Assembly: GCA_905479915.1 (NCBI GenBank)
Contig: CAJQOH010000070.1
Location: 1 to 42,409, forward strand
Reading direction: 5' to 3'
From: an uncultured Flavobacteriales bacterium
GTDB taxonomy: Bacteria; Bacteroidota; Bacteroidia; Flavobacteriales_E; Vicingaceae
DNA length: 42,409 nucleotides
How positions within the stretch are numbered: the stretch's first letter is position 1; every line of letters begins with the position of its first letter. The notes below the pieces were generated by a model that was not told the DNA's origin, made no database searches, and saw only the letters and a list, made by a program, of their open reading frames with translations. This document shows positions 1-42,409 of the stretch, in pieces. The position numbers and the translations under genes are program-made.

Positions 1-93
1 CAGTAGTCAGTAGTCAGTAGTCAGTAGTCAGTAGTCAGTAGTCAGTAGTCAGTAGTCAGTAGTCAGTAGTCAGTAGTCAGTAGTCAGTAGTCA
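1..93. repeat. Heptanucleotide tandem repeat (CAGTAGT)n
   Basis: Thirteen perfect head-to-tail copies of the 7-bp unit CAGTAGT followed by two further bases, with no mismatches. It begins at base 1, so the array may extend beyond the window. It lies 3' of the minus-strand DUF4293 gene and reads through in all frames without encoding anything recognisable. Perfect short-unit arrays of this kind arise by slippage and usually vary in copy number between strains. Confidence 0.95.
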
Positions 94-141
94 AAAAAAC
101 TAATTCCTGATCACTTTTCACTTGTGACTTTTCACTCAAGA

Positions 142-615
142 TTATCTCAATCTATCTGCCGACCTTACCAGCTTGTCATCTTTTTTGATAAAGTGAACAG
201 CTAAATAAGCAAAGATTAAAGACAACACGGGTAAAATTGCTCCCATATCAAAACTCACTACAATATCTTCTACTGGTTTTCCCATAGCAGACTTAACAGT
301 GTCACTATACATAACTACTGCAGCTATTTGAAAAGCAATTAATAAGATAATCAACTTTCCAATTTTAATTTGTAACGACCTGTTTTTAAATAAGAAAATA
401 GCAGCTAAAGCTGCCAATTGAACAATACCTTGCATTGCCCCAACACCCATATTTTTGGTTAAAATACTTGTAGGGTCTGATGCTGATACTGTTTTATATA
501 AGTTCATTATATAAGTAATGTCCCCATCTGTAAAACTCATTATTTGTAAGAAAGAAGCTGCAACCCCTAATAAGATTACCAATGCTAAAAATACGGTCTG
601 AATTCGTTGTATCAT
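142..615 (-). CDS. DUF4293 family integral membrane protein
   Basis: A 157-residue protein with about four hydrophobic segments: one right after the start (FLALVILLGVAASFLQ), two in the middle and one near the C-terminus, followed by a charged tail. It resembles the DUF4293 family, small Bacteroidota membrane proteins of unknown function. The reading frame opens ten codons upstream (base 645), but the family characteristically begins MIQRIQ, so I place the start at the ATG at 615. It is divergent from the ftsB-like gene. No biochemical role can be inferred. Confidence 0.8.
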   Translation of the reverse strand: MIQRIQTVFLALVILLGVAASFLQIMSFTDGDITYIMNLYKTVSASDPTSILTKNMGVGAMQGIVQLAALAAIFLFKNRSLQIKIGKLIILLIAFQIAAVVMYSDTVKSAMGKPVEDIVVSFDMGAILPVLSLIFAYLAVHFIKKDDKLVRSADRLR

Positions 616-723
616 ATCTAATAAATTTGAGACAAAAGTAAACATACCAAATGAACAATAAAATGTTAATTAGTTCATTTTAATTAAAGGTTGTTCGCCA
701 AAAAGATCAATTACTTTTACTTT

Positions 724-1014
724 ATGTTGAATAAAATTCCAAACTGGTTAAAAAACAGATATGCTTTAAGCATGTTGGCTTTTATTATTTGGGTTGCTTT
801 TATTGATCAAAACAACATCCTAATACAATACTCCTATCACTCTGATCTTAATGTATTAAAAGGAGAAAAAGAGTATTTTGAAAAAGCGATTGAGAAAACC
901 AGTAAAGAATTATATGACTTAACTGAAAACCCAGCAACACTAGAAAAGTTTGCTCGAGAAAACTACTTCATGAAAAAACAAAATGAAGAAGTTTTTGTCT
1001 TTACCAACAAATAA
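724..1014 (+). CDS. Septum formation initiator, FtsB/DivIC family
   Basis: A 96-residue bitopic protein: short basic cytoplasmic N-terminus (LNKIPNWLKNRY), one transmembrane helix (about residues 14-30), then an external coiled-coil stretch rich in Glu/Lys (KGEKEYFEKAIEKTSKEL) and the closing PATLEKFARENYFMKK segment typical of FtsB/DivIC. Proteins of this family act in the divisome with FtsL and FtsQ/DivIB. The frame extends upstream to a TTG at 691, but the ATG at 724 gives the usual short N-terminus. It lies just before mutA, an arrangement I recall from other Flavobacteriales. Confidence 0.85.
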   Translation: MLNKIPNWLKNRYALSMLAFIIWVAFIDQNNILIQYSYHSDLNVLKGEKEYFEKAIEKTSKELYDLTENPATLEKFARENYFMKKQNEEVFVFTNK

Positions 1015-1020
1015 ATAATT

Positions 1021-1044
1021 GCTGTTTTGCACGCTCAAAACAGC
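1021..1044 (+). terminator. Hairpin after ftsB-like gene
   Basis: Perfect 8-bp inverted repeat (GCTGTTTT / AAAACAGC) with an 8-nt loop, six bases after the stop codon. There is no T-run after the stem, so it is a weak terminator candidate or a 3'-end stabilising hairpin. Confidence 0.4.
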
Positions 1045-1066
1045 GAATTAAAACCATTAAATTTTC

Positions 1067-1074
1067 TATCTTTA
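1067..1074 (+). promoter_or_regulatory. Possible -7 box upstream of mutA
   Basis: TATCTTTA is one mismatch from the Bacteroidota -7 consensus TAnnTTTG and lies 21 bases before the mutA ATG. No convincing TTTG -33 element is at the expected spacing, so this is tentative. Confidence 0.35.
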
Positions 1075-1095
1075 CCGCTGTAAATTAGAACTACA

Positions 1096-2181
1096 ATGGG
1101 ATTATTTGAAACATTTGATAAAGTAAGTCATCAAGATTGGCTAGAAAAAATTATCGTTGATTTAAAAGGAAAAGAGTATACCGATACTTTAGTTTGGAAA
1201 TCTGAAGAAGGAATTGACGTTCAACCATTTTACAATGCCGTTCCTGAGAACCTTATCCCTTCACCAACTGCATCTAATGGTTGGAAAATTAGAGAAACAA
1301 TCGTCATCTCTTCTTTTGAATTGGCCAATAAGAATGCGCTTACAGCTTTAAAAGGAGGTGCAAATGCGATCCTTTTTATTGGAAACATTACTTCTCAAGA
1401 AGATATGGATATCCTATTAAAAGATATTCAAACAGCTATAATTGAAATACATTTTTACAATTCTAATCCTAAATTAACGAGTCAATTTATTGATCTTAAT
1501 GAAGGTAGTTTTAGTTATGATGTATTGGATAACAATTTTCACACTGATGACATTGATGCTTTAGCAGAACTAACATCGGCAACATCTGCAGTAAAAACGA
1601 TTTCTGTTACTTCTAAAAGTGATTCTTCCATTATTGAAGAAATTGCTTTAGTACTATCCAAAGGAGTTGAATACCTCAATTTACTTACTGACAAAGGAAT
1701 TAAAGCCGAATTAATTGCAAATAAGATGCAATTTAAATTACATATTGGAACAAATTATTTCTTTGAAATAGCAAAAATCAGAGCAGCTCGAACATTATGG
1801 AATACTATATTGGAAAACTATAGTGTGATCAATTCTGGAATGACAATTCATTCAGAAACAAGTATCGCTAAAGAAACTTCTGAAGGCAATAATTATGATA
1901 TTCTAAGAAACACAACTAAAGCCATGTCTGCCATTGTTGGTGGCTGCGACAGCTTAACTGTTTTACCGCATGACAGCTCTGATTCTAAAATTGAGTTCTC
2001 CAATAGAATTGCTAGAAACATTCAGCACATTCTAAAAGAAGAAGCTTTTTTTGATAAAGTGAACAATCCTGCGGATGGTTCGTATTATATAGAAGAATTA
2101 ACCCAAGAAATTGCGAGTAAAGCATGGGCATTGTTTCAAAATATTGAAAGTAAAGGTGGGTTTTTAGCCTACACCAAATAA
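1096..2181 (+). CDS. mutA: Methylmalonyl-CoA mutase small (beta) subunit, C-terminally short
   Basis: A 361-residue relative of the catalytically inactive mutase subunit that pairs with MutB for interconversion of succinyl-CoA and methylmalonyl-CoA. It shows the family start (LFETFDKVSHQDWLEKI), the barrel segment YFFEIAKIRAARTLW and the late-barrel segment VNNPADGSYYIEELT, which matches [13 protein letters not shown] in MutB. It then ends at GGFLAYTK, where relatives I know continue for roughly 90 residues or more (linker and cobalamin-domain-like remnant). No remnant of that tail is visible downstream. Its TAA overlaps the next ATG (TAATG). Whether the short form still pairs with MutB is not known. 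Confidence 0.88.
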   Translation: MGLFETFDKVSHQDWLEKIIVDLKGKEYTDTLVWKSEEGIDVQPFYNAVPENLIPSPTASNGWKIRETIVISSFELANKNALTALKGGANAILFIGNITSQEDMDILLKDIQTAIIEIHFYNSNPKLTSQFIDLNEGSFSYDVLDNNFHTDDIDALAELTSATSAVKTISVTSKSDSSIIEEIALVLSKGVEYLNLLTDKGIKAELIANKMQFKLHIGTNYFFEIAKIRAARTLWNTILENYSVINSGMTIHSETSIAKETSEGNNYDILRNTTKAMSAIVGGCDSLTVLPHDSSDSKIEFSNRIARNIQHILKEEAFFDKVNNPADGSYYIEELTQEIASKAWALFQNIESKGGFLAYTK

Positions 2182-2579
2182 TGGAAAAACCAGTTGAAAT
2201 ATTAAAGTCTGTAGAATTAGATTTTGGGGTTATCGAACTCCGTTCTGATAATATCCTAACCTTTGATCCTAATGAAAAGTTAGAAGTATATACTTTAGAT
2301 ATTTTAAAGGTAATGATAACTGAATTTAAAACTATTACCAACGGTACTCCTAGATTATACCTTTGTGACAATTCCAAAATAAATAGTGGCATTGGATCTA
2401 AAGAAAAAGAATTTGTAAATAAACATACTCATGAATTTGCTACCGCTTTCGCAATGGTAGAGAATTCTGCTCTTATAAGGTTTTTAGTTCATTCATATAA
2501 CCACTTGTACAAACCAATAGTTCCGGTTAAGATGTTTAAGAAAAAAGAAGATGCCATTGCTTGGCTAAAATCTAAATGA
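2181..2579 (+). CDS. STAS/SpoIIAA-like (DUF7793-type) protein, copy 1
   Basis: A 132-residue soluble protein without signal peptide. Its layout (GVIELRSDNILTFD at the start, ITNGTPRLYLCDN in the middle, ENSALIRFLVH, then a final KMFKKKEDAIAWLKS helix) looks like the small STAS/SpoIIAA-like fold proteins of Bacteroidota (DUF7793-type). The function of that group is not established. It starts within the mutA stop (TAATG) and its TGA overlaps the next ATG (ATGA), so translation is probably coupled to the mutase subunits. It is clearly paralogous to the next gene. The family name is from memory; the paralogy and coupling are visible. Confidence 0.7.
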   Translation: MEKPVEILKSVELDFGVIELRSDNILTFDPNEKLEVYTLDILKVMITEFKTITNGTPRLYLCDNSKINSGIGSKEKEFVNKHTHEFATAFAMVENSALIRFLVHSYNHLYKPIVPVKMFKKKEDAIAWLKSK

Positions 2580-2977
2580 ATAACAAAATAGATATCATAC
2601 AAGAAGAGCACTGTAGTACAGGAATTATTTCATTGAGAAGTGATAAAATCCTAACCTACAAATCTTACGACCATATTAAAACGTGTAATATGGATGAAGC
2701 GAAAGAAATGTATGCTATTTTCATGAAAATTACGCAAGGAACTCCGCACCTTTTCTATTTTGACAATACCAATATGACCAGATTAGGAGCTGAAGAGCGA
2801 GTTTTTGTAACGGATACATTGCATCATTTTGCCATTGCCAATGCAATGAAAGAAAATTCTGCATTGACTCGGTTCGTTACCCATGCTATGATATACATGA
2901 ATAGACCGAAGATTCCTATAAAAATGTTTAAAACTGAAAACGCAGCCATTACTTGGCTAAAATCTCTAAAAATATAA
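2576..2977 (+). CDS. STAS/SpoIIAA-like (DUF7793-type) protein, copy 2
   Basis: A 133-residue protein paralogous to the preceding gene: [38 protein letters not shown] and [15 protein letters not shown] align with the equivalent blocks almost without gaps. The first half and the surface helices have diverged, so the duplication is not recent. No catalytic motif or signal peptide is seen. It overlaps the upstream gene by ATGA and the mutB start by TAATG. Its position between two subunits of one enzyme suggests a role linked to the mutase, such as assembly, protection or regulation, but this is only inference. Confidence 0.7.
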
Positions 2978-5109
2978 TGAAACCAGATTTTTCAACTATA
3001 GATTTTAAGAAAACCAATGCTCAACAAACTGATAACTCAGAGGGTAAAGAATGGTTAACAGCTGAAAGAATAACAATTAAAAATTCCTATTCTAAAAAGG
3101 ATATTGAAGGGCTAGAGCATTTAAAATTTGCTGCTGGAATTGCACCAAATTTACGTGGTCCCTACTCTACTATGTATGTTATGCGTCCATGGACCATCCG
3201 TCAATATGCCGGTTTTAGTACTGCTGAAGAGTCTAACGCATTTTACCGTAGAAATTTAGCTGCCGGACAAAAAGGACTTTCTGTTGCTTTTGATTTAGCT
3301 ACTCATAGAGGTTATGATTCTGATCACGAACGTGTTGTTGGTGATGTAGGGAAAGCCGGTGTTGCTATTGATTCTGTTGAGGACATGAAAATCCTTTTCG
3401 ATCAAATACCTTTAGATAAAATGTCGGTTTCCATGACCATGAATGGTGCTGTAATTCCGATTCTGGCATTTTACATTGTTGCTGCCGAAGAACAAGGCGT
3501 AAAACCTGAATTACTAGCTGGAACAATTCAAAACGATATCCTAAAGGAGTTTATGGTAAGAAACACTTACATCTATCCTCCACAAGCATCCATGCAAATT
3601 ATTGCTGATATCTTTAAATACACTTCTAAAAACATGCCTAAATACAACTCTATTAGTATTTCGGGTTATCACATACAAGAAGCTGGAGGAACAAACGACA
3701 TTGAGTTGGCTTATACCTTGGCTGATGGTTTAGAATACATTAGAACGGGTATTGCATCAGGAATGGACATTGATACTTTTGCTCCGCGTCTTTCATTTTT
3801 CTGGGGTATTGGAATGAACCATTTTATGGAGATTGCAAAAATGAGAGCGGGAAGAATGTTATGGGCAAAAATTGTACAACAATTCAATCCTAAAAACCCT
3901 AAATCGTTAGCGTTAAGAACACATTCACAAACTTCTGGTTGGAGTTTAACAGAACAAGATCCTTATAATAATGTTGCTAGAACAACCATAGAAGCAATGG
4001 CTGCAACTCTAGGCGGAACTCAATCATTGCACACCAATGCACTAGATGAAGCGATTGCGTTACCTACTGATTTCTCTGCGAAGATTGCTCGTGATACACA
4101 AAAATACATTCAAGAAGAAACAGAAATTACAAGAACAGTTGATCCTTGGGGAGGTTCTTATTATGTAGAAAAACTAACCCATGAAATTGCTGAAAGCGCT
4201 TGGAAATTGATCCAAGAAGTTGAAGAGTTAGGAGGAATGGCCAAAGCAATTGAACAAGGAATTCCAAAACTTAGAATTGAAGAAGCTGCAGCAAGAAAGC
4301 AAGCAAAAATTGATTCTGGAAAAGAAATTATTGTTGGTGTTAACGAATACACTGTTGATAATGAGGAACAATTAGAGATTTTAGATGTTGATAACGATGC
4401 TGTTAGAGAGAGTCAAATTGCTCGATTAAATCAAATTAAAGCAGATAGAAACGCTGAAAAAGTTGTTGCAGCTTTAAATAATATTACCGAAATTGCTAAA
4501 ACTAAAAATGGCAACTTACTAGAGGCTGCAGTAGATGCAGCACGAGAAAGAGCAACTTTAGGTGAAATATCTGAGGCAATGGAAAATGTATTTGGAAGAT
4601 ACCAAGCTCAAATACGCTCTGTAAGTGGTGTTTATAGTTCTGAAGCTATGGAAGATGTAGATTTTATAAAAGGAAAAGAATTGGCTACTCAATTTGCCCA
4701 ATTAGAAGGTAGGCAACCTCGTATTATGGTGGCCAAAATGGGACAGGATGGACATGATAGAGGTGCAAAAATTATTGCTACTTCTTTTGCTGATCTAGGA
4801 TTTGATGTAGACATTGGCCCCTTATTTCAAACCCCTGCTGAAGCAGCGAAACAAGCCGTAGAGAATGACGTACACATATTAGGTGTTTCTTCTTTAGCCG
4901 CTGGACATAAAACATTAGTTCCTCATGTTATTGCAGAACTTAAAAAATTAGGACGAGAAGATATTATGGTAATTGTTGGTGGTGTTATCCCTCAACAAGA
5001 TTATGACTACCTCTTTAAATCTGGTGCTGTAGGTGTTTTCGGGCCTGGAACTAAAATTAGTAAAGCAGCTCAAGAAATTTTAGGCATAATGATTGAGAGT
5101 GTTCAATAA
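2977..5109 (+). CDS. mutB: Methylmalonyl-CoA mutase large (alpha) subunit
   Basis: The 710-residue catalytic subunit of adenosylcobalamin-dependent methylmalonyl-CoA mutase. The barrel carries the hallmark [34 protein letters not shown] and [19 protein letters not shown]. The C-terminal cobalamin domain has [10 protein letters not shown] (the DxHxxG base-off motif, His at about residue 594) plus downstream GVSSLAAGH and VGGVIP segments. I start it at the ATG at 2977, which overlaps the preceding stop as TAATG, rather than at the frame opening at 2953. Length is normal for the family. With mutA it would serve propionate/odd-chain or branched amino acid metabolism. Confidence 0.97.
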
Positions 5110-5119
5110 AAATATAAAC

Positions 5120-5539
5120 ATGAAAAAGACAGGATTAACAATTACACTATTACTTTTTATACTTTGCATAAATGCTCAAAGCATCACTGGCAAATGGAGA
5201 ACTATTGATGATGAAAGTGGAAAAGAAAAATCTGTAGTAGAGATTTACAAAAAAGGTGATAAATATTACGGAAAGGTATTTAGCATAGTGGATCCCACAA
5301 AAAGGGATAAGAAATGTATAAAGTGTACTGACTCAAGAAAAAATAAACCCGTTTTAGGATTAGAGATAATTAAGGATCTGGAACAGGATGATGATGAGTT
5401 TGAAGATGGTACTATTTTAGATCCGGAAAACGGTAAAATTTACGACTGTAAAATCTGGCTAGAAGATAAAAACACATTGAATGTGAGAGGCTATATTGGT
5501 TTCTTTTTTAGAACACAAGAGTGGATTAGAGTTGAATAA
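5120..5539 (+). CDS. DUF2147 family secreted protein
   Basis: A 139-residue protein with an N-terminal signal peptide (KKTGLTITLLLFILCINAQ, likely cleaved after Ala) and the DUF2147 pattern: ITGKWRTID at the mature start, a VEIYKKGDKYYGKVFSI block, two Cys in KCIKCTD, and the ending YIGFFFRTQEWIRVE. These are small periplasmic or outer membrane beta-barrel-like proteins of unknown function. It begins ten bases after the mutB stop and is probably the last gene of the operon. An upstream TTG in frame (5093) would overlap mutB but puts residues before the signal peptide, so I use the ATG at 5120. Confidence 0.82.
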   Translation: MKKTGLTITLLLFILCINAQSITGKWRTIDDESGKEKSVVEIYKKGDKYYGKVFSIVDPTKRDKKCIKCTDSRKNKPVLGLEIIKDLEQDDDEFEDGTILDPENGKIYDCKIWLEDKNTLNVRGYIGFFFRTQEWIRVE

Positions 5540-5546
5540 AATGAAC

Positions 5547-5570
5547 TGATAAAAATCTTTTATCAAATTT
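5547..5570 (+). terminator. Weak hairpin after DUF2147 gene
   Basis: An 8-bp inverted repeat (TGATAAAA / TTTTATCA, 3-nt loop) eight bases after the stop codon, followed by AATTT. The stem is AT-rich, so termination would be weak. Confidence 0.35.
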
Positions 5571-5604
5571 CTTTGTTGCTTTATAAATTTTTGAAAAAAA
5601 GAAC

Positions 5605-5612
5605 TATATTTG
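5605..5612 (+). promoter_or_regulatory. -7 promoter box of tRNA-His
   Basis: TATATTTG matches the Bacteroidota -7 consensus TAnnTTTG exactly and lies 12 bases before the tRNA. TTTG/TTG sequences occur upstream at 5572-5578 but the spacing is longer than the usual 19 or so bases. Confidence 0.55.
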
Positions 5613-5624
5613 CCGTCCTTAAAT

Positions 5625-5699
5625 GGTGGTTGTAGCTCAGTTGGTTAGAGCGCTGGTTTGTGGTGCCGGAAGTCGTGGGTTCGAATCCCATCTTCCACC
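5625..5699 (+). tRNA. tRNA-His (GTG), acceptor stem mismatched
   Basis: Cloverleaf with D stem GCTC/GAGC, anticodon loop TTGTGGT (anticodon GTG at 5660-5662), T arm GTGGG-TTCGAAT-CCCAT and the extra 5' G expected for tRNA-His at 5625 opposite C5699. CCA is not encoded. In the acceptor stem, GTGGTTG (5626-5632) faces CTTCCAC (5692-5698). This leaves two adjacent U-U oppositions at pairs 5-68 and 6-67, while the other five pairs are good. The 3' part (from 5684) is duplicated exactly downstream. Confidence 0.93.
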
Positions 5700-5704
5700 C
5701 TTAA
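5684..5704 (+). repeat. 21-bp direct repeat, copy 1 (3' end of tRNA-His)
   Basis: Runs from the T loop of tRNA-His through its 3' end to TTAA. The same 21 bases recur without mismatch at 5856-5876. A duplicated tRNA 3' end is the usual footprint of site-specific integration by a tyrosine recombinase; here it would be the tRNA-proximal att-like site. Confidence 0.85.
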
Positions 5705-5708
5705 AATG

Positions 5709-5739
5709 AAAGTCGATCTTTTTTGATCGACTTTTTTTT
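5709..5739 (+). terminator. Terminator of tRNA-His
   Basis: A 10-bp perfect stem (AAAGTCGATC / GATCGACTTT) with a 6-T loop followed by a run of T to 5739, starting ten bases after the tRNA: a classical intrinsic terminator. Confidence 0.9.
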
Positions 5740-5855
5740 GTGCTAAAAAATTAATTGAGCTCGCTCAAGATTGATTTAGAAGGGCAAAAAAATGAGCGAT
5801 AGCAAACTTTCATTTTAATGAAGGCCCAACAGAAGACATAGGAATCATTATAAAT

Positions 5856-5876
5856 AATCCCATCTTCCACCCTTAA
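5856..5876 (+). repeat. 21-bp direct repeat, copy 2 (att-like)
   Basis: Exact second copy of the tRNA-His 3' end, 172 bases downstream of the first. The bases between contain only the tRNA terminator and about 115 bases with no gene. No integrase is in the window, so any element that used the site is gone. Confidence 0.85.
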
Positions 5877-5887
5877 CAGTATTCGAA

Positions 5888-6676
5888 TTATGGCGTTATT
5901 AATATTGAGTGTTCACTCTTTGCATAGGCTCCAAAATAACCCACTGCTTTATCTCCGCTTAAATTTGTTGTTGGATTCCCTGGTACATCCCCACCCTGAG
6001 ATGAACTTACAGCGGTAAAATACCTGAAGTTCGTTTCATCAACAGACAACAGTTGTATTCTAGCAGTTTCTCCTGCTAGATAAGTTACTTCAAATATTGG
6101 TAAAAAGGTTGAAGCTCCATCAATAGCATCATCCGACCAATTAACAAAACCATCTTTTTGCTCTTGGCCTAAAAATACCTTCATCCGATAATAATTTCTA
6201 TAATTTAAAGAATCTGTAAAATGACAAAACACTCTGTATTCTGCTTCTTCAACAGGTCCAAAACCAACATCTTCTTGGTAAGTAATAGAATCAATTTCTG
6301 TTCTAGGGTGCATAAAAGAAGATGCTGTAATTACTTCTCCATTTATATTTACACTCAACCCATAAGTTCTTCCAGAAACACCACTTAATGTCGGGTTGGT
6401 ATAATATCCTGGTGATACTTCGGATAAGGTATAAACTGTTCCTGTACCATCGGTAATTTGAACAACAGCATTTGTTATTTTTTCTATAGGATCATTGTTA
6501 TCAAATGGTCTGGTTTTAGACAACAAAACAAAGTTATCTCCTAAACTATCGTGAACAATACCTTCAATAACAAAAAGAGATTCAGATTCATCCAAATCCA
6601 AATCAATTTCTTTCTCACAAGAGAATAAAAGAATTGCAGTACATGCAATGGCGGCAAATAATCTAAGTGTTTTCAT
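5888..6676 (-). CDS. DUF4249 family lipoprotein, partner of TonB receptor
   Basis: A 262-residue outer membrane lipoprotein candidate. The signal peptide ends in the lipobox LLFSCEKE (Cys about residue 20) followed by acidic residues. The mature part begins with an Ig-like beta-sandwich (FVIEGIVHDSLGDNFVLLSK... NAVVQITDGTGTVYTL) typical of DUF4249. These proteins are commonly encoded with a TonB-dependent receptor and probably act as its surface partner in nutrient uptake, although a substrate cannot be named. It starts five bases after the receptor stop, so both form one minus-strand operon. It ends at the 21-bp repeat region. Confidence 0.8.
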   Translation of the reverse strand: MKTLRLFAAIACTAILLFSCEKEIDLDLDESESLFVIEGIVHDSLGDNFVLLSKTRPFDNNDPIEKITNAVVQITDGTGTVYTLSEVSPGYYTNPTLSGVSGRTYGLSVNINGEVITASSFMHPRTEIDSITYQEDVGFGPVEEAEYRVFCHFTDSLNYRNYYRMKVFLGQEQKDGFVNWSDDAIDGASTFLPIFEVTYLAGETARIQLLSVDETNFRYFTAVSSSQGGDVPGNPTTNLSGDKAVGYFGAYAKSEHSILITP

Positions 6677-6681
6677 AATCT

Positions 6682-9045
6682 CTAAAATTTAAAATTATAA
6701 CTTATTGATGGTATCATCTTAAACAATGACAACTGAATAATCTCTGTTTTTGTAGGGTCATCCGCATTCTCTTGAAAAGAAATTGAATACGCATTCTCTC
6801 TACCGTATACATTGTAAATTGAGAAGTTCCAGCTAGATTCCATTTTCTTTTTAACTTTTTCTAACTCTCCAGTAGTTGGATTTAGTTTCTCTTTATATTT
6901 TTTACCATCCCAAGTTAATCCGATATCCAATCGATGATAATCTGGCATTCTCGATCCATTTCTATCAGAATATAAATTAATCGTTTGATTGTCTATCTCA
7001 TATTTCCCTGTTGGAAATGTTACTGCATTACCAGTATAGTATACAAATGTTGATGACAATTTAACTCTATCGCTAAGGTTATACATTCCTACAAGAGATA
7101 AATCATGAGTTCTATCTTGTTTTGCAGAAAACCACTGTTTATCATTAAGGCCATCAAACCTATTTTCACTTTTAGCTAGAGTATAGCTTACCCATCCCGT
7201 AAATTTTCCCTTTCTCTTTTTTAGAAAAAATTCTAAACCATAAGCTCTTCCTTCGCCATACAAAAGCTCTCCTTCTACCGTAGGATTTAATGATATTTCT
7301 GCCCCATTTCTATAATCAATTGTATTGTCTAAAGTTTTATAATAAACTTCTGTAGAAAACTCGTACGTATTGTTTTTGAAATTTTTAAAATAGCCCAGCG
7401 CAACTTGGTCTGCAACTTCAGGTTTGATATTATTGCTACTCGGCATCCATGCATCTGTAGGGCTTCCGCTAGATGAATTCGAAAGCAAGTGTAAATATTG
7501 ATTGCTTCTTCCATACGAAGCTTTTAAAGAACTAAATTCATTCAATTGATACTTCGCTGCTATTCGAGGTTCTAAACCATCGTATGATGAAACAGTTTCC
7601 CAATTGTCATAGTTACTCGTATCAGTAATATTTCCATCAACATCATAGGTATAAATTTCACCAGGACCAACCTGAGTAAAGTTAGAATACCTCAACCCAT
7701 AAGTTACCGATAGCATATCCGTCAATTTTTGCTCATTAGAAACATACAAACCGCTTTCAAAAGAATACCTGTTTTCGATTTGAAGGTTGTTTATATTCTC
7801 CATATCTCCTGTCGAAGAAAACTCTCCTGGAGCAAAGGTGTGGTATACTACACTTCCTCCAAATTTGATTTTATTTTTATCGTTTAAATAGAAATCCAAG
7901 TCTTCTTTTAACGTTAAATCTTGAATTTTAGAGGCTATTTCGAATTCAGCAGATTCAATTGAAATATTATAATTGTAATTACTATAAATAAAAGAGGTAT
8001 TACTAAACAGCTTATCATTAAACAAATGGTTCCATCTTAATGTAGCAGTGGAGTTCCCCCAATTAAAACCGAACCTGTCTTTAATGGCCAAAACATCCTT
8101 ACCAAAATAACCTGAAAGAAATACCCTATCCTTTTTACCTAAACGATAGTTTGCTTTTAAATTTAAATCATAAAAATACAATGAGGCATTCTTGGTAGTT
8201 TCATCACTTGAAAAGGCTAAAAACACATCTAAATATGTTCTTCTTCCTGAAATCATAAAAGACCCCTTATCCTTAACAATTGGTCCTTCTAAAGTTAATT
8301 TAGATGAAATCAACCCTATTCCTCCTGAGGCCGATAACTTTTTAGAGTTTCCATCTTTCATCTTAATATCCATTACAGAAGATAATCTACCACCGAATTC
8401 AGCTGGCATTCCTCCCTTGTATAACTTTACATCTTTAATGGCATCAGAATTAAATACAGAGAAAAATCCTAATAAATGAGAAGCATTGTATACAGGAGCT
8501 TCATCCAGTAAGATAAGGTTTTGATCTGGACTTCCTCCACGCACAAAAAAACCTGCCGTTCCTTCTCCGCCCGTAGCTACCCCTGGCATTAACTGTATTG
8601 TTTTCAAAACATCTCTTTCTCCAAAAAGTACTGGAATACTTTCTATTTCTTTCATATTAATTTTAGCTACACTCATTTCTGTTGAACGAATGTTTTCATC
8701 CTCTTTTTCTGCAGTAACCTCAAACACTTCTAACTCATTGGCATCAGATCCTAACTCGATATTCTTTTTAATGTTCTGATCAAATTTAATTTTATACTCT
8801 TGAGTTTTATAACCTACAAAACTGTATTGGATGGTGTACTCTCCTTTAGGTAGGGTTAAAGAATAAAAACCATAAACATTACTCACTGTTCCTGTTCCAG
8901 GCAGCTCTTTTACGAAAATAGTAAGTCCAATTAAATCTTCTCCATCACTTAAATCCTTAACAGTACCACTTAGGGTGTATTTTTCTTGAGAGAAAAGATT
9001 AACTGAACAGAATAAAAGAATTAGTATACATCCATTTTTTATCAT
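6682..9045 (-). CDS. TonB-dependent outer membrane receptor with carboxypeptidase-regulatory-like N-domain
   Basis: A 787-residue receptor. A signal peptide (IKNGCILILLFCSVNLFSQ) is followed by a carboxypeptidase-regulatory-like beta-sandwich (TLSGTVKDLSDGEDLIGLTI to about residue 95). Then comes a plug domain (VLFGERDVLKTIQLMPGVA, FFVRGGSPDQNLILLDEAP) and a 22-strand-type barrel ending in the aromatic residue of SYNFKF. I start it at the ATG at 9045; the frame opens at 9102 but the added residues would precede the signal peptide. The downstream DUF4249 lipoprotein is its likely partner. The substrate is unknown. A TACTTTTG box lies only four bases upstream of the ATG. Confidence 0.93.
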   Translation of the reverse strand: MIKNGCILILLFCSVNLFSQEKYTLSGTVKDLSDGEDLIGLTIFVKELPGTGTVSNVYGFYSLTLPKGEYTIQYSFVGYKTQEYKIKFDQNIKKNIELGSDANELEVFEVTAEKEDENIRSTEMSVAKINMKEIESIPVLFGERDVLKTIQLMPGVATGGEGTAGFFVRGGSPDQNLILLDEAPVYNASHLLGFFSVFNSDAIKDVKLYKGGMPAEFGGRLSSVMDIKMKDGNSKKLSASGGIGLISSKLTLEGPIVKDKGSFMISGRRTYLDVFLAFSSDETTKNASLYFYDLNLKANYRLGKKDRVFLSGYFGKDVLAIKDRFGFNWGNSTATLRWNHLFNDKLFSNTSFIYSNYNYNISIESAEFEIASKIQDLTLKEDLDFYLNDKNKIKFGGSVVYHTFAPGEFSSTGDMENINNLQIENRYSFESGLYVSNEQKLTDMLSVTYGLRYSNFTQVGPGEIYTYDVDGNITDTSNYDNWETVSSYDGLEPRIAAKYQLNEFSSLKASYGRSNQYLHLLSNSSSGSPTDAWMPSSNNIKPEVADQVALGYFKNFKNNTYEFSTEVYYKTLDNTIDYRNGAEISLNPTVEGELLYGEGRAYGLEFFLKKRKGKFTGWVSYTLAKSENRFDGLNDKQWFSAKQDRTHDLSLVGMYNLSDRVKLSSTFVYYTGNAVTFPTGKYEIDNQTINLYSDRNGSRMPDYHRLDIGLTWDGKKYKEKLNPTTGELEKVKKKMESSWNFSIYNVYGRENAYSISFQENADDPTKTEIIQLSLFKMIPSISYNFKF

Positions 9046-9049
9046 GCCG

Positions 9050-9057
9050 CAAAAGTA
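9050..9057 (-). promoter_or_regulatory. TAnnTTTG box just upstream of TonB receptor
   Basis: On the minus strand TACTTTTG matches the -7 consensus and ends four bases before the ATG at 9045. If used, transcription would begin at or next to the start codon. No clear TTTG -33 box is seen. Confidence 0.4.
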
Positions 9058-9146
9058 TCGACAATTAAAAGTTTCTAAAAGGCTCTTTAAAAATATCTTC
9101 ATTCCATTTATAAATTTTTAACAAAAACAGACTCCTATAATTAGGA

Positions 9147-9179
9147 ATAAAAAAAGCTCAACGTAAAACGTTGAGCTTT
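9147..9179 (-). terminator. Terminator after T9SS remnant
   Basis: A 12-bp perfect stem (AAAGCTCAACGT / ACGTTGAGCTTT) with a 3-nt loop, followed on the minus strand by a T-run. It lies 23 bases past the stop codon of the sorting-tail frame, so it still marks the end of the decayed gene. Confidence 0.88.
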
Positions 9180-9201
9180 AGTATAAAATTAAATTAGAAT
9201 C

Positions 9202-9527
9202 TTATTCAACGATTACTTTAGTTGTAAATGATGATTGCGAATTCTTTCCTTCTAAAGCGTATACTCCTATAGGTAAATCTATAGCAAGCGTATTTAAACC
9301 AGCATTTACACTTTGTGTATACACTAGTTTACCTGTAATGTTATAAATAGAAATGATATATATTTCTTAAAGTAGGCATCCCAAATCCAATAATCGGTAT
9401 GCCATATAGCTGTGTCTATAGTTGCAGTTTCTCTATATTCTAATAAAGAATCTTTGGTGTTTTGAGTGGCATATCCAGCCAAACTAAACATTAATAAAAA
9501 AGAGAAAACAAGGCTTTTGTAGTTCAT
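9202..9527 (-). pseudogene. Remnant of a T9SS-secreted protein (signal peptide joined out of frame to sorting tail)
   Basis: From 9527 the minus strand encodes a signal peptide (NYKSLVFSFLLMFSLAGYA) and about 35 further residues to DAYFKK, then stops at 9324. From about 9365 a different frame encodes ISIYNITGKLVYTQSV followed by a Gly/Leu/Pro stretch and FTTKVIVE, stopping at 9202. This is the pattern of the last ~50 residues of a type A T9SS sorting domain. The tail has no start of its own and has a stop just upstream in its frame. The simplest reading is a secreted T9SS protein that lost its centre by deletion, leaving both ends out of frame. The original function is unknown. Confidence 0.65.
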
Positions 9528-9574
9528 AATATCGAAAATAACCCTTTTTTTAAAAGTAGAAATAAAACTGGGAT

Positions 9575-9603
9575 AAAAAAGCCCGGAATAAATTCCAGGG
9601 CTT
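9575..9603 (-). terminator. Terminator of osmC-like gene
   Basis: Stem AAGCCCGGAA against TTCCAGGGCTT with one bulged A and a short AT loop, with an A-run at 9575-9580 that gives a T-run on the minus strand. It lies about 80 bases past the OsmC stop. Confidence 0.75.
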
Positions 9604-9614
9604 CATTTTAATTT

Positions 9615-9675
9615 GCGAAGACGAAGGGGTTACTTCGCATAGCTTCATGATCCCCGAAAGAGGAAGGTGAACAAC
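9615..9675. repeat. Dispersed ~60-70-bp repeat, copy A
   Basis: The segment containing GGGGTTACTTCGC, GATCCCCGAAAGAGG and ACAACGAAAG resembles 10274-10334, with roughly three quarters of positions matching by eye and small indels. The two copies are in the same orientation and flank the osmC-like gene. No coding capacity is seen. Confidence 0.6.
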
Positions 9676-9684
9676 GAAAGAAGC

Positions 9685-10143
9685 TTAATCATTTACACTC
9701 CAAGAACTAATAATTTCACACCCACTAGTTCTTAGTAATGCTAAAATCGGACAACGAGTATCTACTCTGTTTCCTAATTCTTGTACTTGTTCAGCTGTTA
9801 GTTCTCCGTGAACATTAGCTTCTAAACGAACTTGCTTGTAACTACCGTTTGAATGATCACTCATTCCCATAAACCCTGAAAGGTCTAAATCTATCTCTAA
9901 ATCAATGTCTATTCTAGTCAGTTTCAGCCCCAATTCTTCAACAACTACTTGTGCTTGTTCGTTCTGACATCCTGCAAGAGATGCTACAAAATATTGCATA
10001 GGGTTCGGTCCACTATTGGTTCCCCCATCTTCAACAGGTTCATCAACTTGTATTGTAAATTCTGTATCTGTAATTTTTACTGTTGTTGGCCAATTCTTAC
10101 CAATTGCAGTTGCTTTAAATATTTCTATGTGTTGTTCTGACAT
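9685..10143 (-). CDS. OsmC/Ohr family protein
   Basis: A 152-residue cytosolic protein of the OsmC fold, whose characterised members are thiol peroxidases for organic hydroperoxides. It has GTNSGPNPMQYFVASLAGCQ with the first conserved Cys, then the central helix ending QVVVEELGL. A second Cys comes in RCPILALLRTSG, with a further Cys in the same block. Cys pairs in these positions match the redox site of the family. The ATG at 10143 has an AT-rich leader; a possible promoter (TTTG at 10214-10217, 21 bases, TAGTTTTA at 10185-10192, minus strand) lies upstream. The true substrate is unknown, since YhfA-like and OsmC-like branches are hard to separate by eye. Confidence 0.88.
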   Translation of the reverse strand: MSEQHIEIFKATAIGKNWPTTVKITDTEFTIQVDEPVEDGGTNSGPNPMQYFVASLAGCQNEQAQVVVEELGLKLTRIDIDLEIDLDLSGFMGMSDHSNGSYKQVRLEANVHGELTAEQVQELGNRVDTRCPILALLRTSGCEIISSWSVND

Positions 10144-10184
10144 TATTTTATTGTTTAATTAATTGTTCAAATAGCTTCATTCAT

Positions 10185-10217
10185 TAAAACTAAGCATATA
10201 ATATTGTTCTTAACAAA
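10185..10217 (-). promoter_or_regulatory. Candidate promoter of osmC-like gene
   Basis: On the minus strand TTTG (10217-10214), a 21-base spacer and TAGTTTTA (10192-10185). The -33 element is perfect and the -7 element has one mismatch to TAnnTTTG. The 5' leader would be about 40 bases. Confidence 0.4.
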
Positions 10218-10273
10218 GACAACTAAATTTCACAACAAATAAGATTATTACTTTTAAATAACTATTCAAAGAC

Positions 10274-10334
10274 TGAGAAGGGATTACTTCGCTATGCTAC
10301 GTGACCCCAGAAAGGGGAGCATGTACAACGAAAA
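10274..10334. repeat. Dispersed ~60-70-bp repeat, copy B
   Basis: Related to 9615-9675: GGGATTACTTCGC, GTGACCCCAGAAAGG and ACAACGAAAA align in the same order. It contains the internal complement GACCCC/GGGG, which could form a short hairpin. The rest of 10144-10434 holds the OsmC leader and AT-rich sequence with no gene I can support. Confidence 0.6.
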
Positions 10335-10434
10335 CTTGTTACACAAGTATTTTTTCTGTTCTATCACTCTCTCTGAAACAAGTTTCGATTCGGTTCAAAA
10401 CAGAAAAAACTCCTCTTTCGAGAAGTCTTCGTTG

Positions 10435-10519
10435 CAGAGACGAAGGGATTCGAACCCCCGATACATTGCTGTATACACGCTTTCCAAGCGTGCGCCTTAA
10501 GCCACTCGGCCACGTCTCT
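10435..10519 (-). tRNA. tRNA-Ser (GGA)
   Basis: Minus-strand cloverleaf with long variable arm: acceptor AGAGACG/CGTCTCT, D arm GGCCGAGTGGCTTAAGGC, anticodon stem-loop ACGCTTGGAAAGCGT (anticodon GGA), variable stem TATACAGCAATGTAT and T arm GGGGGTTCGAATCCC. Discriminator G; CCA not encoded. It is the last of three minus-strand tRNA genes. Confidence 0.93.
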
Positions 10520-10526
10520 GTATAAT

Positions 10527-10610
10527 CTGTCATTCTGAGCGAAGTTTTTACGAAAGTTTATTTTCCAATAAAAACAACACGAAGAATCTGTTTCTCAGAT
10601 AAAGTTAAGG
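10527..10610. repeat. Dispersed intergenic repeat (TCATTCTGAGCGAAG type)
   Basis: TGTCATTCTGAGCGAAG on the left with CACGAAGAATCTG further right is the familiar pattern of short interspersed palindromic repeats seen between genes in many bacterial genomes. It lies between tRNA-Ser and tRNA-Arg. Related but not identical elements are at 25026-25058 and 41286-41330. Confidence 0.6.
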
Positions 10611-10719
10611 ATTAGAGATCCTATGCTTCTCCGAATTCCGAAAGAAAATCTAATTGCAAAGCAATTTTATTTTTTTGCTTTCAGATTCAAATCGGAGTAA
10701 ACTCCATTTGTCTGAAAAC

Positions 10720-10753
10720 AAAAAATCTAATGAGTAAAAACTCATTAGATTTT
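10720..10753 (-). terminator. Terminator of tRNA-Arg
   Basis: A 14-bp perfect stem (AAAATCTAATGAGT / ACTCATTAGATTTT) with a 4-A loop. It lies ten bases past the tRNA-Arg 3' end on the minus strand, with A/T runs on both sides. Confidence 0.85.
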
Positions 10754-10762
10754 CTTTCTTAG

Positions 10763-10836
10763 TGAGCCCGCTAGGATTCGAACCTAGGACCGCCTCCTTA
10801 GAAGGGAGGTGCTCTATCCAGCTGAGCTACGAGCCC
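10763..10836 (-). tRNA. tRNA-Arg (TCT)
   Basis: Minus-strand cloverleaf: acceptor GGGCTCG/CGGGCTC, D arm GCTCAGCTGGATAGAGC, anticodon loop CTTCTAA (anticodon TCT) on stem CTCC/GGAG and T arm CTAGGTTCGAATCCTAG. Discriminator A. CCA is not encoded. It has its own terminator before tRNA-Ser. Confidence 0.95.
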
Positions 10837-10874
10837 TCACTTAACTCTTATAAGGCGAGTTAGTCCTTTTCTTA

Positions 10875-10905
10875 AAAAACATCAAACTTATCGTTTGATG
10901 TTTTT
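10875..10905 (-). terminator. Terminator of tRNA-Pro
   Basis: A 13-bp stem (AAAAACATCAAAC / GTTTGATGTTTTT) with a 5-nt loop, directly after the tRNA-Pro 3' end on the minus strand and ending in T's. Confidence 0.85.
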
Positions 10906-10908
10906 CTG

Positions 10909-10983
10909 TCGGGGTGGCAGGATTCGAACCTGCGACCTCCTCGTCCCAAACGAGGCGCGATAACCGGGCTACGCTACACCCCG
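10909..10983 (-). tRNA. tRNA-Pro (TGG)
   Basis: Minus-strand cloverleaf: acceptor CGGGGTG/CACCCCG, D arm GTAGCCCGGTTATC, anticodon loop TTTGGGA (anticodon TGG) on stem CCTCG/CGAGG and T arm GCAGGTTCGAATCCTGC. Discriminator A; CCA not encoded. It is first in the Pro-Arg-Ser order on the minus strand. Confidence 0.93.
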
Positions 10984-11044
10984 AGATATGTTGTGATTTT
11001 CGCGGCTGCAAATATAAATATTGTTTTTGCTTTAGGAAACTATT

Positions 11045-11074
11045 CCTTAGAAAAAAATTATTTTTTTTCTAAGG
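11045..11074 (-). terminator. Terminator overlapping the hydroxylase stop
   Basis: A 13-bp stem (CCTTAG plus seven A / seven T plus CTAAGG). The upstream arm on the minus strand overlaps the last codons and stop of the fatty acid hydroxylase gene. The AT-rich upper stem is unusual but the GC base and position fit a terminator. Confidence 0.6.
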
Positions 11075-11654
11075 TACCAAAAACTACATCCCAAAATGTA
11101 GTTACCATCCCAATGTTCTTACCATGTCTAGCATGATGTATGTAGTGATGTCTCTTCAGTTTTTTAAACAGTTTATTTTCAAATTTCCAGTGATGGATTG
11201 CATGATGGGTAACACAATAACCAATATACCCCAACCAAATAGAAGCCATGTATAAAGCTAAATGAGGAGGGCTCAAAATTTTAGACAACCCAATAAAAAG
11301 TCCAACAACAATAATCAAGGTAACGTACCAAGGTACCCCCATTAAATCATAAGGTCTATCATGGTGCATAATGTGCCCTCTTTCAAATGGTGATTTCCAT
11401 ACATGGTAAGCATACTTATGCATTAAGTATTCTACCAAGGTCCATAAAAACAAACCAATAGCAGAAATATAAATCCATTCATACCACGTTAACAAAGATG
11501 TTCCAGCATCAAAAGCATGGGTACATAACCATATTACGATAGATATATTAGATACATATCCAAAATAATAGTTGAAATGCGAAGTAGATATCTTTTTTAA
11601 AAAAGTTACTTCTTCTAATTTCTCTTTATGAACTTGGTTTTTAAGCTTTGCCAT
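11058..11654 (-). CDS. Fatty acid hydroxylase / sterol desaturase superfamily membrane protein
   Basis: A 198-residue membrane di-iron enzyme candidate. It has several hydrophobic helices and the full set of histidine clusters of this superfamily: HKYAYH, HIMHH, HHAIHH and HHYIHH, with the final HARHGKN and TTFWDVVFGT segment. Family members hydroxylate or desaturate acyl chains, sterols or carotenoids. The short length and cluster spacing resemble fatty acid 2-hydroxylase-like proteins. The substrate cannot be decided from sequence alone. It is monocistronic, divergent from the transporter gene. Confidence 0.88.
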   Translation of the reverse strand: MAKLKNQVHKEKLEEVTFLKKISTSHFNYYFGYVSNISIVIWLCTHAFDAGTSLLTWYEWIYISAIGLFLWTLVEYLMHKYAYHVWKSPFERGHIMHHDRPYDLMGVPWYVTLIIVVGLFIGLSKILSPPHLALYMASIWLGYIGYCVTHHAIHHWKFENKLFKKLKRHHYIHHARHGKNIGMVTTFWDVVFGTLEKK

Positions 11655-11668
11655 TCTAAAAGTTTAAG

Positions 11669-11676
11669 CAAAATTA
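11669..11676 (-). promoter_or_regulatory. -7 box of fatty acid hydroxylase gene
   Basis: TAATTTTG on the minus strand matches TAnnTTTG and lies 14 bases before the ATG at 11654. No clear -33 box. Confidence 0.45.
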
Positions 11677-11729
11677 AATAAATTAATCCATTAAGAACTG
11701 ATAGATGTCAGAGATGCAGATCAATTTAT

Positions 11730-11737
11730 TACATTTG
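11730..11737 (+). promoter_or_regulatory. TAnnTTTG box just upstream of SLC12-like gene
   Basis: TACATTTG matches the -7 consensus and ends five bases before the ATG at 11743, so a transcript from it would be leaderless or nearly so. There is no matching -33 element. Confidence 0.35.
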
Positions 11738-11742
11738 CTATA

Positions 11743-13977
11743 ATGAGTGATAAAATTCCAACAACAAGAACCATGGGCACCCTTCCGGTGTTTATGACAG
11801 CTGTTTCAACAATTTTAGGAGCAATTCTATTTCTTCGTTTTGGATATGCTGTTGGTCATGTTGGGTTAATTGGTGCATTAGGAATTATTGCTATTGGTCA
11901 TTTAGTTACTATCCCAACAGCCTTAGCTGTTGCAGAAATTGCAACCAATCAAAAGGTTGAAGGCGGAGGTGCTTACTACATGATTTCCAGGTCATTCGGC
12001 CTAAATATAGGAGCTACTATTGGGATCACTTTATTCTTATCTCAAGCAATTAGTGTAGCCTTTTATGTGATCGCTTTTGTAGAATCTTTAGGCCCATTAA
12101 TTGAATGGATAGAAACCCTAACCTACATCCACCCTTTTGTAAAAGAATGGATATTAAACTCACGCTCTCTTGGTGTTATTATGATGGGCTTACTTACCCT
12201 GTTAATGCTTTCTAAGGGTGCAGATATTGGGGTAAAAGCCCTTTATGGAGTTGTTTTTGTTTTAGCCATTTCTTTAGGAATGTTCTTTATGGGAGAATCT
12301 ACTTCACCCAATGGAAACTATATTTATAGAACAATAACCAACCCTGATAGTTTCTTTAAAGTATTTACTATCATCTTCCCTGCCTTTACCGGAATTGCTG
12401 CTGGACTAGGACTATCTGGAGATTTAAAAGATCCTAAAAAATCCATCCCAAGCGGAACATTATGGGCTACCGTAGTAGGTATTATCATTTATGTGTGTGT
12501 TGCATTAAAGTTATTCTACTCTGCTCCTACTTATGAATTGGCATCAGATCAAATGATCATGAGTAAAATTGCTATATGGGGACCAATAATCCCTATAGGA
12601 TTAGGTTGTGCAGCAATATCTTCAGCATTAGGTTCTATTATGATTGCACCTAGAACGTTACAAGCATTGGGTGCTGATAAAATTTTCCCAGGAAAACTAA
12701 GTAACCTATTTTCTAAAGTAAGAAAGAAAGATGGAGAACCGTTTAATGCGTTGGTAATTACTTGCTTAATTAGCTTTGCGTTTATTCTACTAGGAGATAT
12801 AAATACTGTTGCTGGTGTTATCTCCATGTTTTTTATGGTAACCTATGGTATCATTTGTTTGATCTCATTCTTAGAACAGTTTGCGGCAGACCCATCTTAC
12901 CGACCAACCTTTAAATCGCGTTGGTACATTTCTTTACCAGGAGCAATATTGTGTTTTTGGTTAATGTTTAAGATGGACTTTACTTATGCCGTATCGTCAA
13001 CGGTAATTATGATACTGCTTTATATCTGGGTAAACAACATTAATAAAGATAAAAAAGGACTGCAAAAACTCTTTAAAGGGGTACTGTTCCAATTGAGTAG
13101 ACAGTTCCAAATATTCCTTCAAAAAAGAGATACGGAGAATACAGAACAAGAATGGAGACCTTTTATTATTTCTGTTTCTAAAGATTCCTTTAAAAGACAG
13201 TCTGCATTTAATTTACTAAGATGGTTATCCCATAAATATGGATTCGGAACGTACATCCACTTTATAGATGGCTTCCTTTCTAAGGATACTTATGAAGAAT
13301 CTCAAGAAGTAATGGAGAGACTCTTAAAACAAAATGAAGGTTTAAAGAGTAAGGTATACATGGATACCATTATTAGTCCTTCTTATACTTCTGCAATTGC
13401 TCAGGTAATTCAGCTTTCTGGTGTTAGTGGTAAAGGAAACAATATGATTTTGTTTGAGTTTACCAATGATGAAAAAGAGAGCTTAAACGATGCCATCCAA
13501 AATTATCAATTGTTAAGAGCTACAGAATTTGATGTTTGTATTTTAAGGTCTACCATTAAAGGTTTTGGTTACAAGAAAGACATCCACATTTGGATAAGAC
13601 CTAACGATTTTGAGAATGCCAACTTAATGATATTATTAAGCTACATCATATTAGGGCATCCTGAATGGAAAGATGGAGAAATTAAAATCTTCTCTACCTA
13701 CCCTCCTACAGAAAAAGCTGAAACTGAAGCTAGGTTAACAGAGTTAATTGAGGCTGGAAGACTTCCTATCTCTCCTAGTAACATTCGATTAATACCTCAA
13801 TTAAAAGAAGAGAAAATTGATTTAATTATCAATAAAAAATCTGCCGATGCAGACTTAACAATTGTGGGGTATGATAGCGCTCAAATTGAAACTGAAAGTG
13901 ACGTTACTTTTAGCAAGTACCCTGACTTAGGTAACATTCTTTTTGTAAGTGCTTATAAAGAGCATACCATCAAATAA
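11743..13977 (+). CDS. SLC12-like (cation-chloride cotransporter / APC superfamily) permease
   Basis: A 744-residue transporter. The first helix TVSTILGAILFLRFGYAVG-like segment with its unwound GAILFLR and the VEGGGAYYMISR loop are typical of the cation-chloride cotransporter branch of the APC superfamily. About twelve hydrophobic segments occupy residues 12-435. A soluble C-terminal domain of about 300 residues follows, with alternating beta/alpha pattern, as in eukaryotic NKCC/KCC proteins. The likely role is coupled cation/chloride or amino acid transport in the inner membrane; the ion set is not readable from sequence. It is followed by a TlpA-like gene after 55 bases. Confidence 0.85.
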   Translation: MSDKIPTTRTMGTLPVFMTAVSTILGAILFLRFGYAVGHVGLIGALGIIAIGHLVTIPTALAVAEIATNQKVEGGGAYYMISRSFGLNIGATIGITLFLSQAISVAFYVIAFVESLGPLIEWIETLTYIHPFVKEWILNSRSLGVIMMGLLTLLMLSKGADIGVKALYGVVFVLAISLGMFFMGESTSPNGNYIYRTITNPDSFFKVFTIIFPAFTGIAAGLGLSGDLKDPKKSIPSGTLWATVVGIIIYVCVALKLFYSAPTYELASDQMIMSKIAIWGPIIPIGLGCAAISSALGSIMIAPRTLQALGADKIFPGKLSNLFSKVRKKDGEPFNALVITCLISFAFILLGDINTVAGVISMFFMVTYGIICLISFLEQFAADPSYRPTFKSRWYISLPGAILCFWLMFKMDFTYAVSSTVIMILLYIWVNNINKDKKGLQKLFKGVLFQLSRQFQIFLQKRDTENTEQEWRPFIISVSKDSFKRQSAFNLLRWLSHKYGFGTYIHFIDGFLSKDTYEESQEVMERLLKQNEGLKSKVYMDTIISPSYTSAIAQVIQLSGVSGKGNNMILFEFTNDEKESLNDAIQNYQLLRATEFDVCILRSTIKGFGYKKDIHIWIRPNDFENANLMILLSYIILGHPEWKDGEIKIFSTYPPTEKAETEARLTELIEAGRLPISPSNIRLIPQLKEEKIDLIINKKSADADLTIVGYDSAQIETESDVTFSKYPDLGNILFVSAYKEHTIK

Positions 13978-14032
13978 GTCATTGTCACGATTGTGACTTA
14001 CCAAACATTCCTTTTTGCTTAATTTTATTGAA

Positions 14033-14596
14033 GTGAAAAAATTGATTTTCTATAGTGTTTTAATCGTTCTAGTTCTTAGCCTATCAAATTGTCAGCCGGT
14101 ACTAAAAGCTCCTGCAGCTGCAATTATGAGCACTGTATTGCCTACTCCTGAAATTGATACCACCATTAACCAAAATCGTTATCCTGAGACAGACTTTAGC
14201 CTTCGAGTAAAAGACTTAAATGGAAACACCGTTAACATGTCTGATTATAAAGGTAAAGTTATCTTCCTTAACTTTTGGGCTACTTGGTGTATGCCTTGTG
14301 TAGCTGAATTGCCCAGTATCAATAAATTGTATTTAGAGCTTAAAGATGAAAACATCATTTTTCTATTGATATCTAACGAAGATCCTGATAAAGTTAGAAG
14401 GTATCAAACTAAAAAAGGATACCAAATCCCTTTTCAAATTTCAGACAATGATGGCCATATTCCTGACCTCTTTTATTCGCGAAGTATTCCTACCACCTTT
14501 ATTATTAATAAAGAAGGTAGAGTAATTAGAAAGAGTTTAGGTCCAGAAAACTGGAATGATGATGAATTTATTCTAGAACTTAGAAAGTTATTGTAA
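14033..14596 (+). CDS. TlpA-like thioredoxin-fold lipoprotein
   Basis: A 187-residue thiol-disulfide protein. The N-terminus is a lipoprotein signal (KKLIFYSVLIVLVLSLSNCQ, Cys about residue 21). The thioredoxin/AhpC-TSA domain has NFWATWCMPCVAELPS with a CxxC pair and the cis-Pro segment SIPTTFIINKEGRV. It would act outside the cytoplasmic membrane in thiol reduction, for example of cytochrome c or secreted proteins. The start is the GTG at 14033, because the in-frame TTG at 14015 adds residues before the signal peptide and no ATG precedes the lipobox. Confidence 0.87.
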   Translation: MKKLIFYSVLIVLVLSLSNCQPVLKAPAAAIMSTVLPTPEIDTTINQNRYPETDFSLRVKDLNGNTVNMSDYKGKVIFLNFWATWCMPCVAELPSINKLYLELKDENIIFLLISNEDPDKVRRYQTKKGYQIPFQISDNDGHIPDLFYSRSIPTTFIINKEGRVIRKSLGPENWNDDEFILELRKLL

Positions 14597-14667
14597 TAAA
14601 ATTCAACCCTCCTATTCTATTTTTAAATCCAAACTATTAGCTTTACATTTCTTAAAATTTAAAGACA

Positions 14668-16359
14668 ATGAGCAGACAAATTATAGAATGTGTTCCTAAT
14701 ATTAGTGAAGGAAGAGATGAAGCAAAAATCAAAGCAATTTCAGAAATTGTAGAAACAGTTGATGGTGTTAAGTTATTGGATGTAGATCCAGGAAAAGCAA
14801 CCAACAGAACAGTAATTACTTTTGTTGGAGAACCACAAAAAGTAATTGATGCTGCCTTCTTATTAATTAAGAAAGCTTCTGAGTTAATTGATATGAGCAA
14901 ACAAACTGGTGCTCACCCCCGTTTTGGTGCTACAGATGTTTGTCCTTTAGTTCCTATTAGTGGAATTACAATGGAAGAAACTGTAAAGTATGCGCACAAA
15001 TTAGCAAAACGTGTTGGAGAGGAATTGCACATACCTATATATTGTTATGAGAATGCTGCTCAAGAAGAAAAAAGAAAAAACTTAGCCAATTGCCGTTCTG
15101 GTGAATATGAAGGCTTAAAAGAAAAACTTAGCAATCCTGAATGGAAACCAGATTTTGGACCAGCTGAATATACTGATGATGTTAAAACAACTGGGGTTAC
15201 TGCAATTAGTGCTAGAGACTTCTTAATTGCCTACAACATTAACTTAAACACAACATCTACCCGAAGAGCAAATGCTATTGCTTTTGATATTAGAGAAGCA
15301 GGTAGAGGAAAAACAGAAGATGGAACGCCTACTGGTAAAAAGGTAATGGATGAAAACGGAGTTCAAGTTCGTATTCCTGGTAAATTAAAAGCTGTTAAAG
15401 GTATCGGTTGGTTTATAGAAGAATATGGTGTTGCTCAAATTTCTTACAACCTAACAAATATTAGCATTACCTCAATGCACGAAGCATTTGATGAAACAGA
15501 TAAAGCTGCTACAGCCAGAGGATTAAGAGTTACTGGTTCTGAATTAATTGGATTAATTCCTTTACAGGCGATGTTAGATTGTGCTGACTACTATTTAATT
15601 AAACAAGAACGTTCTTTAGGTTGTTCGGAATCTGAAAAGATTAAGATTGCTATTAAATCTTTAGGGCTAGATGAATTAAAGCCTTTTAACCCTCAGGAAA
15701 AGATTATTGAATACATGCTTGATGGTGGTTCTAAAAAATTGGTTGATTTCGATTTAAAAGATTTTGCTGATGAAACTGCTGGAGAATCTATGGCACCAGG
15801 TGGTGGTTCTATTGCTGCATACGTTGGTACATTAGGTGTTGCTTTAGGAACTATGGTAGCGAACCTATCCGGACATAAATCTGGTTGGGATGATAGATGG
15901 GAAGAATTTTCTCAATGGGCTGTTAAAGGGCAAGCGTATAAAGACACCTTATTGCATTTGGTTGATGAAGATACCAATGCTTTCAATAAAATTATTGATG
16001 GTTTTAGAATGCCTAAATCTAGTGAAGCTGAAAAAGCAGCTAGATTAGAGGCTATTGAAGAGGCTACAAAATATGCTACAGAGGTTCCGTTTAAAGTTAT
16101 GGAAACTGCTTATCAATCTATGGAAGTTGCTAAAGCAATGTTAACAGATGGTATGCAATCTTCGTTATCAGATTCTGCTGTTGGTATTCTTTGTGCTAAA
16201 ACTGCTGTTACAGGTGCTTATTTTAATGTTAAAATAAATGCTAAAGACATTAAGGATAGAGTTTTTGCTGAGGATCTATTAACTAGAGGTGAAGAGATTT
16301 ACCAAAAGACCATCGCTATAGAAGCTGAAACGATTGCTCACTTTAACGCTAACATCTAA
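14668..16359 (+). CDS. ftcD: Bifunctional glutamate formimidoyltransferase / formimidoyltetrahydrofolate cyclodeaminase
   Basis: A 563-residue fusion. Residues 1-300 are the formiminotransferase (start RQIIECVPNISEGRD; TGAHPRFGATDVCPLVP; NLTNISITSMHEAFDE). Residues about 355-560 are the cyclodeaminase (DFADETAGESMAPGGGSIAA, VANLSGHKSGWDDRW). Together they move the formimino group from N-formimino-glutamate to tetrahydrofolate and release ammonia, the last steps of one histidine degradation route, feeding one-carbon metabolism. No other hut gene is in the window. The fused arrangement matches the animal enzyme. It is followed six bases later by a cupin gene, likely in the same transcript. Confidence 0.95.
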   Translation: MSRQIIECVPNISEGRDEAKIKAISEIVETVDGVKLLDVDPGKATNRTVITFVGEPQKVIDAAFLLIKKASELIDMSKQTGAHPRFGATDVCPLVPISGITMEETVKYAHKLAKRVGEELHIPIYCYENAAQEEKRKNLANCRSGEYEGLKEKLSNPEWKPDFGPAEYTDDVKTTGVTAISARDFLIAYNINLNTTSTRRANAIAFDIREAGRGKTEDGTPTGKKVMDENGVQVRIPGKLKAVKGIGWFIEEYGVAQISYNLTNISITSMHEAFDETDKAATARGLRVTGSELIGLIPLQAMLDCADYYLIKQERSLGCSESEKIKIAIKSLGLDELKPFNPQEKIIEYMLDGGSKKLVDFDLKDFADETAGESMAPGGGSIAAYVGTLGVALGTMVANLSGHKSGWDDRWEEFSQWAVKGQAYKDTLLHLVDEDTNAFNKIIDGFRMPKSSEAEKAARLEAIEEATKYATEVPFKVMETAYQSMEVAKAMLTDGMQSSLSDSAVGILCAKTAVTGAYFNVKINAKDIKDRVFAEDLLTRGEEIYQKTIAIEAETIAHFNANI

Positions 16360-16365
16360 TATAAC

Positions 16366-16761
16366 ATGAGATCTTTTCTACTCCTTATTGTATTCTTGTA
16401 TGCTGGATTCACCTTCTCACAAGAAGTAACTGACCTTAAAACGATACAGCCACATAAGGAGTTTGAAAATATATTGGTTAAAAAGTTAGATACCGACAAC
16501 AACTCAACTTCATTTGTAATTTGGGTGAAGAAAGGGGTTAAATCTCATAAACATGAAACACATTCCGAAATTATCTCTGTTATAGAGGGCGAAGGAATCA
16601 TGACAATTAATAAAAAGTCGTTCGATATAAAATCGGGCGACTATTTTAGAATTCCTGAAAATACGTTTCACAGTTTAAAGGTAACTTCTAACATTCCTAT
16701 AAAAGTACTGTCAATACAGTCTCCTGAGTTTTTAGGAAAAGATAGGATTTTTGAAAAGTAA
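16366..16761 (+). CDS. Secreted small cupin-domain protein
   Basis: A 131-residue protein with signal peptide (RSFLLLIVFLYAGFTFSQ) followed by a single conserved-barrel cupin. The first motif is SHKHETHSEIISVIEGEG (His-His-Glu metal ligands) and the second is GDYFRIPENTFHSLKV (His). It therefore probably binds a metal in the periplasm. No substrate can be assigned. It follows ftcD by six bases, so the two are probably cotranscribed, but a secreted cupin has no obvious role in histidine breakdown. Confidence 0.8.
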   Translation: MRSFLLLIVFLYAGFTFSQEVTDLKTIQPHKEFENILVKKLDTDNNSTSFVIWVKKGVKSHKHETHSEIISVIEGEGIMTINKKSFDIKSGDYFRIPENTFHSLKVTSNIPIKVLSIQSPEFLGKDRIFEK

Positions 16762-16862
16762 AAAAAGAATCATCCAAACCCCTTGATTTTAGTGCCTTTC
16801 AGGCGTAGTTATTAACAAAAACCCTTATTTATCAACAATTCCAGCGTTTTTTCGGGCTAAAA

Positions 16863-16893
16863 CTTGCGTGATTCCTCAATTCGTCTATTTTTG
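16863..16893 (+). promoter_or_regulatory. Promoter of HU gene
   Basis: CTTG (16863-16866), a 19-base spacer and TATTTTTG (16886-16893): the -7 box matches TAnnTTTG, the -33 box matches three of four bases of TTTG, and the spacing is the consensus. The leader to the ATG at 16946 would be about 45 bases. This is the best promoter in the window. Confidence 0.7.
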
Positions 16894-16945
16894 TTAGCAA
16901 TTAATAGAAGAAATTCAATTGTTTAACTTAAAAAACTAAAAAAAC

Positions 16946-17218
16946 ATGAACAAAGCAGAATTAATTGACGCAATGGCAAGTGATGCTAACTTATCTAAAG
17001 CTGATGCAAAAAGAGCATTAGAATCTTTAACTTCTAACGTAACAAGCGCGTTAAAAAAAGGAGATAAAGTTGCTTTAATCGGATTTGGAACTTTCTCTAT
17101 CTCTGCAAGATCAGCAAGAACTGGTAGAAACCCACAAACTGGAGCTACTATTCAAATTAAAGCTAAAAAAGTTGCTAAATTTAAAGCAGGAGCTGCTTTA
17201 TCTAGCGCTGTAAACTAA
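16946..17218 (+). CDS. HU family DNA-binding protein
   Basis: A 90-residue nucleoid protein of normal length. It starts MNKAELIDAMA, has the central IGFGTFSISARSARTGRNPQTG DNA-binding beta-arm with its conserved Gly/Arg/Asn-Pro turn, and ends KKVAKFKAGAALSSAVN. It would bend and compact DNA as a dimer. Its own promoter and a strong terminator (17237-17268) suggest a monocistronic, highly expressed gene; codon choice favours common AT-rich codons such as AAA, GCT and TTA. Confidence 0.96.
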   Translation: MNKAELIDAMASDANLSKADAKRALESLTSNVTSALKKGDKVALIGFGTFSISARSARTGRNPQTGATIQIKAKKVAKFKAGAALSSAVN

Positions 17219-17236
17219 GCTTTACAAAACAATTTT

Positions 17237-17268
17237 AAAGAAGCCCAGACATTTGTCTGGGCTTCTTT
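17237..17268 (+). terminator. Terminator of HU gene
   Basis: A nearly loopless 15-bp inverted repeat (AAAGAAGCCCAGACA / TGTCTGGGCTTCTTT), 18 bases after the HU stop and followed by TTATTTTT. Strong intrinsic terminator; it sits just before the trmH start. Confidence 0.92.
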
Positions 17269-17280
17269 TATTTTTACAAC

Positions 17281-17964
17281 ATGACAACCGAAAACAAAAA
17301 AGAACTTTTAACGTATCTCGCTGGTTTTATGTCTGAAAACAAAATGGAATTGTTTGACAAAATAATTCCTGAACGAACCAGACACGTCACTGTTGCCTTA
17401 GAAGATATTTTTCAACCACAAAATGCAAGTGCCGTTTTAAGAACATGCGATGTTTTCGGAATTCAAGATGTGCATGTTATAGAGAACGTAAACGAATACA
17501 ACGTTAATCCTAGAGTTGTACATGGAGCATCCAAATGGATAGACCTTCACAAACACAACGAAAAAGAAAACAACACCTTAGATTGTATCAACAAGCTTAA
17601 ATCTGCAGGGTATAAAGTTTACGGAACAACTCCACATACTGATGATTGCTTAATTCAAGACATTCCTTTAGACGATAAAGTTGCGCTAATGTTTGGTACA
17701 GAACTGACAGGGCTCTCTGATATTGCTATGAAAAATGTGGATGGCTTTGTTAAAATACCCATGTACGGATTTACGGAAAGCTTAAACATCTCAGTTTCTG
17801 CATCAATTTGTCTGTATGAATTAAAGAAGCGATTAAAAGCTTCTGAAATCGATTGGCAGCTTTCTGAAGAAGAGCAAATCGATCAATTAATACTTTGGTC
17901 TAAAAAAGTAATTAAAGACGGTACGCTTATCGAGAAACAATACTTAGAAAAATTAGGTTTTTAA
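17281..17964 (+). CDS. trmH: tRNA (guanosine-2'-O-)-methyltransferase, TrmH/SpoU family
   Basis: A 227-residue SPOUT methyltransferase. The three family motifs are in order: PQNASAVLRTCDVFGIQDVH (motif 1, Asn and Arg), ALMFGTELTGLSD (motif 2, Glu) and IPMYGFTESLNISVSASICL (motif 3, knot-forming Ser-Leu-Asn). The extra C-terminal helix is as in TrmH. The likely reaction is 2'-O-methylation of G18 in the D loop of tRNA using S-adenosylmethionine. A related rRNA enzyme is possible but the length and N-terminal extension fit TrmH. The ATG comes 12 bases after the HU terminator stem. Confidence 0.88.
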   Translation: MTTENKKELLTYLAGFMSENKMELFDKIIPERTRHVTVALEDIFQPQNASAVLRTCDVFGIQDVHVIENVNEYNVNPRVVHGASKWIDLHKHNEKENNTLDCINKLKSAGYKVYGTTPHTDDCLIQDIPLDDKVALMFGTELTGLSDIAMKNVDGFVKIPMYGFTESLNISVSASICLYELKKRLKASEIDWQLSEEEQIDQLILWSKKVIKDGTLIEKQYLEKLGF

Positions 17965-17972
17965 AGTACAGC

Positions 17973-18076
17973 CGTCATTGCGAGGTACTAAGTGCAATGA
18001 AATGAAGAAGCAACCTTAGTATATAATGAGATTGCTTCAAATTATAGCTCTAACGTTTATAATTTTCGCAATGACG
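17973..18076. repeat. Interspersed palindromic element with 11-bp inverted ends
   Basis: Bounded by perfect 11-bp inverted ends (CGTCATTGCGA at 17973-17983 and TCGCAATGACG at 18066-18076). Inside are further partial complements, GAAGAAGCAACC on one side and GAGATTGCTTC on the other. The CGTCATTGCGA...GAAGCAATCTC pattern is typical of interspersed repeats found in very many bacterial genomes. It sits between convergent trmH and the DEAD-box gene and encodes nothing. Confidence 0.75.
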
Positions 18077-18117
18077 TAGCTTCTTTATTACTAGATTCCC
18101 GATTTCTCAGTAAAATA

Positions 18118-18151
18118 AAAAACCGAAAACCCATTGCTGAATTTTCGGTTT
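18118..18151 (-). terminator. Terminator of DEAD-box helicase gene
   Basis: A 10-bp stem (AAACCGAAAA / TTTTCGGTTT) with a 12-nt loop and an A-run at its left edge that gives T's on the minus strand, about 22 bases after the stop. Confidence 0.8.
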
Positions 18152-18173
18152 AAACTTCTATCTATAAAGTTTA

Positions 18174-20048
18174 TTAACTTCTTCGTCTTCTTTGTTTAAA
18201 GTTTCTTTCTCCACCACCACGGTTTTCTGAAGATCCAAAATCTCTTCTTCGATCTCCACCACCGCTTCTTCTATCTCCACCGCTTCTGAAGTTTCCTCCT
18301 CCACCTCTATGACCTCCGCCACCTCGGTTTCCGCCTCTTCCGCCACCTCTTTCACCTTGTGGTTTATCTTGAGAGAACTCAACTCTAATGTCTCTATTTT
18401 CAATGTTTTGACCGTTCATTGCTTCAATCATTTTCTCTCCAACACCGTCATCAACACCTACAAAAGCAAAACTGTCAAATAAGTCAATCTTACCTAAAGA
18501 ACCTCCATCAACACCAGACTGGTTACAAAGGAAGCCTAAAAGCTGGCCTTTGTTTTCAAAACCATCCATTTTTCCAACATTGATAAATACTCTTTTAGTA
18601 TTAGTTTCTCCACCTCTACTAGATCTTCTTTCTCCTCTATCTCTGTCTCCACCTCTTCCTCTGTCTCTTCCGCCTCTTCCTCTATCGTTAAATCTTTCGT
18701 CAGCACCTTTTCTAATCCTGCTAGGATCTACATTAATATCTCCAGCTTTAGCGTACTCTTTTAAGAAACTGTTAAATTCTACAGATACAAAACGTTCAAT
18801 AATCTCTTCTTTAGAAAATTCTTCTAATGCTTCATGTATTTGAGCAACGAAAGGAGCAATTCCTTTTTGATTCACCTCAACATCTTCAACATTTTTAATC
18901 ATTTTCATTAATTGCATTCCGCAAATATCTTGTCCAGAAGGTGCTTTAACCAATTCTAAGGTTTTACCAATCTTCTTTTCAATCAATTTAATCTTTCCAG
19001 ATTTTTGTGGCGCAATTAAGGCAATAGAAATTCCTGATTTACCTGCTCTACCTGTTCTACCACTTCTGTGCGTATAACTTTCAATTTCGTCTGGTAAATC
19101 GTAATGGAATACGTGAGAAACATCATCAACATCAATACCCCTTGCAGCAACATCTGTTGCAACCAACATGGTAATTGTTTTGTTTCTGAACTTCTTCATC
19201 ACCGTATCACGTTGTCCTTGCGAAAGATCACCATGCAATGCATCAGCATTGTAACCATCGTTCATTAATTTCGCAGCAACCTCTTGTGTATCTCTTCTTG
19301 TTCTACAGAAAACAATTCCAAACATTCCTGGGTAATGATCTGCAAAACGCTTTAAAGCAAAATACTTATCTCTTCCTTGTACTAAACAAAATTTATGATC
19401 AATGTTTGCAGCACTACTATTTTTTGTTCCTACAGTAACTTTAATAGGATCTTCCATATAGTTACTTGAAATACGCTCAACTTCACGAGGCATTGTTGCA
19501 GAAAACAACCAAGTTCTCTTAAATGCTGGTGTAGATTCTAAGATTTCAGAAATATCTTCCTTAAACCCCATGTTCAACATCTCATCTGCTTCATCTAAAA
19601 CTACTTTAGATACGCTATCAAATTTCAATGCTTTTCTTCCAATTAAATCAATTGTTCTTCCTGGAGTTCCAACAATAATGTTAGCACCACCTTTAATTGC
19701 TCTAATTTGATCTTGAATACTAGCTCCACCGTAAACGGCAACAACTTTTACTCCATCAGAATACTTAGCATAAGAAGTCATTTCTCGTGCAATTTGTATA
19801 CACAACTCACGAGTTGGACAAAGAACCAATCCTTGTATTGCTTTAAATGATGTATCAATTTGATCAATCATTGGTAATCCAAAAGCAGCAGTTTTACCTG
19901 TTCCTGTTTGGGCTAACCCTACGTAATCTCTTTCAGTAGTTAATAATTCTGGAATAGATTTTTCTTGAATTTCTGATGGTTTTTCAAAACCAAGTGCAGT
20001 TACAGCCTTAAGCACTTCTGCGCTTAGACCTAAGTCATTAAATGTCAT
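18174..20048 (-). CDS. DEAD-box ATP-dependent RNA helicase (DeaD/CsdA type) with Gly/Arg-rich tail
   Basis: A 624-residue helicase with all motifs: Q motif GFEKPSEIQEKSIP, AQTGTGKTAAF, PTRELCIQ, TPGRTIDLI, DEAD, SATMP, TDVAARGIDVDD and HRSGRTGRAG, covering residues 1-375. A DbpA-type RNA-binding domain (RVFINVGKMDGFENKGQLLG to VEFSQDK, about 485-560) follows a first Arg/Gly/Asp-rich linker, and the last ~65 residues are RGG-like. It should unwind RNA in ribosome assembly, mRNA decay or cold adaptation. An apparent promoter lies about 105 bases upstream, leaving a long untranslated leader as in cold-shock helicase genes. Confidence 0.95.
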   Translation of the reverse strand: MTFNDLGLSAEVLKAVTALGFEKPSEIQEKSIPELLTTERDYVGLAQTGTGKTAAFGLPMIDQIDTSFKAIQGLVLCPTRELCIQIAREMTSYAKYSDGVKVVAVYGGASIQDQIRAIKGGANIIVGTPGRTIDLIGRKALKFDSVSKVVLDEADEMLNMGFKEDISEILESTPAFKRTWLFSATMPREVERISSNYMEDPIKVTVGTKNSSAANIDHKFCLVQGRDKYFALKRFADHYPGMFGIVFCRTRRDTQEVAAKLMNDGYNADALHGDLSQGQRDTVMKKFRNKTITMLVATDVAARGIDVDDVSHVFHYDLPDEIESYTHRSGRTGRAGKSGISIALIAPQKSGKIKLIEKKIGKTLELVKAPSGQDICGMQLMKMIKNVEDVEVNQKGIAPFVAQIHEALEEFSKEEIIERFVSVEFNSFLKEYAKAGDINVDPSRIRKGADERFNDRGRGGRDRGRGGDRDRGERRSSRGGETNTKRVFINVGKMDGFENKGQLLGFLCNQSGVDGGSLGKIDLFDSFAFVGVDDGVGEKMIEAMNGQNIENRDIRVEFSQDKPQGERGGGRGGNRGGGGHRGGGGNFRSGGDRRSGGGDRRRDFGSSENRGGGERNFKQRRRRS

Positions 20049-20154
20049 ATTTTATATTTTATACCGAACTGGCATAAAACGTAAAAGCGGGACTTAATCG
20101 CTGGATTGTTTTAACCAATTGGTTGGTTCACAATGCCATTCATTTTTTGAATAG
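20049..20154 (-). promoter_or_regulatory. Long 5' leader of DEAD-box helicase mRNA
   Basis: If transcription starts from the box at 20161-20168, about 105 untranslated bases precede the ATG at 20048. The leader contains the AACCAACCAATTGGTT self-complementary stretch (ACCAATTGGT at 20113-20122) and GC-containing segments that could pair. Long structured leaders are common for cold-regulated RNA helicases. Structure and start site are inferred, not measured. Confidence 0.4.
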
Positions 20155-20160
20155 CGACTG

Positions 20161-20168
20161 CAAAGATA
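20161..20168 (-). promoter_or_regulatory. -7 promoter box of DEAD-box helicase gene
   Basis: TATCTTTG on the minus strand matches TAnnTTTG. The -33 element is not evident. It is the only consensus box in the 267-base divergent intergenic region. Confidence 0.55.
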
Positions 20169-20315
20169 GACTTTTTATTTTAATGCGAATTTTATCAGCT
20201 AAACCCTAGCTTTCTACGCTCTTTACAGTCTGATATAAAAAGACTAATTTCGTTAAGGGCAATTAAGGAAATGTTAAGGCTTTTCTGACAACAATTTTGT
20301 GGTTAATAAGAATAA

Positions 20316-21116
20316 ATGGATATAATCTCACATACTTTAACAGGTGTTGCAGTAGGAACTGTCATTGCAACTATATCTAATGGTTCATGGAAAAGAAAAA
20401 GCTTAATAATACTTATCGGAGGATTTGGAGGTGCCTTACCTGATTTTGACGCTATTTCCTTATGGTCTAAATTTGATCAAACCATTGGTTCTCTGTTAAA
20501 TCTAGACAACTCTGGGAAAGAAATATATTTCGGTAAATTTTGGTATTCACATCATGCCGCTCTACATTCTATTTTGGCTCCAATTATTTTAATTCTATTA
20601 TCAATTATTCCATATTCTATTATCAATAAAGATTTGGAAATATCTAAAATAAAAGCAAATGTGATAAAAAGAAAATACTCGATTTTAGCATTCTTTTTTG
20701 GATTTATATTTCACTTACTTGAAGATATGCCAACTCCTGCAAGTGTTTGGGGTGGTGTAAATTTATTTTTTCCAAGTTCTGGTTATATCGGAGGATTTGG
20801 AAAAATTTGGTGGTGGAATAATTATGATTTGGTTTTGATAATATTTAGTGTAATTGTTTTGAATCTACTCGTAAATATAATTCCTAAAAGCTACTACTTC
20901 ATTAAAATTAGAACGAGTATAGTGTTATTCTCTCTTGGATTAATGTTGTTTTTATTTCAAATAAATACTAGAGCAGTTAATTTTTCTTATTCAGGACACA
21001 CAACAAATTATAACAATTTTGAATCTCAATCAAAACTAATACAAAAGGAAATTCTAGGAGAAAGCCTATTTAATACAATGACTAAAATTGATAACAAAAT
21101 CCCACTAAATTTTTAA
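20316..21116 (+). CDS. YdjM-like membrane-bound metal-dependent hydrolase (DUF457 type)
   Basis: A 266-residue inner membrane protein. The start MDIISHTLTGVAVG with its early His, the GGFGGALPDFDAIS block and YSHHAALHSI are the metal-binding pattern of the YdjM/YbcI-like predicted hydrolases. A later FGFIFHLLEDMPTP segment supplies another His and Asp. About five hydrophobic stretches span the rest, the last near residue 210. The catalytic activity of the family is not well defined. The gene is noticeably AT-rich and Ile/Asn/Lys-rich compared with its neighbours and stands alone, so recent acquisition is possible but not shown. Confidence 0.8.
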   Translation: MDIISHTLTGVAVGTVIATISNGSWKRKSLIILIGGFGGALPDFDAISLWSKFDQTIGSLLNLDNSGKEIYFGKFWYSHHAALHSILAPIILILLSIIPYSIINKDLEISKIKANVIKRKYSILAFFFGFIFHLLEDMPTPASVWGGVNLFFPSSGYIGGFGKIWWWNNYDLVLIIFSVIVLNLLVNIIPKSYYFIKIRTSIVLFSLGLMLFLFQINTRAVNFSYSGHTTNYNNFESQSKLIQKEILGESLFNTMTKIDNKIPLNF

Positions 21117-21191
21117 ATATAAAGCTAACCACAACAAGTTTTACAGTATACAACTTATGGAATAATAACCATTATGGGATCCATAACCAAA

Positions 21192-22082
21192 CTAAAAATA
21201 AACTCCATAAAATCGAGTTCCACTTCTCTGATTAAACTCTAAAGTTGGTAAAGGAAACTTAATAAATCCAAAAGCACCTAAAACAGTGTTGGCAAATTTA
21301 CTTTTGGTTTTGATTCGTGTTAAATCAATATCTAAACTCAAATAATACTGCCGTTCTCTTTGATCTAAAAAATAACTCGGATTTTCAAAAGCACCAATCA
21401 TTCCTTCCGCTCCGTAACCAACAGCAATATTCAACCATTTTGGAAATTTTGTGGCTTCATTCAAAAAAGAAGCAACATTAATACTTGCCCAATATGTCTG
21501 CCCGTTATAATCTTTAATCACATTCTGCAATAAATTATTTCCCAGAAGATTTGGATTGATATCCGAATAACTTGTTTTATGAAAAGAGTATTTTAAAAGA
21601 ATTCGTTGTTCATCCCAAGCCAATTGCTGTGCAATAAACATTGCTGATCCTGCTACATTCACACCAACATCACCCCAGCTAAACCCCCAATCAGCAGAGT
21701 AACCATCATAAACCTCAACAGAAGTTAAAAAAAACAAGCCCAACGTTCCTCCAAACCAAATGGATTTCTTTTTATTGACTCCACTCCATTTTAATGCATG
21801 ATATCCGGCCATACCTACATAATAAGAAGTTACTCCATGACCAACTTTATCCATCTGCAGCCATTCTTTATTGTCATTAAAAACATGGAACGAAGAACTT
21901 GGTACATCTTTATACCACAACGCATACATACCAGACATTGCTCCTACATAACCGATAGATTCTGTAGCTACAACGGTTTTTAAACGCTTCGGATTAAGAG
22001 TATCTTCTTGTGCATAAGAAACGTTAGTGATTATTACTAACACTAATAATCCCCCTACCCCCTTTAAAAGGGGGAATCGCAT
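21192..22082 (-). CDS. DUF2279 family predicted periplasmic/outer membrane protein
   Basis: A 296-residue protein. The mature part shows the DUF2279 pattern: MDKVGHGVTSYYVG, SVEVYDGYSADWGFSWGDV, WDEQRILLKYSFHK, and a C-terminus ending SGTRFYGVYF. Function is unknown. The signal peptide is MRFPLLKGVGGLLVLVIITN and then VSYAQ. Its first ten or so residues lie inside the last unit and outer motif of a 63-bp repeat array. The reading frame stays open through the whole array to 22619. I choose the ATG at 22082 because it gives a normal signal peptide; other in-frame ATGs occur in upstream repeat units. The start may therefore have been created or replaced by the repeats. Confidence 0.72.
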   Translation of the reverse strand: MRFPLLKGVGGLLVLVIITNVSYAQEDTLNPKRLKTVVATESIGYVGAMSGMYALWYKDVPSSSFHVFNDNKEWLQMDKVGHGVTSYYVGMAGYHALKWSGVNKKKSIWFGGTLGLFFLTSVEVYDGYSADWGFSWGDVGVNVAGSAMFIAQQLAWDEQRILLKYSFHKTSYSDINPNLLGNNLLQNVIKDYNGQTYWASINVASFLNEATKFPKWLNIAVGYGAEGMIGAFENPSYFLDQRERQYYLSLDIDLTRIKTKSKFANTVLGAFGFIKFPLPTLEFNQRSGTRFYGVYF

Positions 22083-22590
22083 ACTACCATTAAAAAACAT
22101 CTTTTTAAAAAAAATAAAACTCTCGCTTAAAAGAGGGAATCGCTTACTACTATTAAAAAATGTTGTTTTGAAAACGAAAAAACTCTCCCTTAAAACAGGA
22201 AATTTCATACCCCTATTAAAAAATACTTTTTTGAAAACAGAGAAACTCTCCTTTAAAAGAGGGATTCTCATACTACTATTAAAAAATGCTTTTTTGAAAA
22301 CGAAAGAACTCCCCATTAAAAGAGGGAAACTAATACCACTATTAAAAAACACTTTTTTGAAAACAGAAAAACTCCCCCTCAAAACAGGGAACCTCAAACT
22401 ACTATTAAAAAATGTGTTTTTGAAAACCGAAAAATCCCCCATTAAAAGAGGAATTCTCATACTACCATTAAAAAATACTTTTTTGAAAACATAAAAACTC
22501 TCCCTTAAAGGAGGGAAACTAACACCACTATTAAAAAATACTTTTTTGAAAACGGAAGAACTCCCCCTTAATAAGGGGGGCGGGGGGATT
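22048..22590. repeat. 63-bp tandem repeat array, eight units, GC-rich inverted outer motifs
   Basis: The anchor TTAAAAG or its variants falls at 22064, 22127, 22190, 22253, 22316, 22379, 22442, 22505 and 22568, exactly 63 bases apart with no indels. A unit consists of a palindrome-like CTCCCCTTAAAAGAGGGA, then a CTCATACTACTATTAAAAAA stretch, then TTTTTTGAAAAC and about 8 bases. Units differ by several substitutions, so the array is not fresh slippage. The left end opens with AATCCCCCTACCCCC (22048) and the right end closes with GGGGGGCGGGGGGATT (to 22590), i.e. inverted outer motifs. Both strands are open through it because 63 is a multiple of three. Confidence 0.93.
22563..22590. repeat. GC-rich motif, left copy flanking DUF559 gene (inverted)
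   Basis: CCCCCTTAATAAGGGGGG followed by CGGGGGGATT. Read on the minus strand it is closely similar to 22975-23000. The DUF559 stop codon (22591-22593) follows with no base between. Confidence 0.85.
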
Positions 22591-22947
22591 TCACTTATTC
22601 TTATCAATCCAGCCTTCAATTGTTCGGAGTACGTTATTAATATCTTGTTTTACTTCTTTGTCATCAAATCTAAGAAAAAACAAACCGTAAGCTTCTAATT
22701 CCTTTTGTCTTTTTAAATCTAAATCATGTTTACTGTTATGACTTTCTCCATCAATTTCAATAACTAAATTCAATGGCTTACAATAAAAATCAACAATATA
22801 ATTCAATAAAGGTTTCTGGCGATTAAATGTATATCCCGTTTGTTTTGCTCTTAAATAGTTCCATAACAATACTTCAGACAAAGTAGAGTCTAACCTTAAT
22901 TTCCTAGAGAATTCTTTTAGGTTTTTGTTATATGGAATGTGACTCAT
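22591..22947 (-). CDS. DUF559 (Vsr/restriction endonuclease-like fold) protein
   Basis: A 118-residue protein with the DUF559 pattern: AKQTGYTFNRQKPLL in the first half, then NYIVDFYCKPLNLVIEIDGE with the Asp and Glu-x-Asp-Gly-Glu of a PD-(D/E)XK-like nuclease core, and a closing GLFFLRFDDKEVKQDINNVL block. Family members are predicted nucleases related to Vsr mismatch endonuclease; a cellular role is not established. Length is normal. Its stop codon touches the GC-rich repeat motif at 22590, and a second inverted copy of the motif lies 27 bases upstream of its ATG. The gene thus looks like cargo bracketed by repeats. Confidence 0.88.
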   Translation of the reverse strand: MSHIPYNKNLKEFSRKLRLDSTLSEVLLWNYLRAKQTGYTFNRQKPLLNYIVDFYCKPLNLVIEIDGESHNSKHDLDLKRQKELEAYGLFFLRFDDKEVKQDINNVLRTIEGWIDKNK

Positions 22948-22974
22948 TTCTTATTTTATTGTTACAGCATAAAC

Positions 22975-23033
22975 AATCCCCCTAGCCCCCTTATTAAGGG
23001 AGAGTCTCATATTAATATTAAAAAAAAATGAAA
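22975..23033. repeat. GC-rich motif, right copy, plus a solitary repeat unit
   Basis: AATCCCCCTAGCCCCC then TTATTAAGGGA, inverted relative to 22563-22590. It is followed by AGTCTCATATTAATATTAAA, which aligns with the body of one 63-bp unit (CTCATACTACTATTAAAAAA). So one diverged unit lies on the far side of the DUF559 gene in the same orientation as the main array. Confidence 0.8.
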
Positions 23034-23063
23034 CCAGCCACAGTTGATAAAGGAAACAAAAAA

Positions 23064-25022
23064 TTATTTCGCTATAATCTTAAATTCACTTCTTCTGTTT
23101 TCTGCTCGACCTTTCTCTGTAGCATTATCTGCAATTGGCATAGTATCACCATATCCTTTAACAGTTAACCTTTCTGCAGGAACTCCGTTATCAACTAAAT
23201 ACGTGTATACCGATTTTGCTCTATTTTCTGATAGAAGCTGATTTGATTTTGCAGAACCTACATTATCTGTATGTCCTCCAAGCTCAATTTTAACTGTTTT
23301 ATTCTTTGCTAAGAAAACGATTAACTTGTCTAGCTCTATCATAGACTTCTTCTTTAAATCGAATTTATCTGTATCGAAAAACACATTCTTCAATACAACA
23401 GATTTATTCACTTCAATCTTTTGAAGAGGCACATCCTTTCTGAAAGGTTTGTCTGCTGTTCCTTCTGTCAATAAAAAGTTCTCAGAGAAAAACAAATAAC
23501 CATCGTTAGAAGCATTTAATGCATATTCTTTATCAATTGGTAGGCTTACCAAATACTCTCCTGTTGCTTCATCAGCAAAAGACTCTACAACTACATCTCC
23601 TGTTTTTAAATCTATTAACTGAAAATGTGCAGGTATTGGTTTTTTGGTTACCGCATCATACACCTTCCCTTTTAAATAGTTTACCTTATTCGGTTTTACT
23701 GCTTCTGGCATATCGAATTTATACAAATCCAAATCACCATATCCACCTTCTCTATCTGAAGCAAAATAAGCTAAGTTTCCATTTGATGATACCAACAAGC
23801 TATTTTCATCATTAAACGTATTGATAGGATATCCTAAGTTTTTAGGTTCTGACCACACACCATTTTCATCTTTTTGACTCATAAATAAATCCAAACCACC
23901 CATTCCTGGATGACCATTAGATGAAAAATACAAGGTTTTACCATCAGGATGAATAAATACTGACTCTTCTACTCCAGGAGTATTTATTGTTTTACTTAAA
24001 CGAACAGGATCCGTCCAAACACCCTCATTTGTTAATTGAGAAGTCCAGATATCTTGTTGTCTACTATTTCCTCTCCCTAAACCTCTAATAAAATAAAGTG
24101 TTTTACCATCAGCAGAAAAAGATGGTTGAGTTTCCCAATTTCTAGAATTAATTTTTGGTCCTAAATTCCTAGGTTTAGTCCAGTTATCCCCAACATTGTA
24201 CGTGTAAAACAAATCACAACTACCAAAACCTTTTCGATCTCTGCCATACCCTTCTACAGGATTTGCACATGATGTAAAAATTAAGAACCTACCGTTAGCA
24301 GATAAAGAAGGAGCTCCTTCATTGGTTAAACTATTTATAGGCTTTACATTAACACTTTGTTCCCAGTTTTTCCCGTCAAACCTACTTACAAAAAAGTCTT
24401 CATTAAACCCTGTATAGGTCATCTCACTATTTAACCTTCTGGTATAAAGCAATCTTGTTCCATCAACAGAAATTGAAGGAAAATACTCCGGTAGAGGACT
24501 ATTAATCTTATCCCCCAAATTAATAGGTTTAAAAGGCACAGGGTGTTTTAAAGCCTCTAAAGCAAAATTACAATCTCGTAAACCATCTTGAGCCAAATCT
24601 TTCATCATTAGCTGCGATCCTGAAAAGTTTAAATAAGCTTCAAAATTTTTCTTTGCCCCTTCATACATTCCAAATTTCAATTGGATTGCTGCTGCAGAAG
24701 AATACATGTCAGGAAAAAAATTGGGGTTTATTGCAATACATCGTTCATAATGGGCCAATGCTTTTTTTAACTGCATTTTCTCTGTATAAACATAAGCCAA
24801 CAGCATTTCTGCCTCTATAAAATTAGGGTCTTTTTCTATAGCTTCTAAAAAGTTAAGTTCAGCTAAATCGTTATTTCGAGAATCATAATACCCCTTACCA
24901 GCATTGTAAAGCTTTATTGCTTTTTTATTGGTAGATGAAACTGGTTTATCGCGCTGAGCAAAAACAGTATTCGCAAATACAACTAAAAATCCAAGTATTA
25001 CTATTTTGAAAAATCTATCCAT
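23064..25022 (-). CDS. PorE-like OmpA family protein: TPR, PD40 propeller, CRD-like and OmpA domains
   Basis: A 652-residue secreted protein. Signal peptide (ILGFLVVFANTVFAQ), then TPR-like helices (about 30-135, ENDLAELNFLEAIEKDPNF-type units). A beta-propeller of PD40/WD40-like repeats follows (about 170-440; ADGKTLYFIRGLGRG, HPDGKTLYFSSNGHPGMGG, SNGNLAYFASDREGG). A carboxypeptidase-regulatory-like domain comes next (about 445-530), then a C-terminal OmpA peptidoglycan-binding domain (FFDTDKFDLKK, LGGHTDNVGS, NRRSEFKI). This order is that of PorE of the type IX secretion system, which anchors the machinery to peptidoglycan. Bacteroidota often have several such proteins, so orthology to PorE is likely but unproven. 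Confidence 0.85.
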   Translation of the reverse strand: MDRFFKIVILGFLVVFANTVFAQRDKPVSSTNKKAIKLYNAGKGYYDSRNNDLAELNFLEAIEKDPNFIEAEMLLAYVYTEKMQLKKALAHYERCIAINPNFFPDMYSSAAAIQLKFGMYEGAKKNFEAYLNFSGSQLMMKDLAQDGLRDCNFALEALKHPVPFKPINLGDKINSPLPEYFPSISVDGTRLLYTRRLNSEMTYTGFNEDFFVSRFDGKNWEQSVNVKPINSLTNEGAPSLSANGRFLIFTSCANPVEGYGRDRKGFGSCDLFYTYNVGDNWTKPRNLGPKINSRNWETQPSFSADGKTLYFIRGLGRGNSRQQDIWTSQLTNEGVWTDPVRLSKTINTPGVEESVFIHPDGKTLYFSSNGHPGMGGLDLFMSQKDENGVWSEPKNLGYPINTFNDENSLLVSSNGNLAYFASDREGGYGDLDLYKFDMPEAVKPNKVNYLKGKVYDAVTKKPIPAHFQLIDLKTGDVVVESFADEATGEYLVSLPIDKEYALNASNDGYLFFSENFLLTEGTADKPFRKDVPLQKIEVNKSVVLKNVFFDTDKFDLKKKSMIELDKLIVFLAKNKTVKIELGGHTDNVGSAKSNQLLSENRAKSVYTYLVDNGVPAERLTVKGYGDTMPIADNATEKGRAENRRSEFKIIAK

Positions 25023-25025
25023 AAT

Positions 25026-25058
25026 TTAAGTATTCTTCGACTCCGCTCAGAATGACAC
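25026..25058. repeat. Short interspersed repeat (TTCGACTCCGCTCAGAATGACA type)
   Basis: Contains TATTCTTCGACTCCGCTCAG then AATGACAC, a pattern of short interspersed repeats common between genes in bacterial genomes. It lies upstream of the PorE-like start. A related GAGCGGAGTCGAAA core is at 40810-40822 in the other orientation. Confidence 0.6.
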
Positions 25059-25090
25059 TGAATTAAAAGCCACTAATTTTACCACCGAGT

Positions 25091-25744
25091 TTAAGGTATT
25101 TGCATGTACTTATGCGTTTGTAAGGACATGTTCCATCTTGGATTAGCCATTATATAATCAATAATTATTGGCATCATTTTATCCTTATTACTCCATTCTG
25201 GTTGCAGGTACAATTTACAGTTTTCTCCTACTTTTTCTGCATGACTTTCAGCCCATTTAATATCATCTTTATTAAAGACAATCACCTTCAACTCATCTGC
25301 TCTTTCATAAACTTCTGGTAAAGGTGGCAAGTTCTTTTTAGGAGATAAACAAATCCAATGCCAAACACCACTTAAAGAATGTGCTCCTGAAGTTTCTAAA
25401 AATACCTCAACACTATTATTTGCCAACTGCTCAGTTAAATAATCTAAGTTGTAGATGAGCGGTTCTCCTCCCGTTATAACGATAGATTGTGCCGGATAGT
25501 TCTTAATGTTTGTAATAATTTGGTCTACATTAGTTAGCGGATGTAAATTGGGGTTCCAACTCTCCTTAACATCACACCAATGGCAGCCAACATCACAACC
25601 TCCTACACGAATAAAATAAGCAGGTTTTCCGGTATTAAAACCTTCACCCTGAATAGAATAAAACTCTTCCATAATCGGAAGCTTTACACCTCGCTCTAAT
25701 TGTAATTTATCTTCTGAAGTAATATTTTCTATCTCGTCAATCAT
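25091..25744 (-). CDS. queE: 7-carboxy-7-deazaguanine synthase (radical SAM)
   Basis: A 217-residue radical SAM enzyme that converts 6-carboxy-5,6,7,8-tetrahydropterin to 7-carboxy-7-deazaguanine on the way to queuosine. It shows EEFYSIQGEGFNTGKPAYFI, the CDVGCHWCD cluster-binding triad (CX3CX2C), VVITGGEPL (SAM-binding GGE) and the ending MSLQTHKYMQIP characteristic of QueE. No other queuosine gene is in the window. A TACTTTTG box lies seven bases before the ATG. Confidence 0.95.
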   Translation of the reverse strand: MIDEIENITSEDKLQLERGVKLPIMEEFYSIQGEGFNTGKPAYFIRVGGCDVGCHWCDVKESWNPNLHPLTNVDQIITNIKNYPAQSIVITGGEPLIYNLDYLTEQLANNSVEVFLETSGAHSLSGVWHWICLSPKKNLPPLPEVYERADELKVIVFNKDDIKWAESHAEKVGENCKLYLQPEWSNKDKMMPIIIDYIMANPRWNMSLQTHKYMQIP

Positions 25745-25751
25745 ACTGGAA

Positions 25752-25759
25752 CAAAAGTA
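25752..25759 (-). promoter_or_regulatory. TAnnTTTG box just upstream of queE
   Basis: TACTTTTG on the minus strand matches the -7 consensus and ends seven bases before the ATG at 25744, implying a very short or absent leader. No clear -33 box. Confidence 0.4.
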
Positions 25760-25790
25760 ACAATATATAATACTATGAATTAAGATAAAT

Positions 25791-25824
25791 AAAAAAAGCT
25801 ACAAGAAGTTACCTTGTAGCTTTT
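25791..25824 (-). terminator. Terminator of S8 protease gene
   Basis: A 12-bp perfect stem (AAAAGCTACAAG / CTTGTAGCTTTT), 7-nt loop, with an A-run at 25791-25797 that gives T's on the minus strand. It lies 18 bases after the stop of the T9SS tail, not after the premature stop 350 bases upstream, marking the original gene end. Confidence 0.88.
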
Positions 25825-25842
25825 ACTCTATGTATTAGAATC

Positions 25843-26193
25843 TTATTGTTTTATAATTTTTTGAGTGATCACCTCTTCTTCAGAAGTTAGAACTACAATG
25901 TACAATCCATTGCTATAATCCATTAAATCAATCACTCCTTTAGTCATTGTATTTAAGTCTTGTAAGAATAGAATTTTTCCGTTGATGTCCATTACTTTAA
26001 TCGTAACATCTAAAGCTCCAGTATAATCAAAATTGAATAATCCGTTTGATGGGTTCGGTTTAATTTGAAGGCTTTGAGCAAGGTTATTCTCATCAATTCC
26101 TACAGAAAAATCAGAAACATTAATATCATCAATAGCAATATCACTTCTCCAACCTACACCACTAACCCCTCTAAATCTTAAATTAATTGTATT
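25843..26193 (-). pseudogene. Disconnected C-terminal end of the S8 protease (rest of MAM-like domain and T9SS sorting tail)
   Basis: In the same frame as the protease, after the TGA at 26194-26196, the minus strand continues open for 116 codons: NTINLRFRGVSGVGWRSDIA and IDDINVSDFSVGID finish the MAM-like domain. Then SLQIKPNPSNGLFNFDYTG, VMDINGKILFLQDL, SNGLYIVVLTSEEEV and ITQKIIKQ form a complete type A T9SS sorting domain. Nothing here has decayed, so the break looks recent, or is a sequencing error or a translated stop. Confidence 0.85.
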
Positions 26194-29100
26194 TCAAATA
26201 TATGCACTTAAACTTGTAGTAAGTGTATTCCATTGATCTCCTTTATCACCAACAAGTGTTGTTATGATGTTATTTGTCCAAACTCCACCATTGTACACAT
26301 CCACACTTAAGTTACCCATCATACTATTTGAAAGGTCATACATGTGGTAAGCAAATGATAGACTAGGATTAACTGCTGTTGTTAAATCAATACACGGACT
26401 AACCAAATAAGCACTCTCTAAGTTACATCCATTAGAAGCTTCTAAGTAAGCATATTTTCCGGCAGCATTACCAGGATTATAATCTTGAGTTGGCCCTGTT
26501 TCATTAGGTGTAATTCCAACTCTTGATGGTGTTGAACCATTATTTACTCTCCAATCAATACCGTCTACAACACCATTCTGCTCATTGGTCCACTCATTCA
26601 CTAAAGAACAACTTGTTGCTCCACAATCTGAACCTGTACCACACAAACCATCCGACTCAAAATCCTGTACAAAAGGAAGCGTTACCAAGGTTGCATTATA
26701 ATTAAAAATTGATGTTACTGTATCGTTAAAACTATTACCATCTCCAGCATAATCTGCCCACACTTTTAAGGTATATGTTCCTGTAGTTAAAGTCAATGCT
26801 GGAACAAAGGTATAGTTAGCTGTTTGACCTGTATTAAGTGTTCCTGTAACTGTTCCCATAACTGGAGTTGCTCCATTTAAAGAATAGTACACTGGGATAT
26901 TACTGATTGGATTGGCTCCGATATTCTCTACTGTAAGTTCTACATCTACAGTTGGATTTGAGCAAATACTAATTACTTCGTTACCAGGAGTAGCACTCTG
27001 CATTGTTGCATCTACAGTAAGAACACAATTAATTACTCCAGAAGCTTGATACTTTGCAATTGCTCTTCTTCCCTCACAGTTGTTAGCACCTAAAGCTTTT
27101 ACACTCCACCATTTATCAACATTAGATTGCGCTGCAATAATCAATGAGTTGGTTGTTCCACCAATAGCAGTTCCAACCGAATCCATGTATTTATTTCCTA
27201 ACAAACTTACTTCATATCCAGTTGCATTAGGTACAGTATTCCATGCCACTTCCATAGAATCAGGACAAACCCAATTTACTGTTAATCCTGTTGGAACTCT
27301 TATTATAGAAAATGGTTCATGACTTTGACTAGAACTAGCACCTCTAGTTACTCTAACCAATGCCTCACCAGTTACAACGGCTGGAACATTCCAATCATAA
27401 AATCGTTGTGAAGCATTAACTCCTGTTGCTATAGTATTCCAATTGGATCCATTATCTGTTGAATATTCTAAATCAAAAGTTCCAGAGTTTTCATAGGCAT
27501 CCCATCTTATTTTTTCATCAACATCACTATCAATCCCTTCTCCTCCAATAGGATAAGTTAACACCACATCATCAGTAACAAATTCATAAACAAGGTAATA
27601 TGTTTGAGGTCCTTGAGGGATAGAAAATCCGGATACATTCACATCATATACACCAGCAGCTGGTGCATCAATGGTTACTTGCTCCATATTATTTAAATCA
27701 TCAACACCTCTTACTGCAGGTAAATCTAACGTTGTAGCATTTGGTGTAGGATCCAATACCCAAGGGTTATAAGTTGTTACTCCAGGATCTACAACATCTA
27801 TATTAATGTCATTTACCAAAGAAGGTGATGAACTTACTGCTCCTTCATAATCTACCCATAAAACCATTACTCTTAATTGATCTGTTCCAGCAGGTACAGT
27901 AACCTTATGAACATTACTTCCTCCTTGTGAAATGGTAGATGAAGTATAGTTATTACTACTAATCAAATCAAAAGCTCTTCTAGCATTTATTCTTCCCCAT
28001 CCATGAATAAAGTCTGGACCTGGATTACCTATATCATCTGCCGTATTTAAAACAGCTGCTTTAATTAATCCTGATGGTGGGTTTGCTCCTCCATTGATAT
28101 CTTTATAACCGTGATACAATTGAGCCAATGTTCCAGCAACTCCAGGACAAGACATTGAAGTTCCTGTTTTAAATACATAATCATTAGGATCATGAGTTGA
28201 ATACACATCCGTTCCAACTGCACTAATATCTGGCTTTATTCTTCCATCTGCACAAGGACCTCTACTACTAGAGTTGGCTACAACATCTTCATTTGTTAAG
28301 TTAGCACACGTAATTACGTTTTTACCAGCTTTATGTCCTCCAGTGATATTAAACCATTGAGTACCTGCTGCTGTAGAACCTCCTCCATTTGAGTTTCCTG
28401 CAGAAAATACATGAACTAAACTTGGCATTGTTCTTACCTGCTGATCCAACTGTTGTGCTAATGCAGTATAACCAGCATTAGTTCCATTACTATAACTCTT
28501 AGAAGTAATAGTCACATTATCATTGGCATAAAGTGTTGGAATATCATTGTAATTATTATTGTTCCAATCATACACCAATAATTCTGCTCCATAAGCCATT
28601 CCTCTAGCAGTTGGATCTAAATTTCCTGCTCCAGCTATAGTTCCACCACAATGCTCTCCATGATCTCCACTCTGTGTGGCATTAACATCGGTAAACCTAC
28701 CTGTATAATCAATGTGTTCATCTAATCTACTGTTATCTTGCATCATTACTGTTATTCCAGTACCATCATATTTTAATCCAGAAGAATAAGAGGTAGCTAA
28801 ACTATTACTTCTATGATCTGTAACACCAACTAAGTTTTCCGGCTTACTTGGAGGGTCTATTTGTTCGAAATAATAAAAAATTGGTTGTTTATACAATTGG
28901 GGCAATTGAGCAATTTCAATTTCTACTTGTGCAACATTGTTACCATGAACAATAATTACCTCAGCACCAATAGTGTTTAGATTTTTTCTAGCATCATTTT
29001 CTGATACTCCTTCAAAAATCATTGCATTCAATTTGATTTTAGAACCGTTTAACGCCCAATCCTCGTATTTCTTATTACTTAAGCTTTCTGATAACTTAAA

Positions 29101-29451
29101 ACTTTCTTGAATCTTAACCACAGCAGTCACCGCGTAATTCTTTAACAAGTCTAAATCTACATTCGCGTTAATTCTAGCGTAATAAGAATTCTTAGGAATG
29201 TAATTCAACAACTCAATTCCTTTGTTGTTCAATTCTTCTTTCTGAGATGTTGAAGGGATATTTTCAAACTGAATTACTCTATAATAGTTACCATTAGCCA
29301 ATTCTCCAGCAGCAACTTTTTCATACTGATTTTCTAGAGGGTAATTTCCAGATTTTAATAAGAGTTGGTTACTGTTTTGAGCTTTAATAGAAAGTTGTCC
29401 AAATAAAGATAGTACAAGTAATCCTTTAAGGGTAGTAGAGAGTAATCGCAT
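26194..29451 (-). CDS. T9SS-type S8 subtilisin-like serine protease, prematurely stopped
   Basis: A 1085-residue product with signal peptide (LKGLLVLSLFGQLSIKAQ). A propeptide-like region of about 180 residues precedes the subtilase domain with Asp239 (TVMMQDNS), His264 (GDHGEHCGGTIAG) and Ser432 (KTGTSMSCPG). Downstream are a PPC-like beta domain, fibronectin-like modules (DLEYSTDNGSNWNTIA), a CARDB-like module (VDVELTVENIGANPISNIPV) and a MAM-like domain starting FVQDFESDGLCGTG. The frame ends at a TGA inside the MAM-like domain at SLSAYI, although the rest of it and the sorting tail follow in frame (25843-26193). Without the tail the protein would probably not be secreted by T9SS and surface-attached. 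Confidence 0.9.
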   Translation of the reverse strand: MRLLSTTLKGLLVLSLFGQLSIKAQNSNQLLLKSGNYPLENQYEKVAAGELANGNYYRVIQFENIPSTSQKEELNNKGIELLNYIPKNSYYARINANVDLDLLKNYAVTAVVKIQESFKLSESLSNKKYEDWALNGSKIKLNAMIFEGVSENDARKNLNTIGAEVIIVHGNNVAQVEIEIAQLPQLYKQPIFYYFEQIDPPSKPENLVGVTDHRSNSLATSYSSGLKYDGTGITVMMQDNSRLDEHIDYTGRFTDVNATQSGDHGEHCGGTIAGAGNLDPTARGMAYGAELLVYDWNNNNYNDIPTLYANDNVTITSKSYSNGTNAGYTALAQQLDQQVRTMPSLVHVFSAGNSNGGGSTAAGTQWFNITGGHKAGKNVITCANLTNEDVVANSSSRGPCADGRIKPDISAVGTDVYSTHDPNDYVFKTGTSMSCPGVAGTLAQLYHGYKDINGGANPPSGLIKAAVLNTADDIGNPGPDFIHGWGRINARRAFDLISSNNYTSSTISQGGSNVHKVTVPAGTDQLRVMVLWVDYEGAVSSSPSLVNDINIDVVDPGVTTYNPWVLDPTPNATTLDLPAVRGVDDLNNMEQVTIDAPAAGVYDVNVSGFSIPQGPQTYYLVYEFVTDDVVLTYPIGGEGIDSDVDEKIRWDAYENSGTFDLEYSTDNGSNWNTIATGVNASQRFYDWNVPAVVTGEALVRVTRGASSSQSHEPFSIIRVPTGLTVNWVCPDSMEVAWNTVPNATGYEVSLLGNKYMDSVGTAIGGTTNSLIIAAQSNVDKWWSVKALGANNCEGRRAIAKYQASGVINCVLTVDATMQSATPGNEVISICSNPTVDVELTVENIGANPISNIPVYYSLNGATPVMGTVTGTLNTGQTANYTFVPALTLTTGTYTLKVWADYAGDGNSFNDTVTSIFNYNATLVTLPFVQDFESDGLCGTGSDCGATSCSLVNEWTNEQNGVVDGIDWRVNNGSTPSRVGITPNETGPTQDYNPGNAAGKYAYLEASNGCNLESAYLVSPCIDLTTAVNPSLSFAYHMYDLSNSMMGNLSVDVYNGGVWTNNIITTLVGDKGDQWNTLTTSLSAYI

Positions 29452-29579
29452 GAAGATAGTTTTTAGTTTAGTCCTGATAAATATACTAAATATCAGCTAG
29501 AATAAAATGTATGGAAGCTGACCAAACCTGTTTATTTCAAAATATAACGATTAATCAAGTTCTTGTTAAATAATATCAA

Positions 29580-31331
29580 CTAACCATAAATCTTCTTGTA
29601 AAGCTCTTGATTCTTTGCTAAAATATTTTTTCGTTTTAACTTTAAAGTAGGTGTTAACTCCCCTCCATCAGTAGACCATACTTCTCCAACCAATTCAAAC
29701 CTTTTAATCTGTTCAAAATTTGAGAAATCACAATTCAAGTCTTCTACTTCAGATTTGAATCGTGTAATTACGGTTTCATTCAATACCATTTCTTCATTAG
29801 AAGTATAAGTTATGTTCTTTCTTTCACACCACCCTTTTAGAAATAGGAAATCAGGCTGAATAAAAGCAGCGGCCATTTTTTCTCCTTCACCTATCACCAT
29901 CACTTGCTCAATAAATCTTGATTCTTTAAACTTATTCTCCATTACTTGTGGTGCGATGTATTTCCCTCCGGAAGTTTTAAAGATTTCTTTTTTTCGATCT
30001 GTTATTTTTAAGTATTTATTATCTACCAACACCCCAATATCTCCTGTATGAAAATACCCTTCATCATCTATAACCTCTTTAGTCAATTCTGGCTGATTGT
30101 AATATCCTTTCATTATGCTAGGTCCTTTCACCAATATCTCACCATCTTCTGCAATTTTAACAGCTACATTACTCAATGGTTTACCAACAGATCCTATCAT
30201 GGTGCCTTCAAACAATAAAGAGTTAACAGAAATTACCGGAGAAGTTTCTGACAATCCATACCCTTCTAAAACAGGAATACCTGCAGCAGTAAATACTCTT
30301 GCCAATCTTGGTTGTAAAGCAGCTCCACCTGAAGCTAAAGCCATCACATTACCTCCCAAAGCCTCTCTCCACTTGCTAAAAATCAATTTATTCGCAATCT
30401 TTAACTTCAAATTATACATCGCTCCTCCACTAATTAGAGGATCATACTTTAACCCTAACTCTAAGGCCCAAAAGAAAAGGGCTTTTTTCACTCCTGTCAA
30501 ATCAGTTCCTTTGGCTACAATTTTATCATAAACCTTCTCTAATAATCGAGGTACTGTAGCAAAAATATGAGGTTTAACTTCTTTTAAATTATCTCCAATA
30601 GATTCTATAGATTCTGCATAATAAATGGCCACACTTTTATACACGTATAAATAATCTATCATACGTTCAAAAACATGACACAATGGTAAAAAGCTTAATG
30701 CTCTTTGATTATCTACACCAACGGGCAATCTATCTTCAGAACCCAATACATTACTCACCAAGTTCTGATGGGTAAGCATTACTCCTTTTGGATTCCCAGT
30801 TGTTCCTGAGGTATAAATTAAGGTGGCTACATCTTCTTCTTGAATTGATTCTTTTAACGCTGAAATGGCAGCTTCATCAACTTCTTCAATCAACAACTCT
30901 GTATAGTGTTTTTGCCCATTAATTTGATTAAAAGTATAGATGTACTCTAAAGAAGGTACGCGATCTTTTATCGCTAAAATTTTAGTTAAAATTTCCTCAT
31001 CAGAAATAAAAACAACTCTAGCTCCACTATCATTTAAAATATACTGGTAATCTTCTTCTGTTATATTTGGATACAAAGGCACATTTATTACTCCTAACTG
31101 TTGCACTGCCAAATCAGTTAAATGCCACTCTGTTCTATTGTTTGAAATTACAGCTACTCGATCTCCTTTCTGCACTCCAAGCTTAATTAGCCCAGAACTA
31201 AACTGCTTTGCTTTGTTTATAAATTCTTCGGTAGATAAAGAAATCCATTTCCCATTCTCCTTTTGTGTAAAAGCATCTTTTATAGGACTACTTAATTGAT
31301 GATAGTAAAATTGAGCTAACGTTTTAATCAT
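29580..31331 (-). CDS. Long-chain acyl-CoA synthetase (AMP-binding)
   Basis: A 583-residue adenylate-forming enzyme that activates fatty acids to acyl-CoA. The signature loop TLIYTSGTTGNPKGVMLTH, the LEGYGLSETSPVIS acyl-adenylate motif, GYFHTGDIG and the DRKKEIFKTSGGKYIAP hinge are all present. The ATG at 31331 is chosen over an in-frame GTG two codons earlier. It resembles the FadD15/long-chain ligase group with an inserted helical region near residues 240-300. A near-consensus TATATTTA box lies at 31358-31365 (minus strand). It is divergent from an MMPL exporter, which may handle lipid products, but that link is only positional. Confidence 0.94.
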   Translation of the reverse strand: MIKTLAQFYYHQLSSPIKDAFTQKENGKWISLSTEEFINKAKQFSSGLIKLGVQKGDRVAVISNNRTEWHLTDLAVQQLGVINVPLYPNITEEDYQYILNDSGARVVFISDEEILTKILAIKDRVPSLEYIYTFNQINGQKHYTELLIEEVDEAAISALKESIQEEDVATLIYTSGTTGNPKGVMLTHQNLVSNVLGSEDRLPVGVDNQRALSFLPLCHVFERMIDYLYVYKSVAIYYAESIESIGDNLKEVKPHIFATVPRLLEKVYDKIVAKGTDLTGVKKALFFWALELGLKYDPLISGGAMYNLKLKIANKLIFSKWREALGGNVMALASGGAALQPRLARVFTAAGIPVLEGYGLSETSPVISVNSLLFEGTMIGSVGKPLSNVAVKIAEDGEILVKGPSIMKGYYNQPELTKEVIDDEGYFHTGDIGVLVDNKYLKITDRKKEIFKTSGGKYIAPQVMENKFKESRFIEQVMVIGEGEKMAAAFIQPDFLFLKGWCERKNITYTSNEEMVLNETVITRFKSEVEDLNCDFSNFEQIKRFELVGEVWSTDGGELTPTLKLKRKNILAKNQELYKKIYG

Positions 31332-31357
31332 AATCACTAAGAATTGGTTACTAACAG

Positions 31358-31365
31358 TAAATATA
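31358..31365 (-). promoter_or_regulatory. Possible -7 box of acyl-CoA synthetase gene
   Basis: TATATTTA on the minus strand, one mismatch from TAnnTTTG, 26 bases upstream of the ATG. Confidence 0.3.
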
Positions 31366-31455
31366 TCACTTTAAACCCAGAATATGCTTACAAGTTAACA
31401 TTTCTTAACGTATAATTTACCTACTTTTATAGCGTTAAATAGAAAACCTTTTAGC

Positions 31456-33702
31456 TTGCAAAAACGAAGCTCAATTCTCATTATTATTGCTCTTGTAATC
31501 TTTACAGGTTTGGCTTCCTTTTCTGCTTCACAACTAGAATTTGATTACGATTTTGAAAATTTCTTTCCTCAAAATGATCCTGATTTAGATTATTTTTTAG
31601 CGTATCGAGAAACCTTCGAAAACGATAATGACTATGTTTTAATTTCAATTGGAAATAAACAAGGTATTTTTAATGCAACATTTTTAGAAAAAGCAAATCA
31701 ATTCGCTAATGATTTAGCAGAACTAAACCACGTAAAAGAGGTACTCTCTCCCACCAAAATTAAAACACCAGTAATTAATTCATTTGGTGCCATTGAAATC
31801 CCCTTGCTGCACATCAACAATACTTCTAAATTAAAAACAGACTCTATTCGCCTGTCTAAATCTGAAGAATTCAGTAAAACATTATTCTCCTCAGACCTAA
31901 ATTCAATGTGTATTATCGTTAACAATACGCAAATAATTAGTAAAAAAGCTTCTGACGAACTTCTTACGGACATTCAAAACCTTATTCATCAATACAAATT
32001 TGAAGAATTGCATTACGCAGGCAAGATTAGAGGTCAGAAAACCTATTTAACAAAAATGAAATTTGAGCTCGTTCTCTTTCTTTCAATTTCATTATTCCTA
32101 ATTATTGCCTTTTTATTAATCAGTTTTAGATCTGCCTACGGAGTTATTGTTCCGCTTATTACTGTTTTTATAGCCATAATTGGGGTTCTTGGAATTATGC
32201 AAGTAACAGGTAAATCTTTAGACGTTATGTCAACTTTACTACCTACTATTTTATTTGTTGTAGGAATGTCTGATGCCATCCATATTTTAAATAGATACAT
32301 AGAAGAACTACGCTCTGGAAAAGAAAAGATTGAAGCTATAAAAACTACCTTTAAAGAGGTTGGCTTAGCAACTTTATTTACATCTATAACTACAGCCGTT
32401 GGTTTCATTACCCTAATATCAGTACCGATTGGACCAATGCAAGATTTTGGAATTTATTCTGCTACCGGAGTAATTTTAGCATTTGTAATTGCCATCTTAT
32501 TTTTACCTGCTACCCTTTCTTTATTAAAAAAACCAAAAATTGCTACAACAAAACCTAAACAGTTGTTTTGGAATAAAGTGCTTTCTAAAAGTTTTGTTTT
32601 TGTTCTAAAAAATCAAGGAAAGATAATTGTTGGATATGTCATTATAATGATTGTTTCTGTAATCGGAATATTTCAATTGCAAGTAGATTATAAACTTTTA
32701 GAAGATTTATCCGAAGACGACCCCTTACAACAAGACTTTAGGTTTTTTGAAAATAACTACTCTGGTATTAGACCTTTTGAAATGGCAATCTACACCAAAG
32801 ATTCTAGTGATATTTTTAATTACAAAACGATAAAGGAAATGGACAAAGTAGAGACTTACCTCTACAATCAATATGAAGCAGGGTTTATACTTTCTCCAGT
32901 AAGTATTATCAAATCATTAAACAAAGCCACACACGGAGGGAGTTCTAGCTATTATAAAATACCAGCAAACGAGGTTAAATTTAAAAAGCTTATTAAAAAA
33001 CTAAAACGCCTCAATGTAGAAAACAAACTGAAAAGCTTAGTTAATAAAGAAAAAACTGTTGGTCGTTTTACTGGTAAAATGGATGATATTGGCAGTAAAG
33101 CAGTAAAAGAAAAAAATAGTGCTTTTGAACAGTTTTTCCAAAAAGAAATAGACCAAAATCTTATAGGTTACAAAATGACTGGTACTGCTTTATTGGTTGA
33201 TAAAAACAATGAATTTTTAGCAACCAATATGATTATCGGTTTAGCCATCGCTTTCTTACTTATTGCACTACTAATCGGTATAATATTTAGGTCTCTAAAA
33301 ATGGCCTTACTATCTATTGTTCCTAATGTTGTTCCTTTGGCTTTTATTGGAGGAATAATGGGGTTTTTAGGTACCAACATTAACATGAGTACATCCATTA
33401 TATTTACCATAGCTTTTGGAATTGCTGTAGATGACACCATCCACTTTTTAAGTAAATTTAAGATTGAGAAAGGCAAAGGTAAATCTCTGATATACAGTTT
33501 AAAAAGAACTTACCTTTCTACAGGAAAAGCAATTGTATTAACTACGTTGATATTGTGTGGAGGGTTTATCTCCTTAATCTTTTCAGATTTTAAAAGTACA
33601 TTCCTGATTGGAACTTATGTAGGGCTAATCTTATTTGCAGCAGTAATTACAGATTTATTGTTGCTGCCAATTCTATTGCTAAAGATTAAAACGAAAAAAT
33701 AG
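31456..33702 (+). CDS. MMPL/RND superfamily membrane exporter
   Basis: A 748-residue RND-like protein in two halves, each with one leading helix, an external domain and a bundle of five helices: helices at about 7-25, 202-355 (VLFLSISLFLIIAFLLISFR onwards) and, in the second half, 393-412 and about 590-740. The paired GMSDAIHILNRY and AVDDTIHFLSKF segments carry the acidic residues expected for proton coupling in the two bundles. Substrates in this family are lipids, hopanoids or hydrophobic compounds; none can be named. The frame offers only a TTG at 31456 as a sensible start before the first helix, which is unusual. It ends one base from the convergent MORN gene. Confidence 0.85.
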   Translation: MQKRSSILIIIALVIFTGLASFSASQLEFDYDFENFFPQNDPDLDYFLAYRETFENDNDYVLISIGNKQGIFNATFLEKANQFANDLAELNHVKEVLSPTKIKTPVINSFGAIEIPLLHINNTSKLKTDSIRLSKSEEFSKTLFSSDLNSMCIIVNNTQIISKKASDELLTDIQNLIHQYKFEELHYAGKIRGQKTYLTKMKFELVLFLSISLFLIIAFLLISFRSAYGVIVPLITVFIAIIGVLGIMQVTGKSLDVMSTLLPTILFVVGMSDAIHILNRYIEELRSGKEKIEAIKTTFKEVGLATLFTSITTAVGFITLISVPIGPMQDFGIYSATGVILAFVIAILFLPATLSLLKKPKIATTKPKQLFWNKVLSKSFVFVLKNQGKIIVGYVIIMIVSVIGIFQLQVDYKLLEDLSEDDPLQQDFRFFENNYSGIRPFEMAIYTKDSSDIFNYKTIKEMDKVETYLYNQYEAGFILSPVSIIKSLNKATHGGSSSYYKIPANEVKFKKLIKKLKRLNVENKLKSLVNKEKTVGRFTGKMDDIGSKAVKEKNSAFEQFFQKEIDQNLIGYKMTGTALLVDKNNEFLATNMIIGLAIAFLLIALLIGIIFRSLKMALLSIVPNVVPLAFIGGIMGFLGTNINMSTSIIFTIAFGIAVDDTIHFLSKFKIEKGKGKSLIYSLKRTYLSTGKAIVLTTLILCGGFISLIFSDFKSTFLIGTYVGLILFAAVITDLLLLPILLLKIKTKK

Positions 33703-33703
33703 T

Positions 33704-34447
33704 CTACAAGTCTTTTTCGCTATGCACTTCTCCATTAGCGTACTTTATTTCTTTTGTAGGGTTTCCATTCTTATCGAATTGTCTCCAAGTACCTAATCTT
33801 TTATAATCAAACATCGATTTATCGTACTGCATCTCACCTATTTCTTTAACCTGACCATTAACATGAAAATAAGTCTGTGTATAAAGTAATTTCTTCTTGT
33901 GGTCTAAAACCAATGTGTTTTCTGGACTTCCATCCTCATAATAATTTGCTTTCTCTACATAGTATTGAATGTTTTTATCATAGACTTCAACAAACTCTAA
34001 CATTCCATTAGGATAATAATCTTCCCACTTTAACGCCTCATTTCCGATATAAACAATCTTAGACTTCACCTTTCCTTCTTTCGTAAAGATGTCCATCTTA
34101 CTCTTCTTTAAATCTACCATTCTAAAGTTTCGCTCAACTTGTCCATTAGGATAATAGTTTTTATAAATTTTTAGTTGTCCTTCAACATAAAATCCCTTAT
34201 GCAACAATTGTCCTGCAGTATAAAAATCTTCTATAAAACCATTGGCAGCATACCCATTGTGGTTACGAACAGTATCACCTCCTAACATCATGTTCAATTT
34301 CTCATACATTGTTATCCCGTACTTCTCATCAATAACAACTTCAGGCATATAAACATCATGATAAAGCTTTTTATCTTTCAAGTTATTTTGAGCGACACTA
34401 GTAAGTGCAACCAATAAGCACGTAATATTTAAAAGTATTTTCTTCAT
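33704..34447 (-). CDS. MORN-repeat (YwqK-type) secreted protein
   Basis: A 247-residue protein with signal peptide (KKILLNITCLLVALTSVAQ) and repeated MORN_2-type units: YYPNGQVERNFRM, YYPNGMLEFVEVY, YYEDGSPENTLVL, YFHVNGQVKEIGE and FDKNGNPTKEIKYANGEV. Such proteins are common in Bacteroidota and are often labelled YwqK antitoxin, but no toxin is nearby and the signal peptide argues against that role. The ATG at 34447 lies one base after the NhaC stop, so both are one operon; the in-frame TTG at 34459 would overlap nhaC. Confidence 0.82.
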   Translation of the reverse strand: MKKILLNITCLLVALTSVAQNNLKDKKLYHDVYMPEVVIDEKYGITMYEKLNMMLGGDTVRNHNGYAANGFIEDFYTAGQLLHKGFYVEGQLKIYKNYYPNGQVERNFRMVDLKKSKMDIFTKEGKVKSKIVYIGNEALKWEDYYPNGMLEFVEVYDKNIQYYVEKANYYEDGSPENTLVLDHKKKLLYTQTYFHVNGQVKEIGEMQYDKSMFDYKRLGTWRQFDKNGNPTKEIKYANGEVHSEKDL

Positions 34448-34448
34448 A

Positions 34449-35909
34449 TTATTCTTCAATATTTTCAGATTCTTTTTTCGTCAACTTAGCAATTTTAATA
34501 CCAACAAATCCAAACACTAATGTCATTACCGGACTGATTAAATTAAAAAAGCAATACATAAAGTATTCTCCAGTAGCAATTCCCAAAACTCCAGCATGAT
34601 ATGCTCCACATGTATTCCATGGAATTAGAGCAGATGTTACCGTTCCTGAATCTTCTAAAGTTCTACTTAACACTTTAGGATGTAAACCTCTTTCCTTGTA
34701 TTCTTCAGCAAACATTCTTCCTGGTACTACAATTGCCAAATACTGATCTGATGCAGTAATGTTAAATGTAATACACGAAGCTGTTGTTGTTGCTATTAAT
34801 GATCCAGTTGTTTTAGCTAAACCAATAATTGATTGTGTAATTCGCTTTAACATACCAGTCTTTTCCATAACTCCTCCAAATATCATCGCACAGATAATTA
34901 AGAAAATGGTATTCAACATCCCAGCCATTCCTCCTGAAGAAAGTAATTCATTCACCAATTCGTTATCAGTTACAATTGCCACATCCGTTGTCATAGCATC
35001 AATTACTGCTTTGTACGAAGCTGTTAGAAAATTGGTTTCTCCTGATAAAGAAATTAATAAATCAGGTTGAAAAATAACGGCAAAAACACCTCCCAATAAA
35101 CTCCCGATAAACAAAGCAGGAATTGCTGGTACCTTTTTTACAATTAGCGCAATTACAGAAACTGGCACTAAAAATAACCAAGGGTTAATATTGAACTTCG
35201 ATTTTATTGCTGTTTGTAAAATTTCAACTTCCCCAACCTCTCCACCAGCATCATAGAAAAAACCTATCACCAAAAATATAATAAGTGTTATTACTATTGA
35301 TGGCACCGTTGTTAAAGCCATATATTTTATGTGGGTTATTAAATCGGTTCCTGCCATTGCTGGAGCCAAATTTGTTGTATCTGATAATGGTGACATTTTA
35401 TCACCAAAATAAGCTCCAGAAATAATTGCTCCCGCAATAATTCCTTTTTCAAACCCTAACACGTCTCCTATTCCAACTAAAGCAATACCCACTGTTGCAA
35501 CAGTAGTCCATGAACTTCCTGTAGCAATAGAAACAATTGCACAAATTAAACATGACGCAAATAAAAATATGGTAGGACTAAGAATATCCAATCCGTAATA
35601 GATCATTGCAGGAACTACTCCACTAATCATCCAAGTACCTGCCAATGCTCCAATTAACAATAAAATAATTAATGCAGGTAAAGCAGAAGTTATGCTTGAC
35701 GTTATTCCTGCTAAAATTTCTTTCCAACTGTAACCATTCATTACAGCAATTACACCAGCAACTGCTCCAGCAAATAAAAGTGCCAATTGATTTGCTCCAC
35801 TCAACGCATTATCTCCGTACACCAACAATACATTCACAATCAACAACCCCACCAATACCATAATTGGAAGAAATGATTGAAACAATGAAGGCTTTTTAAT
35901 GGTATCCAT
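34449..35909 (-). CDS. nhaC: NhaC family Na+/H+ antiporter
   Basis: A 486-residue inner membrane protein with about twelve hydrophobic helices. It shows the NhaC pattern: an ITSALPALIILLLIGALAG stretch, TGSSWTTVATVGIALVGIG, the GAYFGDKMSPLSDTTNLAPA loop with its charged Asp/Lys pair, and SGTVTSALIPWNTCGAY near the end. It would exchange sodium for protons; some NhaC-like members (MleN, malate/lactate) carry organic acids instead, and sequence alone does not separate them. The MORN gene follows directly. Confidence 0.9.
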   Translation of the reverse strand: MDTIKKPSLFQSFLPIMVLVGLLIVNVLLVYGDNALSGANQLALLFAGAVAGVIAVMNGYSWKEILAGITSSITSALPALIILLLIGALAGTWMISGVVPAMIYYGLDILSPTIFLFASCLICAIVSIATGSSWTTVATVGIALVGIGDVLGFEKGIIAGAIISGAYFGDKMSPLSDTTNLAPAMAGTDLITHIKYMALTTVPSIVITLIIFLVIGFFYDAGGEVGEVEILQTAIKSKFNINPWLFLVPVSVIALIVKKVPAIPALFIGSLLGGVFAVIFQPDLLISLSGETNFLTASYKAVIDAMTTDVAIVTDNELVNELLSSGGMAGMLNTIFLIICAMIFGGVMEKTGMLKRITQSIIGLAKTTGSLIATTTASCITFNITASDQYLAIVVPGRMFAEEYKERGLHPKVLSRTLEDSGTVTSALIPWNTCGAYHAGVLGIATGEYFMYCFFNLISPVMTLVFGFVGIKIAKLTKKESENIEE

Positions 35910-36091
35910 TTAGTTAAGTTTAACAGCCAACAATTATAATCATTTTGATATTATTAGCAGGGCTAAAGCGCTTTTAAATATTAACTTTTTGTTGATAACA
36001 TCACTTTTATTTTTTTTTGAATTTTAAAATATTATTTCATCTCTGCTTAATTTTAATGCTTTCATAAAAATCTTTAGAACAAGAAGCGCAA

Positions 36092-39000
36092 ATGTTTTTA
36101 ATATTTGATACAGAAACTACTGGACTCCCTAAAAACTATAAGGCTCCAGTTACCGATTCCAACAATTGGCCAAGAATGGTGCAATTGGCTTGGCAATTGC
36201 ACGATAATTCTGGAAAACTATTACACGCAAAAAACTACATTGTAAAACCTGATGGTTATGATATTCCTATTGGAGTTTCTAAAATACACGGAATTACAAC
36301 TGAACGAGCAGAACGAGATGGACATGAATTAAAACTCGTTTTAGATGAGTTAAAAAAAGATTTAGAACGTACCAATTACAATGTTGGTCATAATATAGAA
36401 TTTGACATTAACATTGTTGGTGCTGAATTTTTCAGAATAGACAATGTTGTAAACGAACAATTTGCAGCACTTGCTTCTATCGATACGATGAAAACATCGG
36501 TTGATTTTTGTGCTATACCAGGAGGTAGAGGTGGTGGTTTTAAATACCCTTCCCTAACCGATCTTCATAAAAAACTTTTTGACAAAGGTTTTGGTGATGC
36601 CCATGATGCTGCCTATGATGTTGATGCTACAGCACGATGTTTCTTTGGCTTGGTTAAAAATCGAGTAATTCAGCCTAAAGAAATTACCGACATTGATGGC
36701 TTAGTATATGAAGCTCCAGAGCTTGAAGAAGCCAATTTTGAAGATTTTAAACAGCAACAAACCGATGCTGGAACTGTAAAAACTACCAACACGAATGTTA
36801 GTGCAGAACTTCAAGATGTTCCTTTTACGCACCTGCATAACCACACAGAGTTTTCTATACTACAATCTACTACCAAAGTTAGTGGACTGGTAAAAAAAGC
36901 GAAAGCTTTAGGAATGGAATCCATCGCTATTTCAGATCATGGAAACATGATGGCAACCTTCCATTTTGTTAGAGATGCTATTAAAGAAGGACTTACCCCC
37001 ATTGTTGGTTGTGAGTTTTTTATGTGTGAAGATCATAAAGATAAAACCCATAAAGACAATGGTTTTCAAACCGTAGTTTTAGCCAAAAACAGAAATGGCT
37101 ACCATAATCTAGCGAAACTTGCTTCCTACGCAAACATTGATGGGTTTTATTATGTTCCAAGAATTGATAGAGAACTCTTACTGCAATACAAAGAAGATTT
37201 AATTGTTTTATCAGGAGGTATTTGGGGTGAAATTCCCAACAAAATACTTTTTGAAGGAAACAAAAAAGCTGAAGAAGCTGTTGTTTGGTGGAAAGAAAAT
37301 TTTGGTGATGATTTCTATATCGAAATTAACCGACATGGAATTGAAGAAGAAGAAGACATCAACAAAGTTCTTTTAGGTTTTGCAGAAAAACACAACATCA
37401 AAATTGTTGCCTGTAACAACAATTATTACACAGAAAAAGATGATTCAGTATCGCATGATGTATTGTTATGCATTAGAGATGCTGCCCCTGTAGCTACACC
37501 TAAAAAATACATTGGCGGAAGTAGAGAAACACGTTTTGGATTTCCAAATGATGAATTCTATTTAAAATCGCAAGATGAGATGAAAGTCCTTTTTGCAGAT
37601 TTACCAGAAGCAATTATCAACACCCAAGAAATCGTTGATAAAATATCAAGCTTTGAATTGGCAAGGGATGTATTACTTCCCAAATTTGATATTCCTGAAG
37701 AATTTCAGGATCCAAGGGATGACGAAGATGACTCCTTAAAAATTGGTGAGAATGCTTACTTAAGACACATTACTTATGAGGGAGCCAAGAAACGTTATGG
37801 TGAAATTACCGATGCTATTGCAGAACGTTTAGATTTTGAGTTAGAAGTAATTCAAAATACTGGTTACCCAGGTTATTTCTTAATTGTAGAAGATTTTATT
37901 CGAGAAGCACGTAACATGGGTGTTTCTGTTGGTCCCGGAAGGGGTTCTGCCGCAGGATCTGTGGTTGCTTACTGTACTTGGATTACTAACATAGACCCTA
38001 TCCAATACGATCTACTTTTTGAGCGTTTCTTAAATCCTGAAAGAATATCGATGCCTGATATTGATATTGATTTTGATGATGAAGGTAGAGGCCGTGTAAT
38101 GCAATATGTAATTGATAAATACGGATCTAATCAAGTGGCTCAAATTATCACTTATGGTACGATGGCTGCAAAATCTTCTATTAGAGATACTGCCAGAGTA
38201 TTAGAATTGCCATTAGATCAGGCAGGAAGATTAGCAGGATTAATTCCAGACATTAAACTAGGAAAACTCTTTGGTTTAAGTGAAGAGGATTTAGAAGCGA
38301 AGCTAAAAGCTGAGGATATGGCCAGAGCCAATCAGCTAAAAGACATCTCTAAAGGACATACTCTAGAATCACAAACACTAAACCAAGCACGATTAATTGA
38401 AGGTGCCATGCGTAACACCGGGATTCATGCTTGTGGCGTAATCATTACACCTGATGACATTACCAACTACGTACCGGTTGCCTTAGCTAAGGATTCTGAC
38501 ATGACTTGTACGCAATTCGATAACTCGGTTGCTGAAGATGCAGGTCTACTAAAAATGGATTTCTTAGGATTAAAAACCCTTACCCTTATTAAAGATGCTT
38601 GTGCTATTGTAAAAGATAGACACGGTATTGAGCTGGATCCTGAAAATTTTGACATTGAAGATGAAAAGACATATGAGCTTTTCCAAAGAGGAGAAACTGT
38701 AGGGGTTTTCCAATACGAATCACCAGGAATGCAAAAACACATGAGGTCGTTAAAACCGACTGTATTTGCAGATTTGATTGCAATGAATGCACTCTACCGT
38801 CCAGGGCCAATGGAATATATACCATCATTTATTGATCGTAAACATGGTGTAGAAGAGGTTGAATACGATTTAGATGATATGAAGGAATACCTTGAGGAAA
38901 CTTATGGTATTACCGTTTACCAAGAGCAAGTAATGCTTTTATCCCAAAAATTGGCTGATTTCACAAAAGGTGAAGCCGATACTTTGCGTAAAGCAATGGG

Positions 39001-40375
39001 TAAAAAACAAATTGCAGTACTGGACAAAATGAAGCCTAAGTTTATTGAACAGGCTTCTGCTAAAGGACATAACGCTAAAAAACTAGAGAAAATTTGGACA
39101 GATTGGGAAGCGTTTGCTTCTTACGCTTTTAACAAATCTCACTCTACTTGTTATGCTTGGATTGCCTACCAAACAGCTTATTTAAAAGCCCACTACCCTG
39201 CCGAATATATGGCCTCGGTATTGAGTAACAACATGAACGACATTGCTCAAATCACCTTCTTTATGAGTGAGTGTAAACGTATGGGGATTGAAGTGTTAGG
39301 ACCTGATGTAAATGAATCTTTAGTTAAGTTTAGAGTAAATAAACAAGGGGCTATTCGTTTTGGAATGGCTGCCATGAAAGGTGTTGGAGGAAAAGCGGTT
39401 GAGAGCTTGATTAAAGAAAGAGATGAGAATGGCTTGTTTACCTCAATATTTGATATCGTAAAACGTGTTGAACTAAGAACAGTAAATAAAAAGACTTTAG
39501 AAAGCTTAACCCTTGGTGGAGGTTTAGATTCTTTTGAAGGAGTCCACAGAGCACAATACTTTGCTCCTCAAGAAAAAGGCGGAATATTTTTAGAAAAGAT
39601 TATTAAATACGGTTCTAAATTTCAAGAAAACAAAAATTCATCCCAGGTTTCTATGTTTGATATGCTAGAGGGTGATAATGAAGAGGAAGCTGAACCACCA
39701 ATACCATCTTGTGAAGAATGGAGCGCTCTTGAAAAAATGAGTCAAGAAAAAGAAGTTGTTGGGATTTATATTTCTGGACATCCATTAGACGATTTTAAAC
39801 TTGAGATAGACAATTTTGCAAAAGGAACTTTAGCACATGTTACCGGAGATTTACAAAAAATTAAAGGTCATGAACTTTCCATACCCGTAATTTGTACTGG
39901 AATACAAGATAGAATGACTAAAAAAGGGAATCCTTTTGGTGTTTTAGAGGTTGAAGATTATTACGCTTCGCACAGCTTCTTTGTATTTGGAGAGGATTAC
40001 GTAAGACTTAAACCCTACTTTCTACAAGGACAATTCCTATTCATTAAAGGAAAAGCCACTACAAAAAAATGGAGTAAAGATGAAGATGATTTAGAGTTTA
40101 AAATTCTAAACATTGAATTACTTTCAGAGTTAAGGGAAACCAAGGTTAAAGGAATCACTTTAAACATAGATTCTAAAGATGTTAATAAAGCGTTTATTGA
40201 TAAAATCTATGACATCCTTGATCAACACCAAGGAAAATGCGCATTTAATATTCAGATTAGGGATGTAGAAAATGGCATTATCAAATTAAATTCTCGAACA
40301 AAAAGGGTAACAGTTAATGATGATTTTATTGCCCTTATGGATGATATGCCTGAAATAACCTATAAGCTTAATTAA
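36092..40375 (+). CDS. dnaE: DNA polymerase III alpha subunit with N-terminal 3'-5' exonuclease
   Basis: A 1427-residue replicative polymerase. Residues 1-190 form a DEDDh exonuclease (FDTETTG with Asp6/Glu8, GHNIEFDINIVG and HDAAYDVDATARC). A linker leads to the PHP domain (THLHNHTEFSILQSTTKV, ISDHGNM). The polymerase core follows with GPGRGSAAGSVVAYC and PDIDIDFDDEGRG metal ligands, then QEQVMLLSQKLADFTKGEAD, the tandem HhH region and a C-terminal OB domain (VICTGIQDRMTKKGNPFG). E. coli carries proofreading on a separate subunit (DnaQ); the fused form is known from Bacteroidota. The hotdog thioesterase gene abuts its stop codon. Confidence 0.97.
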   Translation: MFLIFDTETTGLPKNYKAPVTDSNNWPRMVQLAWQLHDNSGKLLHAKNYIVKPDGYDIPIGVSKIHGITTERAERDGHELKLVLDELKKDLERTNYNVGHNIEFDINIVGAEFFRIDNVVNEQFAALASIDTMKTSVDFCAIPGGRGGGFKYPSLTDLHKKLFDKGFGDAHDAAYDVDATARCFFGLVKNRVIQPKEITDIDGLVYEAPELEEANFEDFKQQQTDAGTVKTTNTNVSAELQDVPFTHLHNHTEFSILQSTTKVSGLVKKAKALGMESIAISDHGNMMATFHFVRDAIKEGLTPIVGCEFFMCEDHKDKTHKDNGFQTVVLAKNRNGYHNLAKLASYANIDGFYYVPRIDRELLLQYKEDLIVLSGGIWGEIPNKILFEGNKKAEEAVVWWKENFGDDFYIEINRHGIEEEEDINKVLLGFAEKHNIKIVACNNNYYTEKDDSVSHDVLLCIRDAAPVATPKKYIGGSRETRFGFPNDEFYLKSQDEMKVLFADLPEAIINTQEIVDKISSFELARDVLLPKFDIPEEFQDPRDDEDDSLKIGENAYLRHITYEGAKKRYGEITDAIAERLDFELEVIQNTGYPGYFLIVEDFIREARNMGVSVGPGRGSAAGSVVAYCTWITNIDPIQYDLLFERFLNPERISMPDIDIDFDDEGRGRVMQYVIDKYGSNQVAQIITYGTMAAKSSIRDTARVLELPLDQAGRLAGLIPDIKLGKLFGLSEEDLEAKLKAEDMARANQLKDISKGHTLESQTLNQARLIEGAMRNTGIHACGVIITPDDITNYVPVALAKDSDMTCTQFDNSVAEDAGLLKMDFLGLKTLTLIKDACAIVKDRHGIELDPENFDIEDEKTYELFQRGETVGVFQYESPGMQKHMRSLKPTVFADLIAMNALYRPGPMEYIPSFIDRKHGVEEVEYDLDDMKEYLEETYGITVYQEQVMLLSQKLADFTKGEADTLRKAMGKKQIAVLDKMKPKFIEQASAKGHNAKKLEKIWTDWEAFASYAFNKSHSTCYAWIAYQTAYLKAHYPAEYMASVLSNNMNDIAQITFFMSECKRMGIEVLGPDVNESLVKFRVNKQGAIRFGMAAMKGVGGKAVESLIKERDENGLFTSIFDIVKRVELRTVNKKTLESLTLGGGLDSFEGVHRAQYFAPQEKGGIFLEKIIKYGSKFQENKNSSQVSMFDMLEGDNEEEAEPPIPSCEEWSALEKMSQEKEVVGIYISGHPLDDFKLEIDNFAKGTLAHVTGDLQKIKGHELSIPVICTGIQDRMTKKGNPFGVLEVEDYYASHSFFVFGEDYVRLKPYFLQGQFLFIKGKATTKKWSKDEDDLEFKILNIELLSELRETKVKGITLNIDSKDVNKAFIDKIYDILDQHQGKCAFNIQIRDVENGIIKLNSRTKRVTVNDDFIALMDDMPEITYKLN

Positions 40376-40774
40376 ATGACAAAAATTGTAATTAGAGGAT
40401 ATCATTTAGATGCTTACAAGCATGTTAACAATGCCCGCTACTTAGAGTTTTTAGAAGAAGCTCGTTGGCGATACTTGGATGAAACGGATCATGAAACATT
40501 TACGCGATTAAACTTCTCCTTTATTGTAGTAAACATCAATATTAACTACAGAATGTCGGTTACAACTGGTGATACTATAAACATTACAACAGAAATAGAA
40601 AAGGTTGGGAATACAAGTATGACTTTTAGTCAAAAAATAATTAAAGACGGAACGGATGAATTAGTTTGTGATGCAAGCGTAACATTTGTTCTATTGGATA
40701 ATCAAACTCAAAAACCAATTAAAATAGCAGGAGAAATAAAATCGTTTTTGTTGAAAGAAAATAATACAGATTAA
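40376..40774 (+). CDS. Acyl-CoA thioesterase, hotdog fold (4HBT type)
   Basis: A 132-residue hotdog enzyme with the 4-hydroxybenzoyl-CoA thioesterase signature YHLDAYKHVNNARYLEFLEE (the Asp and His/Asn region near the active site) followed by the beta strands NININYRMSVTTGDTINI and MTFSQKIIKDGTDELVCDA. It would hydrolyse short or medium acyl-CoA thioesters in the cytosol. Its ATG follows the dnaE stop with no intervening base, so it must be cotranscribed or strongly coupled with the polymerase gene; no functional link is known to me. Confidence 0.85.
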   Translation: MTKIVIRGYHLDAYKHVNNARYLEFLEEARWRYLDETDHETFTRLNFSFIVVNININYRMSVTTGDTINITTEIEKVGNTSMTFSQKIIKDGTDELVCDASVTFVLLDNQTQKPIKIAGEIKSFLLKENNTD

Positions 40775-40779
40775 ACCAT

Positions 40780-40862
40780 TGTCAGTTCGAGTGAAATTCA
40801 TGACCGTTGAGCGGAGTCGAAACGTAAGAATTTTATATCGAGAGCCAATGTTGTAAATGACA
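40780..40862. repeat. Interspersed intergenic repeat (GTCAGTTCGAGTGA type)
   Basis: GTCAGTTCGAGTGAAATTC, then GAGCGGAGTCGAAACG and TATCGAGAGCC. The ordered blocks recall interspersed palindromic repeats of Flavobacteriia. The ends CATTGTCA (40779) and TGACAATTTG (40859) are also mutually complementary over the TTGTCA part. It fills the gap between the thioesterase and trxA genes. Confidence 0.6.
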
Positions 40863-40963
40863 ATTTGTCTTAAATCCAACAATGGTTCAAAAATTGACTA
40901 AATGAGCACAAGAAAACAAGAAAAAAAAATTAATTTTAAATCATAAAATAAAAACAAAAAGAT

Positions 40964-41281
40964 ATGGCATTAGAAATAACAGACGCAAATTTTGATGAAG
41001 TAGTAATGAAATCAGACAAGCCAGTATTGGTTGATTTTTGGGCAGTATGGTGTGGACCATGTAGAATGGTTGGACCAGTTGTTGATGAAATTGCTAACGA
41101 TTACGAAGGTAAAGCAATAGTTGGTAAAGTAGATGTAGACAACAACCCAGAGGTAGCTTCTAAATTTGGAATTAGAAACATTCCTACAATCTTATTCTTA
41201 AAGAATGGAGAAATTGTAGACAAGCAAGTTGGAGCTGTACAAAAAGCAACTTTAGCTGAAAAATTAGATGGAATGTTATAA
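40964..41281 (+). CDS. trxA: Thioredoxin
   Basis: A 105-residue cytosolic thioredoxin of normal length: [20 protein letters not shown] active site, the [19 protein letters not shown] segment with the cis-Pro, and the C-terminal [16 protein letters not shown] helix. The one deviation is WAVWCGPC where WATWCGPC or WAEWCGPC is usual, a tolerated position. It reduces disulfides of ribonucleotide reductase, peroxiredoxins and other targets. The gene is monocistronic, with a strong terminator at 41348-41380. Confidence 0.97.
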
Positions 41282-41285
41282 AAAC

Positions 41286-41330
41286 ATTTTCATCCTGAGT
41301 GTCACACTGAGTTTAGTCGAAGTGCTTAAC
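41286..41330. repeat. Short interspersed repeat after trxA
   Basis: TTTCATCCTGAGTGTCACAC then TGAGTTTAGTCGAAGTG: diverged member of the TCATCCTGAG...GTCGAAG repeat type found between genes in many genomes. It lies between the trxA stop and its terminator, so it would be part of the 3' untranslated region. Confidence 0.55.
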
Positions 41331-41347
41331 CGAAGGAACTAATTATA

Positions 41348-41380
41348 AAAAAGCCCAATGGAAATTCCATTGGGCTTTTT
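41348..41380 (+). terminator. Terminator of trxA
   Basis: Nearly perfect 16-bp inverted repeat (AAAAAGCCCAATGGAA / TTCCATTGGGCTTTTT) around one central A, ending in T's. It may also act on the minus strand for the lipoprotein gene beyond the interspersed repeat. Confidence 0.92.
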
Positions 41381-41399
41381 AAATTTCAGGGAATAATAA

Positions 41400-41472
41400 A
41401 AAGATTCCACACTTCATTTTGTTACCAATCCGCCAATTAGCGGATTGGACAAAATATCGTTCTGAATGACGA
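41400..41472. repeat. Interspersed repeat with hairpin core
   Basis: AAGATTCCACACTTC on the left and GTTCTGAATGACG on the right, with a perfect central inverted repeat CCAATCCGC / GCGGATTGG around CAATTA (41426-41449). The outer TTTTGT / ACAAAA extend the complementarity. It lies between the trxA terminator and the end of the lipoprotein gene. Confidence 0.65.
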
Positions 41473-41487
41473 TCTATTTAAATATTA

Positions 41488-42063
41488 CTACTGAATCTCA
41501 GTAACAAAAGTTACTTCAATATCAGTATCACCTGGTGCACAAGTACCATCCTTAATACCTGGCTGATGCTTTAAACTTACCTTAGTTGTTCCATTTGCTA
41601 CAGCTCCAGTACTCCAACGAGATGTAATTCCTACTTCATAAGTTCCGTCACTATCTGTTCTTGTTACCGCTACATTAGTGTTCGTAATATCATAGCAAAA
41701 TAAGTGCTCATCATCTTCTTGCTGAACTTCTAAAGTAATGTCTTCTGCTGGGTTTTCAGCTTCATTTAAAATTTGAACAGTAGCATTGTAATAAGTATTC
41801 GCTACTAATCTAATTGTATCTTGCTGAGTTGGCGCATTTCCACCATCACCATCAGGATCTCTAAATGCGTATTGCACATTCGGCTGAACTCCAGCTGTAT
41901 CTACAAACGAAATAATAAGACTTGTAATTAATTCTTCCTCATGTGCTGGAGGTGTTGTAGTACTTACTGGAACTGGAGAGTCATCATCTTTTTTACTACA
42001 ACTTACCGTAAATAATGTTAATAATGCAATTGCTAATATTGAATAATTTCTAATTGTTTTCAT
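41488..42063 (-). CDS. Lipoprotein encoded next to a TonB receptor
   Basis: A 191-residue lipoprotein: signal peptide with lipobox FTVSCSKK (Cys about residue 22), then an Asp-rich and Pro/Thr-rich linker (KKDDDSPVPVSTTTPPAHEE) and a mostly beta domain (ITSLIISFVDTAGVQP; VQYAFRDPDGDGG; TYYNATVQILNEAENPAEDI). It closes with three Cys-containing segments. It follows a TonB receptor by 23 bases and probably forms an uptake pair with it. I do not recognise a named family with certainty; similar lipoproteins accompany receptors for iron, haem or organic ligands. Confidence 0.7.
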   Translation of the reverse strand: MKTIRNYSILAIALLTLFTVSCSKKDDDSPVPVSTTTPPAHEEELITSLIISFVDTAGVQPNVQYAFRDPDGDGGNAPTQQDTIRLVANTYYNATVQILNEAENPAEDITLEVQQEDDEHLFCYDITNTNVAVTRTDSDGTYEVGITSRWSTGAVANGTTKVSLKHQPGIKDGTCAPGDTDIEVTFVTEIQ

Positions 42064-42086
42064 TTTAATTGTTTTTAATTTATTTT

Positions 42087-42409
42087 CTAAAAAGTTAATT
42101 TTAATTTGAGTGAGTAATTTCTACCCATTTCATTTGAATAATATCGAAACCTGTTTAAGTAATCTCGATATACTGTGTTTAATACATTGTTTATTTCAAA
42201 GTTCACTACTAAGTTCTGTTGTTTATAGGTAGGTACAGTAAAACCTACTCCTACTCCCAACAAATTATAAGAGCTTGGCGGAGCTAAATAATCACTATTT
42301 TCAGGTACATTTTTTTGTTCTAAAACAGTTTCAAGATTTGCTTCCAGATAGACCTTTTTCAATAACTGAAATACTTTTAATTCATACGTCAATCCATTAG
42401 AAAATCTGT
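42087..42409 (-). CDS. TonB-dependent receptor, C-terminal part (runs off the window)
   Basis: The open frame from the window edge encodes the last ~107 residues of a receptor barrel: alternating strands (SNGLTYELKVFQLLK; YNLLGVGVGFTVP), the NLVVNFEINNVLNTVYRDYL segment common to TonB receptors, and the terminal strand GRNYSLKLKLTF ending in Phe. The INNVLNTVYRDYLNRFRY pattern resembles siderophore/haem-type receptors in Bacteroidota, but the substrate cannot be set from the fragment. The start is outside the window. Confidence 0.88.
   Translation of the reverse strand, partial: RFSNGLTYELKVFQLLKKVYLEANLETVLEQKNVPENSDYLAPPSSYNLLGVGVGFTVPTYKQQNLVVNFEINNVLNTVYRDYLNRFRYYSNEMGRNYSLKLKLTF

Follow-up and report, generated by a model that had tools for sequence, protein, structure and literature searches.

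Short gene-free units behind bacterial tRNA genes: a 172-bp insert at the 3' end of a Flavobacteriales tRNA-His gene

Results

The tRNA-His gene and its repeated 3' end

The window, by which we mean the whole stretch of 42,409 nt that was analysed (contig C70 of genome G000, an uncultured Flavobacteriales bacterium), contains a tRNA-His gene with anticodon GTG, placed at 5626-5700 by ARAGORN, and the G-1 of this tRNA is encoded (base 5625 = G). An earlier sequence-only reading (the original prediction) had claimed an exact 21-base recurrence 172 bases downstream, two adjacent U-U oppositions in the acceptor stem, and a terminator hairpin between the copies. Letter comparison confirmed the recurrence, as the 21 nt at 5684-5704 equal those at 5856-5876 with no mismatch and a start-to-start distance of 172; the acceptor stem has 5/7 standard pairs with U-U at 5-68 and 6-67, and one terminator lies between the copies, at 5708-5735 (Table 1). 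Across the 3.57-Mb genome, with up to 3 mismatches allowed, the repeat matches only at these two sites of the window. The insert measures 172 bp, its ends being ambiguous inside the repeat (5684-5855 up to 5705-5876), and no ORF of at least 60 aa lies within 5701-5855, so that no integrase gene is present inside.

Table 1. Features at and behind the tRNA-His gene of the window
Feature	Position	Strand	Remark
tRNA-His(GTG), G-1 at 5625, U-U at 5-68 and 6-67	5625-5700	+	
21-nt repeat, proximal copy (tRNA position 58 to tRNA end, plus TTAA)	5684-5704	+	
Outer arm, left (TTAAAATGAAAGT)	5701-5713	+	13/13 complementary to 5806-5818
Terminator hairpin followed by T tract, between the copies	5708-5735	+	1 found, 0.2 expected in shuffles
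Imperfect hairpin, left arm taking in the T tract of the terminator	5733-5792	+	folds
Outer arm, right (ACTTTCATTTTAA)	5806-5818	+	pairs with 5701-5713
Inverted bit of the tRNA 3' end, weak (GAAGACATAGGAATC), which the folds pair with the distal copy	5832-5846	+	folds, letters; by itself not significant
tRNA 3' end, distal (displaced) copy	5856-5876	+	
DUF4249 gene, convergent neighbour outside the insert	5888-6676	-	

The outer arms enclose the terminator and the imperfect hairpin, and 0/300 shuffles gave arms as good; the arms of the imperfect hairpin (5733-5755 and 5770-5792) are 74% complementary. The 172 bases fold beyond 200/200 shuffles (z -3.6 as DNA, -3.7 as RNA), the next 172 bases after the unit give a z of -0.2, and a comparable unit behind tRNA-fMet of the same genome gives -6.9. 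When 5560-5960 was searched with Rfam, the tRNA alone exceeded its cut-off. Two candidate origins were set aside by reading: the arms do not sit at both ends of the unit, as they would in an element with terminal inverted repeats, and the copies continue into the genomic trailer (TTAA) and not into CCA, as would be expected of a copy made from mature tRNA.

Among 88 non-His tRNAs in the collected loci, a downstream copy of the last 16 nt was found in 6 and an upstream copy in 0 (up to 2 mismatches within 1.4 kb at most, some flanks being shorter), and therefore such repeats of tRNA ends are not due to chance. The corresponding count for His loci, 23/78 downstream and 6 upstream, is not a rate, as these loci were partly picked for having copies and the 6 upstream cases are tandem tRNA genes of the Halomonas group.

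Occupied and empty sites in relatives

Full-length tRNA-His genes were found in 12 of 14 genomes of the genus. Four of these 12 loci (G000, G001, G004, and G007) carry two copies 168-178 bp apart, two (G011 and G012) have a unit-like stretch in which the distal copy is absent by reading, one (G002) has a 1.96-kb insert in the tRNA-His gene, and five (G003, G005, G008, G010, and G013) lack any copy within 1.5 kb when up to 3 of 16 positions may mismatch. Occupied sites were aligned with empty ones for G004 versus G003 and G010, and for G031 versus G032. In these alignments the empty site corresponds to the distal copy, followed by the native terminator and the neighbour, and the interval left over is the insert, of about 170 bp in these relatives and located between the proximal tRNA 3' end and the native 3' end. 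Because the insert is clean in these comparisons, the repeat is an insertion footprint, and the alignments demonstrate that tRNA-end repeats in the relatives result from clean insertion of units. The proposal that the tRNA 3' end had been a site of integration was thus borne out, both by these pairs and by the gene-carrying insert in the same gene of G002. The window unit presumably arose in the same way, even though its closest unit-free relative, G013, gives no base-exact empty site; the terminator of G013 resembles the proximal one of the window by eye.

The insert of G002 (L089:176-2150, contig C47) lies between tRNA-His and a displaced 3' copy. Its two genes have matches to HipA_C and Couple_hipA as well as to the PADLOC candidate models PDC-M03A/B, a repeat of about 20 bp was read near both ends, and no integrase was found among the ORFs of the 1.96 kb. 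The tRNA-His tail of G022 (L090:5642-6016, contig C1) holds an insert of 390 bp that carries a GIY-YIG gene (Pfam E 2.5e-14), the frame of which, as listed, also spans the preceding tRNA-His gene, and long hairpins follow. This insert suggested a GIY-YIG endonuclease as the mover, a candidate that was rejected since only 3/30 GIY-YIG loci of the genus (the fetched part of the matches listed) contained a tRNA, which is too few; one of the three adjoins the unit-bearing tRNA-fMet of G000. Separately, locus L097 (around G014:C14:79136, minus strand) shows a row of 3' ends resembling those of several tRNAs, the last of which is an exact tRNA-His end, and ARAGORN found no tRNA in this locus.

Units behind other tRNAs and in other bacteria

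Of the 31 tRNAs in the window genome, tRNA-His and five others are followed by a copy with at most 3 mismatches in 16 nt, the five being tRNA-fMet (+152, exact), tRNA-Trp (+51, exact), tRNA-Arg tcg (+124, 1 mismatch), tRNA-Leu caa (+144, 3 mismatches), and a second tRNA-Met (+100, 3 mismatches). The fMet and Arg units possess outer arms of other sequences than those of the window (AACGGAGAAC; AAAATCACAAAA). With an exact pattern, the fMet arrangement was found in 1/46 genomes of the family, and for this reason the fMet unit looks recent. In 10/25 units, outer arms of differing sequences were better than at least 98.6% of shuffles (p ≤ 0.0134); p was above 0.05 in 14/25, including all 7 units of the type B described below.

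When genome_contigs was scanned for tRNA-His genes with a copy about 155-185 bp further on, 19 records were returned. Six of these (L133, L136, L139, L141, L144, and L148) are whole tRNA genes repeated in tandem in the Halomonas group and were dropped from the unit counts; the other 13 are units and belong to Flavobacteriales (including Psychroserpens, Crocinitomix, and Vicingus) and to one member each of Cyclobacteriaceae, Bacteroidales, Clostridia, Oscillospiraceae, and Patescibacteria. The similar spacing among L130-L148 is selected by the scan pattern itself; in genus and family, where the pattern did not select it, spacings are 168-178, 117, and 390 bp. Tandem forms occur in G017 (117 bp) and in Crocinitomix (two units 178 bp apart), and tRNA-Trp arrays have periods of 64 and 71-72 bp; in L223 (G206:C30), five tRNA-Trp tail units form an array with 71-72 bp between them. 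These short, hairpin-rich, gene-free 'tRNA-tail units' are therefore a class rather than a single case, and more general than first reported.

Two exact patterns had no match in viral_contigs, and phage records gave 3 short matches only (11%-14% query cover, E 0.05-0.6) and no unit. None of 138 plasmid records covered 80% of the query, and among the 20 matches listed the match ends by query base 84, within the tRNA part. In the portions of the open-access literature available to us, we found no description of such units in Bacteroidota.

Fixed start and pairing with the target

The copy begins at tRNA position 58 in 19/25 units, while the remaining starts are at 56 (three times, in the Clostridia record L140 and the Oscillospiraceae record L143) and at 57, 59, and 54 (once each). 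In the gene-carrying tRNA-His inserts, identity starts at 54 (G022) or, by reading, before it (G002), and their enzyme may thus differ from that of the units. The T loop and the T/acceptor junction are named as crossover subsites of tRNA-targeting integrases in the part of PMC4383910 that was available.

In a set of 24 distinct units, pairing of the tail was better with the end of its own tRNA than with the ends of other tRNAs (Wilcoxon 0.0055), with 11/24 ranking in the best tenth; against shuffled tails, p was below 0.05 in 7/24, and the 24 units together gave a Fisher value of 2e-6. The tail was taken as 65 nt, a length that omits the inverted bit of E. coli (90 nt) and of three Clostridia-type units (71-108 nt). 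By itself, the inverted bit of the window is not significant: the tail pairs better with 55.7% of the other tRNA ends than with its own, and 26.5% of shuffled tails perform equally well; in an exact-run test its p was 0.84, with values below 0.05 in just 5/25 units.

Type-B units and the E. coli repeats

Some units share a second layout, type B, consisting of GAGAAG and a palindrome that we take to be REP-like. At up to 3 mismatches, the 46 family genomes contain 12 sites of this pattern, a count that misses the more divergent tRNA-Thr units of L028 and L029. At 7 sites GAGAAG is kept, and each of these follows a tRNA at a distance of 15-139 nt (three tRNA-Trp, two tRNA-Leu, one tRNA-His, and one tRNA-Gln) and adjoins a copy of the 3' end of that tRNA; the 5 sites that do not have GAGAAG show no tRNA within the fetched locus. 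G000 has two sites of this pattern (C22, behind tRNA-Trp, and C48), and the pattern does not occur in the window. A sample of 395 genomes from the phylum yields 10 matching sites in 5 genomes, G000 included; in the other four, the loci read follow tRNA-Trp in three cases and tRNA-Thr in one, and two of these loci are arrays. At L212 and L218, in G027 and G000, the palindrome lacks GAGAAG; by reading, it follows the end of apparently the same protein gene, and roughly 20 bp of that gene end recur behind it.

The tyrT repeats of E. coli have long been known. In E. coli K-12, the tyrV tail has exact 19-nt copies at +160, +338, and +516, with a period of 178 bp, and rttR is annotated there. Each copy is preceded by GGGGAAGGAT-GAGAAG, where GGGGAAGGAT is the reverse complement of part of the tRNA end and ends 90 nt from the copy. 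Type-B units share GAGAAG beside an inverted bit with these repeats, a link that was noticed after the fact.

U-U pairs of tRNA-His

All 12 full-length tRNA-His genes of the genus read GTGGTTG/CTTCCAC, and both U-U pairs are thus also present in the 5 members that have no downstream copy at all. In a class sample (395 genomes, 82 tRNA-His genes matched by a pattern that was free at positions 5, 6, 67, and 68 and fixed elsewhere), at least one U-U was found in 70, both in 25, and pairing at both positions in 10. Among the 31 tRNAs of the window genome, tRNA-His alone has 5/7 acceptor pairs and four others have 6/7. The U-U pairs are a separate trait that is widespread in tRNA-His of the class, and the acceptor mismatch is not special to the lineage that bears the element. 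A link of the pairs at 5-68 and 6-67 to HisRS or to modification is conceivable, and a search of the literature, as far as its texts were available, returned no fitting paper on U-U mispairing of tRNA-His.

Discussion

It is an evenly balanced proposition, and the one that we prefer, that a non-coding 172-bp insert entered the tRNA-His gene at the T loop, and that it is a cargo-less, site-specific mini-element of the class of tRNA-tail units. Such an insert would have brought a new tRNA 3' end together with a terminator, both of which would keep the tRNA working, and the original 3' end would be the copy at 5856-5876. The cargo-free unit would most likely have been put into the T loop by a putative trans-acting recombinase. 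Strand exchange would be carried out by a site-specific enzyme, most simply a putative tyrosine integrase of the T-loop subsite, for which the inverted bit and the tRNA end may form the crossover site, and a route through a folded single strand would suit the small size of the unit. No recombinase lies inside the window unit, and none was tied to any unit among those examined. DNA circles of 50-180 bp would be hard to form, which counts against a mini-element.

The original prediction had explained the mispaired acceptor stem by a hybrid tRNA, that is, by recombination that imported a foreign 3' end. An insertion of this kind does in principle replace the 3' end; nevertheless, this cause is very improbable, since the same U-U pairs occur in 12/12 genus loci whether units are present or absent, at least one is found in 70/82 class loci, and the two copies of the tRNA 3' end in the window are identical. 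Because the pairs are common with and without units, local recombination is unnecessary to explain them. The prediction had named two observations that together would speak against it, namely that all relatives share the U-U pairs and that no element is ever found at this site; the relatives do share the pairs, whereas elements do occur there.

Alternatively, the two ends, 172 bp apart, might be all that remains of a large prophage or integrative element that formerly occupied tRNA-His and whose cargo was lost. A tRNA followed by its displaced 3' fragment is the classical signature of such elements in the available part of PMC4383910, and the insert of G002, with its HipA-like genes and a repeat of about 20 bp near both ends, occupies the same gene. 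Yet separate deletions would hardly yield similar sizes and hairpin layouts across species and tRNAs, and no decaying integrase was seen in the stretches read by eye, which makes this origin unlikely. We are more doubtful still about a processed small RNA gene similar to rttR, in which the tRNA transcript reads on into an RNA with a tRNA-like tail that is kept for its function. It would account for the annotated rttR among the 19-nt copies of the E. coli tyrV tail, each with GGGGAAGGAT 90 nt before it, and for the RNA fold of the window unit (z -3.7), but the distribution is patchy (5/12 genus loci have no copy), the terminator stands ahead of most of the unit, and the tRNA alone reached the Rfam cut-off. 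A similarly low degree of belief goes to a local duplication, in which slippage or template switching at hairpins repeated the tRNA tail in tandem and the copies later diverged: tandem forms exist in G017, Crocinitomix, the tRNA-Trp arrays, and E. coli, and some copies extend beyond the tRNA end, but duplication alone explains neither the start at position 58 over several tRNAs nor the GAGAAG motif common to the tails of different tRNAs.

If the preferred reading of a mini-element is extended, the window unit, the type-B units, and the E. coli tyrTV/rttR repeats could form one cross-phylum class of gene-free mini-elements that home to T-loop position 58, each with a copy and a partial complement of its target, and that move as a folded single strand by means of a recombinase acting in trans. 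We regard this extension as speculative and rather unlikely to hold as a whole. Each insertion would restore the tRNA, so that arrays could grow harmlessly. Such a class would give the E. coli tyrT repeats a setting and would allow a test of whether elements that carry no gene can home to tRNA genes. It could be overlooked, as the filters of at least one island finder remove tRNA fragments that are short and have no integrase, according to the accessible text of PMC4383910. The U-U at 5-68 or 6-67 in 70/82 matched Bacteroidia tRNA-His genes is, for its part, a simple and checkable oddity of tRNA biology.

Comparison with known systems

In common with tRNA-targeted integrative islands of the Islander class, the window has an intact, restored tRNA and a displaced 3' fragment downstream in the same orientation, but the unit is 172 bp long and has no integrase. 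Islander rejects candidates below 2 kb or without an integrase and filters lengths to 2-200 kb (PMC4383910, in the part available), and the window unit falls outside its definition on both counts. Tycheposons are likewise mobile elements associated with tRNA, but they span 4-200 kbp with cargo and have a xerD recombinase in the described cases (PMC10872708, available in part).

The resemblance to the E. coli tyrTV/rttR repeats is one of layout, and no sequence likeness is claimed for the window unit. In both, the tRNA 3' end is repeated at 160-178 bp in a small unit, tandem in E. coli, and the copy starts at position 58 (by reading in E. coli); each E. coli unit has an inverted bit of the tRNA end, of which the window unit shows a weak candidate. 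The window unit thus has the copy from position 58 at 100-180 bp downstream that defines this type. The E. coli repeats differ in that the inverted bit is 90 nt ahead of the copy, no terminator is seen by eye right after the tRNA, and tpr is annotated inside. As for REP palindromes, rttR is listed as REP-bearing in the accessible part of PMC12306157. Type-B units hold a REP-like palindrome, but theirs sit at tRNA tails with a tRNA-end copy, and by reading the window unit does not have this palindrome. Finally, tRNA-tail units resemble the attC cassettes of integrons, which are folded sites with paired arms of variable sequence, but differ from them in that their target is a tRNA.
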